Assembly (NCBI RefSeq): GCF_022808915.1
Contig: NZ_JAKZFS010000004.1
Coordinates: 1-64,000, forward strand
DNA: 64,000 nt
Origin: Fundidesulfovibrio terrae
GTDB taxonomy: Bacteria > Desulfobacterota > Desulfovibrionia > Desulfovibrionales > Desulfovibrionaceae
Reading direction: 5' to 3'
The translations under genes and the position numbers were made by a program. The notes under the pieces are model-generated. The model was not told the DNA's origin. It saw only the letters and a program-made list of their open reading frames with translations, and made no database searches. Shown here in pieces: positions 1 through 64,000 of this stretch (position 1 is the stretch's first letter; every line of letters starts with the position of its first letter).

Positions 1-92
1 CCGTGTCGCTTGGCCACCTGCGCTACCGGATCACGATCGGCTTCCCGCAGGATGTTCACCATCTGCTCTTCTGAAAAACGTGTCTTCCGCAT
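1..92 (-). CDS. IS3-family transposase OrfA, N-terminal part only (runs off the left edge)
   Basis: Reading leftward from an ATG at 92-90, about 30 codons are open to the window edge, beginning MRKTRFSEEQ and continuing with a helix rich in acidic and basic residues. This opening is typical of the helix-turn-helix OrfA of IS3-family elements, which binds the terminal repeats. A GAGGGAG ribosome-binding site lies just upstream of the ATG. It belongs to a different element from the one at about 136-1238, because its N-terminus differs from that OrfA. Only the start is visible, so it is not known whether it is intact. Confidence 0.6.
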   Translation of the reverse strand, partial: MRKTRFSEEQMVNILREADRDPVAQVAKRH

Positions 93-158
93 GGCTCCCT
101 CTTCGTCGTCGGGAGCCACCCTCTCAAATTTCAGCTGGTCCGAAAAATACCGAGCAGG

Positions 159-909
159 TCACTCAAGCGCACGTCGCGCCTGGCTGCCGGTTTCAAGCTC
201 TCTCAGGTAGAGGCATTCCCATTTCACCGAGCGCCACAAGCGTTCGATGAAGACATTGTCCATCCAGCGCCCTTTGCCGTCCATGGAAATGGCCACTCCG
301 GCGTTTTGAGGGCCTGAGTGAATTCCTGGCTGGTAAACTGCGCCCCCTGGTCGGTGTTGAAGATCTCCGGACCCCGTATCGATTCAAGGCCTCTTCCAAG
401 GCCGCAACACAGAAGTCCGCGTCCATGGTGTTGGACTGCCGCCAGGACAGCACCTCTCGACTGTGCCAGTCCATGATCGCCACCAGGTACAAGAATCCCC
501 GCTTCATCGGCAGATACGTGATGTCCGCACACCACACGCGATTGGGTCGATCAATCCGCAGCCCTCGCAAGAGATATGGGTAGACCCAGTGTTCGGGGTG
601 CGGGGCGCTGGTCCTGGGCTTCTGGTAAATCGCCGTCAGGCCCATCTTGCGCATCAAACGTCGAACTCGGCCACGCCCCACCTGGATGCCCTGATTCCTG
701 AAATGGAGCCGCATCTGCCGCGAGCCGTAAAAGGGCGTCTCCAGAAACTGGGCATCAATGAGACGCATCAGCCCCAGATTCATGGCGGTCTCTCCCTTGG
801 GGCGATGATACCATGTCGACCGGGGCAAACCGAGCATCCGACATTGCCGGGAAATACTGAGCCTTGGATGACCTGTTTCGACCATCCCACGCCTTCGCTC
901 CCGACTCAC
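159..909 (-). pseudogene. IS3-family transposase OrfB (DDE integrase), two frameshifts
   Basis: The catalytic rve-type DDE transposase of the element. The N-terminal HTH_21 region ('FYGSRQMRLHF') and first catalytic Asp (in 'WCADITYLP') are in the first frame. After 'ALNRYG' the frame changes near 372-378, giving '[17 protein letters not shown]' with the second Asp. A second change in an A-run near 304-307 leads to '[17 protein letters not shown]' with the catalytic Glu, ending at the stop at 159-161. Both changes look like a missing base in a G or A homopolymer. The GTG start overlaps the OrfA stop. Non-functional as read, unless the indels are sequencing errors. Confidence 0.8.
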
Positions 910-1190
910 CGTCGAGCGAAGGCTCTCTCCAAAAAATCCTTTTCCACGGTCAGCTGGCCGATCTTCGCGTGCAAATCGCGAATCTCGGCATCACCATCCT
1001 TCTTCACGGCAGCGGCCTTTCCGGAGAATGTCGACACCATGCCGTCCTTGGCCTGGCGCTTCCAGGAGGCGATCATCGTGGGATGCACGTCGTACTTGCT
1101 CGCCAGTTCAGACAAGGTCAATTCGCCGATCAAAGCCTCCAGAGCCACCTTGGCTTTGAACTCCGCAGAAAACTTCCTTCGCTTGGACAT
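906..1190 (-). CDS. IS3-family transposase OrfA (helix-turn-helix)
   Basis: 94 residues beginning MSKRRKFSAEFKAKVALEAL, the standard opening of the HTH_Tnp_1 domain of IS3-family OrfA proteins, followed by a HTH ('LSELASKYDVHPTMIASWKR') and a C-terminal helical segment ('IRDLHAKIGQLTVEKDFLE') that resembles the leucine-zipper-like dimerisation helix. It binds the IS ends and is normally joined to OrfB by programmed frameshifting. Its stop codon overlaps the GTG of OrfB. This ORF itself looks intact. Confidence 0.85.
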   Translation of the reverse strand: MSKRRKFSAEFKAKVALEALIGELTLSELASKYDVHPTMIASWKRQAKDGMVSTFSGKAAAVKKDGDAEIRDLHAKIGQLTVEKDFLERAFARR

Positions 1191-1255
1191 CGTAGACCGT
1201 CCTCCTCGCTTGAGGACTCCAGCTTAGCGAACTGTCCAATTTTCCGCATCCACCT

Positions 1256-1987
1256 CAGGACTCCGATGACGGCTTGGTGATTGAAACGCTTGTCAGCCTG
1301 GCCGAGAAGTTCCCGCGATATGTTTTCGGCAAGCTGTTCGCCCTGATGCGAAGGCAGCAGCCGACTTGGAACCTCAAGCGGGTGTATCGGGTGTATTGCG
1401 CCTTGAAACTGAACCTGCGCCGCAAGGGAAAGAAGCGGTTGCCGTCGAGGCTCCCTGAGAAACTCGTTGTGCCCGCTGCCGCCAACGTGTGCTGGTCCGT
1501 GGATTTCATGAGCGACGTGCTGATGAACGGACAACGCTGCTTTCGCACATTCAACGTGCTCGACGATTTCAACCGTGAGGTGCTGGCCATCGAAGTGGAC
1601 ACGACTCTGCTCGCCGCCAGGGTCGTCCGCGTGCTGGACCGGGTGGTGGCCTGGAGAGGATGCCCTGAGAAGCTTCGCATGGACAACGGCCCGGAATTCG
1701 TGTCCGTGGCGCTGGCGGATTGGGCCGAGAAGCACGGCGTGAAATTGGAGTTCATCCAGCCAGGCAAGCCCACACAGAACTCGTATGTCGAGAGGTTCAA
1801 CCGCACCTTCCGCCACGAGGCGTAGGATTTCTATGTTTTCAGCCGGTTAAGCGAAGTCAGGGAAATCGTGGAAGACTGGTTGAAGCAGTACAATGAGCAG
1901 AGGCCCCATGAGTCGCTCGGAGATCTCACCCCCTCCGAGTACCTCGCCATTAACTCACCCGAGGTCTCAACTTTCGACTGGCACTAA
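1256..1987 (+). pseudogene. IS3-family transposase OrfB fragment with internal stop
   Basis: The C-terminal two thirds of a second, different IS3-family OrfB, on the plus strand. The frame holds 'LVSLAEKFPRYVFGKLFALM', the first DDE Asp in 'CWSVDFMSDVL', the second in 'LRMDNGPEF' and the Glu in 'YVERFNRTFR'. A TAG at 1823-1825 interrupts it, but the same frame then continues with the expected C-terminus ('VREIVEDWLKQYNEQRPHES', 'LTPSEYLA') to TAA at 1985-1987. The N-terminus and the partner OrfA are missing; the truncation point abuts the right end of the neighbouring IS. Inactive remnant. Confidence 0.8.
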
Positions 1988-2226
1988 CGATGGGAGGTTT
2001 ACACTCCAACTTCAGGGGCTTTTCCTTTTGTCCGAGTCTGAGCAAGATGTTCTGCCAAAGACGCCATCCAGGGGCGCCGTGGTGCCGCGCAGGTCGAACA
2101 GGGCTTCATGGAGCGGCTTGGCCATCAGGAGCCAGTCCGGTTCGGGGTAGACGTGATTTTGCCCCGCATTTTTGAGTGGGCCGCTCGCACGAGCGGCCCG
2201 CAATTGTTTAAGTCCAGACCGGCAGG
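1988..2226. other. Non-coding stretch between IS remnants and the DUF1254 gene
   Basis: No convincing gene. A minus-strand open stretch (about 2012-2203) encodes 'PDWLLMAKPLHEALFDLRG', which looks protein-like, but it has no clear start, ribosome-binding site or recognisable family and may be another decayed fragment. The only structured element is the hairpin at 2178-2199. Confidence 0.4.
2178..2199. terminator. GC-rich hairpin, possible terminator of the minus-strand DUF1254 gene
   Basis: Perfect inverted repeat GGGCCGCTC / GAGCGGCCC (9 bp arms) with a GCAC loop, about 27 bp past the stop codon of the minus-strand gene at 2227-3768. On the minus strand it is followed by ACTCAAAAATG rather than a T-run, so Rho-independent termination would be weak in that direction. 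On the plus strand CAATTGTTTAAG follows, a partial T-tract. Confidence 0.5.
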
Positions 2227-3768
2227 CTAACGTACCTCCTCAATCTCTCCCGGCCGCCAGGTCTTGCTGAACCAGGGCTCCAGCGGGCTGTAGAGTCGCA
2301 GTATCGTGTTCCAGCCTTTGCCGGGAACGGTCTGCACCCAGTTCTTCTCCTTGCCGGAGGGCGGCTTGGGCCCAAAGTACACGTCGACGGAACCGTCGGG
2401 GTTCACAAGCAGCCCCTTGGTCTGGCTGCCCACGCTGGGGAAGCGCTGATCCGTCTGGATCATGGAGCGGGTCTGGTTGCTGTAGAGAACCACGGACCAG
2501 AACTCCTGCACCGGAATATTCGGCGGCAGGTGCAGCGTGTAGTTCTTGGCCCCGTCGAGCAGGTTGCCCTTGGAGTCGCGCGCGGTCCAGGCGTACTGCG
2601 ATCCCTTGCCGACCATCTTCTCCTCCATGGCGGGCGTGACCCCGGTGGCCATGAAGTAATAGAAGCTGTAGGCGTCGAGGTTCAGCACGCCGGGTTGCAA
2701 CTGGAACTTGTAGCCGCCCATGAACGGGAGCTGCCAGTTGCTGTCGGGGTAATAATAGTCGTCCTTGTCGCGCATGTGGAACGCGGTCGCGCGCGCGGTC
2801 GCGTCACCCACCGCTGCGGCTTCGGCCAGGATCTTTTTCATGCGCTCGTCCGGAGCGAAGGGTTTGCCCTTCTGGATGCCGATCGAGGCGTAATAACCCA
2901 GGCGGATCTGGTCCAGGGACTCGCTCGGTTCCTCCTGCACGGCCTGGTTGAGCAACTCCCAGAACGAGTAATCGGCGGGCGCCACCGTATTGAAGGGCTT
3001 CTCGGACAGATTGACGTAGTTCAAAGCGGGCGCAGGCTTATTGGCGGCGCTCAACGGATAGATCTTGGTAAACTTCTTGACTAATTCGATCCCTGGATTG
3101 GGGTCGCCGTTCACGAGAAAACTTCGCCAGGGAGCCCAAATGCTGAAGGTGGGCGACTGAACGACGTAGTAGCCCTTCGGCACCGCGCCCTTATAGCCGG
3201 GCGGGAGGATCAGGTACTTCCCGCCACGCCCTTTGTCCGGTCCGGTAATGCCGAGATCGACGACCCAGCGGAACCATATATCGTTGATCGCGCCGAGCAC
3301 CTTGGGCGGCACCTCCAAAACCAGCGGGCCATTGCGGAGATCAAGCCAGGCCCAACTGTAGACCGTGTTGTCGTTCGCCGTGAGGAATATCGAACGCGAG
3401 TCCACAAGCTGCTCGAAGAGAGGGATGGTCTGGTTGACCGGACCCAGCGTAAGGACGGCTTTCCGGTTGGCCACCTGGCTGACCGCCGGGAGTGCGAACA
3501 AATAGGCCTGCACGGCGCGCTGGAAGTCGAGGTTGTCGAAGAGCTTCCCGGCGGAGGCCTTGTCCGGGAAGCCGTCGAAGAAGTTCAGCGTGCCCAGCCG
3601 CGTCTCGACCTTGTCGGGCGAGACCACGCCTGGCGGCATCGGCGTGGAGTACTTGTATTGGGAGTCCGCCGGCGGACCGTTGAGAGCTTGCGCGCTGCTT
3701 GCGCCAGGCATGCTCGCGAGCATGGCGGCCAAAGCTATGCAAAAGAAGAGTAGGCAAGGTGGTTTCAT
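2227..3768 (-). CDS. Exported DUF1254/DUF1214 domain protein
   Basis: 513 residues with a clear signal peptide (residues 1-26, cleavage near 'GASSAQA'). An N-terminal DUF1254 region (about 60-190, containing 'YSWAWLDLRNGPLVLEVPP') and a C-terminal DUF1214 region (about 380-495, containing 'WSVVLYSNQTRSMIQ' and 'NPDGSVDVYFGPKPP') define the family. Such proteins are predicted to be periplasmic; no enzymatic activity is established. The ATG at 3768 has a GGAG ribosome-binding site. It stands alone on the minus strand, upstream of the hairpin at 2178-2199, and is separated by about 130 bp from the cytochrome gene. Confidence 0.85.
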   Translation of the reverse strand: MKPPCLLFFCIALAAMLASMPGASSAQALNGPPADSQYKYSTPMPPGVVSPDKVETRLGTLNFFDGFPDKASAGKLFDNLDFQRAVQAYLFALPAVSQVANRKAVLTLGPVNQTIPLFEQLVDSRSIFLTANDNTVYSWAWLDLRNGPLVLEVPPKVLGAINDIWFRWVVDLGITGPDKGRGGKYLILPPGYKGAVPKGYYVVQSPTFSIWAPWRSFLVNGDPNPGIELVKKFTKIYPLSAANKPAPALNYVNLSEKPFNTVAPADYSFWELLNQAVQEEPSESLDQIRLGYYASIGIQKGKPFAPDERMKKILAEAAAVGDATARATAFHMRDKDDYYYPDSNWQLPFMGGYKFQLQPGVLNLDAYSFYYFMATGVTPAMEEKMVGKGSQYAWTARDSKGNLLDGAKNYTLHLPPNIPVQEFWSVVLYSNQTRSMIQTDQRFPSVGSQTKGLLVNPDGSVDVYFGPKPPSGKEKNWVQTVPGKGWNTILRLYSPLEPWFSKTWRPGEIEEVR

Positions 3769-3900
3769 TGTTCTCCGCCTGATTTTGTTTGTTGACGAAA
3801 AGTATTACGCCTCCCATTTCCCGGCTCGGCTCCACCACACCCGGCGCACTGCCGCCAGGGCCGTCGCGATTCCTTCGGAAGCCGCAGAGTGTCCTCGCGT

Positions 3901-6171
3901 CTACTTCGAGGGTATCCTCTTCTGGATCACGCCGAGCAAGTCGGCGGCGTCCCGATATCCCGGGAATCGATCCACGACTTGCCGCAGGACCTGGGCCGCG
4001 CTGTTCCAGTCTCCCGACCGGTCCAGGAAGAACGCGTACGTATAGGCGTACTTCGGGATGTCCGGGCGGAGCTCGGCGGCCTTGCGGGAATAGGCGAGGG
4101 CCTCGCCCAGGCGGTTCCCCGCCAGGAGTATTCCCAGGTTGAAGGCGGCTTCGGCCATATCCGGGTTATGCTGCAGAGCCGTCCGGAGATGCCGCTCCGC
4201 GGCGGCAGAGTCCTTTTGTTCGGCCTTGAGAAGCCCCAGGTTGAAGTTGGCGGGAGCATCGTTCGGGTCGAGCCGCAAGGCTGCCTGGAGGGCTTTCTCG
4301 GCCTTGGAGGCATCGCCCTGCCTGGAATAGGCGATGGAGGCGTTCACCAGGGGAGGGATGCTCGCGGGGTCGAAGCGGGAGGCGGCTTCGAAACTCGCTG
4401 CGGCCTGTTTGAGGTCGCCCTGGCCGAGATAATAGTTCCCCATGTTGTATTGCGAGGTCCACAGGTCGGGCCGGGCCGTCAAGGAGGCCAGGTACTCGCC
4501 GGTAGCCTTGTCCACCGCCGGATGGTCCGCCGGGGCGATGGCCTTGCGGGGAACGCCCGAGAGTGCCGCCGCAGCCCGGACGCGCACCAGCCGAAAATCG
4601 TCCGAGGCCGAGCGGATCAGGGCGTCCAGCGCCTGCCTGGACGGCACATCGGACAGGGCTTCGGCCGCGGCCGCGCGCACCAGGGGCGAGGACGACTTGG
4701 TCGCCTGGGCAATGGCATCCCATTTGCGCTGGTCCGGACAGCTGCGCAGCAGCCGGACCAGGGACGCCGCGTAGATTTCGTCGGGGTTCTCCATGCCGAT
4801 GTACTCCAGCATGGCCTGCAGGCTGGTCCAGTCCCTGCGCCGGGCTGCGTCCACGAGTCCGGCCAGGGCGAGGACCGGAGCCTGGTGATCGCGCGCGTGC
4901 CAGCTCCGGACGGCCTTGTCCGCCCAGTCCGCGTCCTTGTCCGCGTGGCAGATGTTGCAGGCGTTGGGAGACTTGAAGGCCATGGTGGCGGCCGGGGTGG
5001 GCGGCAGCATGGAGTGGTCGCTGCGGCGCATGCGGGCGAACTCGGTCATGGGCATGTGGCAGGAGACGCACCTGTTGCCCGCGCTTCCCGCCGGATGGCG
5101 CGTGTGGGCCGGGGCGTCGGCCACGCGCAGCGCGTGGCAGGGCAGGCAGGCGTCGTTGGCCTTGGCCTCGTCCTTGAATTTGTATCGTCCGCTGGAGGTG
5201 TGGCAGTGCATGCACTCGAGCTTGCCGGACCTGGCGCACGGGCTTCTGGACCACGAGGTGAAGGTGTAGTTTTCCCCGAGATCGCGGCCGTCCGGGTAGA
5301 AGTCCGGGCTCTCGTAGCCGATGAGGTCGTAGTGGTCGAAATAGCGGTCCCCGGGCGTGAATCCGGTGGTCAGCGGCACGGTCTTGGCGTGGCAGGTGGC
5401 GCACAGGGCGTTTTTCTGCTCGTTGGTGAAGTCCTGGCCGCCCCGGATGATCTTCAAGTCCTTGGGCGGTTTCCCCTTGGGGGCCGCCTCGCACGCCCGG
5501 ACGTGCTCCAGGCCGGGGCCGTGGCAGGTCTCGCAGTTGATGCCGGGCTCGACCCAGGTGGTGCGGTAGGTGTCGGACTTGGGGTCGTAATTGGTCGAAA
5601 GCTGGCTCACATGGCAGCCATAGCAGCCGGTGTTGAAAGTGTAGGGCCAGTCCTTCCAGCCGATGGCGGGGCTCGTCTCGTTGGGGAAGTGGCGCACGCC
5701 GCTTGCGGCCATGTCGAACCATTCCCTCTTGCGTACGTCATAGGCCACCGGGAGGGTCTGGAGGCGCCCCTTGTCCATGGGGGTGAGGAAGTAAAAGACG
5801 TTCTTTCCGCCGAGAACGTGGGTGATGCGGTATTGTTTCTCGTCCTTGCCGGTGGCTTCCTTCACCCACCCCTGGCCTGCGCCGGTTTCGGCGCGGAAGC
5901 GCGACTGGCCGATGACGATGTCGGCTTCCTGGGGCGTCAGGTCGGCCTTGGCGAACGAGTCCGAGTAGGGGCGCATGGCCAGGCCGTGGAAAGAGGTGGA
6001 CCAGAGCCCGTGGAACTTCTTGTGGCAGCTGTGGCAGCCGGAGGAGCCCGTGATCTCACGCGTGGCGGACGGGGCGGAGCCTGTTTTCGCGGAGGCGGCA
6101 ATCGTGGGGCCGGCAAGCACCCACAGGACCGAGACGACGGTGAGGCAGGCCAGGTACGTCGATCGTTTCAT
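3901..6171 (-). CDS. Octahaem cytochrome c fused to HEAT and TPR repeats
   Basis: 756 residues from the ATG at 6171, preceded by GGAAGG; a longer in-frame start at 6198 would put the signal peptide inside the protein. A signal peptide (1-26) is followed by eight CxxCH haem-binding motifs between residues 46 and 409: CHSCH, CYGCH, CETCH, CATCH, CMHCH, CLPCH, CVSCH and CNICH. The spacing resembles the cytochrome c554/multihaem superfamily. A region of short helical repeats ('LVRAAAAEALSDVPSR') resembles HEAT repeats, and the last 180 residues are TPRs ('ANFNLGLLKAEQKDSAAAER'). Likely periplasmic electron carrier or redox enzyme with a protein-docking tail. It probably forms an operon with the barrel protein at 6218-7165, which is transcribed first. 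Confidence 0.85.
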   Translation of the reverse strand: MKRSTYLACLTVVSVLWVLAGPTIAASAKTGSAPSATREITGSSGCHSCHKKFHGLWSTSFHGLAMRPYSDSFAKADLTPQEADIVIGQSRFRAETGAGQGWVKEATGKDEKQYRITHVLGGKNVFYFLTPMDKGRLQTLPVAYDVRKREWFDMAASGVRHFPNETSPAIGWKDWPYTFNTGCYGCHVSQLSTNYDPKSDTYRTTWVEPGINCETCHGPGLEHVRACEAAPKGKPPKDLKIIRGGQDFTNEQKNALCATCHAKTVPLTTGFTPGDRYFDHYDLIGYESPDFYPDGRDLGENYTFTSWSRSPCARSGKLECMHCHTSSGRYKFKDEAKANDACLPCHALRVADAPAHTRHPAGSAGNRCVSCHMPMTEFARMRRSDHSMLPPTPAATMAFKSPNACNICHADKDADWADKAVRSWHARDHQAPVLALAGLVDAARRRDWTSLQAMLEYIGMENPDEIYAASLVRLLRSCPDQRKWDAIAQATKSSSPLVRAAAAEALSDVPSRQALDALIRSASDDFRLVRVRAAAALSGVPRKAIAPADHPAVDKATGEYLASLTARPDLWTSQYNMGNYYLGQGDLKQAAASFEAASRFDPASIPPLVNASIAYSRQGDASKAEKALQAALRLDPNDAPANFNLGLLKAEQKDSAAAERHLRTALQHNPDMAEAAFNLGILLAGNRLGEALAYSRKAAELRPDIPKYAYTYAFFLDRSGDWNSAAQVLRQVVDRFPGYRDAADLLGVIQKRIPSK

Positions 6172-6217
6172 GGATCCTTCCGTGTTGGAGGAAAACATGC
6201 ATATACGTCGCGCTTCG

Positions 6218-7165
6218 TCACTTCGGGAAGAGCAGCTGCAGTTGGAATCGCAGTTGCCAATCCGCTGCTTCCCTGGGGCGGGCCACGTTGTAGTACGCCG
6301 TGAGCTGCGTGTTCACGGGCAGCTTTCCGGCGTGGAAGAGCTTGCCCAGCCCCCCGCCCAGCGGGAGCACCCAGACGTCCTGCGCCTTGGAGGCGTTCCA
6401 GTTGGCGGTAATGAGCGGAGAGGAGCAGAGATACCAGCCGTCCTTGAAATTGTAATTGAAGAAGGGTTGCAGGGTCATCTGGCTCACGTTCTTCCTGTCC
6501 GGGTCCCCGGCGACGGACCAGACATTGTTGAACAGCGCCCCGGCCACGACCTTCTTGCCCGAGTACAAGGCCACGGCTGCCGGGCCGAGGCTCCATTTGC
6601 CCGTACCCAGCAGCCTGGGGTCGGTGGCCGAGGGCAGCACCACCGCCGGTCCCACGCCCCAGAGGAATCCTTCGGACTTGGCCGGCGAGAAAAAGGCCGT
6701 GAAAGTGATGTCGCCCAGGCCGAATTCGTCGCCGGCCGGGGGAGTGGACCTGAAGAGCGCGTGCCCCGGGTTGATTCCCAGGGCCTCCAGCCTGCGCGGC
6801 GAGATGCGCTGCGTTTTCCCGTTGTACAGCTTGGGCATGTAGATGAACGGGGCGATGGTGCGGGTGATCAGGTTCCAGTCGTCGGTGATCGAGAAGGGAA
6901 TGACCGGTTGGAGGTTCAGGACGTACTGGGTTTGCCGCAACGGGCCGGTGTTGAAGTTGAAATTGTTCTGAAACGGCACGCTGATCAGCTTGGCCACAGG
7001 ATTCTGCGCCTCCTTGGCCAACTTTTCGGTCTCGCCCGCGACGTTGGGTTTCAGGGTGGGTGCGGCCGGATTTTCCCCCTTCTCTGCGGCCTGGAGCGTG
7101 GCCGACAGGCCGAGCACCATCACGAACACAACGGATATCAGCATGATCCAAGGATTTCGTGACAT
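6218..7165 (-). CDS. Outer-membrane barrel-like protein ('neuromedin U'-annotated family)
   Basis: 315 residues with a signal peptide (1-27, cleaved near 'LQAAEK'). The rest is rich in alternating hydrophobic/polar strands with aromatic girdles ('YVLNLQPVIPFSITDDWNLI', 'LQPFFNYNFKDGWYL') and ends in 'LRFQLQLLFPK', consistent with a C-terminal beta-strand. This pattern matches small transporter-like outer-membrane proteins that databases often label neuromedin U; true function unknown. It is 46 bp upstream of the octahaem cytochrome on the same strand, so the two may act together at the cell envelope. Confidence 0.65.
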   Translation of the reverse strand: MSRNPWIMLISVVFVMVLGLSATLQAAEKGENPAAPTLKPNVAGETEKLAKEAQNPVAKLISVPFQNNFNFNTGPLRQTQYVLNLQPVIPFSITDDWNLITRTIAPFIYMPKLYNGKTQRISPRRLEALGINPGHALFRSTPPAGDEFGLGDITFTAFFSPAKSEGFLWGVGPAVVLPSATDPRLLGTGKWSLGPAAVALYSGKKVVAGALFNNVWSVAGDPDRKNVSQMTLQPFFNYNFKDGWYLCSSPLITANWNASKAQDVWVLPLGGGLGKLFHAGKLPVNTQLTAYYNVARPREAADWQLRFQLQLLFPK

Positions 7166-7501
7166 GAACCACCCGCTCTAATGTTGAACTTTAAGATGCA
7201 ACTTGGTGCGTGCCATGCCTCTGCGCAATCAGTATGCAGTCACTTGCCGTATTTCCTGTGGCAGTATTGTTCGCAAAGATCAGCCGCTCCACCAATGGTT
7301 GCACAGCAACCTCGTGGTTCGTGTTGGCTGTATTCCTGCAGCTGCAAACTGTTACATGCCTTGGTGCTTCGGTCGCATTGGCGTATTTACCCGTCAAAGT
7401 GCTCTGGATATCGCTGCAAATGCTCTGGTCATTGCCGCAGTTGCGCCGCCCGCTCACAGGGGGAGCATCACGTCGCACCCAGCAGCAAGGATCAACCCGG
7501 T
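7166..7501. other. Intergenic region of about 335 bp, no gene recognised
   Basis: Lies between the start of the barrel gene at 6218-7165 and the end of the outer-membrane protein gene at 7502-8299. Its base composition is more AT-rich than the surroundings. Open frames on either strand have no ribosome-binding site and no recognisable family. It should contain the promoter for the minus-strand barrel/cytochrome pair, but I see no clear -35/-10 match. Confidence 0.4.
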
Positions 7502-8299
7502 TCAGAACGTGAACGCCACACCGAGGATCGGCCCGTTCAGCGTGGCGTCGAACTTGAAGTAGTCCCTGCCGCTCCCCTCCGAATGGTTCACGCCCACGGC
7601 CCGGTATCCCAGAAGGGCGGTGCCGTGCTCCCAGAACGAGTAGCCCAGCATGGCCATGGCGTCCCAGGTGATGGCGGAGCTTATGCCGAAACCGCCGACG
7701 CCGCCGCGTACGTCGAAGGTCCACTTGTCGGTCATGTGAAACAGCACCCGCGCGCCGACGGTGGGGTCCACCCACCCTTTCTGCTTGAACTCGGAGCGGC
7801 TGTTCAGGAAGGATTCGGTCTTGATTTTCACGCCAAGGTTCCAGATGCGCGCCCCGGCCAGCAGGTCGAGGCTGGTGGGGCAACCGCCGTCCTTGCCGAG
7901 GGAGGCGGTTCCGACCCGGTAGAACGCCGCGACGTCCGAAAGGAACAGTCCCATCTGCCCGTCGAGGGACGTCTTCTTGCCCGACGCCTGGTCGCCCAGC
8001 AGGGCGTAGTTGATTTCGCCCAGGATGCCGAAGGTGTCCCGGTAGACCATGTCCGCGTGGAGCATGGCGCCTATATTCAGGTATTTCGACAGGTCGGCGA
8101 AGCTTGCGTCGACGTGCACCTGCGCGCCGCGAACGCCCACGGTGCCGGACATGCCGATCAGCCAGGCGTAGGGAGCCAGCGTGAACTTGAAGTCCCCTTC
8201 GGAGGATGCGGTCTGGGCGGACGCCGGGCCTGCCATAAGCAGAACGAACAGGGTTAATGCGGCGGTGGATGCCGTGAGCGTATGAAACAGCGACCTCAT
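7502..8299 (-). CDS. Predicted outer-membrane beta-barrel protein
   Basis: 265 residues from the ATG at 8299, chosen because it places a signal peptide ('TLFVLLMAGPASAQ') at the N-terminus; an upstream in-frame start at 8374 would add 25 residues of unlikely sequence. The mature part starts 'EGDFKFTLAPYAWLIGMSGT', typical of OmpA/OmpW-like eight-strand barrels, has many Gly/aromatic strands, and ends in 'GPILGVAFTF' with a terminal Phe, the signature recognised by the BAM complex. Function unknown. It is transcribed after the sulfatase gene on the same strand, about 200 bp away. Confidence 0.7.
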   Translation of the reverse strand: MRSLFHTLTASTAALTLFVLLMAGPASAQTASSEGDFKFTLAPYAWLIGMSGTVGVRGAQVHVDASFADLSKYLNIGAMLHADMVYRDTFGILGEINYALLGDQASGKKTSLDGQMGLFLSDVAAFYRVGTASLGKDGGCPTSLDLLAGARIWNLGVKIKTESFLNSRSEFKQKGWVDPTVGARVLFHMTDKWTFDVRGGVGGFGISSAITWDAMAMLGYSFWEHGTALLGYRAVGVNHSEGSGRDYFKFDATLNGPILGVAFTF

Positions 8300-8495
8300 C
8301 GAAAACCATACGCCGCATTTGCGGATTGATGCGCAGGACATCGAGAGCAGGCCCTGTGCGGGAGGAGTCCTCATGGTTTGCCTCGCGGATTGCAGTGTGG
8401 CTGTTGAACGGCTTTAGGGCCGGGGTATGCGAAACGCCGATAGGGGCCGCGCCCCGGCCGGTCCCCGTGGGAGCCGGCCGGAAGCGTGGGGCATC

Positions 8496-10994
8496 CTACT
8501 CGCTGGCCTTGTTGTTGCGCTGTGCCGCAGCGAGTTTCTTTTTGTCCTCCGGCGACAGCTTGGGCCTGTCGATGGTCAGGGTGATCTTGTTGATCGTGCC
8601 GGTGAACGGGAACGGCGGCTGGTAGTCCGCGTCGTTCACCCCGGTCAGGGTGTCCGAGCCGACATCCAGAGACTCGTCCCATTGCAGGATGAACGGCAGC
8701 GTGCGCTCCATCTGCTGCGTGGCCACGGCAGTGCCGTCCACCTTGAGCACGCCCGTGCCGCCGCGCCCGATGCCGGAGAAGTTGTTGAAGGCCAGAGTGC
8801 CCATGCCGAGCCCGTCATACTTGAAGTCGAATTCGAGCACGTGCTTGCCGGGCGTGAGTTCCGGGCCTTCCCACTTCACGCGCTTGAGATCGACCAGGTT
8901 CCACAGGAACACCGGCTTGTTCTTGAGCAGATAGAAGCCGTACCCCGCGAAGCGGCCGCCCTGGGTGATCAGCATGCCCTCGGCCCCGCCCTGGGGGATG
9001 TCCACCTCGGCCTTGAAGTTGTAGGAGGCGTTGAGAATGGACGGGGCGTCACCGTTGGGCGTGCCGGTCAGCGGCCTCGTCCAGGTGAACACGCTGCGTC
9101 CTTCGGTGATGCTCGGCCTAGGGGTGATCGCCCGGGTCACCATCGATGTATCCAGCGGCAGCACCTGGTACTTCTTGGCCTCCTGCATGAACAAGGCCTG
9201 CATCTGCTTCAACTTCTCGGGATACTTGGCGGCAACGTCGGTACATTGCGTCCAGTCGGTATTGAGATTGTAGAGTTCCCAGGGGAAGGTCATCGGGTCC
9301 GTCGGGACAGCGGCCACGTCCCAGGGTGGGCGCATGACCTTGGTGCTGGCCATCCAGCCCTCATGATAGAGGGCACGGTCGCCCATCATCTCGAAATACT
9401 GTGTCTTATGAGTCGAGGGGGCCTTGGCGTTCCTGGCGTCGAAGGTGTAGGCCATGCTCACGCCTTCGATGGGGCTTTGCTTGATGCCGTCCACCATCTT
9501 GGGCTGTTTGATCCGCGTCGCTTCGAGGATGGTCGGCACGATATCGATCACGTGGTGGAACTGATGGCGCAGGCCGCCCTTGTCCTTGATCACCTTGGGC
9601 CAGGAGATGGCCATGCCTTGCCGGACGCCGCCAAGGTGGGAGGCGATCTGCTTGGTCCAGGGGAAGGGCGTGTCGAAGGCCCAGGCCCAGGGCACCGCCA
9701 TATGGTTGTAGGTTTTGTCAGTGCCCCAGGCCTCGTAGAAGTACTTGAGCTGGTCCGCGACCGGGACATCGACCCCGTTGAACATGGCCACTTCGTTGGG
9801 CGTTCCGCTCAGTGTGCCTTCGGAACTGGTGCCGTTGTCGCCGTTTATGTAGATGATCAGGGTGTTGTCGAGCTTGCCCAGATCCTCCACCGCCTGGATC
9901 ACCCGGCCGATTTCGTGGTCGGTGTAGGCCACGTACGCGGCGAAGACATCCACCTGGCGGATGAACAGCTTCTTCTCATCGTCGGAGAGGGCGTCCCACT
10001 TCTTGAGCAGGTCGTCCGGCCAGGGCGACAGCTTGGCATTGGCCGGGATGACTCCGAGCTTCTTCTGATTCTCGAATATCTGCTCGCGCAGGGCGTTCCA
10101 GCCCTTGTCGAACAGGTGCAGCTTGCTGATCTTGTCGATCCATTCCGGGGTGGGGTGGTGCGGGGCGTGGGTGCCGCCGGGCACGTAGTAGATGAAGAAG
10201 GGCTGGTCCGGGGCCAGGGCGTTGATGCGGTTCATGTAGTCGATGGCGTCGTCGGCCATGGCCGTGGTCAGGTTCCAGCCCGGTTTGCCCTGGAACGGAT
10301 AGATCTGGGTGGTGTTGCGGAACAGGTTGGGCTCCCACTGGTTGGCGTCGCCGCCCACGAACCCGTAGAAATACTCGAAGCCCATGCCGATGGGCCACTG
10401 GTCGAAGGGGCCGTCCTGGCTGGCCTGGAAGGCCGGGGTGTTGTGGTCCTTGCCGAACCAGGATGTGCGGTAGCCGTTGTCCTTGAGAATGCGGCCGATG
10501 GTGGCCTTGTCGCGCTCGATGATGCTGTCATAGCCGGGAAAGCCGGTGGCCTGCTCGGCAACCACGCCGAAACCGACCGAGTGGTGGTTGCGTCCGGTGA
10601 TCAGCGCGGCGCGCGTCGGGGAGCACAGGGCCGTGGAGTGGAAATTGGTGTAGCGCAGGCCCTGGGAGGCGATGCGGTCCAGGGCGGGCGTCGGGATCAC
10701 GCCGCCGAAGGTGCTGGGCACGCCGAAGCCCGAGTCGTCGGTCATGATCAGCAGCACGTTGGGCGCGCCCTTGGGGGGGACGACGCGCGGCGACCAATAC
10801 GGCTTGGATTTGGGCGCGGTTTCAGCAATTTTTCCGCCGAATTTCTGCGGCGGGGCCGGAAGCTGGTCCCCCTGGATGGTCATGGTGCCGCTGGGCGATC
10901 CCGGCGTGCCGTAGACCACCTGGCCCAGCGCGGTTTTTCCGAGCGTTGGAGCAACGAGGAAAAGAGCCAGAGCGAATGCCATAAGCCGGTGCAT
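8496..10994 (-). CDS. Arylsulfatase (formylglycine-dependent, Cys type), exported
   Basis: 832 residues with a signal peptide (1-24). The sulfatase fold starts at 'APNVLLIMTDDSGFG' with the metal-binding Asp pair. The catalytic motif 'CSPTRAALITGRN' (CxPxR, near residue 125) has Cys as the residue converted to formylglycine, which in anaerobes is done by a radical-SAM maturase; none is encoded in this window. 'YINGDNGTSSEG' provides further metal ligands. The C-terminal about 150 residues form a beta-rich domain ('KHVLEFDFKYDGLGMGTL'). It would hydrolyse sulfate esters in the periplasm. The start has AAAGGAGG upstream. A sulfate-scavenging role fits a sulfate reducer, but the substrate is unknown. 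Confidence 0.9.
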   Translation of the reverse strand: MHRLMAFALALFLVAPTLGKTALGQVVYGTPGSPSGTMTIQGDQLPAPPQKFGGKIAETAPKSKPYWSPRVVPPKGAPNVLLIMTDDSGFGVPSTFGGVIPTPALDRIASQGLRYTNFHSTALCSPTRAALITGRNHHSVGFGVVAEQATGFPGYDSIIERDKATIGRILKDNGYRTSWFGKDHNTPAFQASQDGPFDQWPIGMGFEYFYGFVGGDANQWEPNLFRNTTQIYPFQGKPGWNLTTAMADDAIDYMNRINALAPDQPFFIYYVPGGTHAPHHPTPEWIDKISKLHLFDKGWNALREQIFENQKKLGVIPANAKLSPWPDDLLKKWDALSDDEKKLFIRQVDVFAAYVAYTDHEIGRVIQAVEDLGKLDNTLIIYINGDNGTSSEGTLSGTPNEVAMFNGVDVPVADQLKYFYEAWGTDKTYNHMAVPWAWAFDTPFPWTKQIASHLGGVRQGMAISWPKVIKDKGGLRHQFHHVIDIVPTILEATRIKQPKMVDGIKQSPIEGVSMAYTFDARNAKAPSTHKTQYFEMMGDRALYHEGWMASTKVMRPPWDVAAVPTDPMTFPWELYNLNTDWTQCTDVAAKYPEKLKQMQALFMQEAKKYQVLPLDTSMVTRAITPRPSITEGRSVFTWTRPLTGTPNGDAPSILNASYNFKAEVDIPQGGAEGMLITQGGRFAGYGFYLLKNKPVFLWNLVDLKRVKWEGPELTPGKHVLEFDFKYDGLGMGTLAFNNFSGIGRGGTGVLKVDGTAVATQQMERTLPFILQWDESLDVGSDTLTGVNDADYQPPFPFTGTINKITLTIDRPKLSPEDKKKLAAAQRNNKASE

Positions 10995-11333
10995 GACGAC
11001 CTCCTTTGGCGCAAACTTGGCACTACGATCGAAAAATCAGGGAGAAGGGGCGGTGAGAATATCCGGAATGAGAATTGAAGAATGCCGGAAATCCGCCTGG
11101 TTGAACGAGCCGTGCGTCAATATATGGCGCGCATTATGCGTATGCAGAATAAATAGGGCAAAGGCCAGCTAAAAATGAAAGCAGGTCGGACAGCAAATCT
11201 GACATATTGTGATCACGGGTAAAAACGTGTCCTCGCGCCGATGTTGCAGGCCTGCGCCCACGGTTGTTTCAAACCCCGTTGACAGTCCCTTGTATCGTGA
11301 ATAATGCTCATTTGAGCAAAACAAGGAGCGACG
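10995..11333. other. Divergent intergenic region, sulfatase / DUF134-NifX
   Basis: About 340 bp between two divergently transcribed genes. It is AT-richer than the flanks around 11100-11250. It holds the sulfatase ribosome-binding site next to 10994 and a plausible sigma-70 promoter for the plus-strand gene at 11279-11305. No coding sequence is recognised. Confidence 0.45.
11279..11305 (+). promoter_or_regulatory. Candidate sigma-70 promoter for the DUF134-NifX gene
   Basis: A perfect TTGACA (11279-11284) is followed after 15 bp by AATAAT (11300-11305, five of six matches to TATAAT). The spacer is shorter than the optimal 17 bp. The start codon is 29 bp downstream with an AAGGAG ribosome-binding site. 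Confidence 0.45.
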
Positions 11334-12017
11334 ATGCCCCGGCCAAGACTCTGCCGCAAGGTCTCGGCAACCCCGAAGTCCACCTACTTCAAGCCCCGTG
11401 GCGTTCCCTTGGGCGACCTGGGCGAGACGCGCCTCAGCGTGGAAGGGCTCGAAGCCCTGAAGCTTTCCGACCTGGAGAGCCTGACCACCTCCGAGGCTGC
11501 GCAGCGCATGGGCGTCTCCCGCCACACCTTCGGGCGCATCCTGGCCGAGGCCAGGCGGGCCGTGGCCGACGCCCTGGTGAACGCCCAGGCCCTGCGGATC
11601 GAGGGCGGGGAGTATGCCGTGGCCGAGCAAAGCAGGGCTCCCGAAAGGCAGAGGACGGTGAGCATGAACATCGTCGCCGTAAGCGCCGAAGGCCCCATGC
11701 TCACGGACACGGTGGACAGCCGTTTCGGGCGCGCTGCCGGGTTCGTGGTGGTGGATCTGGACACCACGGACACCCGCTACATCGACAACGGCCAGTCCCA
11801 GGCAATGGCGCACGGGGCGGGCATCCAGACGGCGGAGCGCATCGCGGACGCGGGCGCGGGGGTTCTGCTCACCGGCATCGTCGGCCCCAAGGCGTTCCGG
11901 GCCCTCGAGGCCGCCGGGATCAAGGTGGGCCTCAACCTGGAAGGCCTCACAGTGGGCGAGGCCGTGGAACGCTACAAGTCAGGCCGGGTCCCTTTCGCGG
12001 ACGGCCCCAACAAGTAG
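11334..12017 (+). CDS. DUF134 domain fused to a NifX/NifB-type iron-molybdenum cofactor domain
   Basis: 227 residues. The first about 95 are a DUF134 domain with a sigma-70 region-4-like helix-turn-helix ('LESLTTSEAAQRMGVSRHTF'), a putative DNA-binding module. Residues 110-225 form a dinitrogenase iron-molybdenum cofactor domain ('LTDTVDSRFGRAAGFVVVDL', 'AHGAGIQTAERIADAGAGVL'), a fold that binds Fe-S or FeMo-co precursor clusters. The fusion suggests a cluster-sensing transcription factor or a cofactor carrier. An AAGGAG ribosome-binding site precedes the ATG. The next gene encodes a stand-alone domain of the same family and an Mrp ATPase follows, a common arrangement in sulfate reducers. No nif structural genes are in the window. 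Confidence 0.85.
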   Translation: MPRPRLCRKVSATPKSTYFKPRGVPLGDLGETRLSVEGLEALKLSDLESLTTSEAAQRMGVSRHTFGRILAEARRAVADALVNAQALRIEGGEYAVAEQSRAPERQRTVSMNIVAVSAEGPMLTDTVDSRFGRAAGFVVVDLDTTDTRYIDNGQSQAMAHGAGIQTAERIADAGAGVLLTGIVGPKAFRALEAAGIKVGLNLEGLTVGEAVERYKSGRVPFADGPNK

Positions 12018-12064
12018 GCCGGGCAGAGGCTTCCCCGTCATCAGCAACTCAAGGAGACATTCAC

Positions 12065-12442
12065 ATGGAAACGACAATCGTGGCGGTGCCTTCGGTCATG
12101 CCCGGCGGCCTGGATTCCCAGGTCGGCGAGCATTTCGGGCACTGCGAAATCTACACCCTGGTCGAGGTCGGCGTATCAGAGGTGGTGTCGGTCGCCACCT
12201 TGCCCAACGTCCCCCACGAGCACGGCGGCTGCATGGCCCCGGTGCAGCACCTGGCGGGCCGGGGCGTCAAGGCGCTCATCGCCGGGGGCATGGGCATGCG
12301 CCCGCTCATGGGGTTCAAGCAGTTGGGCATCGACGTCTACCACGGCGGCAACGCGGCCAGCGTGGCCCAGGCGGTCCAGGCCTTTCTCGACGGGAAGCTC
12401 CAGCGGTTCTCCACCGAGTTCACCTGCCGCGGCTGCTCCTGA
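12065..12442 (+). CDS. Dinitrogenase iron-molybdenum cofactor (NifX/NifB C-terminal-like) protein
   Basis: 125 residues comprising one NifX-type domain: 'VGEHFGHCEIYTLVEV', 'HGGCMAPVQHLAGRGVKALI', and a C-terminal 'FTCRGCS' with a CxxC pair. The Cys and His residues could hold a metal cluster. The ATG at 12065 is preceded by AAGGAG. It follows the DUF134-NifX fusion by 47 bp and is probably co-transcribed with it and the Mrp ATPase. Function in Fe-S/Mo cluster handling is inferred from the family. Confidence 0.85.
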   Translation: METTIVAVPSVMPGGLDSQVGEHFGHCEIYTLVEVGVSEVVSVATLPNVPHEHGGCMAPVQHLAGRGVKALIAGGMGMRPLMGFKQLGIDVYHGGNAASVAQAVQAFLDGKLQRFSTEFTCRGCS

Positions 12443-12552
12443 TAGCCGGCCGACCAGGACGATTCACCGGACCAACCAACCCGGCCTAAGGCGGGCGTCC
12501 GCGCGGCTCCCCACACCAGTCCGCGCGGACGTCCCGCCACCCAGGGGGCTTC

Positions 12553-12735
12553 ATGCCGGTCCTCGAGATAAAATGCCGCGATTGCGGCTTCACGGGCGTG
12601 GTCATCACCCTCGCGACGGCGACGGCCGCCCCATCCCGGCGGAGTGGACGCCAGGGCGGCCATGGACAGGCTTCGCGGCGGGCCCTCGGCGTCCGGAAAC
12701 CCTCAAACGCGCACCGGTGCGCGCGAAAAGCGTAG
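12553..12735 (+). pseudogene. Small zinc-ribbon ORF, probably frameshifted
   Basis: Starts MPVLEIKCRDCGFTGVVI, like the first CxxC half of FmdB-type zinc ribbons, but then becomes low-complexity Ala/Arg sequence. The second CxxC pair expected in such proteins is absent in this frame. Removing one C from the CCCC run near 12630 would move to a frame reading 'PGGVDARAAMDRLRGGP', more protein-like and open into the Mrp gene. So this is either a decayed small protein, a sequencing error, or a divergent peptide. Position between the NifX and Mrp genes fits a small accessory zinc-ribbon gene. Confidence 0.4.
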
Positions 12736-12739
12736 AGAC

Positions 12740-13600
12740 ATGAACCAATCCCCATCCGGCGACGGAGCGAACGAATCCTTGCAACCCCTGGAAATCCCCG
12801 GCGCCATCGCCCGCATCAAGAGCAAGATCGTGGTCTTGTCCGGCAAGGGCGGTGTGGGCAAGAGCACCGTGGCGGCGAACCTCGCCGCCGGGCTGGCCCT
12901 GGAAGGGCTCAGGACCGGGCTTCTCGACGTGGACGTCCACGGCCCGAGCATCCCCCGGATCATGGGCCTTGCGGGGGTGAAACCGGAGATGGCCGGGGAC
13001 GCCATCCTGCCTGTGGAATGGAACTGGAACCTGAAGGTGGTCTCCATGGGCTTTTTCCTGGCGAACCCCGACGAGGCGGTGATCTGGCGCGGGCCGGTGA
13101 AGGGCGGCGTCATCAAGCAGTTCCTCACCCAGGTGGCCTGGGGCGACCTGGACTGCCTGGTGGTGGACTGCCCCCCGGGGACCGGCGACGAGCCGCTTTC
13201 CGTGCTGCAGATGCTCGGCGAGGACGCCACCGCCCTGGTGGTCACCTCTCCCCAGGACGTGGCCATCGACGACGTGCGCCGCTCCATCGGCTTCTGCAGG
13301 GAGCTGGGCAACCCCGTGCTCGGCATCGTGGAGAACCTGAGCGGATTCCACTGCCCCCAGTGCGGCACGGTGCACGACATCTTCAAATCCGGCGGAGGAG
13401 AACGGCTGGCCGAATCGGCCGGGGTGCCCTTCCTGGGGCGTATTCCCATCGATGGGGAAGTCGGCCGGGCCGCCGACCAGGGCGAAGCGTACCTGGCGGT
13501 CAAGGGGACTTCCCCGGCAGCCTCGGCGTTCAAGCGGGTGGTCGCGGCGGCGGTTCGCCATGCCGCCGGTCGCGGCCGGGAGGCCAGCGGCGACGCATGA
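12740..13600 (+). CDS. Mrp/NBP35 (ApbC-type) P-loop ATPase, iron-sulfur cluster carrier
   Basis: 286 residues from the ATG at 12740. The deviant Walker A 'GKGGVGKST' is at 35-43, followed by 'GLLDVDVHGPSIPRIMGL' (switch I) and 'LVVDCPPGTGDEP' (Walker B). 'FHCPQCGTVHDIF' supplies the CxxC that bridges a [4Fe-4S] cluster between two subunits in this family. The N-terminal Cys cluster of eukaryotic NBP35 is absent. It carries and delivers Fe-S clusters in the cytosol using ATP. The ribosome-binding site is weak; the frame is open upstream to 12644, but that extension has no family similarity. Confidence 0.9.
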   Translation: MNQSPSGDGANESLQPLEIPGAIARIKSKIVVLSGKGGVGKSTVAANLAAGLALEGLRTGLLDVDVHGPSIPRIMGLAGVKPEMAGDAILPVEWNWNLKVVSMGFFLANPDEAVIWRGPVKGGVIKQFLTQVAWGDLDCLVVDCPPGTGDEPLSVLQMLGEDATALVVTSPQDVAIDDVRRSIGFCRELGNPVLGIVENLSGFHCPQCGTVHDIFKSGGGERLAESAGVPFLGRIPIDGEVGRAADQGEAYLAVKGTSPAASAFKRVVAAAVRHAAGRGREASGDA

Positions 13601-13717
13601 ACGCCTCCGCCAGGGGCTCGGCCCGCCCGGCAGGCGCCGAAACGGGGTGCGCCTTTGGGCGGGCCGGGTTCTCGCTACGCAAACAAACCGGCCGTCCGGA
13701 AAGAGGAGCCGCAAGCC

Positions 13718-14183
13718 ATGCATGAGCCGCGAGCCACGGACACAACCGCGCCGAATACCTCGGTCAGTTCGGCATTCGGCCATTCGCAATGCATTATGTG
13801 CGGAGAAAACAACCCCTGGTCCCTGAAGCTGGCGTTCCCCCCTCGGCGGCGACGGGGCGGTCACGACGCGCTTTGTGGCGCGGCCCGAACTTCAGGGCTA
13901 CCCGGGGCTGCTCCACGGAGGCGTCACCGCGTCCCTTCTGGACGCGGCCATGACCCATTGCCTGTTCCATCACGGGATAAAGGCTCTCACGGCCGATCTT
14001 CACGTCCGGTACACCCACGCCATACCCTGCGACGCGAGCCTGGACATCCGTGCGGCCATAACCAGAAGCAGGCGGCCCCTCTACCACCTGCGCGCCGAAC
14101 TCACGCAGGACGGCCGGCGCTTGGCCTGGGCCGAAGCCAAATTTCTTGCCCGAAACGAAGGCGCGCCCTTGCCGGGCGCGTGA
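13718..14183 (+). pseudogene. PaaI-family hotdog thioesterase, frameshifted in a C-run
   Basis: From the ATG at 13718 (AGAGGAG upstream) the frame reads 'FGHSQCIMCGENNPWSLKLA', the usual opening of this thioesterase group, then loses similarity. Deleting one C from the C6 run near 13836-13842 restores a continuous protein through 'RFVARPELQGYPGLLHGGVT' and 'TADLHVRYTHAIP', to TGA at 14181-14183, with the conserved 'HGG' hotdog motif. The restored product would be about 154 residues and hydrolyse acyl-CoA thioesters. Either a genuine frameshift or a homopolymer sequencing error. It lies between Mrp and the CoA-disulfide reductase genes. Confidence 0.7.
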
Positions 14184-14239
14184 CGACCCAACCCGACAGA
14201 ACCGCCAGAACCGTGCGATAACCGACAGGGAGGCCCCAT

Positions 14240-15931
14240 ATGCCGAACATGCGAATAGTCGTCGTCGGAGGAACCGCCGCCGGACCCAAGGCCGCCGCCC
14301 GGGCCAAGAGGCTCAACCAGGGCGCCGAGGTGATCCTGATCCAGAAGGCTCCGGAGCTCTCCATGGCCTCGTGCGGATACCCGTATTACGTCTCCGGCGA
14401 CGTGGCCGCCCGCGACCAGCTCTTGAGCACGCCCGCCGGCGTGGTGCGCGACCCGCTGTTCTTCGCCGGGGCCAAGGGCGTCAAGGCGTTGGTGAACGCC
14501 GAGGTGACGGGCGTGGACCCGAAGGCCAAGACAGTGACCTTCCGCAAGGCGGCGGGAGGGCCGGAAACCCTGGAATACGACAAGCTCATCCTGTGCACCG
14601 GGTCCACGCCGCGCGTCCCTCCCTTCCCCGGCGTGGGCCTGGAGGGCATATTCACACTTCATTCCATGTCGGATGCGGACGTTCTGCGCGCCGTGGGGGC
14701 AGGCGCCGCCGGGAAAAACGCGGTGGTCGCGGGCGGCGGGCTCATCGGCATGGAGACCTGCGAGGCCCTGGCCGCCTGCGGGATGAACGTAACGGTGGTG
14801 GAGAAGCTGCCCAACATCCTGGCCTTCCTCGATCCGGAGCTCTCCATGCTGGTGGAGAACCATGCCCGCGCCAAGGGCGTGCGGGTGGTCACCGGCATGG
14901 GCGTGGCCGGGTTCGAAGGCGCGGACGGCCGGGTGAGCGCCGTCCGCCTGGAGGACGGCAGCTCCCTGCCGTGCGACCTGGCCGTGGTGGCCCTGGGCGT
15001 CGCGCCCAACGTGGGGCTGGCCCGCGACGCCGGGCTGGCCATCGGGGCCACCGGGGGCATCGCCGTGGACGAGCACATGCGTACCTCCGACCCGGACATC
15101 TACGCCGCCGGCGACTGCGTGGAGGTGACCTGCCGCTTAACCGGGGGGAAGACTCTGGCCCCGTACGGCGACCTCGCCAACCTGGAGGGCCGGGTGGCGG
15201 GGGAAAACGCCGCCCTCGGGGACAAGGCCGTGTTCCCGGGCACCATCCACAGCGGCATCTGCAAGGTGTTCGACCTCGCGGCGGGGGCCACCGGGCTGTC
15301 CGAACGCAGGGCCAGGCAGGCCGGATACGACGTCGTGACCGCCGTGAACGCGAGCCCGGACAAGCCCGGGTTCATGGGAGCGAAGCTCCTGGTGTCGAAG
15401 ATGATCGCCGATGCCGGAACGGGACGGATTCTCGGCTTCCAGTGCGTCGGAGCGGGCGAGGTGAACCGGCAGGTGGCCGAGGCCGCCGTGGCCGTCATGG
15501 CGGGCCTGACCGTGGAGGAAGCGGGCATGGCCGACCTGCCCTACGCCCCCCCGTTCTCGCTGGCCATCGACCATTTCATCGCCACCGCGCATGTCCTGGA
15601 CAACAAGATGCGCGGGCTGTTCGCGGGCGAATCCTGCATCGAGGTCCGGCGCGGGCTGGACGAGGGCAGGGAGCAGTACTTCCTGGACGTGCGCGGCCCC
15701 AAGGAGTTCGAGGAGATGCGCCTGGGGGTGGGGGAGACGCTCATTCCCCTGGGACAGCTCCGCAACCGCCTGGACGAGCTCCCGGCGGACAAGGGCGCGC
15801 GCATCGTGGCCTACTGTAAGGTGTCCATGCGCGGCTACGAGGCCCAGCGCATCCTGGAGGGCAGGGGCTACGACAACGTGGTGGTCATGGAGGGCGGCAT
15901 CATGGCCTGGCCGTTCGGACGGGAGAAATAG
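14240..15931 (+). CDS. CoA-disulfide reductase-like flavoprotein with C-terminal rhodanese domain
   Basis: 563 residues. The N-terminal FAD site 'IVVVGGTAAGPKAAARAKR', the NAD(P)H site 'NAVVAGGGLIGMETCEAL' and 'DIYAAGDCVE' define a class-III pyridine nucleotide-disulfide oxidoreductase. The single redox Cys45 in 'SMASCGYPYY' matches CoA-disulfide reductase/NADH:polysulfide reductase-type enzymes. Residues about 460-563 are a rhodanese domain with catalytic Cys526 ('VAYCKVSMRGYEA'). Known relatives reduce CoA persulfide, polysulfide or disulfides. Cytoplasmic sulfur metabolism is a reasonable role in this organism. The gene is followed by a long perfect palindrome. Confidence 0.88.
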   Translation: MPNMRIVVVGGTAAGPKAAARAKRLNQGAEVILIQKAPELSMASCGYPYYVSGDVAARDQLLSTPAGVVRDPLFFAGAKGVKALVNAEVTGVDPKAKTVTFRKAAGGPETLEYDKLILCTGSTPRVPPFPGVGLEGIFTLHSMSDADVLRAVGAGAAGKNAVVAGGGLIGMETCEALAACGMNVTVVEKLPNILAFLDPELSMLVENHARAKGVRVVTGMGVAGFEGADGRVSAVRLEDGSSLPCDLAVVALGVAPNVGLARDAGLAIGATGGIAVDEHMRTSDPDIYAAGDCVEVTCRLTGGKTLAPYGDLANLEGRVAGENAALGDKAVFPGTIHSGICKVFDLAAGATGLSERRARQAGYDVVTAVNASPDKPGFMGAKLLVSKMIADAGTGRILGFQCVGAGEVNRQVAEAAVAVMAGLTVEEAGMADLPYAPPFSLAIDHFIATAHVLDNKMRGLFAGESCIEVRRGLDEGREQYFLDVRGPKEFEEMRLGVGETLIPLGQLRNRLDELPADKGARIVAYCKVSMRGYEAQRILEGRGYDNVVVMEGGIMAWPFGREK

Positions 15932-15983
15932 CGCCCGGATCGCGGATGCCGGTTGGCCAGATGCCTCGCTTTCGGCTATGTTG

Positions 15984-16018
15984 CCGATGATGCCCGGTCC
16001 TGGACCGGGCATCATCGG
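15984..16018. repeat. Perfect 17-bp inverted repeat (hairpin) between reductase and efflux genes
   Basis: CCGATGATGCCCGGTCC and its exact reverse complement flank a single T. The RNA would form a very stable hairpin. It sits 53 bp after the reductase stop and 19 bp before the adaptor start. No T-run follows (CCTGATGGAGG instead), so it is not a classic Rho-independent terminator. It could stabilise the upstream mRNA end, attenuate read-through or be a protein-binding site. Confidence 0.75.
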
Positions 16019-16036
16019 CCTGATGGAGGTTTTAGA

Positions 16037-17236
16037 ATGCCCTCGTCCCGACTGATGCCCATGGTGCGGCTTGCCGCGCTGGCCGTGTTCGCGCTGCTGC
16101 TCGCCTGCGGTAAGGAGCCGCCCGAGGTTCCCGCCCCGCGGACCGTGCAGGCCCCGACCCGCGTGGTCCACACGGAAGAGGCGGTGGAGTGCCGCTCCTT
16201 TCCGGCCCAGGTGGAGTCGCGCAACAGCGTCACCCTGGCCAGCAAGCTCTCCGGAGCGGTGGTCGAGGTCATGGCCCAGGAGGGCGCGGCGCTGAAGGCC
16301 GGAAACCCCATCCTGCGCATCGACGACAAGGACCTGCAGAGCCGGGAGCAGGGGCTCGCCGCGTCCATGGCCCAGGCCGCCTCGGAGCGCCAGGCCCTGG
16401 AGGCCCGGGCGTCCCACGCCAAGGCCAATCTGGACCGGCTTTCGCGCCTGCTGACGCAGAAGGTCATCAGCCAGGACGACTTCGAGAAGGCCCGCACCGA
16501 ATACCTGGCCCTGGCCAGGGAGGTGGAGGCCAACGCCGCCCGCGAGAACGCCGTGGCCGCCCAGAAGGCGGAACTCAAGTCCCTGAACGCCTACACGCGC
16601 ATCAACGCCCCCTTCGACGGCGTGCTCACCAGGCGGTATGTCGACCAGGGGGCCTTCGTCGGCGCCGGGCAGCCCCTGGCCATGCTGGACGACGTGGCCA
16701 GCGGATTCGACCTGGTGGCCCAGGTGGACGAGAGCCTGTTGCCCGGGCTCAAGGTCGGGCAGCAGGTGGTGGGCGTCGTTCCCTCCCTGGTGCCGGACCC
16801 CGTGCCGGTCAGGGTGAGCGCCGTGGTGGGCCGGGTCGACCCCGCCACCCGGACCTTCAAGCTCAAGGCGGAACTGCCTCCCCTCGGGGCGGTCCAGCCC
16901 AAGGGCGGCATGTACGGCCGCGTGTTCCTGCCCGCCCGGATTTCCAAAAAGCTCCTGTTGCCCCTTGAATGCCTGCGCATGCGCGGCGACCTCCCGGCCG
17001 TGTTCGTGGTGGACGCCTCGGGCGCGGTGGGCTTCCGGGTGGTCAAGCCCGGCGGGCGGTTCATCAAGGTGATGCTGGAGGGAAAACCCTTCCTCACCGA
17101 TTCCGAAGCCTTCGAATCCCCGGGCGCGCCGGGCTTCGTGGAGATCCTCTCCGGGCTCGGCGACGGCGACAGGGTGGTCTGCGCCAAGACGGAGACCCTG
17201 CGGGAGGGCGACCGCATCGCCGAGGCCGTTCAGTGA
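16037..17236 (+). CDS. RND efflux periplasmic adaptor (HlyD/AcrA type), lipoprotein
   Basis: 399 residues from the ATG at 16037, with GGAGGT just upstream. The N-terminus has a lipobox ('FALLLACGKE'), so it is probably anchored to the membrane by lipid. 'SRNSVTLASKLSGAVVEVMA' and 'GALKAGNPILRID'-like sequence form the lipoyl/barrel-sandwich domain. A long helical hairpin (about 100-180) and the barrel region ('YTRINAPFDGVLTRRYVDQG') follow. It couples the inner-membrane RND pump to an outer-membrane channel. Its TGA overlaps the GTG start of the pump gene, so the two are translated together. Confidence 0.9.
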   Translation: MPSSRLMPMVRLAALAVFALLLACGKEPPEVPAPRTVQAPTRVVHTEEAVECRSFPAQVESRNSVTLASKLSGAVVEVMAQEGAALKAGNPILRIDDKDLQSREQGLAASMAQAASERQALEARASHAKANLDRLSRLLTQKVISQDDFEKARTEYLALAREVEANAARENAVAAQKAELKSLNAYTRINAPFDGVLTRRYVDQGAFVGAGQPLAMLDDVASGFDLVAQVDESLLPGLKVGQQVVGVVPSLVPDPVPVRVSAVVGRVDPATRTFKLKAELPPLGAVQPKGGMYGRVFLPARISKKLLLPLECLRMRGDLPAVFVVDASGAVGFRVVKPGGRFIKVMLEGKPFLTDSEAFESPGAPGFVEILSGLGDGDRVVCAKTETLREGDRIAEAVQ

Positions 17237-20200
17237 GCGCCCTCGATCCGCAGGGGCCGCACGGGCACGACACGCTCTCGCGCATCACCTCGTTCTTCGT
17301 GGACTCCAAGCTGGTGCCGCTGGTGGTCCTGGCGGCGCTGCTGCTCGGCGTGTTCGCCGTGACGGGTACCCCCAGCGAGGAGGAGCCTCAGATCGTGGTG
17401 CCCATGATCGACATCCACGTCTCCATGCCCGGGGCCACGCCCAAGGAGGTGGAGAACCGCGTGGTGGCCCCCATGGAAAAGCTGCTCTGGGAGATTCCCG
17501 GGGTGGAGTACGTCTACTCCACGGCCCAGGACGGCGCGGCCTTGACCGTGGTGCGTTTCAAGGTGGGCGACGACGCGGAAAAGAGCATGGTGAAGACCTA
17601 CGCCAAGCTCTACCAGCATCTGGACTGGATTCCCCCGGGCTGCTCCCAGCCCATCCTCAAGCCCCGCTCCATCGACGACGTGCCGGTTGCGGCCCTGACC
17701 TTCCACGGCGGCGGCCTCAATTCGCGCCAGCTGCGCACGGTGGCCCTGCAGGTCAACGAGGACGTCCGGCGCATCCCGGGCGTGGCCGAGACCTCGGTCA
17801 TCGGCGGCCGCAGGCGCGCCGTGATGGTGGAACTGGACCAGGAGCGCCTGCGCGCCAACGGCCTGGACGCTGTGGACGTGCTGACCGCCCTGCGCGGCCA
17901 GAACCAGGGCGAGACCATGGGCGAGACCGTGCAGGAGGGCCAGGCCGTCAGCATCCGCCTGGACAACTTCTTCCGCACCCCCAAGGAGCTGTCCCGGGCG
18001 GTGCTGGCCGTGCAGGGCGGCAGGCCCGTGTACCTGGGCGACGTGGCGAAGATCACCGACGGTTTCGACGAACCCGGGGACTACGTGTTTTTCCTGCGCG
18101 GACGCGCGTCGGAGGACGCGCCGGGCGGGGCCTCGGAGATGGAGCCCGCGGTCACGCTCACCGTGGCCAAGCGGGCCGGAGTGAACGCCACCCGGTTGGC
18201 CGACGCTGTGCTCGCCAAGGTGGCCGGGCTCAAGGGCTTCGTGATCCCCACAGGCGTCGCGGTGGATACCACCCGCAACTACGGCGAGACCGCCAAGGCC
18301 AAGGTGCACGAACTGCTCGAACACCTGCTGCTGGCGGCGGTCTCGGTGGGCGTCATCGTGGCCCTGTTCCTGGGCGGGCGGGCCAGCCTGGTGGTGATGG
18401 TGGCCGTACCCGTGACCCTGGCGGTGACCCTGGCCACGTACTGGCTGCTGGGCTACACGCTGAACCGGGTCACGCTCTTCGCGCTCATCTTCTGCATCGG
18501 CATCCTGGTGGACGATCCCATCGTGGACGTGGAGAACATCGTGCGCCACCTGGACCTGCCGGGAAGCTCCAGGCGCCCCTTCTCCCAGGTGATCCTCGAG
18601 GCCGTGAACGAGGTGCGCGCCCCTCTGGTGCTGGCCACCTTCACGGTCATCGCGGCCATCATGCCCATGGCCTTCGTGGGCGGGCTCATGGGCCCCTACA
18701 TGCGCCCCATGCCCATCGGCGCCTCCCTGGCCATGCTGCTGTCCATGTGCGTGGCTTTCGTGATCACCCCCTGGACCTCCAAGCGCGTGCTCAAGCACGG
18801 GGCCGCGTCCGGGCACGCCCACGGGGACGACGCCGGGACGAGGCTCTACAAGCGCCTCATGGCCGGGCTCATCCGCGTGCCCAGCAAGCGCTGGGCCTTC
18901 CTGGCCCTGGTGGGCGTCCTGCTGGCGCTGGCCTGCTCCCTGTTCCCGCTCAAGATGGTGCTGGTGAAGATGCTGCCCTTCGACAACAAGAGCGAGTTCC
19001 AGGTGGTGGTGGACATGCCCCTGGGCACCACCCTGGAGCAGACCACCCGCGTGGCCGGGGAGCTGGCGGCGGAAATCCTCAAGCGGCCCGACGTGGCCGA
19101 CGCCCAGATCTACGCGGGCACGTCCGGGCCGTTCTCCTTCAACGGGCTCATCCGCCACTACTACCTGCGGCGCGGGCAGAACGCGGCGGACATCGCCGTG
19201 AACCTGGCCCCGAAAAGCGCGCGTTCCAAACAGAGCCACGCCGTGGCCAAGGAGGTCCGCCAGGTTCTGCTCCCCATCGCCCAGCGGTACGGGGCCAGGA
19301 TCAAGGTGGCCGAGGTGCCGCCCGGACCCCCGGTGATCCAGACCCTGGTGGCGGAGATCTACGGCCCGGACGACGCGGGGAGGCTCAATGTGGCCCGCCA
19401 GGTGAAGGACGTCTTCTCGCGCACGCAGGACGTGGTGGACGTGGATTGGTACGTGGACGACCCCCAGCCGGAGACGCTCATCCGCATCGAGCGCGACAAG
19501 GCCCTGGCGAACGGCATCGAGCCGCGCCGCGCCCTGGAGGCGGTCACGGCGGCCCTTCGCGGCGTGGAGGCCGGGCTCCTGCACGACGATGACGCCCAGG
19601 AGGACGCCCCCATCATCGTGCGCCTTCCCCTGCGCGACCGGGCCCATGCGGCCGACATCCCGTCCATACCGGTGCGGGGCGGCTCGGGGCAGCTCGTGTC
19701 CCTGGAGCAGATCGCCACCATACAGGAACGCACCGTGCCGTCGGCCATCTACCACAAGAACCTGCAGCCCGTGGTCTACGTCACGGGCGACATGGCCGGC
19801 CGGGAGGAGAGCCCGGTGTACGGCATGGGGCGCATCACCGGCGAGCTCGACCGCCTGGGCAGGGAAGGCCAGGGGGCCTGGCAGGTTCAGGGCTCGGAGC
19901 CCCTGCCCGTCCTCTATACGTCCCAGCCCGCGTCGCTGGCCGGGTATTCCATGAAGTGGGACGGCGAGTGGCAGATCACCTACGAGGTGTTCCGGGACAT
20001 GGGGCTCGCCTTCGGGGTGGTGATGATCCTCATCTACATCCTGGTGGTGGGCTGGTTCGGCTCGTACACCACGCCCATAGCCATCATGTCGCCCATACCG
20101 CTCTCGCTCATCGGCATCATCCCGGCCCACGCCCTGGCCGGGGCCTTCTTCACGGCCACGTCCATGATCGGCTTCATTGCCGGGGCGGGCATCGTGGTGC

Positions 20201-20478
20201 GCAACTCCATCATCCTGGTGGACTTCATCGAGATGCGCAGGCGCGAGGGGGTAAGCCTGGAGGACGCCGTGGTGGAGGCCGGGGCGGTGCGCTTCCGCCC
20301 CATGCTGCTGACGGCCATCGCCGTCGTGGCCGGGGCCTTCGTCATCCTGTTCGACCCCATCTTCCAGGGGCTGGCCATATCGCTCATGGCCGGGGAGGTG
20401 GCGGCCACGGTCTTCTCGCGCATGGTGGTGCCGGTGATGTACTACCTGGACCAGCGCAGGAAGGCCACGGCGCGCTGA
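17233..20478 (+). CDS. RND efflux pump, inner-membrane permease (AcrB/HAE-type)
   Basis: 1081 residues from a GTG at 17233 that overlaps the adaptor stop (GTGA). The first membrane helix is 'LVPLVVLAALLLGVFAVTG', then the porter domain 'PGATPKEVENRVVAPMEKLL'. Two repeats of membrane helices are visible, including 'FALIFCIGILVDDPIVDVEN' (helix 4 region with acidic residues of the proton relay) and 'MIGFIAGAGIVVRNSIILVD'. Length and domain duplication match trimeric RND pumps, which use the proton gradient to export drugs, metals or other compounds. Substrate cannot be told from the sequence. No outer-membrane factor is adjacent, so it must borrow one. Confidence 0.92.
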   Translation: MSALDPQGPHGHDTLSRITSFFVDSKLVPLVVLAALLLGVFAVTGTPSEEEPQIVVPMIDIHVSMPGATPKEVENRVVAPMEKLLWEIPGVEYVYSTAQDGAALTVVRFKVGDDAEKSMVKTYAKLYQHLDWIPPGCSQPILKPRSIDDVPVAALTFHGGGLNSRQLRTVALQVNEDVRRIPGVAETSVIGGRRRAVMVELDQERLRANGLDAVDVLTALRGQNQGETMGETVQEGQAVSIRLDNFFRTPKELSRAVLAVQGGRPVYLGDVAKITDGFDEPGDYVFFLRGRASEDAPGGASEMEPAVTLTVAKRAGVNATRLADAVLAKVAGLKGFVIPTGVAVDTTRNYGETAKAKVHELLEHLLLAAVSVGVIVALFLGGRASLVVMVAVPVTLAVTLATYWLLGYTLNRVTLFALIFCIGILVDDPIVDVENIVRHLDLPGSSRRPFSQVILEAVNEVRAPLVLATFTVIAAIMPMAFVGGLMGPYMRPMPIGASLAMLLSMCVAFVITPWTSKRVLKHGAASGHAHGDDAGTRLYKRLMAGLIRVPSKRWAFLALVGVLLALACSLFPLKMVLVKMLPFDNKSEFQVVVDMPLGTTLEQTTRVAGELAAEILKRPDVADAQIYAGTSGPFSFNGLIRHYYLRRGQNAADIAVNLAPKSARSKQSHAVAKEVRQVLLPIAQRYGARIKVAEVPPGPPVIQTLVAEIYGPDDAGRLNVARQVKDVFSRTQDVVDVDWYVDDPQPETLIRIERDKALANGIEPRRALEAVTAALRGVEAGLLHDDDAQEDAPIIVRLPLRDRAHAADIPSIPVRGGSGQLVSLEQIATIQERTVPSAIYHKNLQPVVYVTGDMAGREESPVYGMGRITGELDRLGREGQGAWQVQGSEPLPVLYTSQPASLAGYSMKWDGEWQITYEVFRDMGLAFGVVMILIYILVVGWFGSYTTPIAIMSPIPLSLIGIIPAHALAGAFFTATSMIGFIAGAGIVVRNSIILVDFIEMRRREGVSLEDAVVEAGAVRFRPMLLTAIAVVAGAFVILFDPIFQGLAISLMAGEVAATVFSRMVVPVMYYLDQRRKATAR

Positions 20479-20596
20479 CCGCTTGCGGCAGGGTTCCTGC
20501 GCGGCGCAGAATCCCAGTTTTATCTTCTCAAAGCGCTCTCGGAACGGTAGTGTCACCCCAAATGACGCGCCAGGTTTATCCCGGCAGGAGAGGGTG

Positions 20597-22774
20597 ATGC
20601 TGGACGCCGAGAAGAGCAGGGAGCAACTCATCGCCGAGCTTGAGGCTGCGCGGCGGAAAGTGAGGGTTCTTGAGGCCGCTTATGGAGCGGGCGGCCGGAC
20701 GGATGATGCGTTTGAAGAGAGCCACGAGATATTTCGAGCCCTCGCCGAGTCCTCGCCGCTGGCCATCTATGTGTCCGTTGGCATCGAGCAACGCTGCCAA
20801 TATCTCAATCCAACGTTCGAAAGACTCTTCGGCTACAGCCTGGAGGATGTCCCGGCGGCGGAACACTGGTGGCCGAAGGCCTATCCGGACGAGAAATACC
20901 GGGCTCGGGTCGAACAGGAATGGCAGGCCAGGGTCGCACGGGCCATCGAAACAAGGTCCGAGATCGAGCCCATGGAGGCGACGGTCACCTGCAAGGACGG
21001 ATCGCGGAAGACCATTTCCTGGGGCCTGGTGTCCAGCGGCAGCAGGAATATCGCATTCGGCCTGGATGTGACGAAACGCAAGCGGGCCGAGGAAGCGCTC
21101 CGCAAGACCCTGGAGGAACTGGAAGCGCGGGTGGCGGAGCGGACCTGGGAGCTCAACGAGGCCAATGGCAGGCTGTTGCGGGAGGTGGCGGAGCGCCGGC
21201 AGGCCCAGGAGCAGCTCAGGCAAAGCGAGGACAAGTTCAGGACCATCTTCGATTCGATCAGCGAGATCGTACTCGTCCACGACCCGGAAACCGGAGCGAT
21301 CCTCGGCGTCAACCAGCGCGCCTGCGAAGCCTACGGCTACAGCCGGGACGAGTTCGACAGGCTCGACGTGGGGGTGCTCAGTTCGGGCCTCGAGCCGTAC
21401 GATCAGGCCCACGCCGTGGCCAGGATGCGCCAGGCCAGGGGAGACGGGCCGCAACATTTCGAATGGCAGGCCAGGAAGCGCGATGGCGAGTTGTTCTGGG
21501 TGGACATGTCCGTGCGGAAGGCCCGTATCGGCGACGCCGACAGGCTGCTCGTTTCGGCCAGGGACATCACCGCCCGGAAAGCGGCCCAGGACGAAATTCT
21601 GCGCGAGAAGGCCTTCACCGACGCCGTCATGAACAGCGTGCCGGGCCTGCTGTACCTCTACGACGACCAGGGGCGGCTCGTGCGCTGGAACAAGAAGCAT
21701 ACGGAGCTCACCGGCTATTCTTCCGAGGAGCTCTCCAGGATGACCCTGTTCGACTGGTACAAGGACGACCCCGAGGAAATCGAGAAGATACGCAAGGCCG
21801 TCGAAAGGATAAACACTGACGGATTCTCCCACGCCGAAGGCCACCTCCGCAACAAGGATGGGAGCAGGCGCCTCTACTATTTCACGGGCGTTCCGCTGGT
21901 CCTTGAGGGAAAGCGCTATTTCACCGGCATCGGCATAGACATCACAGAGCGCAAGCGCATGCAGGAGTTCCTGGTCCAGACGGAAAAGATGATGAGCGTG
22001 GGCGGCCTGGCCGCGGGCATGGCCCACGAGATCAACAACCCCCTGAGCGGCATACTGCAGAACGTGCAGGTCATCCTGCGCCGCCTGTCCCCCGAGGGGC
22101 AGGCCAACCTCCGGGCCGCCGAGAAGGCCGGCATCGGGCTGGACCGGCTGCACGACTATCTGCAGCGGCGCGAAATCCTGGCCATGCTCGCCCACGTGCG
22201 CGAGGCCGCCGTGCGGGCTGCGCAGATCGTGTGCAACATGCTCGAATTCTGCCGCGGGGCCGAACCCAGCCGGCCCTGCGTCGAACTGTCCGCGCTTCTG
22301 GATAAAACCCTGGAACTGTGCGCCACGGATTACGACCTCAAGAGAAACTACGACTTCCGCAAGATAGAGATCGTGAAAGACTACGATCCTGCCCTTCCGC
22401 CGGTTCCCTGTACGGCCCCCCTGATCCAGCAGGTCGTCATGAACCTGCTGCTCAACGCTGCCCAGGCCATGTCCGGGCGCGGCGCCGACAGCCCCCCGCC
22501 CAGGATCGTCCTGCGCACCCGCCGGGAAAACGGCATGGCCAGGATCACGGTGGAGGACAACGGTCCGGGTATCCCCGAGGATGTCCGCCGCCGCATCTTC
22601 GAGCCGTTCTTCACGACGAAGCCCGTGGGCACGGGAACCGGACTCGGACTGTCCATCGCCTACTTCATCGTCGTCAATAGCCACAAGGGAACGATCGACG
22701 TGGAGTCGCATCCGGGCGGGGGGACGGTGTTCACCATCCGGCTGCCCCTGGTGGTCGCTCCGGACGCTTCTTGA
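20597..22774 (+). CDS. Multi-PAS sensor histidine kinase
   Basis: 725 residues from the ATG at 20597 (AGGAGAGGG upstream). A short N-terminal coiled coil is followed by three PAS/PAC units (about 40-150, 210-330, 335-450) ending in 'DVTKRKR', 'DITARKA', 'DITERKR'. The HisKA box '[12 protein letters not shown]' has the phospho-acceptor His at residue 477. The ATPase domain shows the N box, '[19 protein letters not shown]' and '[10 protein letters not shown]'. No transmembrane segment, so it is cytoplasmic. No response regulator lies nearby. Its kinase region is very similar to that of the next gene. Confidence 0.9.
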
Positions 22775-22948
22775 CGGCGGCGGCACACCCCGCTCCCGGC
22801 TCCGGCCAGTGAACGCCCGCTCCATTGACGCCGTCAATGTCTCGTGCCATCAAAATAGAGAGACGAGTGTGACCTGCTCGGAGTTGTTTCCCTTTCGTCC
22901 AGGATCAGTGCAGTGGCTTGAGCAAGCCGCCTGACCCGAGGGGGTGCC

Positions 22949-24592
22949 ATGCCTAACGCCACAAAAAAAGTCACCCAGCTCAAGTCCGAGCTGGAAACCG
23001 CGCGCCAGAGGATAGCCGCGCTGGAAGCCCTGGATGCCGAGCGCATGCGGACCGAGCAGGCCCTGCGGGTGCGCGACGAGCTGATGCTCCTGTTCGTGCA
23101 ATACGCCCCCGCGGCCATCGCCATGTTCGACAGGAACATGCGCTATCTGTCGGTCAGCCACCGTTGGCTGGAAGATTTCGGCCTGGCCGGGCAGGATGTC
23201 CTGGGCAGGGACCATTACCAGGTTTTTCCCAACGTCCCCGAGCGCTGGAAAGAGATCCACCGGCGTTGCCTGGCCGGGGCGGTGGAGCGCTCCGAAGAGG
23301 ACGTCTTCGAGTGGCCCGACGGGAGCAGGCAATGGCTCAAATGGGAGGTCCGCCCCTGGTCCGAGGCTTCCGGCGCGATCGGCGGCATCATCATTTTCTG
23401 CGAGGACATCACCGCGCGCAAGAAGGCCGAGCTGGCCCTCAAGGAGAGCGAGGAGCGCTACCGGATACTTTTCGAGAGCAGCCATGCGATCAAGCTCCTC
23501 GTAGACCCCGACACGGGGGAGATCGTGGACGCCAATCCCGCTGCCTGCGCCTATTACGGCTACACCCTCGAAGAAATGAGGAAGATAAACGTCGAACGTG
23601 TGTGCATCCTGCCCCACGAGGAACTCCTCGCCAAGATGGTCCAGGCCCAGGACCCCACCCAGAACCGCTTCGAGAGCAGACATCGTCTGGCTTCGGGGGA
23701 GGTCCGGGACGTGGAGATAGCCAGCGACACGGTCTTCCTGAAGGGCAAGAAGCTGCTCTACGCCATCATCCAGGACATTTCCGAGCGCAAACACATGCAG
23801 GAGGTCATGATCCAGACGGAGAAGATGATGAGCATCGGAGGGCTGGCCGCGGGCATGGCCCACGAGATCAACAATCCGCTCAGCGCCATCATACAGAGCG
23901 TACAGGTGGTGCAGAGCCGCCTGACCAAGGATTCCCCGACCAACCTGGCCGCGGCCGCGGTTGCGGGGTGCCCGTTCGAGAACATCCGGGCGTTTCTGGA
24001 GCGGCGCGAGGTGTTCACGCTGCTCCAGGGCGTGCGCGACGCCAGTTCGAGGGCCGCCAGGATCGTCTCCAGCATGCTGGAGTTCAGCCGCAAGAGCGAG
24101 TCCGTCCGGGCTCCGACCGACATCAACGCCCTCCTGGACAAGGCCGTGGAACTCTGCGCGAACGACTACGATCTCAAGAAGAAGTACGATTTCAGGAATA
24201 TCGTCATCACGAGGGATTTCGACGCCAGCATGCCCCCGGTCCCCTGCACGGCCACGCAGATCGAGCAGGTGGTGGTGAACCTGCTCCGCAACTCCGCCCA
24301 AGCCATGTCCGGGAATACGGAAAGGGGAGACCGGCCGGAGATCCACCTCAAGACCGCGCATGAAGAGGGTATGGCCCGCATCGAGGTGCGGGACAACGGG
24401 CCGGGAATGGACGAGGCGTCCAAGAAACGCCTCTTCGAGCCCTTCTTCACCACCAAGGGCCCCGGGGAAGGGACCGGGCTCGGCCTGTCGGTTTCCTACT
24501 TCATCATCGCCGAGAACCATAAAGGGACCATCGACGTGGATTCGGCTCCGGGAAAAGGGTCGACGTTCACCATCCGGTTGCCCTTGGCCTGA
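22949..24592 (+). CDS. PAS sensor histidine kinase, paralogue of the preceding gene
   Basis: 547 residues: N-terminal coiled coil, two PAS domains (about 45-160 and 165-290), HisKA with '[12 protein letters not shown]' (His305), and a C-terminal ATPase domain ('DNGPGMDEASKKRLFEPFF', 'GEGTGLGLSVSYF'). The segment from '[20 protein letters not shown]' to the end aligns almost without gaps with the kinase at 20597-22774, including an unusual insert between the two HisKA helices ('LERREVFTLLQGVRDASSRA'). Soluble. A tandem duplication with divergent sensors is the simplest explanation. About 175 bp separate it from the upstream gene. Confidence 0.9.
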   Translation: MPNATKKVTQLKSELETARQRIAALEALDAERMRTEQALRVRDELMLLFVQYAPAAIAMFDRNMRYLSVSHRWLEDFGLAGQDVLGRDHYQVFPNVPERWKEIHRRCLAGAVERSEEDVFEWPDGSRQWLKWEVRPWSEASGAIGGIIIFCEDITARKKAELALKESEERYRILFESSHAIKLLVDPDTGEIVDANPAACAYYGYTLEEMRKINVERVCILPHEELLAKMVQAQDPTQNRFESRHRLASGEVRDVEIASDTVFLKGKKLLYAIIQDISERKHMQEVMIQTEKMMSIGGLAAGMAHEINNPLSAIIQSVQVVQSRLTKDSPTNLAAAAVAGCPFENIRAFLERREVFTLLQGVRDASSRAARIVSSMLEFSRKSESVRAPTDINALLDKAVELCANDYDLKKKYDFRNIVITRDFDASMPPVPCTATQIEQVVVNLLRNSAQAMSGNTERGDRPEIHLKTAHEEGMARIEVRDNGPGMDEASKKRLFEPFFTTKGPGEGTGLGLSVSYFIIAENHKGTIDVDSAPGKGSTFTIRLPLA

Positions 24593-24621
24593 GAAATACA
24601 CTGCAGCCCACCGGAGGGTTC

Positions 24622-26235
24622 ATGGCCGAACATGCGGGAGCCGCGCATTCCTTCATGGGGTTCGAACCCCACGGACATTGCTTTCTCTGGCAGCCGGACC
24701 TCATCGCGCTGCATACCGTCTCGGATCTCGTGACGGGCCTGTCCTACTACATCATCCCTGTCATCATATTCTATTTCGTGCGCAAGCGCTCGGACGTGCC
24801 GTTCCCGGCGATGTTGCTCCTGTTCGCGCTGTTCATCATCAGCTGCGGCACCACCCACCTCATGTCCGTGTGGACCATCTGGACTCCGGACTACTGGCTC
24901 GAGGGATGGGTCAAGTCCGCCACGGCGTTTTTCTCGCTGCTGACGGTCCTTCTCCTGTTCCCGATGATCCCCAGGGCCCTGCGCATCCCGAGCCCGGCGC
25001 AGCTGGAGGCCGCCAACCGCAAGCTGGAGACCGAGGTGGACTCCCGGCGCCAGGCCGAGGCCGAACTCAAGCGGCACAAGGACCACCTGGAAGATCTGGT
25101 GGCCGAGCGCACCTCCGAGCTGGAGCTCCTGAACGAGAACCTCAAAAAGGAAATCGACGAGCGCAAGCAGGTGGAAACCGAACTCAGGACCAGCGAGGAG
25201 CGCTTCCGCGTCATGGTTGAGCAGGCCCCGGAAGCCGTGGTGGTCAGCGACGTCAAACAGGGCAAGACCGTCGACGCCAACGCCAACGCGGTGAAGCTCT
25301 TCGGCTGCTCACGCGAGGAGCTGTTCGAGAAGGGGATTCTTCGTTTCTACCTGCCGGACCAGCCCGACGGCCGTCCCGTCCTCGAGAGCACCCGGGAAAA
25401 CAGCGCCCGGGCCCTGGCCGGCGAGGAGGTGGTGTTGGAAAGGTCCATCCGAAACCTCCACGGACAGGAGCGCATCTGCGAGGTGCGCCTGGTCAGGCTG
25501 CCTTCCAGCGACCACGATCTGGTGCGGGCCAGCTGGATCGACATTACCGAGCGCAAGCGCACCGAGGAGATCATGGCCGCGTCCCTGCGGGAGAAGGAGG
25601 TGCTCCTGCGCGAGATCCACCACCGGGTGAAGAACAACCTCAACATCATTTCCAGCCTTTTGAGCCTGCAGGAGGACGCGGTGGACCACCCGGCCGCCCT
25701 GGACGCCCTGGCCGAGAGCAGGGGGCGCATCACGTCCATGGCCATGATCCACGAGCAGCTGTACACGTCGGGGGATTTTTCGGGCATCGAGGTCGACGGC
25801 TATCTGCGCCAGCTCCTCGCCCGCCTAGTGGCGGCCTACAGGGCGACCGGAGACATCTCCCTGGCGTTCGACCTCTCGGCCATCACCCTGACCCTCGACC
25901 AGGCCATCCCCTTCGGCCTGATCATGAACGAGCTGGTCACCAACTCCCTCAAGCACGCTTTCAGGAACCGGGACAGGGGTACGATAACCGTCTCGACCGC
26001 CCTGGAGAACGGTTCGGTGAATCTGGTGATCGCCGACGACGGAGAAGGGCTGCCCCAGGGGTTCAGCCTGAACTCGGTTTCGTCCCTGGGCCTGCAGATC
26101 GTCACCATGCTTGTGCGGCAACTGCACGGTAAGTTGACGGTAGAGCCCGCCGGGGGAGCCAGGTTCCGGCTGTGTTTCCCCCTGCGGTACCAGGAGCCGG
26201 AGCCCGGCCTGGAGGACGCCGCCCTGGACGGGTGA
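24622..26235 (+). CDS. Membrane histidine kinase with an ethylene-receptor-like N-terminal domain
   Basis: 537 residues. Residues about 25-115 form three membrane helices that match the ethylene-binding domain of plant ETR1 and cyanobacterial SynEtr1: Asp35, Tyr42, Ile45, Pro46, Ile72, Cys75 and His79 sit at exactly the ETR1 spacing (D25, Y32, I35, P36, I62, C65, H69). Cys75 and His79 ('IISCGTTHLMSVW') would be the copper ligands. A coiled coil (about 125-190), one PAS domain (195-310) and a HisKA_2-type kinase ('LREIHHRVKNNLNIIS', His333) with an ATPase domain follow. It starts 29 bp after the preceding kinase with GGAGGG upstream. The ligand is not proven. Confidence 0.88.
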   Translation: MAEHAGAAHSFMGFEPHGHCFLWQPDLIALHTVSDLVTGLSYYIIPVIIFYFVRKRSDVPFPAMLLLFALFIISCGTTHLMSVWTIWTPDYWLEGWVKSATAFFSLLTVLLLFPMIPRALRIPSPAQLEAANRKLETEVDSRRQAEAELKRHKDHLEDLVAERTSELELLNENLKKEIDERKQVETELRTSEERFRVMVEQAPEAVVVSDVKQGKTVDANANAVKLFGCSREELFEKGILRFYLPDQPDGRPVLESTRENSARALAGEEVVLERSIRNLHGQERICEVRLVRLPSSDHDLVRASWIDITERKRTEEIMAASLREKEVLLREIHHRVKNNLNIISSLLSLQEDAVDHPAALDALAESRGRITSMAMIHEQLYTSGDFSGIEVDGYLRQLLARLVAAYRATGDISLAFDLSAITLTLDQAIPFGLIMNELVTNSLKHAFRNRDRGTITVSTALENGSVNLVIADDGEGLPQGFSLNSVSSLGLQIVTMLVRQLHGKLTVEPAGGARFRLCFPLRYQEPEPGLEDAALDG

Positions 26236-26245
26236 CGCCCCGGGG

Positions 26246-26902
26246 TCACTCCTCGGGCCGCCCCTCGCAGCGGGGCACCAGGGCCTCGAAGGTCCCGGTC
26301 TCGGGGAGGTAGCTCAAGAGCTCCCCTTTCTGCATGTCGAAGTACCAGCCGTGCAGGTAGAGCCTTCCCGTCATGACCCGCTCCCATATCCAGGGGAAGG
26401 TCAGCAGGTTCTCAAGCGAAACCAGCACGGAAGCCTGTTCGCAGGCGCGCTGGCGCAGGGGCTCGGATTTGTCCGGCAGCCCGCGGCCCACCTCGCGCAG
26501 GGCCGGTTCGGCGATGCGCACCCAGGGGGCGATGAACTCGCCCAGACCCTCGCGGCCCGGGTTCATGAGCGCCTGGATGCCCCCGCAGCAGGAGTGGCCG
26601 AGCACGATGACGTGGCCCACGTCGAGCACCTTCACCGCGTATTCCAGGGCGGCGCTGACGCCGTGCAGGCCGGGGGCGTTCTCGTAGGGGGGGACCAGGT
26701 TGGCGACGTTTCGCACCACAAACATGTCGCCCGGCTCGCAGCCGGTGATGATGGCCGGATCCACCCGCGAGTCGGAGCAGGCGATGACCAGGGCCCGCGG
26801 GGTCTGGCCTTTTTCCAGGCTGGCGAAATATTCGCTGTCCGCGCAGAAGTAGGTGCGCTGGAATTCCTTGAATCCTGAGAGGAAGCTGGCGATGTCCTTC
26901 AT
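26246..26902 (-). CDS. Beta-class carbonic anhydrase
   Basis: 218 residues from the ATG at 26902 (an in-frame upstream start gives unrelated Arg-rich sequence). The zinc ligands of beta-carbonic anhydrases are present: Cys42 and Asp44 with Arg46 in 'ACSDSRVDP', and His103/Cys106 in 'LGHSCCGG'. It interconverts CO2 and bicarbonate in the cytosol. It is the last gene of a minus-strand run (USP, crotonase, carbonic anhydrase) and converges with the kinase gene ending at 26235, leaving only 10 bp between stops. Confidence 0.95.
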   Translation of the reverse strand: MKDIASFLSGFKEFQRTYFCADSEYFASLEKGQTPRALVIACSDSRVDPAIITGCEPGDMFVVRNVANLVPPYENAPGLHGVSAALEYAVKVLDVGHVIVLGHSCCGGIQALMNPGREGLGEFIAPWVRIAEPALREVGRGLPDKSEPLRQRACEQASVLVSLENLLTFPWIWERVMTGRLYLHGWYFDMQKGELLSYLPETGTFEALVPRCEGRPEE

Positions 26903-27049
26903 GGGGGAGGCTCCGTGGCGGCGAGGCGGGGCTTGATGACGGCCTGATTCTAAACCCACTCCCGCCCGCAGGGCAAGACGCCATTCCCGGCCCCGCGCCA
27001 TATGTAAGCCCGGGGAGGACCGGCCCGCGCCGATCCTCCTCCCTGAGCC

Positions 27050-27874
27050 TTAACCGGCCTTGAGCAGGGTCTCCATGTCGCAGCCGAATTTCTCCCGGCA
27101 GTAGTCGGTGAAGGCCTGACGGAAGTCCGGCGACTCCAGGCGCTCCTTGATGAGCTGGTCTTCCTGGGCCAGGCTCCGCTGGAGGGCGTCCTGGTCGCAC
27201 TTGAGCAGCTTGCGGATGCCCAGCAGCATGGAGGACGGCCCGGCCAGGCTCCCCTCCACGAAGCGCATGGTCTCCTCCTCCAGCCTGGCGGCCGGAACGA
27301 TGCGGTCCACGATCCCGAACTGCAGGGCCTCCTCGGCGGAGAAGCCCCGCCACTGCAACACCTCGGTGGCCTTCTTGACCCCGAGCAGGCGCGGCAGGAA
27401 ATAGCCGCTGCCTTTGGTGATCATGCCGATGGCGGCGTTGGGGTTCTCGAACTGGGTGTCGTCGGCGACGAGGCGGTAGTCGTAGGCCAGGGAGAGGTTG
27501 AGGTTGAAGAGCGAGACCGTCCCCCGCCCGGCGTACACGGTGACGGCGCCAAGGGTGGAGGTGGTGACGACGAGGCGGTTGACCACGTTGCCCAGCCTGT
27601 CCAGGATCTTGTTCTCCCGCCCGGCCGAGAGGGCCTTGCACAGGAACCGGCCGTGGTCGATGTGGTTGGCGGTCTCGGGCACGCCGAAGACCACCAGGGC
27701 CTTGTACGCGCGGCTTACGAGCATGGACTCCAGGTATTCGTAGAAGGAGAAGATGGCGTGGATGTCCTGGGTCATGCGCAGGATGTGCTGCTTCTGCCTG
27801 ATGACCAGCACGCCGTTTTCGAGCGAGGAGGAGAACAGTTCGTTGTCGGTGGTGAGATTGGCCGTGGCTTTCAT
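27050..27874 (-). CDS. Crotonase / enoyl-CoA hydratase superfamily protein
   Basis: 274 residues with the crotonase fold: 'KALVVFGVPETANHIDHGRF', 'GAVTVYAGRGTVSLFNLNLS' (oxyanion-hole region) and 'FENPNAAIGMITKGSGYFLP' with the typical 'AxxxGL-like' helix and 'FGIVDRIVPA'. Catalytic glutamates of true enoyl-CoA hydratases are not clearly conserved, so it may catalyse another CoA-ester reaction; the early segment is reminiscent of DpgC/RpfF-type variants. Cytosolic. It lies 60 bp from the universal stress protein gene on the same strand. Confidence 0.8.
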   Translation of the reverse strand: MKATANLTTDNELFSSSLENGVLVIRQKQHILRMTQDIHAIFSFYEYLESMLVSRAYKALVVFGVPETANHIDHGRFLCKALSAGRENKILDRLGNVVNRLVVTTSTLGAVTVYAGRGTVSLFNLNLSLAYDYRLVADDTQFENPNAAIGMITKGSGYFLPRLLGVKKATEVLQWRGFSAEEALQFGIVDRIVPAARLEEETMRFVEGSLAGPSSMLLGIRKLLKCDQDALQRSLAQEDQLIKERLESPDFRQAFTDYCREKFGCDMETLLKAG

Positions 27875-27933
27875 GGATCACTCCCGCGTTTGAGGGACAT
27901 GCCAGGCGATGCCTGGACGGGGACCGGGCGCCG

Positions 27934-28377
27934 TCATCCGGCGTCCGCGCCCTCCTTCACGATCAGCACGTTGCAGGGCGCGTGTTCCAGCAGGTCGCGC
28001 CCCACCGAATTTTCGAATATCCGCTGCATCCAGCCCAGATGGCGGTGGCCGACGACGATCAGGCCCGCCCGGAGCTCCACCGCCAGGTCGACGATGCGCT
28101 CGGACACCAGCCCGCTCATGGCGTGGGTCCGGCAGGAGATTCCCTTGTCCGAGAGGCGCTGGCACGCCGCGCGCAGCACGTCGTCCACTTCCCGGCCCAG
28201 CGAGGTGAACACCCCGGTACAGGACCGGTTCAGGGCCATGCCCGCCTCGCACGAGGCGTCCGCCACGGTGACCACGTGGACGGCGGCTCCCGTGGCGATG
28301 GCCAGTTCGGCGGCCGCGTCGAGTATGGCCGCGTGTTGCGGCGACGAGTCCACGGCTACCACGATCGTTTCAAGCAC
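27934..28377 (-). CDS. Universal stress protein (UspA family)
   Basis: 147 residues from a GTG at 28377. That start is chosen because AAGGAGG lies 6 nt upstream and the protein then begins 'LETIVVAVDSSPQH', the canonical first strand of the Usp fold; the frame is open further upstream but reads as low-complexity sequence. The C-terminal nucleotide-binding motif 'GLIVVGHRHLGWMQRIFENS' followed by 'SVGRDLLEHAPCNVLIV' fits G-2x-G-9x-G(S/T) in relaxed form. Stress-linked small-molecule or ATP-binding protein in the cytosol. Confidence 0.9.
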   Translation of the reverse strand: MLETIVVAVDSSPQHAAILDAAAELAIATGAAVHVVTVADASCEAGMALNRSCTGVFTSLGREVDDVLRAACQRLSDKGISCRTHAMSGLVSERIVDLAVELRAGLIVVGHRHLGWMQRIFENSVGRDLLEHAPCNVLIVKEGADAG

Positions 28378-28480
28378 CTCGGCTCCTCCTTGGCGGTCAT
28401 CGGTTGCGGCCATGATACCCTGATTGCACGCGCAACGGAAAGCAAACAGTGAAGTGTTTGCGCATTTTTTGCCCGGCGCC

Positions 28481-28810
28481 TCAGCGTTCGGGTCCTTGTT
28501 CGGCCTGGCGTTTGTCCTGTTCGGCCTTGGCTGCCCTGGCGTGCCGGAGTTCCTTGTCCAGCGCCATGTAGGCCTCGTATGCCCGGGCCTTGGCATCCCT
28601 GAACGCCTCGGCCCGCTCCGGCGAGCCTTCCTCCAGGGCCTCGCGCTCGGCCAGGTCCAGGCGGACCCAGGCTCCGCGCCTGTTTTCGGTCCTCTCGCGC
28701 AGCCACTGCAGGTCGTCGTCGGTTATCCGCTGCCCGGCCAGGGCCGCGCCGGCCGTCAGAACGGCCAGCAGGAAGGTGCAGGCCTTGAGCAGGGCCAATG
28801 TCCGCTTCAT
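28481..28810 (-). CDS. Small exported helical protein, unknown function
   Basis: 109 residues from the ATG at 28810 (GGAGGAAACC upstream). A signal peptide (1-25, 'FLLAVLTAGAALAGQ') precedes a highly charged, probably all-helical mature part with many Glu, Arg and Ala. I do not recognise a family. It follows the outer-membrane factor gene by about 70 bp on the same strand and may be a periplasmic accessory of that efflux cluster. Confidence 0.65.
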   Translation of the reverse strand: MKRTLALLKACTFLLAVLTAGAALAGQRITDDDLQWLRERTENRRGAWVRLDLAEREALEEGSPERAEAFRDAKARAYEAYMALDKELRHARAAKAEQDKRQAEQGPER

Positions 28811-28877
28811 GGTTTCCTCCCTTCTGTGCGTTATGCCCGGCGCGTTCACCGCGCCGGGCCGGAGGGTTGCCGCCGGG

Positions 28878-30356
28878 TCACTGGGCCGCCGGACTTGCTC
28901 CCGTGCGGGCCGCCGAGAGCCTGGGCGGCAGGGAGATGTCCATGAGCGGCGGGTCGTTCTTGGACGGCAGGGGCTTCTGGACGTAGGTCGAGCCGCCCAT
29001 GGCCGACTCCAGGTCCACGATGTCGCGCACCACGGCCGCTTCCGCAGCCGTGCGGGCCTGCTGGGCGTTCAGCAGCTCGCGCTGGGCGTCCAGCACGTTC
29101 AGGAACTGCCCCAGGCCGTCCAGGTACAGCTTGCGCGAGAGCTGGAAGGTTTCCTCGGCCTTGGCCTCGGTGTCGGTCAGGTCCTTGCGGCGGTGCTCCG
29201 CGTTGCCGTAGGCGGCCAGGGCGATCTCCACCTCGGACAGGGCCGTGAGCGAGCGCTGCTTCAGGGTGGCCAATTGGGCTTCGGCCCGGGCGTCCGAAGC
29301 CCTGATCTGGGACTGGACGCGTCCGAAGTCGAGAAGCGTCTGGGCCACGGACCCGCCGAGGGTGTACGTCTGCCCGGTCATGAAGAGCAGGGTGTCGGGG
29401 CTGGCCGAGGCGGTCCCCAGAAGCGCCGACAGGCTCAGGCGCGGCAGCCAGGCCGCCCGGCTGACACCCTGGCGGGCCACGGAGGCGGCCAGCTGGCGCT
29501 CGGCCAGGGCAACGTCGGGCCGCCTGACCAGCACGCTGCCGGGCGAGGTCAGCACAAGCGAGGCCTGGGGCACGTCGATCCTGGTGGGAATCTTGTCCAG
29601 TTCGGGCAGGCTCCCCGGCGTCTGGCCGAGCAGCAGCTCCAGGCGGTGCACCGCCTGGGCGCGCAGGGTGAGCAGGGGGTGCAGCTCGGCCTGGGTGGCC
29701 GAAACCTGCCGGGAGGCCTGGGCGACCTCCAGGGCGGAGCCCAGCCCGTACTGCTGGCGCAGGGTGGTCTGGCGCAGGGTCTCCTTCTGGGTGGCGATGT
29801 TGGCCGTGAGCACCATGATCTGGGCCGCGGCGTCGCGCAGCTGCACGTAGGCGCGGGCCACCTCAACGGTCATGGCCAGGAGCGCGGCGTCCCGGTTGAG
29901 CCAGGCGGCGTCCTTTTCGGCGGTCCTGGCTTCCAGCTCGCGGCGGTTGCCGCCCAGGAGGTCGATCTCCCAGCTGATGTTCAGGTTGGCCTGCACCTGG
30001 GTCTGGGGCTTGTAGTCGTCGCGGGTGTTCTGGTCCGTCCGGACGGTGGTGAGCTGGCCGGAGCTGTTCGGCAGCAGCTGGGCCACGGCCCCGCTCTGGC
30101 CCGCCTGGGCCTCCTTGATGCGGGCCAGGGCGACCTGCACGTCCAGGTTCCCGGCCAGGGCCTTGTCCATGAGGGCGTTCAGGCGCTCGTCGCCAAGCAC
30201 CAGCCACCAGGGCTGGTCGCCGGGGGAGTCGGCCTGGGACTGTCCGCCGGACTCGACCCAGTCCTTGCCCGCGGGCAGGTCGGGCTTGCGGTAGTTGGGA
30301 CCGGCCATGCAGCCGGTGAGGAGCGTCAAAAGGATAACAACGGTAAGTCTTTGCAT
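28878..30356 (-). CDS. NodT-family outer-membrane efflux lipoprotein (TolC/OprM type)
   Basis: 492 residues. The lipobox 'LLTGCMAGPNYRKP' is typical of NodT/OprM factors, in which 'GPNY..P' follows the acylated Cys. Two repeats of the outer-membrane efflux domain are visible, with long helices ('ALARIKEAQAGQSGAVAQLL', 'ERQLAASVARQGVSRAAWLP'). It forms a trimeric channel through the outer membrane and periplasm. It follows the EmrA-like adaptor gene at 30466-31509 and probably forms an operon with it and MarR. No inner-membrane pump gene is present in this operon. Confidence 0.9.
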   Translation of the reverse strand: MQRLTVVILLTLLTGCMAGPNYRKPDLPAGKDWVESGGQSQADSPGDQPWWLVLGDERLNALMDKALAGNLDVQVALARIKEAQAGQSGAVAQLLPNSSGQLTTVRTDQNTRDDYKPQTQVQANLNISWEIDLLGGNRRELEARTAEKDAAWLNRDAALLAMTVEVARAYVQLRDAAAQIMVLTANIATQKETLRQTTLRQQYGLGSALEVAQASRQVSATQAELHPLLTLRAQAVHRLELLLGQTPGSLPELDKIPTRIDVPQASLVLTSPGSVLVRRPDVALAERQLAASVARQGVSRAAWLPRLSLSALLGTASASPDTLLFMTGQTYTLGGSVAQTLLDFGRVQSQIRASDARAEAQLATLKQRSLTALSEVEIALAAYGNAEHRRKDLTDTEAKAEETFQLSRKLYLDGLGQFLNVLDAQRELLNAQQARTAAEAAVVRDIVDLESAMGGSTYVQKPLPSKNDPPLMDISLPPRLSAARTGASPAAQ

Positions 30357-30465
30357 GTGCGTGTCCGTCTGCCGCCTATGCTTTCTTGAGGCTCGGGGAT
30401 GTCCCGGAGTTTCCTCGCGGCGGGTAAGAATGTCGTTCGGAGTGCAGCCGGGCCTGACGTGCGAG

Positions 30466-31509
30466 TCAGCGCACCTTCACCTGGGGGATCACGGACATGC
30501 CCGTGGCCAGCAGATGCCAGGCGTTGCCGCCCGCCAGGTCGAACACGATTTTCACCGGCACGCGCTGCACCACCTTCACGTAGTTGCCGGTGGCGTTCTC
30601 GGCCGGGAGCAGGCTGAAGGCCGCGCCGGTGCCGGCCTGGAAGCTGTCCACGTGCCCCTGGAATTCCTCTCCCGGATAGGCGTCCACGCTTATGGACACC
30701 GGCTGGCCGGGACGCATGTCCTGAAGCTGGGTCTCCTTGAAGTTGGCCACCACCCAGACGTCGTCCTGCACCAGCCCCAGCACGGCCTGGCCGGTCTGCA
30801 CGTAGTCGCCGGGCTCCACGGCCTTTTTCGTCACCCGCCCGCTCACCTGGGCCTTGGTCTCGGTGTAGGAGAGGTCCAGGAGGGCCTGGTCCAGGGCGGC
30901 GCGGCTTTTCTCGACGCCCGCCTGGGCCGTGAGGATCTGGGCCGCGGCCAACCCGGCCTGGGCTTCCGCGGCGGCCAGGTGCTTGCGCGCCCCCAGCAGG
31001 GCGGAAGAGGAGGTGTGCGCCAGGGTTTCGGCGTTGTCGTGGGCCTGCTGGGACACGGCGCCGCTGTTGACCAGGTTGTTGTAGCGCTTGAGGTCGGTGG
31101 CGGCGTTGGCGGCCTGGGCCTCGGCCGAGGCCGCGTCGGCGCGGGCCTGGGCGGCGGCGGCCAGGGCCACCTGGTGCTGCGACCTGGCTTCCTCCAGTTT
31201 CTGCCGGGACTCGTTTAAGTTGGCCCGGGCCTGGTCCGCCTTGACCGTGAAAGGGGCCTTGTCGAGACGGATGAGCACGTCGCCCGCCTCGACCTTCTGG
31301 TTGTCCTGGACCAGCACCTCGAGCACCCGGCCCCCCACCTGCGGGGAGACGGAGGTCACGTGGGCGGTGATGAAGGCGTTGTCGGTGGTCTCGAAGGCCC
31401 TGGCGTGCCACCACCAGGCCCCGCTTGCGCCGATCGCGCCCACGGCCAGGACGGCCAGCGCGGCCTTGACCACGGCGCGGGATTTGCGCGGGGAATTATC
31501 TGTCGTCAT
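30466..31509 (-). CDS. EmrA/HlyD-type membrane fusion protein
   Basis: 347 residues from the ATG at 31509; an in-frame TTG two codons upstream is less likely. One membrane helix (about 15-33) ends in 'WWHARAFETTDNAFITAHVT', the hallmark 'TDNAF/YV' motif of EmrA adaptors. 'VLVQDNQKVEAGDVLIRLD' is the lipoyl half-motif, followed by a long coiled coil (about 80-200) and 'DLSYTETKAQVSGRVTKKAV'. EmrA-type proteins connect a major-facilitator pump (EmrB) to an outer-membrane channel. Here only the channel gene follows. Transcribed after the MarR gene. Confidence 0.88.
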   Translation of the reverse strand: MTTDNSPRKSRAVVKAALAVLAVGAIGASGAWWWHARAFETTDNAFITAHVTSVSPQVGGRVLEVLVQDNQKVEAGDVLIRLDKAPFTVKADQARANLNESRQKLEEARSQHQVALAAAAQARADAASAEAQAANAATDLKRYNNLVNSGAVSQQAHDNAETLAHTSSSALLGARKHLAAAEAQAGLAAAQILTAQAGVEKSRAALDQALLDLSYTETKAQVSGRVTKKAVEPGDYVQTGQAVLGLVQDDVWVVANFKETQLQDMRPGQPVSISVDAYPGEEFQGHVDSFQAGTGAAFSLLPAENATGNYVKVVQRVPVKIVFDLAGGNAWHLLATGMSVIPQVKVR

Positions 31510-31559
31510 GAACAAAACCTCTCTTCTTCTCGGGTTGCCGCCTGGCCGGACAGGGCGTT

Positions 31560-32048
31560 TCAGGCTGGCTTGAGCCGGACCTTGGACAAAAGCTCGATCA
31601 GCGTCCTGAGCTCTTCCTTCGTGAGTTGCGACACCACCCGGGCATGGTGCTCAAACAGCACCGGCAGCACCTCATCGAGTACCTGCTGGCCTTCTTGGGT
31701 GAGCCCGATGCGCACCAGCCGCCTGTCGGCGGGGTCCAGGGTGCGTTCCACCAGCCCGTCGCGCACCATGCCCGCCAGCACCGCCGAAACCGTGGGGGTG
31801 GTCACGCCGGCCAGATCGGCCAGCTTGCCCACCGGAAGCGGCCCGTCGGCGGTGCTCAAGAGCGAGAGCAGCAGGCAGCGGCCCCGGCTCAGGCCCTGCC
31901 TGGCCAGGATGCGCTCGGCGCAGGTGTGCAGCAAGGTGCCGCTTCGAAGCGCGTGCAGGTAGGCCTCGGTGGCCAGGATATCCATGTCCGGATAGCGCTC
32001 GGCCTTTTCCAGAAGCGATGCGTAGGTGGGTATTTCCTTGATGAGCAT
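31560..32048 (-). CDS. MarR-family transcriptional regulator
   Basis: 162 residues from the ATG at 32048 (GGAGAAGG 3 nt upstream). Winged helix-turn-helix: 'LPVGKLADLAGVTTPTVSAV' (recognition helix) and the wing 'VERTLDPADRRLVRIGLTQEG', with dimerisation helices at both ends. MarR proteins repress efflux genes and release DNA on ligand binding. A strong palindrome lies 46 bp upstream of the start (32094-32131), so it probably represses itself and the downstream emrA-like/outer-membrane factor genes. Confidence 0.92.
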   Translation of the reverse strand: MLIKEIPTYASLLEKAERYPDMDILATEAYLHALRSGTLLHTCAERILARQGLSRGRCLLLSLLSTADGPLPVGKLADLAGVTTPTVSAVLAGMVRDGLVERTLDPADRRLVRIGLTQEGQQVLDEVLPVLFEHHARVVSQLTKEELRTLIELLSKVRLKPA

Positions 32049-32093
32049 GGCCTTCTCCGTGTCGGCGCCCAAACAGTTAGGCTTACGATCAAT

Positions 32094-32131
32094 TTATTAG
32101 ACGCCTAACAAGTTTGCTAGGCGGCTAATAA
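32094..32131. promoter_or_regulatory. Probable MarR operator
   Basis: Imperfect palindrome TTATTAGACGCCTAACAA / TTGCTAGGCGGCTAATAA separated by 2 bp; 16 of 18 positions are complementary. Each arm itself contains a TTAG-N4-CTAA-like dyad of the kind bound by MarR dimers, and a further GTTAGGC half-site lies at 32076-32082. It is just upstream of the MarR gene and points to autorepression. Confidence 0.65.
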
Positions 32132-32344
32132 ATAGGAGGCTATGGTTCGTCAAGGGGAAATTTTCCATAACCCGTCCGCCGGGTTGGGTGTGCGGTGCCC
32201 GGGGAGGACAGCTCCCGGCCTGGAGCCCGGCCTGCCCGCTGCCGGAAAAGACACGATTTTTACGCCCGCCCGCCTCATTTTAACACCGTTTTTACATCCG
32301 GCGCGGTAAAAGGGGGCCAATCGACTCTCACGCGGAGGTGCGCG

Positions 32345-32434
32345 ATGGACGTTCTCCTGATTGTTCTTTCATTGGCCCTGATCCTGAGCCTGCTCGGGCT
32401 CATCGGGCTGGTTTCCCGCCTGGAAGGGAGGTAG
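32345..32434 (+). CDS. 29-residue single-helix membrane peptide upstream of kdpF
   Basis: ATG at 32345 preceded by GCGGAGGTG. The peptide is a single hydrophobic helix (starting MDVLLIVLSLALIL) ending in a charged 'SRLEGR'. It resembles KdpF in size and type but lacks its C-terminal motif, and a better KdpF follows immediately, 2 bp after its stop. It is in the same orientation as the whole kdp operon. It may be a second KdpF-like stabilising subunit or a translated leader. Confidence 0.55.
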   Translation: MDVLLIVLSLALILSLLGLIGLVSRLEGR

Positions 32435-32436
32435 CC

Positions 32437-32520
32437 GTGGACGTGTTGGCCCTCATCATCTCGGCTGCCCTGTTCGTCTACCTGCTGGCGGCCCTGTGCA
32501 AACCGGAGTGGTTCGAATGA
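32437..32520 (+). CDS. kdpF: KdpF, small subunit of the K+-transporting ATPase
   Basis: 27 residues from a GTG at 32437 with GGGAGG upstream. One membrane helix followed by '[12 protein letters not shown]', matching the KdpF pattern in which the helix ends in 'RPE/KPE..F'. KdpF stabilises the KdpABC complex in the inner membrane. Its TGA overlaps the ATG of kdpA (ATGA). Confidence 0.8.
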   Translation: MDVLALIISAALFVYLLAALCKPEWFE

Positions 32521-34301
32521 ACGCATACAGCTGGGCTCAATACCTTTTCTACCTCGCCGTGCTCCTGGGGGCCTCCTGGCCGCTGGGGCACTTCATGGCC
32601 CGGGTGTACCAGGGCAGGCCCTGCGGCCTGGACCGGGCGCTTAAGCCGGTGGAGGGCGTCCTCTACCGCCTGTGCGGCGTGGACTCCCGCAGGGAGATGG
32701 ACTGGAAGACCTACGCCGTTGCCGTGGTGGGCTTCAACGCCGCCGGGCTTCTGGCCGTGTACGCCATCCAGCGGCTCCAGGGGGTGCTTCCCCTCAACCC
32801 GGCGGGGCTTTCCGGCGTGGACCCGCTGGTGGCCTTCAACACCGCCGTCAGCTTCGCCACCAACACCAACTGGCAGGCGTACGGCGGCGAAAGCACCATG
32901 AGCCATTTCACCCAGATGACCGCGCTCACGGTGCAGAACTTCGTGAGCGCGGCCACTGGCATGGCCGTGATGGCCGCCCTGATCCGGGGGCTCGCCCGGC
33001 GCGAGACCGACCGGCTGGGCAACTTCTGGCAGGATCTGACGCGCTCGGTGCTCTACGTGCTGCTGCCGCTGTCGGTGGTGCTGACGCTGGCCCTCATGTG
33101 GCAGGGCGTTCCCCAGACCTTCGAGGGTTCGGCGACTGCGAAGCTCATGGATCCCGCCACCTACGACAACCCCGTGGTCGATGAAGCGGGCAAGCCGGTC
33201 CTGGACGATGCCGGCAAGCCCAGGACGGAACCGGCCACGCTCACGGAGCAGGCCCTGGCGCTCGGGCCCGTGGCCTCCCAGGTGGCCATCAAGCAGCTGG
33301 GCACCAACGGCGGCGGTTTCTACAACGTCAACTCCGCCCATCCCTACGAGAACCCCACGCCGCTGACCAACCTGCTGGAGATGCTGGCCATCCTGCTTAT
33401 CCCGGCGGGACTGTGCCATACCTTCGGGGTCATGGTGGGCGACCGGCGGCAGGGCATCGCGGTGCTGGCGGCCATGACCGTCCTTTTTGCGGCGTTCGCG
33501 TTCCTGACGATTCAGGCCGAGTCGGGTCCCAACCCGCTGCTGGCCGGGACCGGGGTGGAGCATGTCCCGAGCCTGGAGGGCAAGGAGGTCCGCTTCGGCG
33601 CGGCCGGGTCCGCCCTGTGGGCCGCCGCCACCACGGCGGCGTCCAACGGGTCGGTGAACGCCATGCATGACAGCTTCACGCCGCTTGGCGGCATGTGGCC
33701 CATGCTCCTCATGCAGCTGGGCGAGGTGGTCTACGGCGGCGTGGGCTCGGGGCTTTACGGCATGTTGATCTTCGCTGTGGTGGCGGTGTTCGTGGCCGGG
33801 CTCATGGTGGGCCGCACGCCGGAATACCTGGGCAAGAAGATCGAGCCCTTCGAGACCAAGATGGCCGCCCTGGTCATCCTGATCCCGCCGTTTTTGTGCC
33901 TGATGGGCACGGCGCTGGCCGCGGTGATGGGACCGCCGGACGCCCTGTCCAACCCCGGGCCCCACGGGTTCAGCCAGGTGCTCTACGCCTTCTCGTCCAT
34001 GGGCAACAACAACGGCAGCGCCTTCGCGGGCCTCACCGCCACGTCGCCTTTCTGGACCGTCGCGGGCGCGGTGGCCATGTTCGGCTCGCGCTACTGGCTG
34101 ATCGTGCCCGTGCTGGCCCTGGCCGGTTCACTGGCCAGGAAGAAGCGCCTCGCGGAAGGGCCGGGCACGCTGCCCACCCACGGTCCCATCTTCGTGGCCC
34201 TGCTCATGGCCGTGGTGCTGGTGGTGGGCGCGCTCACCTTCGTCCCCGCCCTGGCGCTGGGCCCCATCGCCGAACACCTTGCCCTCTTTCCGGTGAAATA
34301 A
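32517..34301 (+). CDS. kdpA: Potassium-transporting ATPase subunit A
   Basis: 594 residues, the K+-channel-like subunit with about ten membrane helices. Selectivity-filter regions are visible: '[14 protein letters not shown]', '[20 protein letters not shown]' and '[20 protein letters not shown]'. It selects and conducts K+ within KdpFABC in the inner membrane. Translationally coupled to kdpF by an ATGA overlap. Length is slightly above the E. coli protein. Confidence 0.97.
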
Positions 34302-34314
34302 CGGAGTCATAGTC

Positions 34315-36387
34315 ATGTCGAAAGACAAGAAGAAACGCCCCTTGTTCGACGGCCCCATCGTCAGGCAGGCCCTCGTGGACTGCGTGCGCAAGCTGGCCCC
34401 GGCGCGCCAGGCCCGCAACCCGGTGATGTTCACGGTCTACGTGGGCTCCATCCTGACCACGTTCCTCGCCGCGCAGGCCTTGCTCGGCAAGGGCGAAGCC
34501 CCCTTCGGGTTCGTGGCCTCGGTGTCCGCGTGGCTGTGGGCCACGGTCATCTTCGCCAACTTCGCCGAGGCCATGGCGGAAGGGCGGGGCAAGGCCCAGG
34601 CGGCGGCCCTTCGCGGCCTGCGCCAGGACGTGATCGCGAAAAAGCTCCTGCACCCGCGCAGGGACTCCCCCTCCCAGAACGTCCAGGCCAAGACCCTGCA
34701 CCGGGGCGACCTGGTGCTGGTGGAGGCGGGCGACACCATCCCCTCGGACGGCGAGATCGTGGAGGGCATCGCCTCGGTGGACGAATCAGCCATCACCGGC
34801 GAGAGCGCCCCCGTCATCCGCGAGGGCGGCGGCGACCGCAGCGCCGTCACCGGCGGCACGCGCCTGCTCTCGGACTGGCTGGTGGTGAAGGTGGCTGCGG
34901 AATCCGGCGAGACCTTCCTGGACCGCATGATCTCGCTCGTCGAGGGGGCCAAGCGCCGCAAGACCCCCAACGAGATCGCCCTGAACATCCTGCTGGCCTC
35001 GCTCACGCTCATCTTCCTGGTGGTCTGCGTGACCCTTCGGCCCATGTCCGCCTTCGCGGTGGATCTCTCCGGCCAGGGGCAGGCCGTGACCATCACCGCC
35101 CTGGCCGCGCTCTTCGTGTGCCTGGCCCCCACCACCATCGGCGGGCTGCTCTCGGCCATCGGCATCGCGGGCATGGACCGACTGATCCAGTCCAACGTCA
35201 TCGCCACCTCGGGCCGGGCCGTGGAGGCCGCGGGCGACGTGGACGTGCTGCTCCTGGACAAGACCGGCACCATCACCCTGGGCAACCGCCAGGCCACGAC
35301 GTTCCTGCCCGTGAAGGGCGTGGACGAGCGCGAGCTGGCCAACGCCGCGCAGCTGGCCTCCCTGGCCGACGAGACCCCGGAAGGCCGCTCCATCGTGGTC
35401 CTGGCCAAGGAGCGCTTCGGCATACGCGGACGCGACCTGCACGAGCTGGAGGCCACCTTCGTCCCCTTCACCGCCCAGACCCGGCTCTCCGGGGTGAACC
35501 TGCCCGGCCGGGCCATCCGCAAGGGCGCGCCGGACGCGGTCAAGGCCCTGGCGGAACAGGCCGGGCTGCGCGTGCCCGAGGAGATCGACCGCTTCATCCA
35601 CGAGATCGCCAAGTCGGGCGGAACGCCGCTTCTTGTCTCCGACAACGGCAAACCCCTGGGCGCGGTGTGGCTCAAGGACATCGTCAAGGGCGGCATCCGG
35701 GAGCGCTTCGCCGAGCTTCGGGCCATGGGCATCAAGACCATCATGGTCACCGGCGACAACCCGCTCACGGCGGCGGCCATCGCGGCCGAGGCCGGAGTGG
35801 ACGACTTCCTGGCCGAAGCCACCCCGGAAGCCAAGCTGGCGCGCATCCGCCAGTACCAGGCCGAGGGCAAGATGGTGGCCATGACCGGCGACGGCACCAA
35901 CGACGCACCGGCCCTGGCCCAGGCCGACGTGGGCGTGGCCATGAACTCCGGCACCCAGGCCGCCAAGGAGGCCGGGAACATGGTGGACCTGGACTCCAAC
36001 CCCACCAAGCTCCTGGAAGTCGTGGCCATCGGCAAGCAGCTGCTCATGACGCGCGGGTCGCTGACCACATTCAGCATCTCCAACGACATCGCCAAGTACT
36101 TCGCCATCATCCCGGCGGTGTTCGCGGGCATCTATCCGCAGCTGGGGGTGCTGGACGTCATGGGCCTGGCCACGCCCAAGTCGGCGGTGCTGTCCGCCGT
36201 GGTGTTCAACGCCCTGGTCATCGTGTTCCTGATCCCGCTGGCCTTGAAGGGCGTGAAGTACATTCCCGTGCCGGCGGCCCAGGCCCTCAAGCGCAACCTC
36301 TTCGTCTACGGCGTGGGCGGGCTCCTGGTCCCCTTCGCCGGGATAAAGCTCATCGACATGATCATCGCCGCCCTGGGATGGGCTTAA
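34315..36387 (+). CDS. kdpB: Potassium-transporting ATPase subunit B (P-type ATPase)
   Basis: 690 residues. The phosphorylation motif '[12 protein letters not shown]' has Asp315; '[11 protein letters not shown]'-type actuator loop ('[17 protein letters not shown]') and '[20 protein letters not shown]' hinge motif are intact. It hydrolyses ATP to drive K+ import through KdpA. It follows kdpA by 13 bp with ribosome-binding sequence before the ATG. Confidence 0.98.
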
Positions 36388-36397
36388 GGAGCCAGCC

Positions 36398-36985
36398 ATG
36401 TTCAAGACGTTCGCCCAACAGCTCAAGCCGTCGCTCCTGATGCTCTTCTGGATGACCCTGTTGACCGGGCTGGCCTATCCCCTGGCCATGACCGGCCTGG
36501 GCAAGGCCCTGTTCCCGGCCCAGGCCGAAGGAAGCCTCATCGTGCGCGGCGGGACGGTGGTGGGGTCGGCCCTGATCGGCCAGCCCTTCCAGTCGGACCG
36601 CTACTTCTGGGGCAGGCCCTCGGCCACGTCGCCGTCTCCGGACAACGCGGCGCAGTCGTCGGGCTCCAACCTGGGGCCGTCCAACCAGGCCCTGGCCGAC
36701 GGCGTGGCCGAACGCGCCGCCAAGCTCAAGGACGCACACGGGGACTCCCCCGTTCCCATGGAACTGGCCACGGCCTCGGCCAGCGGCCTGGACCCCCACA
36801 TAAGCCCCGAGGCGGCGCTCTATCAGGCCGCGCGGGTGGCCAAGGCGCGGGGCCTGTCCGTACAGGCCGTGAGCGCCCTGGTGGAGAAGCATGTCGAGGG
36901 ACGCCTGCTGGGATTCTGGGGCGAGCCCAGGGTGAACGTGCTGGACCTCAATCTTGCCCTGGATGCCGCGCCCGGCAAGGAGTAA
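36398..36985 (+). CDS. kdpC: Potassium-transporting ATPase subunit C
   Basis: 195 residues with one N-terminal membrane helix ('[20 protein letters not shown]') and the typical '[20 protein letters not shown]', '[12 protein letters not shown]' and '[19 protein letters not shown]' motifs. KdpC is the periplasmic/membrane subunit that assists nucleotide binding and assembly. Ten bp after kdpB. Confidence 0.97.
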
Positions 36986-36995
36986 GGCGTAAGGC

Positions 36996-39659
36996 ATGAG
37001 AAACGAGGACGACCGTCCGGACCCGGACGCCCTGCTGGCCATGGTCCAGCGGGAGGAAGCCAGCAAACGCCGGGGGCGGCTGAGGATATTCCTCGGCATG
37101 GCCCCCGGCGTGGGCAAGACCTACGCCATGCTGGAGGCCGCGCGCCTCAAGATGGCCGAAGGGCTCGCCGTGCTGGCGGGCATCGTGGAGACCCACGGCC
37201 GGGAGGACACCGAGGCCCTGATGTACGAGATGCCGGTGCTTGCGCGCCGACGCGTCGACTACAAGGGGCACGTGCTTGAGGACTTCGACCTGGACGAGGC
37301 CCTGGCCCGGCGGCCGGGCCTCATCCTGGTGGACGAGCTGGCCCACGCCAACGTCCCGGGCTCGCGCCACCCCAAGCGCTGGCAGGACGTGGACGAACTC
37401 CTGGAAAACGGCCTGGACGTCTGGACCACTTTGAACGTCCAGCACCTGGAGAGCTTAAACGACATCGTGGCCCAGATCACCGGCGTACGCGTGCGCGAGA
37501 CCGTGCCCGACGCGGTGCTGGAGCGGGCCGAGGCGGTCATCCTGGTGGACCTGCCGCCCGAGGACCTGCGCCAGCGCCTGAGCGAGGGCAAGGTCTACCT
37601 GCCCAGGCAGGCCGAGTGGGCCGGTGAGAACTTCTTCCGGACCGGCAACTTGAGCGCGCTTCGCGAACTGGCGCTTCGCTCCACCGCCAACCGGGTGAAC
37701 ACCGAGGTGCTGGTCTACCGCCAGGGCCACGCCATCCAGACCACCTGGCCCACGTCGGAGCGCATCCTGGTGTGCGTGGGGCCGTCGCCCACCTCGGCCA
37801 CGCTGGTGCGCTCGGCAAAGCGCCTGGCAGACGGCCTGCGCGCCTCCTGGCACGCCTTGTACGTGCAGCATCAGCCCGGCGGAGAGGCCCAGGCCAGGGC
37901 CCTGGACAACCTGCGACTGGCCCAGGAGCTGGGAGCCGAGACCCACGTGCTGGCGGGCGGAGACGTGGCCCGGCTCATCGTGGGATTCGCGCGCCAGCGC
38001 AACATCACCAGGATCGTCATCGGCAAGCCGGTCGGGCGGCGCTTGAGCGATTTCTTCACGGGCAGCCCCGTGGACCAGCTGGTGCGCTTGAGCGAAGAGA
38101 TCGACGTCCATGTGATCAAGGGGCAGGACACGGGGGAGGGCCGTGGCCGCAAAACCCAGGCCTCCCGGACGGCCAGGTGGAAGGATTACGCCGCCGCCCT
38201 GGGGGTCGTCGCCGCGTGCACGGGCGCGTGCTTCGCCATGTACCCGTACGTGGAGCTGGCCAACCTGATCATGGTGTACCTCGTGGGGGTCATGCTCGTG
38301 GCGGCATGGAAGTCGCGGGGGCCGTCCGTCATGGCCTCGGCCGTGAGCGTGCTGGCCTTCGACTTCTGCTTCGTGCCGCCCCGGTACAGTTTCGCGGTCA
38401 CGGACATCTCCTATCTGGTCACCTTCGTGGTGATGTTCGCGGTGGCCCTGGTGATCAGCACCATGGCGTCGCGCATCAAGGCCCAGGCGGACAGCGCCGG
38501 GCAACTGGAGCGGCAGGCGTCCGAGCTGAGCGACCTGTCGCGCCGCCTGGCCGGAACCCGCGGCACGGCCAGCCTGCTGCAGGTGGCCCATGAGCACATC
38601 GAGGAGGTGTTCGGCTGCAAGGCCTTCGCCCTGCTGCGCGGGCCGTCGGGGCAGCTGGAGATGAGCTTCGTCCCCGGCGCGGGCGAGTTCCTGGCGGACA
38701 GGGATCTCGGCGTGGCCCAGTGGGTCGTGGACAACGCGAAACCGGCCGGGCTCACCACGCAGACGCTTTCGGAATCGGAAGTCCTGTTCCTGCCGCTGCA
38801 GGGCGCCGAGGAGGTCCTCGGGGTCATCGGGCTCAAGCCCGGCGACGAGGGCGGGCGCGACAACCTCCTGCTGCCCGACCAGCGGCGGCTGCTGGACGCC
38901 TTCGTCCATCAGGCGGCCCTGGCCCTTGAGGTGGACAAGCTGGAGGAGAAGGCCAAGACGTCGCTGGTGGAGGCCGAGCGCGAGAAGCTCCGGGCGGCGC
39001 TTCTCTCCACCGTGACGCACGATTTCAAGACCCCCCTGGCGGCCATTTCCGGGTCGGCCGAAAGCCTCATGGCCCTGGGGGAGGCCGCCGGGCCGGAGGT
39101 CCGGCGGGCGCTGGAGGAGAACATCGCGGGCGAGGCGTCCAGGCTGGAGCGGCTGGTGGACAACCTGCTGCGCATCGCGGCCCTGGAATCGGGGGCGGTG
39201 GTCCCCAACCTGGAGGCGGTGCCGCTGGAGGAGATCGTGGGAAGCTCCCTGGCCCGGCTCGAAAGCGTCCTGGCCGGGCATTCCGTCAGGCTGGACATCC
39301 CGCCTGACCTGCCGCCCGTCCCCATGGACGAACTGCTCATGGAGCAGGTGTTCCTGAACCTCCTGGACAATGCGGCCAAGCACACCCCGCCCGGGACGGA
39401 GATAGGCGTCATGGCCCGGCTGAGGGACGGCGAAGTGGAGATCGAGATCAGCGACAACGGGCCGGGGCTCGGGCCCGGCGATCCGGAGAGGCTGTTCGAG
39501 CGCTTCCAGCGGGGCGACAGGGGGGGCGTCCAGGGATACGGCCTGGGCCTGGCCATCTGCCGGGCCGTGGCCAGGGCGCACGGCGGCACCATCACCGCCC
39601 GCAACAACGCCCGGCTGGGCGCGACCTTCACCATAACCCTGCCCATCCATGAGCGCTGA
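36996..39659 (+). CDS. kdpD: Sensor histidine kinase KdpD
   Basis: 887 residues. The N-terminal KdpD domain has a Walker A-type 'GMAPGVGKTYAMLEAA' (about 34-49) and 'VETHGREDTEALM'. A Usp-like domain (about 250-375), four membrane helices of DUF4118 (about 395-490), a GAF-like region (about 525-650) and the kinase core with 'VTHDFKTPLAAISGS' (His675) and 'GYGLGLAICRAV' follow. It senses low K+/turgor and phosphorylates KdpE. It follows kdpC by 10 bp and overlaps kdpE by 11 bp. Confidence 0.97.
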   Translation: MRNEDDRPDPDALLAMVQREEASKRRGRLRIFLGMAPGVGKTYAMLEAARLKMAEGLAVLAGIVETHGREDTEALMYEMPVLARRRVDYKGHVLEDFDLDEALARRPGLILVDELAHANVPGSRHPKRWQDVDELLENGLDVWTTLNVQHLESLNDIVAQITGVRVRETVPDAVLERAEAVILVDLPPEDLRQRLSEGKVYLPRQAEWAGENFFRTGNLSALRELALRSTANRVNTEVLVYRQGHAIQTTWPTSERILVCVGPSPTSATLVRSAKRLADGLRASWHALYVQHQPGGEAQARALDNLRLAQELGAETHVLAGGDVARLIVGFARQRNITRIVIGKPVGRRLSDFFTGSPVDQLVRLSEEIDVHVIKGQDTGEGRGRKTQASRTARWKDYAAALGVVAACTGACFAMYPYVELANLIMVYLVGVMLVAAWKSRGPSVMASAVSVLAFDFCFVPPRYSFAVTDISYLVTFVVMFAVALVISTMASRIKAQADSAGQLERQASELSDLSRRLAGTRGTASLLQVAHEHIEEVFGCKAFALLRGPSGQLEMSFVPGAGEFLADRDLGVAQWVVDNAKPAGLTTQTLSESEVLFLPLQGAEEVLGVIGLKPGDEGGRDNLLLPDQRRLLDAFVHQAALALEVDKLEEKAKTSLVEAEREKLRAALLSTVTHDFKTPLAAISGSAESLMALGEAAGPEVRRALEENIAGEASRLERLVDNLLRIAALESGAVVPNLEAVPLEEIVGSSLARLESVLAGHSVRLDIPPDLPPVPMDELLMEQVFLNLLDNAAKHTPPGTEIGVMARLRDGEVEIEISDNGPGLGPGDPERLFERFQRGDRGGVQGYGLGLAICRAVARAHGGTITARNNARLGATFTITLPIHER

Positions 39660-40341
39660 TTCCGTCACCATCCTGGCCGTGGACGACGAAGCGGCCATCC
39701 TGCGCTTCCTCAAACCCTTCCTGGAGGCCGAGGGATACTCCTTCGTTCCGGCGGGCTCGGGCCGGGAGGCGATCTCCCTGGCCTCCTCCCTCGACCCCGA
39801 CGTGATCCTCCTGGACCTGGGGCTGCCCGACCTGGACGGCCAGGAGGTCATCAAGAGCCTGCCGCCGTGGAGCCGGGCGCGGGTGATCGTGCTTTCCGCC
39901 AGGGGCCGGGAGCAGGACAAGGTGGCCGCCTTGGACGCCGGGGCCAGCGACTACCTCACCAAGCCCTTCAGCCTGGGGGAACTGGCGGCCCGGATCCGCG
40001 CCCTGCTCAGGCGTGTGGAGCGCCAGGAGGGCGCGCAGGCGGCCACGCTCCGGTTCGGGGAGCTTTTCATCGATCTGGAGGGACACGAGGTCACCCTGGA
40101 GGGGCGGGAGGTGCACCTGACCCCCATCGAATTCAAGCTGCTGGCCGAGCTTGCGCGCCACGCGGGCAAGGTCGTCACCCACGCCCAGCTCCTGCGCGAA
40201 GTCTGGGGCAGGCACAGCCAGGACCAGGAGCACTACGTGCGCATCCACGTGCACAAGCTCCGCCAGAAGATCGAGAAGGACCCGGCCCGCCCGCGCCACC
40301 TGCAGACGGAGACCGGCGTGGGGTACCGCTTCAAGGAATGA
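39649..40341 (+). CDS. kdpE: Response regulator KdpE (OmpR family)
   Basis: 230 residues: receiver domain with acidic pocket 'VDDE' (11-14) and phospho-acceptor Asp56 in 'ILLDLGLPD', Lys in 'YLTKPF', then an OmpR-type winged helix ('LTPIEFKLLAELARHAGKVV', 'VRIHVHKLRQKIEKDP'). It activates the kdp promoter. Its start lies inside the end of kdpD (translational coupling). Confidence 0.97.
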   Translation: MSADSVTILAVDDEAAILRFLKPFLEAEGYSFVPAGSGREAISLASSLDPDVILLDLGLPDLDGQEVIKSLPPWSRARVIVLSARGREQDKVAALDAGASDYLTKPFSLGELAARIRALLRRVERQEGAQAATLRFGELFIDLEGHEVTLEGREVHLTPIEFKLLAELARHAGKVVTHAQLLREVWGRHSQDQEHYVRIHVHKLRQKIEKDPARPRHLQTETGVGYRFKE

Positions 40342-40446
40342 GGAGCCCGCCGTAGTCCATGCGTCCCGGCCCCTCCGGTGAGCGGCGCCCCCTTCGGACC
40401 GGAGCCGCTTCGGGCAGGCATCGTTTCCGGGGGCGGGAGAACTCGT

Positions 40447-42069
40447 TTACAGCGGGAACGTCACCTCGAAGCAGGCTTTTTGTTCCTCGGGCCTTGAGAC
40501 CTCCCCCTTGAGCTGGCGGGCCAGTTCCCCGATGAGCTGCATTCCCAGGGTCTGGGACGCCTCGGCGTCGAAACCCACGGGCAGGCCCGGCCCGTCGTCG
40601 CTGACCGTCAGGCGGGCGGTTCCGTCGTCCCGGTGCAGGGCAACGCGCAATACCCCTGACTTCCTTTCCGCGAAGGCGTGCTTGAAGGCGTTGGTGGCCA
40701 GTTCGTTGACCAGGAGGCCGCAGGGCACCGCCTTGTCGATGCCAAGGTGGACTTCTTCCAGGTCCGTCTCCACGCTCACGTGCCGGCCGGCGGAGAAGGC
40801 CGTGGCGATGCGCGAGAGGAGTTTGGAGATGTAGGCGGCCATGTCGATGGCAGCCAGGTCGCCCGACTGGTAGAGTTGTTCGTGGATGAGGGCCATGGAG
40901 CGCACCCGCCCCTCCAGGAGCTTGAAGCGCTCGAGTTCGCCCTGGCAGTCGATGTTCGTCTCCTGCAGGTACATGAGGCTCACGATGATCTGCAGGTTGT
41001 TCTTCACCCGGTGGTGCACTTCTTTTATCAGCAGTTCCTTTTCGCGGAGCGAGCGCATCACGTCGGCCTCGGCCTTTTTCCGCTCGGTGATGTCCCGGGC
41101 GTACACAAGCGCCCCGTTGACGTTGTCCACGTTGACCGGCACGGCGGCCACCTCCACGTCCACGAAAGAGCCGTCCAGCCGGACGAATGCCTGTTCCCGG
41201 CTTGGCTGTGTCTGTTGGAGTTCGTTGAGCTTGCGGATGCGTTCGGCCACGGCGTCCCGGTGGTCGGGGTGCACGCGCTCGAGCACGGGTTGCCCCAGCA
41301 GGTCGGCAGGCGAGGACGCCCCGAACAGGGTCACGCAAGAGGGGTTCACGTATGCGAAACGCCCTCCGCTCTGCATGAAAATGGCGTCATAGGCCGATTC
41401 TACCAGCAGGCGGAAGCGCTCCTCGCTGAGGCGCAGCCGGGCTTCGACCCGTTTCCTCCTGATTCCGGACATGCCCGCCAGCACGGAGACCAGGGCCATG
41501 AGCCCCGTCCAGCAGAGGATGAGCACGGAGTTGAACCGGTCCTGCAGGTCCGCCATTTCCTTGAATTTGCCATGGATGTCGCCGGAGACCCCGCCGTGGA
41601 GTTTTTCCGCGTCGGCCATGTCCTTGCGCAGGTCAAGGACGTTGCCCGGGCTGGGTGCATCCGCGGGTGCGGCGCAGGCCAGGAGGCGCATCGCGTCGAT
41701 CTTGTCCCGGTAGGCGTTCAGGTGCTCGGCCACGCGCGGGTAGCCGTTGCGGAAGACCTTTTCCTCGCGCATGGGCTCAAGGGCGGTCAGGGCGTCCCGG
41801 ACGCGCCATCCGGCTTGCTCGAAGTAGGAGCAGCGGCCGTTGCCGCCCAGGGATTCCTCGCCGCCGTACAGCCGTTCGGTGAGCAGGTATCCCCGCATAA
41901 GCTCGGTCCTGGCCAGACGCATGTTTTCGAGCACCTCCAGGTAGGCCAGGGTGTCCGCCCGCCAGTTGGCGTTGGTCCACCACAAGAGCAGGCTGGAGGC
42001 CAGGGTGGTGGCGATGGCCACGTAGAAGGACGTGCTCAACTTGGCGAAGGCGTGGCGATTGAGGGGCAT
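40447..42069 (-). CDS. Membrane PAS histidine kinase of the HisKA_2 type
   Basis: 540 residues. Two membrane helices (about 15-32 and 180-198) flank a periplasmic helical region of about 145 residues. One PAS domain (about 215-335) precedes a HisKA_2 box ('LIKEVHHRVKNNLQIIVSLM') and an ATPase domain ('LVNELATNAFKHAF', 'DDGPGLPVGF'). Such kinases often act without an adjacent response regulator. It begins 25 bp after the periplasmic binding-protein gene on the same strand, which suggests that the binding protein supplies its signal. Converges with kdpE. Confidence 0.88.
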   Translation of the reverse strand: MPLNRHAFAKLSTSFYVAIATTLASSLLLWWTNANWRADTLAYLEVLENMRLARTELMRGYLLTERLYGGEESLGGNGRCSYFEQAGWRVRDALTALEPMREEKVFRNGYPRVAEHLNAYRDKIDAMRLLACAAPADAPSPGNVLDLRKDMADAEKLHGGVSGDIHGKFKEMADLQDRFNSVLILCWTGLMALVSVLAGMSGIRRKRVEARLRLSEERFRLLVESAYDAIFMQSGGRFAYVNPSCVTLFGASSPADLLGQPVLERVHPDHRDAVAERIRKLNELQQTQPSREQAFVRLDGSFVDVEVAAVPVNVDNVNGALVYARDITERKKAEADVMRSLREKELLIKEVHHRVKNNLQIIVSLMYLQETNIDCQGELERFKLLEGRVRSMALIHEQLYQSGDLAAIDMAAYISKLLSRIATAFSAGRHVSVETDLEEVHLGIDKAVPCGLLVNELATNAFKHAFAERKSGVLRVALHRDDGTARLTVSDDGPGLPVGFDAEASQTLGMQLIGELARQLKGEVSRPEEQKACFEVTFPL

Positions 42070-42094
42070 CGCGATCTCTTGTGAGGTGTGCCTG

Positions 42095-42940
42095 TCAGTC
42101 CCGGAGGGAGGGCACGTTGGCCGGGCCGTATCCCAAGGGGGCGAGCAGTTCGAGGTGTTCCGGAGAGCCTATGAAGTCCTTGAGCGCCCGGTCGAAGGCT
42201 TCAGCCAGGGCCGTGTCGGTCTTGCGGAAGCCCAGGGCGCACGTGCCCACGGTCTTTTCCCCGCCTATGACCGGGTCCGCGAAGGGAAAGGCAGCTTCCA
42301 GCGTCCCGCCGGACTTCACGGCCAGATAGCCCACCGAAGGGGAGGACAAGGCCAGGGCGGCCACCCGCTGGTACCGCAAGGCCGACAGGGCTGTCTCCAC
42401 GTCCTGGCAGGCGAAGATCCGGGATTCGGCCATGCCGAGTGCGCGCAGGTAGCCCTGCTCCACCGCTCCGTCCAGCACGGCCACTTGGACCCCCTGCCGG
42501 GCCACGGCGTCCTCGTATGAGTGCAGGCCGTAGGGGTTGCCTTCGTGCACCAGAAGGCCCTGGCCGACCATGGCCGTGGGGATTGAGAAACGGATTCGGG
42601 CCGCGCGGTCCGGCGTGACGAACATGCCCGCCGCGATGACGTCGATGTGTCCGGCCACGAGTTCGTCGATCAGGGAGTTGAAGCTCATGAGCACCCACCT
42701 GATGTTGACGAGGCCGAGTTTCTCCGCCGCGTGCTTGAGGACCACCGGGGCTTCTCCGGTGACCTCTCCGTTGTCACTGAAGGAGTAGGGCGGTTCGTTG
42801 GCGAAGCCCACGCGCAGTTCCTTCCTGTAGCGCCCGAGATAGTCAGCCCTCCCGCCGGGCGGGAGGACGAACCAGGCTCCTGCCGCGAGGGCCAGCATGA
42901 CGGCCATGGTTGTCAGGACGGTTTTGCGGCTCAAGCGCAC
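42095..42940 (-). CDS. Periplasmic solute-binding protein, family 3 (amino-acid type)
   Basis: 281 residues from a GTG at 42940. An uncleaved or cleaved hydrophobic N-terminus (about 8-26) precedes the SBP_bac_3 fold: 'LRVGFANEPPYSFSDNGEVT', 'GHIDVIAAGMFVTPDRAARI', 'VQVAVLDGAVEQGYL' and 'CALGFRKTDTALAEAFDRAL'. The first Cys-less N-terminus argues against a lipoprotein. It resembles EhuB-like binding proteins for amino acids or ectoine-type solutes. No ABC permease or ATPase is next to it; instead a membrane kinase follows 25 bp downstream. Confidence 0.85.
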   Translation of the reverse strand: MRLSRKTVLTTMAVMLALAAGAWFVLPPGGRADYLGRYRKELRVGFANEPPYSFSDNGEVTGEAPVVLKHAAEKLGLVNIRWVLMSFNSLIDELVAGHIDVIAAGMFVTPDRAARIRFSIPTAMVGQGLLVHEGNPYGLHSYEDAVARQGVQVAVLDGAVEQGYLRALGMAESRIFACQDVETALSALRYQRVAALALSSPSVGYLAVKSGGTLEAAFPFADPVIGGEKTVGTCALGFRKTDTALAEAFDRALKDFIGSPEHLELLAPLGYGPANVPSLRD

Positions 42941-43038
42941 CTCAAGGCGTGGTTCTCAAGTATGGCGAACCTGATACGCCATGGGCGCCGCTTCGGCAAT
43001 ATGACGCGCGGAAATTCCCCGTTTCCGGGCGTGGATGT

Positions 43039-46000
43039 TTAGGCGGAAACGGCCCCCGGGCCCGCCTTGCGCAACTCCCGCCCCTTCCACAGGGCGAAGA
43101 TGGCCGGGTAGAGGAGCAGCTCCAGGATGGTGGAGGTCACCACGCCGCCGATCATGGGGGCGGCGATGCGCTTCATCACGTCCGAGCCCGCACCGGTCGC
43201 GAACATAACCGGCAGAAGGCCCGCCAGGATTACGGCCACGGTCATGATCTTGGGCCGGATGCGCTTGACCGCGCCGTGCTCCACCGCCTCGTTCAGGTCG
43301 GCCAGGGTCTTGAGCCGCCCCTTGTCCTGCCAATCCTTGTGGGCCAGCTGCAGGTACAAAAGCATCACCACGCCGGTTTCCGCATCCAGCCCGGCCAGGG
43401 CGATGATGCCCACCCACACCGCGATGCTCAGGTTGTAGCCGAGCAGGTACAGGAGCCAGAAGGACCCCACCAGGGAGAAGGGCACGGCCAGTAGCACGAT
43501 GCAGGTGGAGGCGAAGGACTTGGTGTTGAAGTACAGGAGCATGAAGATGATGAAGATGGTCAGCGGGATGACCAGTTGCAAGCGCTCCTGGGTGCTGACC
43601 AGGTTCTCGTATTCGCCGCTCCAGACCAGGCGGTATCCGGCGGGCAGCTGCACGTTTTCCGCCACGGCCTTCTTGAGGCTGTTCACGTAGCTGCCCACGT
43701 CGGTGTCCGAGAAGTCGATGTACACGTAGGCCGTGGGCATGCCCCCCTCGCTCTTGATCATGGAGGGTCCGTTGGTCACCTTGATGTTGGCCAGCTCCCC
43801 GAGGGGAATCTGCAGGAGTCTGCGCGGGCCGGACAGCCCCATCTGGGGCTTGGGTTGCTCGCCCTCGCCCCCGACCGGGACCAGCATGGCCTTGATGGTG
43901 TCCATGTCCTGGCGCAGTTCGCGGGGGTAGCGCACGTTCACGGGATAGCGCTCCCGCCCCTGGATGACGGTAGTCAGGTTGCGCCCGCCGATGGCGGATT
44001 CGATGACGTCCTCCACGTCTGCCACCGAGAGCCCGTAGCGCGCCGCCGCCTGCCGGTTCACGGAGATGTCCAGGTAATAGCCGGTGTTCACCTTGTCCGC
44101 GAACGCTGAGCGGGTGTGCGGGACCTTGTTGATCACTTCCTCAAGCCGGGTGCCGATCTTTTCGATCTCGGCCAGGTCCGGCCCCAGGATCTTTATGCCC
44201 ACGGGGGTGCGGATGCCGGTGGAGAGCATGTCCACCCGAGCCTTGATGGGCATGGTGAAGGCGTTCTCCGTGCCCGGGATGTTGAGCCGCTTGTCGAGGT
44301 CGTCCTTGAGCTTCTCAACCGTCATGCCCGGGCGCCACTGGGACTCGGGCTTGAGGTTGATGACCGTCTCGAACATCTCCATGGGCGCCGGGTCCGTGGC
44401 CGTCCCGGCCCGTCCGGCCTTGCCGAAGACCTGGGCCACCTCGGGCACGGAGGCGATGATGGAATCCTGGAGCTTGAGGAGCTTTGCCGCCTCGGAGATG
44501 GCGATGCCTGGCATGGTCGAGGGCATGTAGAAGAGCGTCCCCTCGTAGAGGGGGGGCATGAACTCCGTGCCCAGGTGCATCACCGGCCAGACCGTGGCGG
44601 CCATGACGATCACCGCCAGGAAGATCAGCGTCTTCTTGAAGCGCAGGGCCAGCAGCACGAAGGGATGGTAGAGCACGCGCAGCACGTGGCTCAGGGGGTT
44701 CTTGTCCTCCGAGCGCACCTTGCCCCTGATGAAGAGCGTCATCAGCATGGGGGTCAGGGTGATGGCCAAAAAGGAGGAGAACAGCATGGCGAAGGTCTTG
44801 GTGTAGGCCAGCGGCTTGAAGAGCCGCCCGGCCTGCCCCTGGAGCGTGAACACCGGCAGAAAGCCCACGGTGATCACCAGCAGGGAGAAGAACAGCGACG
44901 GCCCTACCTCCTGGGCGGCTTCCAGCACTACCTGGGACCTGGACCCGGGCCTGCCCGCGTGTTCCCAGTCCTCCAGCTTCTTGTGGGCGTTCTCCACCAT
45001 GATGATGGCCGCGTCCACCATGGCGCCGATGGCGATGGCGATGCCGGACAGGCTCATGATGTTGGAGGTCACGCCCAGGGCGTTCATGCAGATGAAGGAT
45101 ATGATGATGGCCAGCGGCAGGGTGAGGATGATCACCAGCGCGCTCGGCAGGTGGAAGAGGAAGACGATGCACACCGCGCTCACCGCGATGGTGAGCTTGA
45201 TGATCTCTTCGGTGAGGGTGGAGATGGCCCGATGGATCAGGTCGGAGCGGTCATAGGTGACCTCGAGCGTGACGCCCGGGGGCAGGGAAGGCTCGATCTC
45301 GGCGATCTTGGCCTTGACCCGGTCGATGACCGAAAGCACGTTCTCCCCGAAACGCACCACCACGATGCCGCCCGTCACCTCGCCCTGGCCGTTCAGGTCA
45401 GCCAGTCCCCGGCGCATTTCCGGCCCCAGGCTCACCCTGGCCACGTCCTTGAGGTAGATGGGCGTTCCCCGGTTGTCCGTGCCCACGGCGATGTTTTCCA
45501 GGTCGGCGAGCCCGTGCACGTAGCCTCGCCCGCGGACCATGTATTCCGCGCCCGACATTTCGATGACCCGGCCTTCCACGTCGTTGTTGCTCTGGCGCAC
45601 CGCCTCCAGCACCTTTTGCAGGGGGAGGCCATAGGTGAACAGCCGCCTGGGGTCCACAGTGATCTGGAACTGCTTCACGAAGCCGCCGAGCGAGGCCACC
45701 TCGGACACTCCGGGCACGCTCTCCAGGGCCAGCTTCACGTTCCAGTCCTGCAGGGAGCGCAACTGGGCCAGGTCGAGCTTCCCGGACTTGTCCACCAGGG
45801 CGTAGGAGAAACCCCAGCCCAGGCTGGTGGCGTCCGGGCCGAGCACGGGGTTCACGTCGGCGGGGATCTTGCTGCGCACGGACTGCAGGTATTCCAGCAC
45901 GCGCGAGCGCGCCCAGTAGATGTCTGTGCCTTCCTTGAAGATGACGTAGATGAAGGACGACCCCAGGAAGGAGAAGCCGCGCACGGACTGGACGCCCGGA

Positions 46001-46230
46001 GCGGCCAGGAGCGAGGTGACGATGGGGTAGGTGACCTGGTCCTCCACCAGGTCGGGGCTGCGGCCCTGCCACTCCGTGTAGATGATGACCTGGGGGTCCG
46101 AGAGGTCCGGGATGGCGTCCAGGGGGGCGTTCTTCATGGCCCACGTTCCCCAGGCGCCCAGCACCAGGCACATGAGGGCGATGACGAGCTTGTTGCGGCC
46201 GGAGAAACCGATGATGTCCTGGATGATCAT
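43039..46230 (-). CDS. cusA: CusA/CzcA-type heavy-metal RND efflux pump
   Basis: 1063 residues. 'KNAPLDAIPDLSDPQVIIYT' and 'GRSPDLVEDQVTYPI' are diagnostic of heavy-metal RND pumps. Met residues equivalent to the CusA copper site are present in 'GTLFYMPSTMPG', 'ATDPAPMEMFETV' and 'RVDMLSTGIRTPVG'. Twelve membrane helices in two repeats, with 'IGAMVDAAIIMVENAHKKLE' carrying the helix-4 acidic residues. It exports Cu(I)/Ag(I) to the outside with CusB and an outer-membrane factor, powered by protons. Last gene of the operon, 13 bp after cusB. Confidence 0.95.
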   Translation of the reverse strand: MIIQDIIGFSGRNKLVIALMCLVLGAWGTWAMKNAPLDAIPDLSDPQVIIYTEWQGRSPDLVEDQVTYPIVTSLLAAPGVQSVRGFSFLGSSFIYVIFKEGTDIYWARSRVLEYLQSVRSKIPADVNPVLGPDATSLGWGFSYALVDKSGKLDLAQLRSLQDWNVKLALESVPGVSEVASLGGFVKQFQITVDPRRLFTYGLPLQKVLEAVRQSNNDVEGRVIEMSGAEYMVRGRGYVHGLADLENIAVGTDNRGTPIYLKDVARVSLGPEMRRGLADLNGQGEVTGGIVVVRFGENVLSVIDRVKAKIAEIEPSLPPGVTLEVTYDRSDLIHRAISTLTEEIIKLTIAVSAVCIVFLFHLPSALVIILTLPLAIIISFICMNALGVTSNIMSLSGIAIAIGAMVDAAIIMVENAHKKLEDWEHAGRPGSRSQVVLEAAQEVGPSLFFSLLVITVGFLPVFTLQGQAGRLFKPLAYTKTFAMLFSSFLAITLTPMLMTLFIRGKVRSEDKNPLSHVLRVLYHPFVLLALRFKKTLIFLAVIVMAATVWPVMHLGTEFMPPLYEGTLFYMPSTMPGIAISEAAKLLKLQDSIIASVPEVAQVFGKAGRAGTATDPAPMEMFETVINLKPESQWRPGMTVEKLKDDLDKRLNIPGTENAFTMPIKARVDMLSTGIRTPVGIKILGPDLAEIEKIGTRLEEVINKVPHTRSAFADKVNTGYYLDISVNRQAAARYGLSVADVEDVIESAIGGRNLTTVIQGRERYPVNVRYPRELRQDMDTIKAMLVPVGGEGEQPKPQMGLSGPRRLLQIPLGELANIKVTNGPSMIKSEGGMPTAYVYIDFSDTDVGSYVNSLKKAVAENVQLPAGYRLVWSGEYENLVSTQERLQLVIPLTIFIIFMLLYFNTKSFASTCIVLLAVPFSLVGSFWLLYLLGYNLSIAVWVGIIALAGLDAETGVVMLLYLQLAHKDWQDKGRLKTLADLNEAVEHGAVKRIRPKIMTVAVILAGLLPVMFATGAGSDVMKRIAAPMIGGVVTSTILELLLYPAIFALWKGRELRKAGPGAVSA

Positions 46231-46243
46231 GGTGGTGCGCCGC

Positions 46244-47767
46244 TTACTTCTTGTTGTCGGACTGGCCCATGTCCATGCCGGCCATCGAACCCCCGCCGCT
46301 CTTCAGGCGGGTTTCCGCATCCAGGAGGAAGGCGGCCGACGAGGCCACTTTGTCGCCCCGGGACAGGCCCCCTTCGATGGCCACGAAGCCGCCGCCTCGC
46401 ACGCCGGTGGTCACGTCGCGGGGCTCGAAGTTGTTGGGGCTGGACTCGAAATAGACCACCTTCCGGACGCCGGTGTCGATGATTGCCGACTCCGGCACGG
46501 CCAGCCGGGCGCCCAGGTCCGATCCCATCAGGACCTCAGCGTACATTTCCGGCTTGAGCAATCCGTCGGGATTTTGCAGCACGAAGCGTATTCTGGCCGT
46601 CCGGGTATCCCCGGCGACCACCGGATAGATCTGGGCCACCTTGGCGGTCAGGGGCTTGCCTCCCACTCCCGTCAGGGTGATCAGGGCCGTCTGGCCTTCG
46701 CGGAAGTAGGGCAGGTTCTCCTCGTACACGTCGGCCAGGACCCACACCGTACTCAGGTCAGCCAGGTCGTAGAGCTTCTCTCCGGGCATGACCCGCATGC
46801 CCAGGGTAGCCTGGCGGGCGGTCACGTAGCCGTTCACCGGGCTGACCAGGGTGAAGGTCCTGGAAGGCTTGCCGGTCTTCTCCACCTGGGAGGCTAGGCC
46901 ACCTGCGTCCAGGAGCGACAGGCGCTGCCTGGCGGCCGCCAGCAGGGCCTGGCTGTCCGATGCGACCATGGCGCTGTACTCGCCGGGAGAGGCGTCGGAG
47001 GTTTTCGGGGCGGAGTTCTTCCAGCGCAGCAGGTTCAGGTATTCGAGCTGCACGGCAAAGGCCTCGGGGCTGTAAAGGGCCAGGAGCGGCTCGCCCTTCC
47101 TGACCGCCTGCCCCGTATGGTCCACCATCAGGCGCTCGATGAAGCCTTCCGTTTTGGTGGTCACGGTAGCCAGTTTGGTTTCATCCACAGCCACGCGGCC
47201 AGTGGCCCGGATGATCACTTTGAAGGGGCGCATCTCGGCCTGGGCGACCGTGACGCCGATCAGCTTGGCTTGCTCCGGGGTGATCATGGCCATGGGGGGC
47301 ATGGAGTCGGCCGGCGCGGCTTGCTGCGCGGGGGCTGCCATCTGGTGGCCTTCATGTCCCGAGGGGGCGGGCGCCGCCTGGTGGGCGGAGTGGTCCGCCG
47401 CGGCCGGCGGCGTCTGGGGTTTGCCCCCCTGCCCCATGTCCATGCCGGGCATGGACTGGCTCGGCTGCTTGGCCGGAGCCTGAGCCGGCTTGCCCATATC
47501 CATGCCGGGCATGGAGTCCATGGACTGGCCTTTCTGCTGGGGAGCCGGAGTCGGGGCGGGCTTGCTCATGTCCATGCCGGGCATGGATTGGCCATGCTGC
47601 TGCGGTGGCGACGGTGCGGGCTTGCCCATGTCCATGCCTTCCATGCCGCCCTGCGCGCCGGATTGGGCCAGAGCCTCATGGTGCGGCAGGATCATGGCGG
47701 CGAGCAAACATGCCGCCAGCCCCCAGGCCGTCAACGCCGATTTCGCGGTCATGGCCAAAGCCTGCAT
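46244..47767 (-). CDS. cusB: CusB-type periplasmic adaptor with Met-rich N-terminal extension
   Basis: 507 residues. Signal sequence (about 1-34), then a low-complexity segment (42-160) with repeats of 'MPGMDMGKPA' and His/Met/Gln, followed by the adaptor core: 'MAMITPEQAKLIGVTVAQAE', 'TKTEGFIERLMVDHTGQAVR' and 'DLSTVWVLADVYEENLPYFR', which are CusB/CzcB signatures. E. coli CusB binds Cu(I) through three N-terminal Met residues; here the Met content is much higher. GGAGAG lies upstream of the ATG. The C-terminus repeats the motif ('MAGMDMGQSDNKK'). Confidence 0.92.
   Translation of the reverse strand: MQALAMTAKSALTAWGLAACLLAAMILPHHEALAQSGAQGGMEGMDMGKPAPSPPQQHGQSMPGMDMSKPAPTPAPQQKGQSMDSMPGMDMGKPAQAPAKQPSQSMPGMDMGQGGKPQTPPAAADHSAHQAAPAPSGHEGHQMAAPAQQAAPADSMPPMAMITPEQAKLIGVTVAQAEMRPFKVIIRATGRVAVDETKLATVTTKTEGFIERLMVDHTGQAVRKGEPLLALYSPEAFAVQLEYLNLLRWKNSAPKTSDASPGEYSAMVASDSQALLAAARQRLSLLDAGGLASQVEKTGKPSRTFTLVSPVNGYVTARQATLGMRVMPGEKLYDLADLSTVWVLADVYEENLPYFREGQTALITLTGVGGKPLTAKVAQIYPVVAGDTRTARIRFVLQNPDGLLKPEMYAEVLMGSDLGARLAVPESAIIDTGVRKVVYFESSPNNFEPRDVTTGVRGGGFVAIEGGLSRGDKVASSAAFLLDAETRLKSGGGSMAGMDMGQSDNKK
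47426..47644 (-). repeat. Met-rich repeats in the CusB N-terminus
   Basis: Four imperfect copies of a Met-Pro-Gly-Met-Asp-Met core followed by Gly/Ser-Lys-Pro-Ala, at protein residues about 42-114, visible in DNA as repeated CATGTCCATGCCGGGCATGG on the plus strand. Met-x-Met spacing is suited to Cu(I)/Ag(I) binding. Confidence 0.8.
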
Positions 47768-47797
47768 GACATCTCTCCGTGCTTGGTTGTTTCGGGA

Positions 47798-48253
47798 CTA
47801 CTGCTGGCCCTGGTTCATCTGCTGCATCTGTTCGGGCGTCATTTCCTTCATCTGGCCGGGAGGCGTCTGCTTCTGCTCGGGCGCCATGTCCATCTTCATC
47901 CCGCCATGCTCGGACGGCATGGCCTTCATCTGTTCAGGGGACATCATCTTCATCTGCTCGGGCGTCATCATCTTCATCTGTTCCGGCGACATCTGGCGGA
48001 TCTGGTCGGGAGTCAGCTGGCGCATCTGTTCGGGGGGCATCTGATGGATCTGCTCGGGCGTCATCTGGCGGATGTCCGTGGGCGACATCTGCTTCATTTG
48101 TTCGGGCGTCATCTGGTGCATCTGCCCGGAGCCGGACTGGCCGCCGTGCTGCATCTGGGCCTGGGCCGCGCCGGGACCGGACAGCCCGGTCATTCCGCCG
48201 AGGACGAGGAGGGACGCGGCCGTAATGGAAAGAACCTTCATTTTGCTTTTCAT
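47798..48253 (-). CDS. Exported Met-rich octapeptide-repeat protein in the metal efflux operon
   Basis: 151 residues from the ATG at 48253, which has GAGG 6 nt upstream; an ATG at 48265 overlapping the previous stop is an alternative. Signal peptide 1-33. Residues 46-117 are nine tandem 8-residue units of the form [H/K/R]-[Q/M/A]-M-[T/S/P]-P-E-Q-[M/I], and one more unit lies at 136-143. Met makes up a large share of the mature protein, and there is no Cys. It lies between the outer-membrane factor and cusB genes, so a periplasmic Cu(I)/Ag(I) buffer or chaperone role is likely. I recognise no established family. Confidence 0.8.
   Translation of the reverse strand: MKSKMKVLSITAASLLVLGGMTGLSGPGAAQAQMQHGGQSGSGQMHQMTPEQMKQMSPTDIRQMTPEQIHQMPPEQMRQLTPDQIRQMSPEQMKMMTPEQMKMMSPEQMKAMPSEHGGMKMDMAPEQKQTPPGQMKEMTPEQMQQMNQGQQ
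47903..48118 (-). repeat. 24-bp tandem repeats encoding Met-Pro-Glu-Gln octapeptides
   Basis: Nine in-frame units of 24 bp, diverged at third positions and at codons 1, 2, 4 and 8 of the unit. The consensus codes for xQM(T/S)PEQM. Divergence shows selection on protein sequence rather than recent slippage. Confidence 0.85.
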
Positions 48254-48261
48254 GATGAACC

Positions 48262-49716
48262 TCATTTCATGTCGGAGTTGGCGTGTTGCCCACCGGCCAT
48301 GGCGTCCTTGCCCGCGCCGTTGCCGGTGTCGAGAGATTTGGGGAGGGTGATGCCGTCGGTGATGCCGGCCAGGCTTTCCAGGCGCGCCACGGCCTTCTGC
48401 TTTTCGGCCAGCTGCGCCCAGTACTGCACTTCGTAATCCAGGACGCTCTTAAGCCTCGAGACCACCGCGTAGATGTCTCCCTTGCCCGCCGCGTACCCGG
48501 CCATGGCCAGCTGGAAATCTTGGCGGCTCTTGGGAAGGGTGCCCGAGGCGAACAGTTCGCTCAGGCGTTCGGCGGACTGGAGCATGGAGTAGTTTTCCCG
48601 GATGGAGGAGGCGATCATGTTCTTGCCCGCCTCCAGGTCGTACTTCGATTCCGCCAGGTCCGACCTGGACTCCTTCAACCCCTCGGCCTGCTTGACGAAA
48701 AAGAAGATGGGCACGGTCATGGAAACGCTGGCGCTCCACATGTCCGTCCACTTCTGCTTGTTTCCCGCCGGGGTGGACGCGTCCGAGCCGGAGCTGTCCG
48801 CGCCGGTGACCACCTGCGGGCTCTGGCTGACCTTGTACCCTTTCTGGGAATACCCGGCGGACAGGGTCACGTCGGGCACGAATTCAGCCTTGGCCTGGGA
48901 CACCTTGGCCTCGGCCTTCTCCACTTTCTTCATCCGGGCCTTGGTTTCGGGCGAATCGAAGGACGCCTTCACCAGGAGGTCGTCGAGGCTTCTCTTGTAG
49001 GGGGCTTTCGAGGGCTCGGCGGGCGTGCCCAGGGGAGACTTCACGTCCCTGCCCAGGAGGGAGTTGAGCATGCCCTCCAGGGTGGAAAGCCGCTGGCGGA
49101 CCATCTCCGCCTTTTCCAGCAGCATGTATTTTTCGGTCTGGGCCATGACCGCATCGCGCTGGTCGCCCATGCCCGAGGCGTACCGGGCCAGGGCCGACTT
49201 CTCGACCTGGTCGAGGAGCTTGGCCTTTTCCTGAAGAATGTCGATGGTCCGGTGGGCGGTGAACAGGTCGTAATAGAGTTCCTTGACCCGGGCCACCGTG
49301 GCCAGGCGCAGGGCGGTGTACTGAAGGCCCAGGGTCTCCATTTCCTTCTCGGCCACCTTGCCCTTCTGCACCAGCTTGCCCGGGAAGGGCACGGTCTGGG
49401 ACACGCCGAAGGCCCACACGGAATCGTAGGAGTTGCCGAAGGTGTACTGGCTGAGCCCCTCGTTGGTGTACCCGGCCGAGACCATGGGGTCGGGCAGGGC
49501 CTTGGCCTGCGGGATGCGGTGCCTGGCCGACTCCACCCGAGACTGCCCTGCGGCGATCTCGGGATTGTTCTTGAGGGCTTCGCCGACCAGGGATTGCAGA
49601 TCCATGTCCTGAGCCCGGGCATTGGCGGCGACGGCCAGGACGATGCAGGCCACGGCGGCGATACGGCGGAACGGACACCGGCGCGCGCGGCGCGGACGAA
49701 GAGGTTGAGTGGTCAT
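48262..49716 (-). CDS. cusC: CusC/TolC-type outer-membrane efflux factor
   Basis: 484 residues from the ATG at 49716; an upstream in-frame start at 49758 would precede the signal peptide by 14 unlikely residues. Signal peptide with 'AAVACIVLAVAANARAQ'. Two outer-membrane efflux domains with long periplasmic helices ('NNPEIAAGQSRVESARHRIP', 'KVEKAEAKVSQAKAEFVPDV'). No lipobox, unlike E. coli CusC, so the name is by position. First gene of the metal efflux operon; its stop overlaps or abuts the Met-rich gene. Confidence 0.88.
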   Translation of the reverse strand: MTTQPLRPRRARRCPFRRIAAVACIVLAVAANARAQDMDLQSLVGEALKNNPEIAAGQSRVESARHRIPQAKALPDPMVSAGYTNEGLSQYTFGNSYDSVWAFGVSQTVPFPGKLVQKGKVAEKEMETLGLQYTALRLATVARVKELYYDLFTAHRTIDILQEKAKLLDQVEKSALARYASGMGDQRDAVMAQTEKYMLLEKAEMVRQRLSTLEGMLNSLLGRDVKSPLGTPAEPSKAPYKRSLDDLLVKASFDSPETKARMKKVEKAEAKVSQAKAEFVPDVTLSAGYSQKGYKVSQSPQVVTGADSSGSDASTPAGNKQKWTDMWSASVSMTVPIFFFVKQAEGLKESRSDLAESKYDLEAGKNMIASSIRENYSMLQSAERLSELFASGTLPKSRQDFQLAMAGYAAGKGDIYAVVSRLKSVLDYEVQYWAQLAEKQKAVARLESLAGITDGITLPKSLDTGNGAGKDAMAGGQHANSDMK

Positions 49717-49935
49717 GGCGCATCCCGCGTTGTGGTGAAAATCGAAAGGACCCAGCACTTAGCGTAGCTCCTTTCCAGGTTTATGGCAACGGTCTGGGCG
49801 TTTACGGCCGGTTATCCTGGGGTCTCCCGGGCTGTCAGGTGCCGAAGCGCCTCTCCCGCACGTCCCGCTCTCCCCCACAGGCCCCGGCCACGCTGGCGGC
49901 CAGGACCGGAAAGGGGCGGAGAGCTCGCGGCGTCC

Positions 49936-50334
49936 CTATTTCGGGGGATTTAGCGTCTGGCCCTGCGCGGCGCTGCCGGACTGGCCGTTCATGCCGGTGT
50001 TCGGGCTGGTCGTCGCCTTCCAGCTGGTCATGCCGGCCGGATTGGACATGAGGCCGTTCGATCCGCTCATGTCGCCGCTTCCCGACATGCCGGAACTGCT
50101 CATGCCTCCGGAAGAACTCATCCCCCCGGAACTGCCCATGCCGCCGTTGCCGCCGCCCATGCCGCCGGAAGAACCACCCGAGGAACCACCCGAGGAGCCG
50201 TGGCCGCCCCCGCCGCCTCCGCCATTTCCTCCCCCGCCGTTGCCGCCGCCCATGCCCATTCCAAAGGCGAGCGAACTCATGAGCAGCATGGAGACGCACA
50301 GGACCGCGATGTATTTCAGCGAACGTCTGGTCAT
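49936..50334 (-). CDS. Small secreted Gly/Ser/Met-rich protein
   Basis: 132 residues: signal peptide 1-25 ('VLCVSMLLMSSLAFG'), then a Gly/Asn run and repeated 'SSGGM' units (about 60-85), ending in a Thr/Asn/Gln-rich tail. Met recurs every 4-5 residues. No fold is expected and I do not know a family. It lies about 220 bp upstream of the metal efflux operon on the same strand, so metal binding in the periplasm is possible but unproven. Confidence 0.6.
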   Translation of the reverse strand: MTRRSLKYIAVLCVSMLLMSSLAFGMGMGGGNGGGGNGGGGGGGHGSSGGSSGGSSGGMGGGNGGMGSSGGMSSSGGMSSSGMSGSGDMSGSNGLMSNPAGMTSWKATTSPNTGMNGQSGSAAQGQTLNPPK

Positions 50335-50408
50335 TGTTTTCTTCCTGATCCCGGTCCGCGCGGAGCGGAGGGGGTTATATTGTTCGAGGGGCCGGAACGC
50401 GGCCGAAA

Positions 50409-50663
50409 TCAGCGCGAGAAGTTGAAGAAGCTGAACATGGGCATGAGCGACCAGAGCTCCTGCAGGGCGGACGTGTTGGTGGTCGCGGTCGCCTGGGCAT
50501 GGGTGGTGGTCGTGCCGATGGTGGGCGTGGTGGCCTGGGTCCCCCAGAAGGAGAACATGGGCGACCAGGCGTAGGGGTTCTGGGTCGTGACGGTCTGGGC
50601 CGAAGCCAGGGAGGCACTGGAGAGCAGCGCGAACAAAAGGGCGGTGGTGGCGAGCTTTCTCAT
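50409..50663 (-). CDS. Small secreted Thr-rich protein, unknown
   Basis: 84 residues from the ATG at 50663 (AGGAG 9 nt upstream; another ATG at 50669 is too close to it). Signal peptide to about 22 ('SSASLASAQ'). The mature part has a Thr/Ala-rich centre flanked by two similar motifs, 'WSPMFSFWG' and 'LMPMFSFFNFSR', a duplication of P-M-F-S-F. Function unknown. It is followed by the Gly/Met-rich gene 74 bp away. Confidence 0.55.
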   Translation of the reverse strand: MRKLATTALLFALLSSASLASAQTVTTQNPYAWSPMFSFWGTQATTPTIGTTTTHAQATATTNTSALQELWSLMPMFSFFNFSR

Positions 50664-50779
50664 GGTCATATACTCCTATTTTACTCCACTTTTGAGCATG
50701 ACCTCCCTAAGCAAATGGTGTTCCATGGATAAAAATAAATTATTTCCAAGTGTTGACGATTTTCCGGTTCTCACGATTC

Positions 50780-50815
50780 GTGCAGCCGGCTGCACATCGA
50801 CCGTGCACATGTGCA
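50780..50815. promoter_or_regulatory. Two adjacent perfect palindromes upstream of the sigma-54 activator
   Basis: GTGCAGCCGGCTGCAC (50780-50795, 16-bp perfect palindrome) and TGCACATGTGCA (50804-50815, 12-bp perfect palindrome), with a further GTGCAC at 50830-50835. They share TGCA/GTGCA half-sites and lie 137-172 bp before the start codon. Likely operator cluster; the binding protein is unknown. Confidence 0.5.
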
Positions 50816-50951
50816 GCCGTTCTCCCGGACGTGCACCCGGCGGCCCGCGCTCCCGGCTGGACTCCGGCCATGGGCTGGACTAGGACGGGAGCGCCATCCC
50901 CCGTGGGCCCGCCCGCGCGGACCCGGTGGCCATCAGGGAGGACCGTCGGCC

Positions 50952-52676
<1,725 letters not shown>

Positions 52677-52699
52677 CGGGGCGGCAGGTCAAGGCGTTT

Positions 52700-52715
52700 G
52701 TCGCATAGCTGCGAC
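52700..52715. promoter_or_regulatory. Perfect dyad, candidate enhancer site for the sigma-54 activator
   Basis: GTCGCA-TAGC-TGCGAC, 24 bp after the activator stop and about 130 bp upstream of the sigma-54-like promoter, a usual distance for an upstream activating sequence. A further TGTCGC half-site follows at 52716-52721. It could also be a short hairpin ending the activator transcript, though no T-run follows. Confidence 0.4.
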
Positions 52716-52846
52716 TGTCGCGTTTGAGAGAATTTCAATAATTCCGTTTGAATAAATGAATATGTGCATTCTTGTTCGCATTACCGCAACTCCCCTTGAG
52801 ACGCTTCCAGACCGTATCCGTCCGTAATCATAGCCCTTATCAATCC

Positions 52847-52862
52847 AAGCACAATAGTTGCT
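52847..52862 (+). promoter_or_regulatory. Candidate sigma-54 promoter
   Basis: AAGCACAATAGTTGCT matches TGGCAC-N5-TTGCW at 9 of 11 fixed positions with correct spacing; the -24 GG is AG, which weakens it. It lies about 260 bp before the permease start, giving a long leader. Confidence 0.4.
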
Positions 52863-53124
52863 CAGGGATATGCATGTTCAATGCGTGTCCCATGGCCTGG
52901 CCTGCATCGTGACATTCCGAAGCATTATGTCACGTCTGGCATAATAAGCCGAAAACTGCATCAGGGGCGCTTTTGCCGCCAGTGTTGCAATCTGGATGCG
53001 CCCACCCGCCGCGCGGCGGACGCGATGTGCGCCGGGACAGGCCTGTCCCGGCCGAACCTTCAACCCGCATTACGTAGAGGTGTCTTCAGGAAGAATCGTC
53101 TCACATTCACGAAAGGGGGGTATT

Positions 53125-54537
53125 ATGGGTCTTTTGGGTCCTGCCTTGAAGCGAGAGTTTGGGAAACAGCAACCTTTCATCCCGCTCGGGCCATTCCAGC
53201 TCCGGCTCCCGTTCATCCATTACCGGTTCGAGCCCCCCGATTTCATCCAGGGCCTGCTCATGTGCGCCGTGTGCCTGGGCGTCATTCCGCTCCTGCAGGA
53301 ATACCTGGGCATGCCTTTCGAGATCGCCATCACCATCGTCATCCTGAACGGCTTCTTCTACCTCTGGCACGCCCACCTCGGCGACCCCGTGGTGCCCGGC
53401 TGGATCACTCCCGCCATCCCGCTTCTGCTCCTGTGGCTCAAGACCTTCCCGGAAGGCGTGCCCAGAATCCACGCCCTCATCGCCTTCGAGTTCGAACTGG
53501 GCCTGTTCTCCTTCCTGCTGGGCGCCACGGGCATGGCCAAGCGCTTCGTGGACCTGGTGCCGGACGCACTGAAATCGGGCATTCTGCTCGGGGCGGGCAT
53601 CGCGGCCGTGCGCCTGGTGTTCCAGTCCGGGGGCCGTTTCGACTCCTATCCCTGGACCATCACCATCTCCATCGGCTTCGCCTTCTACATTCTCTTCTCC
53701 AACCATTTCAAAACGCTGCGTTCCAAAAGCACGCTCCTCAAGCACATATCCGACCTGGGCCTCATGCCGGCCCTGGTGCTGGCCATCATCGTGGCCCCGC
53801 TGGTGAAGGAGCTTCCGCTCCCGGACATCAAATGGGGATTCACGGTGCCCCAGTTCACGGAGCTCTTCACCCAATGGACGCCCTTCGCCGAGCGCATCGG
53901 CTGGCCGCCCATCAGCATGTATCTTGACGCCGCTCCCCTGGTCTTCGCGGTGTACATCGTGCTCTTCGGCGAGCTGATCCAGGCCGAGGCGCTTATCGAC
54001 GAAGCCCGCGAGCACCGCCACGGCGACGAGGACATCCACTTCAACGCCAACCGCAACAACCAGATCGTGGGCCTGCGCAACATGGGCATGTCCATGCTCG
54101 GCCCGGACATCTCCATGTGCGGCCCCATGTGGGCGGCCATGCAGGTGGTGGAGTGCGAACGCTACAAGCACGGCCCCGAAGCCATGGACAGCCTCTACGG
54201 CGGCGTGGGCTCCTTCCGCTGGGGGACGTTCGCGGGGTATTTCTTCTCCCCCATCGTCACCCTGGTGAAGCCCATCCTACCCATCGCCCTGTCCCTGACC
54301 ATGCTGGTGCAGGGCTACGTGGCGGTGCGCGTGGGCATCCTCAAGGCCAAGACCTTCAACGACCTGGGCGTGGCCGGAATCATCGCGGCCGTGCTCATCA
54401 CCCGCGAGGCGGCCGCGGCCTTCGGCGTGGGCATCGTCCTGTGCCTGCTCATCTACGGCAAGGACTTCTTCCGCAAGTGGGAGCGCTACGACAAGCACAA
54501 GGACCCCGTCTTCAACAAGAAGATCGGGCAGGAGTAG
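53125..54537 (+). CDS. Multi-spanning membrane permease, substrate unknown
   Basis: 470 residues from the ATG at 53125 (AAAGGGGGG upstream). About ten to twelve hydrophobic helices, e.g. 'LLMCAVCLGVIPLLQEYLGM', 'GFAFYILFSNHF' and 'LGVAGIIAAVLITREAAAAF'; a polar loop 'EAREHRHGDEDIHFNANRNN' lies in the middle. The arrangement is reminiscent of NCS2/SulP-type carriers, but I cannot assign it confidently. Located between the sigma-54 activator and the alcohol dehydrogenase, it probably imports or exports the substrate or product of the alcohol/aldehyde enzymes. Confidence 0.7.
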   Translation: MGLLGPALKREFGKQQPFIPLGPFQLRLPFIHYRFEPPDFIQGLLMCAVCLGVIPLLQEYLGMPFEIAITIVILNGFFYLWHAHLGDPVVPGWITPAIPLLLLWLKTFPEGVPRIHALIAFEFELGLFSFLLGATGMAKRFVDLVPDALKSGILLGAGIAAVRLVFQSGGRFDSYPWTITISIGFAFYILFSNHFKTLRSKSTLLKHISDLGLMPALVLAIIVAPLVKELPLPDIKWGFTVPQFTELFTQWTPFAERIGWPPISMYLDAAPLVFAVYIVLFGELIQAEALIDEAREHRHGDEDIHFNANRNNQIVGLRNMGMSMLGPDISMCGPMWAAMQVVECERYKHGPEAMDSLYGGVGSFRWGTFAGYFFSPIVTLVKPILPIALSLTMLVQGYVAVRVGILKAKTFNDLGVAGIIAAVLITREAAAAFGVGIVLCLLIYGKDFFRKWERYDKHKDPVFNKKIGQE

Positions 54538-54585
54538 GCGCCGGACGTATCGGGATCCACGAACGAACATCCATGAGGTGAGCAC

Positions 54586-55743
54586 ATGAACAGGATCACC
54601 ACGTTCCAGACCACGGCCAGGATCGTCATGGGGCCGGGGGCGCTGGAGAGCATCGGAGCGGAGATCACGCGGCTGGGCGCGGGCAAGGTCATGGTCGTCA
54701 CCGACCCCGGGCTGGTCAAGACCGGGCTGGTGGCCAAGCTGGAGGAGCTCCTGGCGGCCGCCGGGATAGCGGCCACGCGCTTCGACGAGGTGGAGGCCGA
54801 CCCCTCCTACGAGACGGCCATCAAGGCGGCCGAGCACGTCAAGCAGGCCGGGGCGGAACTCATCGTGGGCATCGGCGGCGGCTCGGCCCAGGACGTGGCC
54901 AAGGTGTCTTCCATCCTGGCCACCAACGCCGGGCCGGTTTCGCAGTACTTCGGCATCGACCTGGTGCCGCGTCCGGGGCTCAAGCTGATCCTGGTGCCCA
55001 CCACGGCGGGCACGGGCAGCGAGGTCACGCCCATCGCCATCCTCTCCGACCACCACGAGAAGCTCAAGAAGGGCATCGTCAGCGCCCATCTCTTCCCGTC
55101 CACGGCCATACTGGATCCGCTCCTGACCCTGGGCCTGCCGTCCCACGTCACTGCGGCCACCGGCATGGACGCCCTGATCCACGCCGTGGAGGCCTTCACC
55201 TCCAAGAACGCCACCGCCATGACCGACATGCTGGCCCTCCAGGCCATCAAGCTGGTGTACGGCAGCATCCGCACCGCGTTCTCCAACGGCTCGGACGTGG
55301 ACGCCCGCGCCAGGATGCTGGAGGGCAGCATGCTGGCGGGCATGGCCTTCGCCAACGCGGGGGTCACGGCGGTGCACGCCTTCGCCTACCCCATCGGGGC
55401 CGAGTACCACATCCCCCACGGCGTGGCCAACAGCATCATGCTGGTGCCCGTCATGGAGTTCAACATGCTGGGGAACATCCCCAAGTTCGCCATCCTGGCC
55501 GAGGTGCTTGGCGAGAACGTGGCCGGGCTCTCCCAGCGGGACGCGGCCCTCAAGGCGGTGGCCGCCATGCGCGTGCTCTCCGCCGACCTCCAGGTGCCCG
55601 CCAGGCTGAGCGCCTTCGGGGTCAAGGACGAGAACATCCCGGATCTGGCCAAGGGGGTCATGAAGGTGACGCGCCTGTTGGCCAACAACCCGCGCCTGCT
55701 CAAGGTCGAGGACGCCGAGGCCATATACAGGTGCGTGCTCTGA
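54586..55743 (+). CDS. Iron-containing alcohol dehydrogenase
   Basis: 385 residues of the Fe-ADH family. The nucleotide-binding 'VGIGGGSAQDVAKVSSIL' and the metal ligands in 'GMDALIHAVEAFTS', 'VTAVHAFAYPIG' and 'YHIPHGVANSIML' are all present. It interconverts alcohols and aldehydes with NAD(P)H. GAGGTGAG precedes the ATG. It sits 48 bp after the permease and 115 bp before the AOR, which fits a pathway alcohol to aldehyde to acid. Confidence 0.93.
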   Translation: MNRITTFQTTARIVMGPGALESIGAEITRLGAGKVMVVTDPGLVKTGLVAKLEELLAAAGIAATRFDEVEADPSYETAIKAAEHVKQAGAELIVGIGGGSAQDVAKVSSILATNAGPVSQYFGIDLVPRPGLKLILVPTTAGTGSEVTPIAILSDHHEKLKKGIVSAHLFPSTAILDPLLTLGLPSHVTAATGMDALIHAVEAFTSKNATAMTDMLALQAIKLVYGSIRTAFSNGSDVDARARMLEGSMLAGMAFANAGVTAVHAFAYPIGAEYHIPHGVANSIMLVPVMEFNMLGNIPKFAILAEVLGENVAGLSQRDAALKAVAAMRVLSADLQVPARLSAFGVKDENIPDLAKGVMKVTRLLANNPRLLKVEDAEAIYRCVL

Positions 55744-55757
55744 CGCGGCGCTCCCCG

Positions 55758-55787
55758 CTCCCCGGGACCGCAATCGGCCCCGGGGAG
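55758..55787. terminator. Strong hairpin between the ADH and AOR genes
   Basis: CTCCCCGGG / CCCGGGGAG (9 bp) extended by CCG/CGG around a CAAT loop, with one A/C mismatch. It starts 15 bp after the ADH stop. No T-run follows, so it may be an attenuator or mRNA-stabilising structure that sets the ADH:AOR ratio. Confidence 0.45.
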
Positions 55788-55858
55788 TGAAACGGCGCGC
55801 CCGTGCCGCCTGCGCGCGGGCGCGCCAAAACACAACAAGACAACAACAAGGAACGCCC

Positions 55859-57622
55859 ATGTTCGGATTCTACGGCAGGATACTCACGGTGGACCTCACC
55901 AACCGGAAGTACTCGATCGACGCCCTCGCGCCCGAGCTTCTGGAGTCGGTGCTGGGCGGCAAGGGCCTGGGAACGAGCCTGCTCCTATCGCGCAACCCGG
56001 CCGGCGCGGACCCCCTGGGCCCCGACAACCGGCTGATCTTCGCCACGGGCCCCTTCTGCGGTGGCCCGGTCTGGGGCGGGAGCCGCTACGGTGTGTTCAC
56101 CAAGTCCCCCCTGACCGGATTTTACGCCGAATCCTACTCGGGGGGCAAAGTGCCCGAGGCCATCGACCGGGCCGGATTCGACGCCGTGGTCATCGAGGGG
56201 GCTTCGGACCGTCCGGTGGCCCTGGCTATCCATCCCGAGGGCTGCGCGTTCCACGACGCCTCGTCCCTGTGGGGCATGGAAACCTACGACGCCGAGCGGG
56301 CGGCCAGGGACTCCCTGGGCGTGGACAAACCGGGCTTCGGGGCGCCGGGCGCGGTGGTCATCGGCCCGGCCGGGGAGCGGCTGGTGCGCTATGCGCTCAT
56401 CGCCAACGATTTCTGGCGCTGCGCGGGCCGGGCCGGGGTGGGCGCGGTCATGGGCTCCAAGCGGCTCAAGGCCGTGGTCTTCCAGGGTGACCGCAAGCGC
56501 GGGCTGGCCGACCCCAGGGGCGTGCGGGCCTACGCCTCGGAGTTCGCCAAGGCGGGCAAGGAAAACAAGGGCGTGAAGGCCTACAAAGCCTACGGCACCA
56601 CCATGATGGTGGCGCTCATGAACACCGCCGGGGCCTTCCCCGCCAAGTACTGGAGCCAGGGCAGCTGCGACCACTGGCAGAAGATCAGCGGGGAGACCTT
56701 CCACAAGGAGCACGACGTCACCCCACACGCCTGCCTGAAATGTTTCATGGCCTGCGGGCGCATGGCCAGGCTGACCAAGGGCCGCCACCAGGGCCTGCAG
56801 CTGGAGGGGCCGGAATACGAGACCATCTACGCCTTCGGCGGCCTGTGCATGATCGAGGAGATGGACGAGATCGTCTGGCTGAACGACCTGTGCGACCGCC
56901 TGGGCCTGGACACCATCACCGCCGGCAACCTCTGCGCCCTGGCCATCGAGGCCTGCCGCCGGGGCAAGCTGGACCTGGGCCTGGACTACGGCGATTTCGA
57001 GGGCGTGGGCAGGCTCATCCAGGACATCGCCGCCCGGAGCGGCCACGGCGCGCTCATGGCCGAGGGCATCATCCCCACGGCCGAGGCCTGGGGGCTTTCG
57101 GACCTGGCCATCCACGTCAAGGGCATGGAGCCGCCGGGATACGACCCGCGCGCGCTCAAGGGCATGGGCCTGGCCTACGGCACGTCGCCCAGGGGGGCCT
57201 GCCACCTGCGCACCACGTTCTACAAGCCGGAGCTGGCCGGGTTCATCCCCGCCGACGCCATCGAGGGCAAGGCCGAGATGCTCACCGACTACGAGGACCG
57301 CCTGACCATCTTCGACACCCTCATCCTCTGCCGCTTCTACCGGGACATGTACACCTGGGAGGAGCTGGAAAAGGCCGTGGGCCTGGTCACGGGCCTGGAC
57401 GCCTCCAGGGAGGAGCTCAGGCGCAAGGCCGCGCGCGTCCTTAACCTCACCCGGGAGTTCAACCTGCGCGAGGGGCTCACGGCCAAGGACGACCGCCTGC
57501 CCGGGCGCCTGCACCGGGAGGCCCTGCCCGACGGCCGGAGCCTGACCGCGGCCGAGATGGAGACCCTGCTGGCCGACTACTACCGCCTGCGCGGCTGGAA
57601 AGCCGACGGCACGATGGCATAG
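55859..57622 (+). CDS. aor: Tungsten/molybdenum aldehyde ferredoxin oxidoreductase
   Basis: 587 residues from the ATG at 55859 (AAGGA upstream). The N-terminus 'GFYGRILTVDLTNRKYSIDA' and 'GGKGLGTSLLL' are typical of AOR. The pterin-binding segments ('FCGGPVWGGSRYGVFTKSPL', 'GAVGSKRLK'-like 'GAVMGSKRLKAVVFQG') and the [4Fe-4S] Cys motif 'CLKCFMACG' with a later Cys ('LCRFYRD') are intact. It oxidises aldehydes to acids (or the reverse) with ferredoxin, using a W- or Mo-bispyranopterin. It is immediately upstream of the HesB-like UGA-containing gene. Confidence 0.95.
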   Translation: MFGFYGRILTVDLTNRKYSIDALAPELLESVLGGKGLGTSLLLSRNPAGADPLGPDNRLIFATGPFCGGPVWGGSRYGVFTKSPLTGFYAESYSGGKVPEAIDRAGFDAVVIEGASDRPVALAIHPEGCAFHDASSLWGMETYDAERAARDSLGVDKPGFGAPGAVVIGPAGERLVRYALIANDFWRCAGRAGVGAVMGSKRLKAVVFQGDRKRGLADPRGVRAYASEFAKAGKENKGVKAYKAYGTTMMVALMNTAGAFPAKYWSQGSCDHWQKISGETFHKEHDVTPHACLKCFMACGRMARLTKGRHQGLQLEGPEYETIYAFGGLCMIEEMDEIVWLNDLCDRLGLDTITAGNLCALAIEACRRGKLDLGLDYGDFEGVGRLIQDIAARSGHGALMAEGIIPTAEAWGLSDLAIHVKGMEPPGYDPRALKGMGLAYGTSPRGACHLRTTFYKPELAGFIPADAIEGKAEMLTDYEDRLTIFDTLILCRFYRDMYTWEELEKAVGLVTGLDASREELRRKAARVLNLTREFNLREGLTAKDDRLPGRLHREALPDGRSLTAAEMETLLADYYRLRGWKADGTMA

Positions 57623-57723
57623 GCCGGGCAGGCCTTGGGCCATGACCTTGCGGGGACCGCCGGACAGGCCATGGCGCGCGGCGTGTCCGCACAACCTCGC
57701 GTAAACGACGGAGTGATGCGGCC

Positions 57724-58050
57724 ATGATCGTTATCGAACCCGAAGCGGCGGCCTATGTCCGGAAACGGTCCGCTTCCCTGTGTGTCGGCTTCAAGTTCGA
57801 GTCGGCCATGGGGGGCTGAGCCTGTTCCTCAAAAAGGGTAACAGGTAGTTACATCCCCTTCGTCAGCGCGGGAGCCCCCCTGGATGCGGCGGGCTACCGC
57901 GTTGAATCGATCGACGGCATCGAGGTTTTCCTGGCGCCCGGGCTCACGCTGAAGCAGGGGCACAGGCGCATGCGTGTCGTGCTGAAGCGCTTTTTCTTCC
58001 TGCGCTGGCTGGAACTGGAGGGGGCCAAGGCCGTTCCCGTCTACGAATGA
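57724..58050 (+). CDS. HesB-like selenoprotein with in-frame UGA (Sec32)
   Basis: One frame runs from the ATG at 57724 to TGA at 58048-58050, interrupted only by a TGA at 57817-57819. Read through, it gives 108 residues: 'MIVIEPEAAAYVRKRS', then 'ESAMGG-Sec-ACSS', then 'YIPFVSAGAPLDAAGYRVES' and 'GIEVFLAPGLTLKQG', ending 'LRWLELEGAKAVPVYE'. This is the layout of small HesB/IscA-like proteins in which a Cys (or Sec) follows the Gly-rich turn. A bacterial SECIS-like hairpin starts at the correct distance. Gene finders that stop at TGA will miss it or call only 31 residues. It lies 101 bp after the AOR gene. Role in cluster or sulfur/selenium handling for AOR is inferred. Confidence 0.78.
57838..57852 (+). 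promoter_or_regulatory. Bacterial SECIS-like hairpin
   Basis: GTAAC (57838-57842) pairs with GTTAC (57848-57852) around the loop AGGTA, with AAGG (57834-57837) able to pair with CCTT (57857-57860) below a bulge. The loop begins 23 nt after the UGA and has GG at its second and third positions, matching the usual bSECIS rule (short upper stem, loop G, 16-37 nt from UGA). An alternative stem CCTGTT/AACAGG (57821-57826/57840-57845) is also possible. Confidence 0.6.
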
Positions 58051-58089
58051 CGCCAAGGTCCGCGCCGCACCAGGGGGATAGCGGCCGGC

Positions 58090-60477
58090 CTAGGCGCGTA
58101 ACTTGCCGGACACCCGTTTGATGACCTCGCAGAGCGAGTCCATGTCCACCGGCTTGGCGAGGTAGTCGGTCATGCCCGCCTCGATGAATTTGCTTCTGTC
58201 CCCGGCCATGGCGAAGGCGGTCAGCGCAATGACAGGGATGCGTGCCTTGTCCGCTCCGGCAATCCCGTCGCGGATGCGCCTGGTGGCCTCCACTCCGTCC
58301 AGGGCGGGCATCTGGACATCCATGAAGACCAGGTCGAAATCCTGCTCGATAAAAAGCTGAAGCGCCTCCTTGCCGTCCTTGGCGGTGGTGACGGCGAACC
58401 CGTATTTCTCGAGCATCCACTTGCCGGAAAGAGAGCTTATCGCGTCGTCTTCCGCGAACAGAATCCGCAACGGGGACTCCGAGCCCGGGAGGAACGCGGG
58501 GCTGGGCTCGTCCGCTTCGGAAGGGGCTTCCTCCGGGACCTTGAAGGGCAGGGAAAGGTGTACGGCCGTGCCTTCCCCTGCCGTGCTCTCGATGGATACG
58601 TTCCCGCCCATCAGCGCCACCAGCCGCTTGACAATGGAGAGCCCGAGGCCTGCGCCCTGGAAACGCCGGGTGTATGAACTCTCCGCTTGAACGAACGGCT
58701 CGAAAATGACCTTCAGGTTCTGGTCGGTGATGCCTATGCCCGTGTCGCTGACAGTGACCAGGACACGGACATTCGAACCGCGCGATCCCGGCAACAGGGA
58801 CGCTTCGACCCGGACGCGGCCCGTGTCGGTGAATTTGATGGCGTTGCCGACAAGGTTGAAAAGAATTTGCCGCAGGCGCGCCTCGTCCCCGATGAGCACC
58901 GGAGGGACGTCCTCCCCGGTGTGGAATTCCAGCCTGAGTCCTTTCGTGCTGGCTTGCGAGTCGAAGAGTTCCTTGATGGATTGCTTTGTCTTGTTCATGT
59001 CGAAAGGGGATTCGACGATGTGCAACTGTCCGGCCTCGACCTTTGAAATATCGAGTATGTCGGAAAGTAGTCCGGTCAGGCGGTGGGTCGATTTGATCGC
59101 GGCCTTCAGGTATTCTTTCTGGTCGCCGCTCTGGGCCGAGACTTTCAGCAGTTCCAGCATTCCGAGGATGCCGTTGAGCGGAGTCCTGATCTCATGGCTC
59201 ATGTTGGCCAGGAATTCCGACTTGGCCCTAGTCGACGCCTCCGCGACGTCGCGGGCCTCGCGGAGTTCCGCCACGGTTCGGTTGAGGTCGGCGGTCCGTT
59301 CCTGAACGGTCGCCTCGAGTTCGTCGTTGGCGGATCTGAGAGACTCTTCCTCGATCTTGCGTTTGGTGATGTCCCTGAGGGCGGCGAGAAAAGCCTGCCG
59401 GTCCTGGATTTCAACCACCGTGAGCATGACTTCGGCCTGGAACGCTTCCCCGCTTGCCCGGACGAACGTCCATTCGAACATGTGTGAACCGCTCTCCCGG
59501 GCCGAGGACAGCATCCTGGCGAGTTTCTCCCCGGAGCGGTGTCCGTCGGGCTGAAAGGCCGGGGAGATGTCGTTCATGGTAAGGCCGCCGGTCGGGGATT
59601 CGGCGGGAAATCGCATCAGGGCGGCGGCGGCGGGGTTGCGTTCGAGGATGGTTTCGTCGTCGAGGAGCAGCATGGCGTCCGAAGTGTTTTCGAACAGGGA
59701 GCGGAACCGCTGTTCGCTTTGGAGCAGCCGGGCCTTGGCGATGTCCCGGTCGTATCGGGCCTCGGCCACGGCAAGGTCCGACTTGGCCTGGATCGCGCGC
59801 CGGTTGACGAACACGAGGATTCCGAGCTGCGACAGGCCCAGGGCCAACGAGGACGCGAGGACGATGCCGAGCGCGTTTCTCATGTCCGTGGTGGTGGGGG
59901 TTATGTCCGAATACACCTCGGCCGCCCCGGCGAATGTGCCCTCGCGCATGATGGGGATGTAGGTTTCGATGACGTCTTTCGTGATTTTCGATCCGCCAGC
60001 CGACCGGTGTCCCTTGTCGACGAGCTTTTGGTAGGTGGACCCCTTTTTGACTATCGTTTCAAAATAATCATTCTCGTTTTTTCTGCCAAAATGCTGATCA
60101 GCATACGAGTATATCTCAACTCCATTCTTCGAATATATCCTTACGTTGTAAATGTCATAACTGTTGATGAGTTTTATTATGTTGCTTATCAGGGATTTGT
60201 CGCTGATTTCCGTGTCGCTGTTGAGCTCGTTTCCGGAAACAAGATCCGCTAGTTGGGTTGTTATTTTGCGGGATTCATATTCTTCTCGCAAAAGAATATG
60301 AGATTTAAATGTCGTGTACAGGATGTATGTAGGGATTGATGGGATGCATATCATAAGAATTGAAGAGAGGAGGAGGGGCTTACTGATGTTAAGCGAGCGA
60401 ATTCTCCTGGAGAAAGAGCCAGTAATGTAACGTTCCCATGCTGCCTGAATGAGAGATTTTCCGGTTCCCGGAGCCAT
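58090..60477 (-). CDS. Hybrid sensor histidine kinase with response-regulator domain
   Basis: 795 residues. Two membrane helices (about 33-55 and 200-225) enclose a periplasmic sensor domain of about 145 residues. A PAS domain (about 255-375), coiled coil, HisKA ('[20 protein letters not shown]'), ATPase ('[20 protein letters not shown]', '[18 protein letters not shown]') and a C-terminal receiver ('[14 protein letters not shown]') follow. Codon use in the periplasmic part (about 59950-60400) is clearly AT-richer than in the rest of the gene. It converges with the selenoprotein gene, 39 bp apart. Confidence 0.9.
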
Positions 60478-60926
60478 GTCGTCTCCTGGGCCATGGTGTA
60501 TGGCCGGTCATGGAACGAACTTTCGATTCCGATCGAATTCACACGTGTTGCCGCACACCGGGACACGGGCACGGAGTCTTGGCCGTTCGGCGCATGAAGG
60601 CTCCGGTTGTGAAGTCTAGATTAAATGCTCCTATGCTGGCCCGTGGTTCTAATCAAGTGCTTCAGCCGCACTTTTGCATATTCTCCGGCGGATTTTAATT
60701 CCCGGACCCGCACGGCAGAACCGGTGGGGAGGCGGATGAGGAGATTATTATAGGGCATTGCAAGCTGCGCCTGGCCGCAGTCCAGCGTCCGGCCTCCGCA
60801 TGAGCTGCCCGGGCTGGATTGCCGGACCGACGGGAAGGTCGCTTTTCCTTGGCGCAAAAGTGTCATAACGACCAGGGGCCGCGTCCGGCTATGCCGCGCG
60901 GCCGTATGACCCAAGGAAGTATCCGC
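60478..60926. other. 450-bp divergent intergenic region before tex
   Basis: No gene recognised. It should contain the promoters of the minus-strand kinase and of tex; TTGCAT ... TAATTC near 60674-60703 is a weak sigma-70 candidate for the plus strand. Base composition is AT-richer at 60610-60760. Confidence 0.4.
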
Positions 60927-63077
60927 GTGAACGAAAAGTACAGCTCCCGCATCGCCAAGGAAATGTCCCTGTCCGTGACCCAGGTGGAAGCCGTGGCCAG
61001 GCTGGTGGCGGAGGGGGCCACGGTCCCCTTCGTGGCCCGCTACCGCAAGGAAGCCACGGGCTCCCTGGACGAAGTGGCCGTTGCGGCCATCCGTGACCGC
61101 CTGGAGGAACTGGCCGAACTGGACAAACGCCGCGAGGCCATCCTCTCCTCCCTGGAAGAGCGCGGGCTTCTCACTCCCGAGTTGCAGGCGGCCCTGGAGA
61201 TAGCCCAGGACAAGGCCAGGCTGGAGGACGCGTACCTGCCGTACCGGCCGAAACGGCGCACCAGGGCGTCCATGGCGCGGGAACGGGGGCTGGAACCCTT
61301 GGCCCGGGCGCTCATGGCCCAGCAGGGCCGCGATCCCAAGCCCCTTGCCCGGCCTTTCGTGGATGCGGGCAAGGGGGTGCCAGATGTGGAGGCCGCCCTG
61401 GCCGGGGCCCGGGACATCCTGGCCGAGGAGATGGCCGAGGCCCCCCGCCTGCGGGCGGCCGTGCGCGACCTCTTTTTTCGCCGCGGCCGGTTTCTGTCCA
61501 AGGTGGTCAAGGGCAAGCAGGAGGCCGGTGCGACCTTCCGCGACTGGTTCGCCTGGGATGAGCCGTTGCGGTCCATTCCGGGGCACCGCGCCCTGGCCAT
61601 GTTCAGGGGGGAGGCCGAGGGGTTCCTGTCGCTTAGCCTGCGGCCGCCGGAGGAAGAGATTCTCGACCTGGCCCGGCGGTCGCCGGAGTGCGGGGTGCGC
61701 GGCCGGGGGCCGGACGCACGGGAGGTGGAGACCGCCCTGGCCGACGGGTGCAAGCGCCTGCTGGCCCCGTCCCTGGAGAGCGAAGTCCGGGCCGAGGTGA
61801 AGGCCCGGGCCGACGCCGAGGCCATCCGCGTATTCGCTTCCAACCTGCGCGGGCTCCTCTTGGCGCCGCCCCTGGGCCAGAAGAGGGTGCTGGCCTTGGA
61901 CCCGGGCTTCCGCACCGGGGCCAAGCTCACCGTGCTGGACGCCCAGGGGGGGCTTCTGCACCACGCCACGATTTATCCCACCACATCGACCGGCCAGCGG
62001 GAGATCGCCGCCGCCCTGCTCAAGGAGCTGTGCGCCCGCTTCCGGATCGAGGCCGTAGCCATCGGCAACGGCACCGCGGGCCGGGAAACCGAGGCCTTCG
62101 TGCGCGAGCTGGGCCTTGGGCTGCCCGTGGTGCTGGTGAACGAGGCCGGGGCTTCGATCTACTCCGCGTCGGAGACCGCGCGGCGGGAATTCCCTGACCT
62201 GGACCTGACCGTACGCGGATCCGTAAGCATAGGGCGCAGGCTCATGGACCCCCTGGCCGAGCTGGTGAAGCTCGACCCCAAATCCATCGGCGTGGGCCAA
62301 TACCAACACGACGTGGACCAGGCCGGGCTGCGCCGGGCCCTGGACGACGTGGTCATGAGCTGCGTGAACGCCGTGGGCGTGGATGTGAACACGGCCAGCC
62401 AGGAGCTGCTGACGGCGGTGTCCGGGCTGGGCCCGGCCCTGGCCAAGGCCGTGGTGGCGCACCGCGACGAGAACGGCCCTTTCCGCTCCCGGGACGCCCT
62501 GCGCAAGGTCAAAAGGCTCGGGCCCAAGGCCTACGAGCAGGCTGCCGGATTTTTGCGGGTGCGCGGGGAAGAGCCGCTGGACGCGAGCGCCGTACACCCC
62601 GAACGCTACGCCCTGGTGCGGCGCATGGCCCGGGACGCGCAATGCACCGTGGACCAGCTCCTGTCCGACCCCTCCGCCAGGGCCAGGGTGCGCCTGGAGG
62701 AGTACGTCTCGGAAGACATCGGCATGCCCACCCTGACGGACATCATGGCCGAACTGGAAAAGCCCGGCCGGGATCCCAGGGCCGGTTTCAGCGCCTTCGC
62801 CTTCGCCGAGGGCGTGAACCGTATCGAGGACCTGACCCCCGGCATGGAACTGCCCGGCATCGTCACCAACGTGACCAAGTTCGGGGCCTTCGTGGACGTA
62901 GGCGTGCACCGCGACGGAATGGTGCACGTGAGCCAGCTGGCGGACCGCTTCGTGTCGGACCCGGCGGAGGTCGTGTCCGTCGGACGGGAGGTGCTGGTGC
63001 GGGTGGTGGACGTCGATTTGCAGCGCGGCCGCATCGGGCTCAGCATGCGCGGCCTTTCTGCGAAAAGGGGCGGCTAA
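60927..63077 (+). CDS. tex: Tex family RNA-binding transcription accessory protein
   Basis: 716 residues from a GTG at 60927, preceded by AAGGAAG; an ATG at 60906 lacks a ribosome-binding site. Tex order is complete: N-terminal helical domain ('VARLVAEGATVPFVARYRKE'), YqgF/RNase H-like domain ('VLALDPGFRTGAKLTVLD', 'AIGNGTAGRETEAF'), helix-hairpin-helix region ('DVNTASQELLTAVSGLGPAL') and C-terminal S1 domain ('GIVTNVTKFGAFVDVGVHRD'). It binds RNA and acts in transcription; its exact role is not settled. Confidence 0.96.
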   Translation: MNEKYSSRIAKEMSLSVTQVEAVARLVAEGATVPFVARYRKEATGSLDEVAVAAIRDRLEELAELDKRREAILSSLEERGLLTPELQAALEIAQDKARLEDAYLPYRPKRRTRASMARERGLEPLARALMAQQGRDPKPLARPFVDAGKGVPDVEAALAGARDILAEEMAEAPRLRAAVRDLFFRRGRFLSKVVKGKQEAGATFRDWFAWDEPLRSIPGHRALAMFRGEAEGFLSLSLRPPEEEILDLARRSPECGVRGRGPDAREVETALADGCKRLLAPSLESEVRAEVKARADAEAIRVFASNLRGLLLAPPLGQKRVLALDPGFRTGAKLTVLDAQGGLLHHATIYPTTSTGQREIAAALLKELCARFRIEAVAIGNGTAGRETEAFVRELGLGLPVVLVNEAGASIYSASETARREFPDLDLTVRGSVSIGRRLMDPLAELVKLDPKSIGVGQYQHDVDQAGLRRALDDVVMSCVNAVGVDVNTASQELLTAVSGLGPALAKAVVAHRDENGPFRSRDALRKVKRLGPKAYEQAAGFLRVRGEEPLDASAVHPERYALVRRMARDAQCTVDQLLSDPSARARVRLEEYVSEDIGMPTLTDIMAELEKPGRDPRAGFSAFAFAEGVNRIEDLTPGMELPGIVTNVTKFGAFVDVGVHRDGMVHVSQLADRFVSDPAEVVSVGREVLVRVVDVDLQRGRIGLSMRGLSAKRGG

Positions 63078-63094
63078 CTTTCCGTTAACCGGTC

Positions 63095-63111
63095 ATTTCC
63101 CTTGGGGAAAT
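63095..63111. terminator. Short hairpin after tex
   Basis: ATTTCCC / GGGAAAT, 7-bp arms with a TTG loop, 17 bp after the tex stop. It is followed by TCTGG rather than a T-run, so termination is only suggested. It also directly abuts the tRNA fragment on its 3' side. Confidence 0.4.
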
Positions 63112-63113
63112 TC

Positions 63114-63158
63114 TGGTCGGGATGAGAGGATTTGAACCTCCGACCCCTTGAACCCCAT
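63114..63158 (-). other. 3' fragment of a tRNA-Pro gene, probable attachment site
   Basis: On the minus strand 45 bp read as the 3' half of a tRNA: anticodon loop ATGGGGT with anticodon GGG, 3' anticodon stem TCAAG, variable loop, an intact T-arm (GGAGG-TTCAAAT-CCTCT) and the acceptor 3' strand ending in encoded CCA. The 5' half is missing: the bases before the loop do not pair with TCAAG and no D-arm or 5' acceptor strand is present. Such 3' tRNA copies are left as attL/attR when integrative elements use a tRNA gene. The other end and the integrase are outside the window. Confidence 0.7.
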
Positions 63159-63205
63159 AAGCAGAATGTCAGTATCTCTTGCAAAACCGCCCAGGCACGA
63201 CGCCA

Positions 63206-64000
63206 TCAGAAACTGACGTTCACGCCCAGTTCGCCGCCGTAGGTCACCGTCTGCGGGTTGCTGAACATGGTGGAGAACGAGGCCTTGAGCATCACCCGCT
63301 CACTCACCTTGAAGGATGTGCCGAACATCACGGTGCCCCAATCGGTGGTCACCGGCACGGCGTCCATGGAATACGCGGGGGCTGAAATGGTGGTGAGCGC
63401 GGCCTTCACCGTGCGCTTGGGGTCGGCCAGCTCGTGGTTCCATTTGGCTTCGGCGAAGGGCTGGAACCGCCCCACGTCAGCGAGGATCCGCCAGCCCAGC
63501 TGGGTGACGGCGGAATCGCGCTTCTGCTCGCCGTAGGAAAGGGCGGTGACGCCGCTCAATCCGGACTCGGTGAATCCCTTGATGGTCACGCGCTGCAGCA
63601 CCAGGCCAGCTACCGGCCCGGTGGTCACAAGGCCCCACTTCAGGTCCCCGCCCAGGCGCAGGGCCAAGCCCAGGGAATCGCCGGTGGTGTTGGCGCTGTT
63701 CTCGTCCATGAACAGGCCCAGGGGCGCGTTGCGGCTGACCTTGTCCTGGTACAGGCCGTAGGAGGCCACGGCGTTTCCCCACACCGGCCCGTATTTGTAG
63801 GCGGTGTAGAGGCTTATGGCCTGGTCGTTCTGGTCGTAATGTCCTGCCCCCTGGGAGAAGTTCTGGGTCTGGGTGCCGGCCGCGAAGGCCGCGCCCAGGA
63901 TGAGCCCGAAGCTGGTCTGATAGTCCGCGCCCACGGAGCCCACGAACGGGGTGCCGGTATCTTCCACAAAGCCCGAGTAGTTCTTGATTTGAAGCGAGCT
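63206..64000 (-). CDS. Autotransporter-type beta-barrel domain, C-terminal part (runs off the right edge)
   Basis: At least 264 residues are open from the right edge to TGA at 63206-63208 with no start visible. The sequence alternates amphipathic strands ('GPVWGNAVASYGLYQDKVSR', 'LGWRILADVGRFQPFAEAKW') and ends in 'TYGGELGVNVSF' with a terminal Phe, as in autotransporter barrels. It is inserted in the outer membrane and would carry an N-terminal passenger encoded to the right. It lies 48 bp beyond the tRNA fragment, so it may be part of an integrated element. Confidence 0.75.
   Translation of the reverse strand, partial: SSLQIKNYSGFVEDTGTPFVGSVGADYQTSFGLILGAAFAAGTQTQNFSQGAGHYDQNDQAISLYTAYKYGPVWGNAVASYGLYQDKVSRNAPLGLFMDENSANTTGDSLGLALRLGGDLKWGLVTTGPVAGLVLQRVTIKGFTESGLSGVTALSYGEQKRDSAVTQLGWRILADVGRFQPFAEAKWNHELADPKRTVKAALTTISAPAYSMDAVPVTTDWGTVMFGTSFKVSERVMLKASFSTMFSNPQTVTYGGELGVNVSF

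Follow-up and report, generated by a model that had tools for sequence, protein, structure and literature searches.

The short gene analysed here has its nearest described relatives in NF041239, the CC/Se motif family (seleno)protein (Moor_selen_rel). A 2026 review includes this family in its table of known and predicted selenoproteins as "CC/Se motif family selenoprotein (hypothetical protein predicted in Moorella thermoacetica)" and, as far as that table shows, it is a named family without a published function (PMC13188914). The HesB-like selenoprotein (TIGR01911), which is treated in PMC1794560, has the motif UxGP according to the same review (PMC13188914). A look-up of terms in PMC5029168 and PMC2398784 returned nothing on the NF041239 family. 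Our literature search found no published tie of an NF041239 selenoprotein to 4-hydroxybutyrate breakdown or to a NifU-like gene, though a mention in some relevant paper is still possible, and no report joining 4-hydroxybutyrate, succinic semialdehyde and aldehyde ferredoxin oxidoreductase.

We analysed a stretch of 64,000 nucleotides from Fundidesulfovibrio terrae (the window), in which a short gene at 57724-58050, seemingly broken by a stop codon, most likely encodes a selenium-containing protein. It follows, in this order, the genes of an activator, a permease, an iron-containing alcohol dehydrogenase (Fe-ADH) and an aldehyde:ferredoxin oxidoreductase (AOR) (Table 1), and its neighbours in other bacteria suggest a role in helping anaerobes to feed on 4-hydroxybutyrate.

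Table 1. Features of the island in the window, with the evidence for each
Feature	Position	Strand	Evidence
PAS / sigma-54 activator, start codon uncertain	50811..52676	+	PF00158, PF00989 (from 50922); homologues head many related islands
Permease, proposed 4-hydroxybutyrate importer	53125..54537	+	76-88% identical to permeases beside AbfD/AbfT at the nine top-ranking bait loci (L062-L070)
Iron-containing alcohol dehydrogenase, proposed 4-hydroxybutyrate dehydrogenase	54586..55743	+	PF00465/PF25137
AOR, proposed succinic semialdehyde oxidase	55859..57622	+	PF01314/PF02730; 9mqx, 1aor
GGAG, possible ribosome-binding site	57710..57713	+	Sequence reading; upstream of ATG
Putative selenoprotein gene, 108 residues with Sec32 (M...ESAMGG-U-ACSS...)	57724..58050	+	Open across TGA; NF041239 match
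UGA codon, putatively read as selenocysteine	57817..57819	+	TGA or Cys codon in aligned homologues
bSECIS-like apical hairpin GUAAC[AGGUA]GUUAC	57838..57852	+	Folding; codon-register comparison with relatives
Convergent gene, histidine kinase-like by eye, marks island end	58090..60477	-	ORF list; outside the system

Reading frame, family and hairpin of the probable selenoprotein gene

Translation confirmed what the initial annotation had read from the letters, namely a frame open on both sides of a single in-frame TGA, which is codon 32; the frame is terminated by another TGA at codon 109. Close homologues align to the 108-residue product over almost its whole length. Two features by which bacterial selenoproteins are recognised were found: the in-frame UGA is aligned with Cys in homologues (TGT or TGC at residue 32 in nine members, as had been anticipated), and the genome encodes all four Sec genes named in the initial annotation, each above its cut-off, which are selA (608.8 bits, cut-off 267.9), selB (360.5 bits, cut-off 242.25), selD (337.2 bits, cut-off 125; its own frame contains one in-frame TGA) and the tRNA-Sec gene selC (79.4 bits, cut-off 47; anticodon TCA). 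The assignment as a selenoprotein gene thus held, given homologues with the same TGA or Cys, a hairpin that tracks the TGA and complete Sec machinery. A chance read-through frame is ruled out by the homologues sharing the TGA or Cys.

The read-through protein matched NF041239 with 44.2 bits (cut-off 40; E 1.5e-11; residues 2-100 on positions 3-90 of the 91 in the model) and with 41.0 bits in the genome scan, and judged by this match the gene is a new member of an already listed selenoprotein family. To call it "overlooked" was therefore too strong for the family, which already stands in the review table (PMC13188914). Among 297 genomes of the order, NF041239 gave 15 matches in 14 genomes (E ≤ 0.01), 12 of which contain at least one TGA; one of the three TGA-free matches (L010) is above the cut-off yet has neither Cys nor Sec in the motif. 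Column 32 is Cys or Sec in all 13 members of an alignment which was chosen by hand and leaves out L010. The motif is UxC here and takes the forms CU, CxU and UU in other members. Two members, L009 (G007) and L022 (G013; below the NF041239 cut-off), have two TGA codons in a row within the motif (G-U-U-S and G-U-U-R), possibly an adjacent Sec pair, and G266 contains tandem NF041239 genes (L014, L023) with the unlike motifs RGC-U-GGG and RGCG-U-AS.

The initial annotation had called the protein HesB-like, which stands for the predicted fold and fails for the family. No Pfam family, PF01521 (HesB/IscA) included, matched the read-through protein at E ≤ 1, and the whole-genome scan with TIGR01911 (curated cut-off 66.35 bits) gave no match at the gene at E ≤ 1, so that the family name HesB was rejected and is kept only for the fold. 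TIGR01911 did find two adjacent genes elsewhere in the genome, both below the cut-off. This HesB-type pair (L038, G000:C1:1066430-1066633; L037, 1066940-1067179) has one member with an in-frame TGA (SSGG-U-AGPR) and one with Cys; the UxGP motif of TIGR01911 is present in L038 as UAGP and absent from the window protein, which has UACS.

A bacterial SECIS element is a hairpin whose first two loop bases include a G and which lies 16-37 nt after the UGA. In the window, the stem 57838-57842 pairs with 57848-57852 and encloses the loop AGGUA (57843-57847), which is in agreement with this rule; the 5-bp upper stem, the GG loop and the spacing of 23 nt had been described correctly, provided that the 23 nt are counted from the UGA to the loop. 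Taken alone, the window hairpin is weak. Its upper stem amounts to -2.4 kcal/mol, the minimum-energy fold directly after the UGA is another, mutually exclusive hairpin, and synonymous draws equal its unbroken pairs in 3.4% (P 0.034). No Rfam family matched the window at gathering scores.

The case for a SECIS hairpin comes from the comparison with relatives, in which the same TGA and a stem at the same codon place recur. The hairpins of 20 members were compared in codon register by script, the DNA alignment of this region being gapped: 11 TGA members (the window, G169/L041, L062, L065, L069, L070, L111, L112, L113, L115 and L116) and nine Cys members (L063, L064, L110, L114, L117-L120 and L124), with L121-L123 (other motif) and L125 left out. 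At least five unbroken pairs (G-U counted) at the same codon place were found in 10 of the 11 TGA members and 1 of the 9 Cys members (Fisher 0.0009, uncorrected for relatedness and with a 5-pair threshold chosen after the data had been seen). For L118 and L119 the script chose an earlier Cys, and the hairpin place was fixed by the GSY codons. Tested singly against synonymous draws, the TGA members range from P 0.005 to 0.30, since pairing is already promoted by the conserved amino-acid sequence. The exception among the TGA members is G169, which has one mismatch within a longer stem and is the least significant of them against the draws. Among the Cys members it is L124, in which TGC is followed by a perfect 9-pair SECIS-like stem; its frame breaks downstream and no permease match stands beside it (L124 9449 onwards, G435), and this looks like a recent Sec-to-Cys change. 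In L065 and L069, hairpins other than the one at this codon place score better. L122 and L123 have the Sec codon further along the motif (GGSC-U-KGD), and the displaced TGA is followed at 21-22 nt by a hairpin; synonymous draws match it in 14 of 1500 (L123) and 341 of 1500 (L122), so its accompanying the shifted codon is suggestive only.

The TGA and hairpin are retained in homologues from other phyla. The Sec/Cys state switches six times in a tree built from 22 members, at least three of them on well-supported branches. The homologue in G169, from another genus of the same taxonomic family, is 46% identical and has the same GG-U-ACS.

Related islands and a probable 4-hydroxybutyrate pathway

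The ADH of the window reaches no NCBIfam cut-off; its best model is SarD (sulfoacetaldehyde reductase, 360 of 700), and 4-hydroxybutyrate dehydrogenase scores 241 of 500. 4-Hydroxybutyrate as the substrate therefore rests on the permease and the neighbours. The sigma-54 control proposed in the initial annotation is plausible from the adjacent activator gene, while the promoter part of the claim gained nothing: a -24/-12 scan of the window with at most two mismatches counted 50 matches, where shuffled sequences averaged 74, which is uninformative. Elsewhere in the window, 47798-48265 (-) encodes a protein built of MTPEQMKQMSPEQ-type repeats.

The G169 stretch has the same gene set in a different order, with the selenoprotein gene again last, and it was the only one of 13 stretches around other NF041239 members, searched for the window's genes only, to show the island. 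Near the G169 island lies a second AOR (L041 4602-6827), and downstream of it a short ORF (92 residues) that by eye resembles MoaD/ThiS. Neither the window nor the G169 stretch has a match to SSADH, AbfD, AbfT or a NifU-like protein, and AbfD was not found in the genome of the window by a search run without a positive control.

With the permease as bait, a scan of genome contigs gave 12 named loci, and the selenoprotein gene is present at six within the stretch examined, with TGA in L062, L065, L069 and L070 and with TGT in L063 and L064. No AOR match was found in these six islands. Every one of them yielded matches for 4-hydroxybutyryl-CoA dehydratase and 4-hydroxybutyrate CoA-transferase, for a NifU-like protein and for a small GGCNPR protein, by tblastn beyond L063, in which the dehydratase scored 790.7 bits to 1u8v, the NifU-like protein matched PF01106 and the CoA-transferase matched 3eh7. 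The small protein (L063 13172-13498 and homologues) carries FCGGCNPRID and later Cys motifs, lies between the NifU-like and CoA-transferase genes and has no family above cut-off. A protein of about 186 residues (L062 9267-9827 and homologues), with no NCBIfam or Pfam match, often stands directly before the selenoprotein gene. In L073 (Bacillota), the permease (59%) stands beside an Fe-ADH and an aldehyde dehydrogenase, best scored as lactaldehyde dehydrogenase (374 of 646 as SSADH), and there is no selenoprotein gene.

In the class to which L063's genome belongs, 30 of 380 genomes also gave selenoprotein matches (E ≤ 1e-6), and neighbourhoods were taken from 16 of these together with two stretches with weak matches. 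Scored with profiles built in this analysis, all 17 AbfD islands that have a NifU-like gene also contain the selenoprotein gene (11 of the 17 found with the selenoprotein gene itself as bait), and the four without a NifU-like gene (L067, L068, L071, L146) have no selenoprotein gene. With the permease as sole bait, the counts are 6 of 6 and 0 of 4 (Fisher 0.005, a value inflated, like the others, by relatedness and bait choice, in a table defined after the data had been seen). This table leaves out L066 (contig ends 83 bases past AbfT), L111 and L112 (contig edge), L118, L119, L125 and the AbfD-free loci; L124 is counted in it and in the hairpin comparison, although its selenoprotein-gene frame breaks. 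Both AOR islands with the selenoprotein gene, those of the window and G169, have no NifU-like gene. L118 and L119 are Cys forms without any island gene nearby, the weak matches L126 and L127 showed no island gene, and those in two further genomes (L147, L148) had no island adjoining.

Within the taxonomic family of the window, the permease is found in 10 of 288 genomes; those of the window and G169 are 89% identical, while the others are 39-54% identical over long matches. Seven neighbourhoods from the other eight genomes were taken (G319 was left out), and all seven (L141-L146, L149) are without the selenoprotein gene. L141, L144 and L145 have the order activator-permease-ADH-SSADH, L142 has SSADH-permease-ADH-AOR with an AOR 61% identical to that of the window, L146 has AbfT-AbfD-permease, L149 ends after the ADH and L143 shows the permease only. 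SSADH is above the TIGR01780 cut-off once in L141 and twice in L142, and was found by tblastn only in L144 and L145. Related ADH and SSADH genes stand beside more distant permeases (52-54%).

The AOR occupies the place that SSADH has in other islands (L142 has both), so the simplest reading is a route from 4-hydroxybutyrate through succinic semialdehyde to succinate. The window probably encodes this route with the AOR as the last step, the substrate being deduced from exchangeable neighbours. In the permease tree (midpoint root), the window and G169 share a group (100/99) with the permeases of three AbfD islands from Bacillota. This suggests that the island has been transferred and its enzymes exchanged; the island of the window was probably imported.

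Predicted fold and possible role of the protein

The AlphaFold2 model from seven family members (pLDDT 87.7, pTM 0.77) predicts a HesB/IscA-like fold for the window protein. SufA and IscA fill the first six rows of the Foldseek search (E 0.0065 to 0.018; 12-15% identity), and rows 7 to 10 (9a4q chain B, 1nwb, 2apn and DsrR 2k4z) are presumably of HesB type. The best VIA row is IscA 1r94 (Z 8.1, rmsd 3.0, 84 aligned residues); since a top Z of 7 to 8 is often reached and may reflect a common arrangement, the case for the fold lies in the agreement of the structural rows. A profile of 13 family members matched none of the PDB sequences at E ≤ 10. The hhalign comparison with the HesB proteins of the same genome is weak (probability 19.7) and places GGC on GGC, with the Sec column on the GGC column of HesB. 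A-type carriers hold their cluster by three ligands, a loop Cys and a C-terminal C-x-C. The window protein has no Cys after residue 34, and the C-terminal Cys pair of such carriers is absent.

The reading that we favour, with moderate confidence, is that of an NF041239 selenoprotein which receives Sec through SelA/B/C/D and the hairpin, belongs to a 4-hydroxybutyrate island and services an Fe-S enzyme with its U-x-C loop. Comparative evidence backs the decoding signals, the family, the predicted fold and the placing in a 4-hydroxybutyrate-type island. The UGA at 57817 would be decoded as Sec by the SelA, SelB, SelC and SelD of the genome, guided by the hairpin at 57838-57852. The permease would import 4-hydroxybutyrate, the Fe-ADH would convert it into succinic semialdehyde, and the AOR would oxidise this to succinate, passing the electrons to ferredoxin. 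The likeliest task of the loop's Sec and Cys would be to make up a site for redox chemistry or for binding metal or Fe-S, perhaps shared between the two halves of a dimer, and this site may service an oxygen-sensitive Fe-S enzyme, 4-hydroxybutyryl-CoA dehydratase in most islands and the AOR here. Both enzymes carry [4Fe-4S] clusters. Handling of Fe-S or metal-thiol is preferred because of the fold, the partner gene and the pathway. Against the Fe-S part speak the NifU-free AOR islands, L142 and the isolated Cys forms L118 and L119. Against the whole reading speak L142, which has AOR, ADH, permease and SSADH but no selenoprotein gene, so that the selenoprotein is not needed for such an AOR; the motif of L010 without Cys or Sec; the missing Cys pair; the modest Foldseek (0.0065 at best) and hhalign (19.7) values; and ADH models that favour other alcohols above 4-hydroxybutyrate.

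The main rival is a plain thiol/selenol redox protein, whose U-x-C selenenylsulfide would reduce an oxidised protein or scavenge a reactive aldehyde or acyl-CoA and do no cluster work. The interchange of Sec and Cys, the varying place of Sec in the motif (UxC, CU, CxU, UU) and the missing C-terminal Cys pair agree with it, but the association with the NifU-like gene across AbfD islands and the HesB/IscA-like predicted fold do not, and we regard it as possible but on balance doubtful. We consider it unlikely that the favoured reading can be carried as far as a dedicated Sec-containing HesB-fold Fe-S/metal chaperone which, with the NifU-like protein, builds or repairs the [4Fe-4S] enzyme of 4-hydroxybutyrate breakdown, with Sec as a cluster ligand and with Sec and SECIS mobile in the motif.

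The initial annotation had raised a link to AOR maturation. In the form considered here, a HesB-like selenoprotein of the TIGR01911 family would mature the neighbouring AOR. The predicted fold, the presence of AOR in the islands of the window and G169 and the hhalign placement of Sec on the HesB GGC column are consistent with this, but TIGR01911 misses this gene and yet detects two loci elsewhere in the genome, AOR went unmatched in all six permease-bait islands that carry the gene, and L142, with related permease, ADH and AOR, lacks the gene. The link thus lost its footing: AOR maturation was rejected as a general role on account of islands with the gene but no AOR match together with an AOR island without it, and the proposal for this locus is quite improbable. 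That translation really ends at the TGA, or that this codon arose by sequencing error or decay and a pseudogene lies behind it, is hardly credible. The window hairpin, weak by itself and in competition with a stronger fold, would fit this explanation, but the same TGA in the same motif occurs in ten homologues, the downstream half is conserved and the Sec machinery is complete.

Through its association with 4-hydroxybutyrate islands and the NifU-like gene, NF041239 gains a pathway and a partner that can be tested. From the AOR and SSADH of the islands, a tungsten-type enzyme is predicted to act as succinic semialdehyde oxidase. The Sec/Cys switches and the shifted Sec codon with matching hairpin spacing make this family a good case for the gain and loss of selenocysteine.

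Comparison with known systems

The window product is like NF041239 in scoring above the cut-off and in carrying Sec and Cys in the loop motif, while its motif is GG-U-A-C and that of the family is CxxU with one Sec in the review's listing (PMC13188914). It resembles the HesB-like selenoprotein TIGR01911 in predicted fold class and, if a weak alignment is followed, in where Sec lies, but it has no HMM match and U-A-C-S replaces U-x-G-P. It also shares the predicted fold of the A-type carriers IscA and SufA (PF01521), and its loop would take the place of their first Cys, as judged from sequence and not from a printed structural alignment; it differs from them in having no Pfam match, no C-terminal Cys pair and only 11-16% identity in structural alignments. 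Close relatives of the window's permease, activator and selenoprotein elsewhere adjoin the 4-hydroxybutyrate CoA-transferase/dehydratase pathway (AbfT/AbfD, 3eh7, 1u8v), whereas the window, in which AbfD and AbfT have no match, holds an ADH and an AOR instead.
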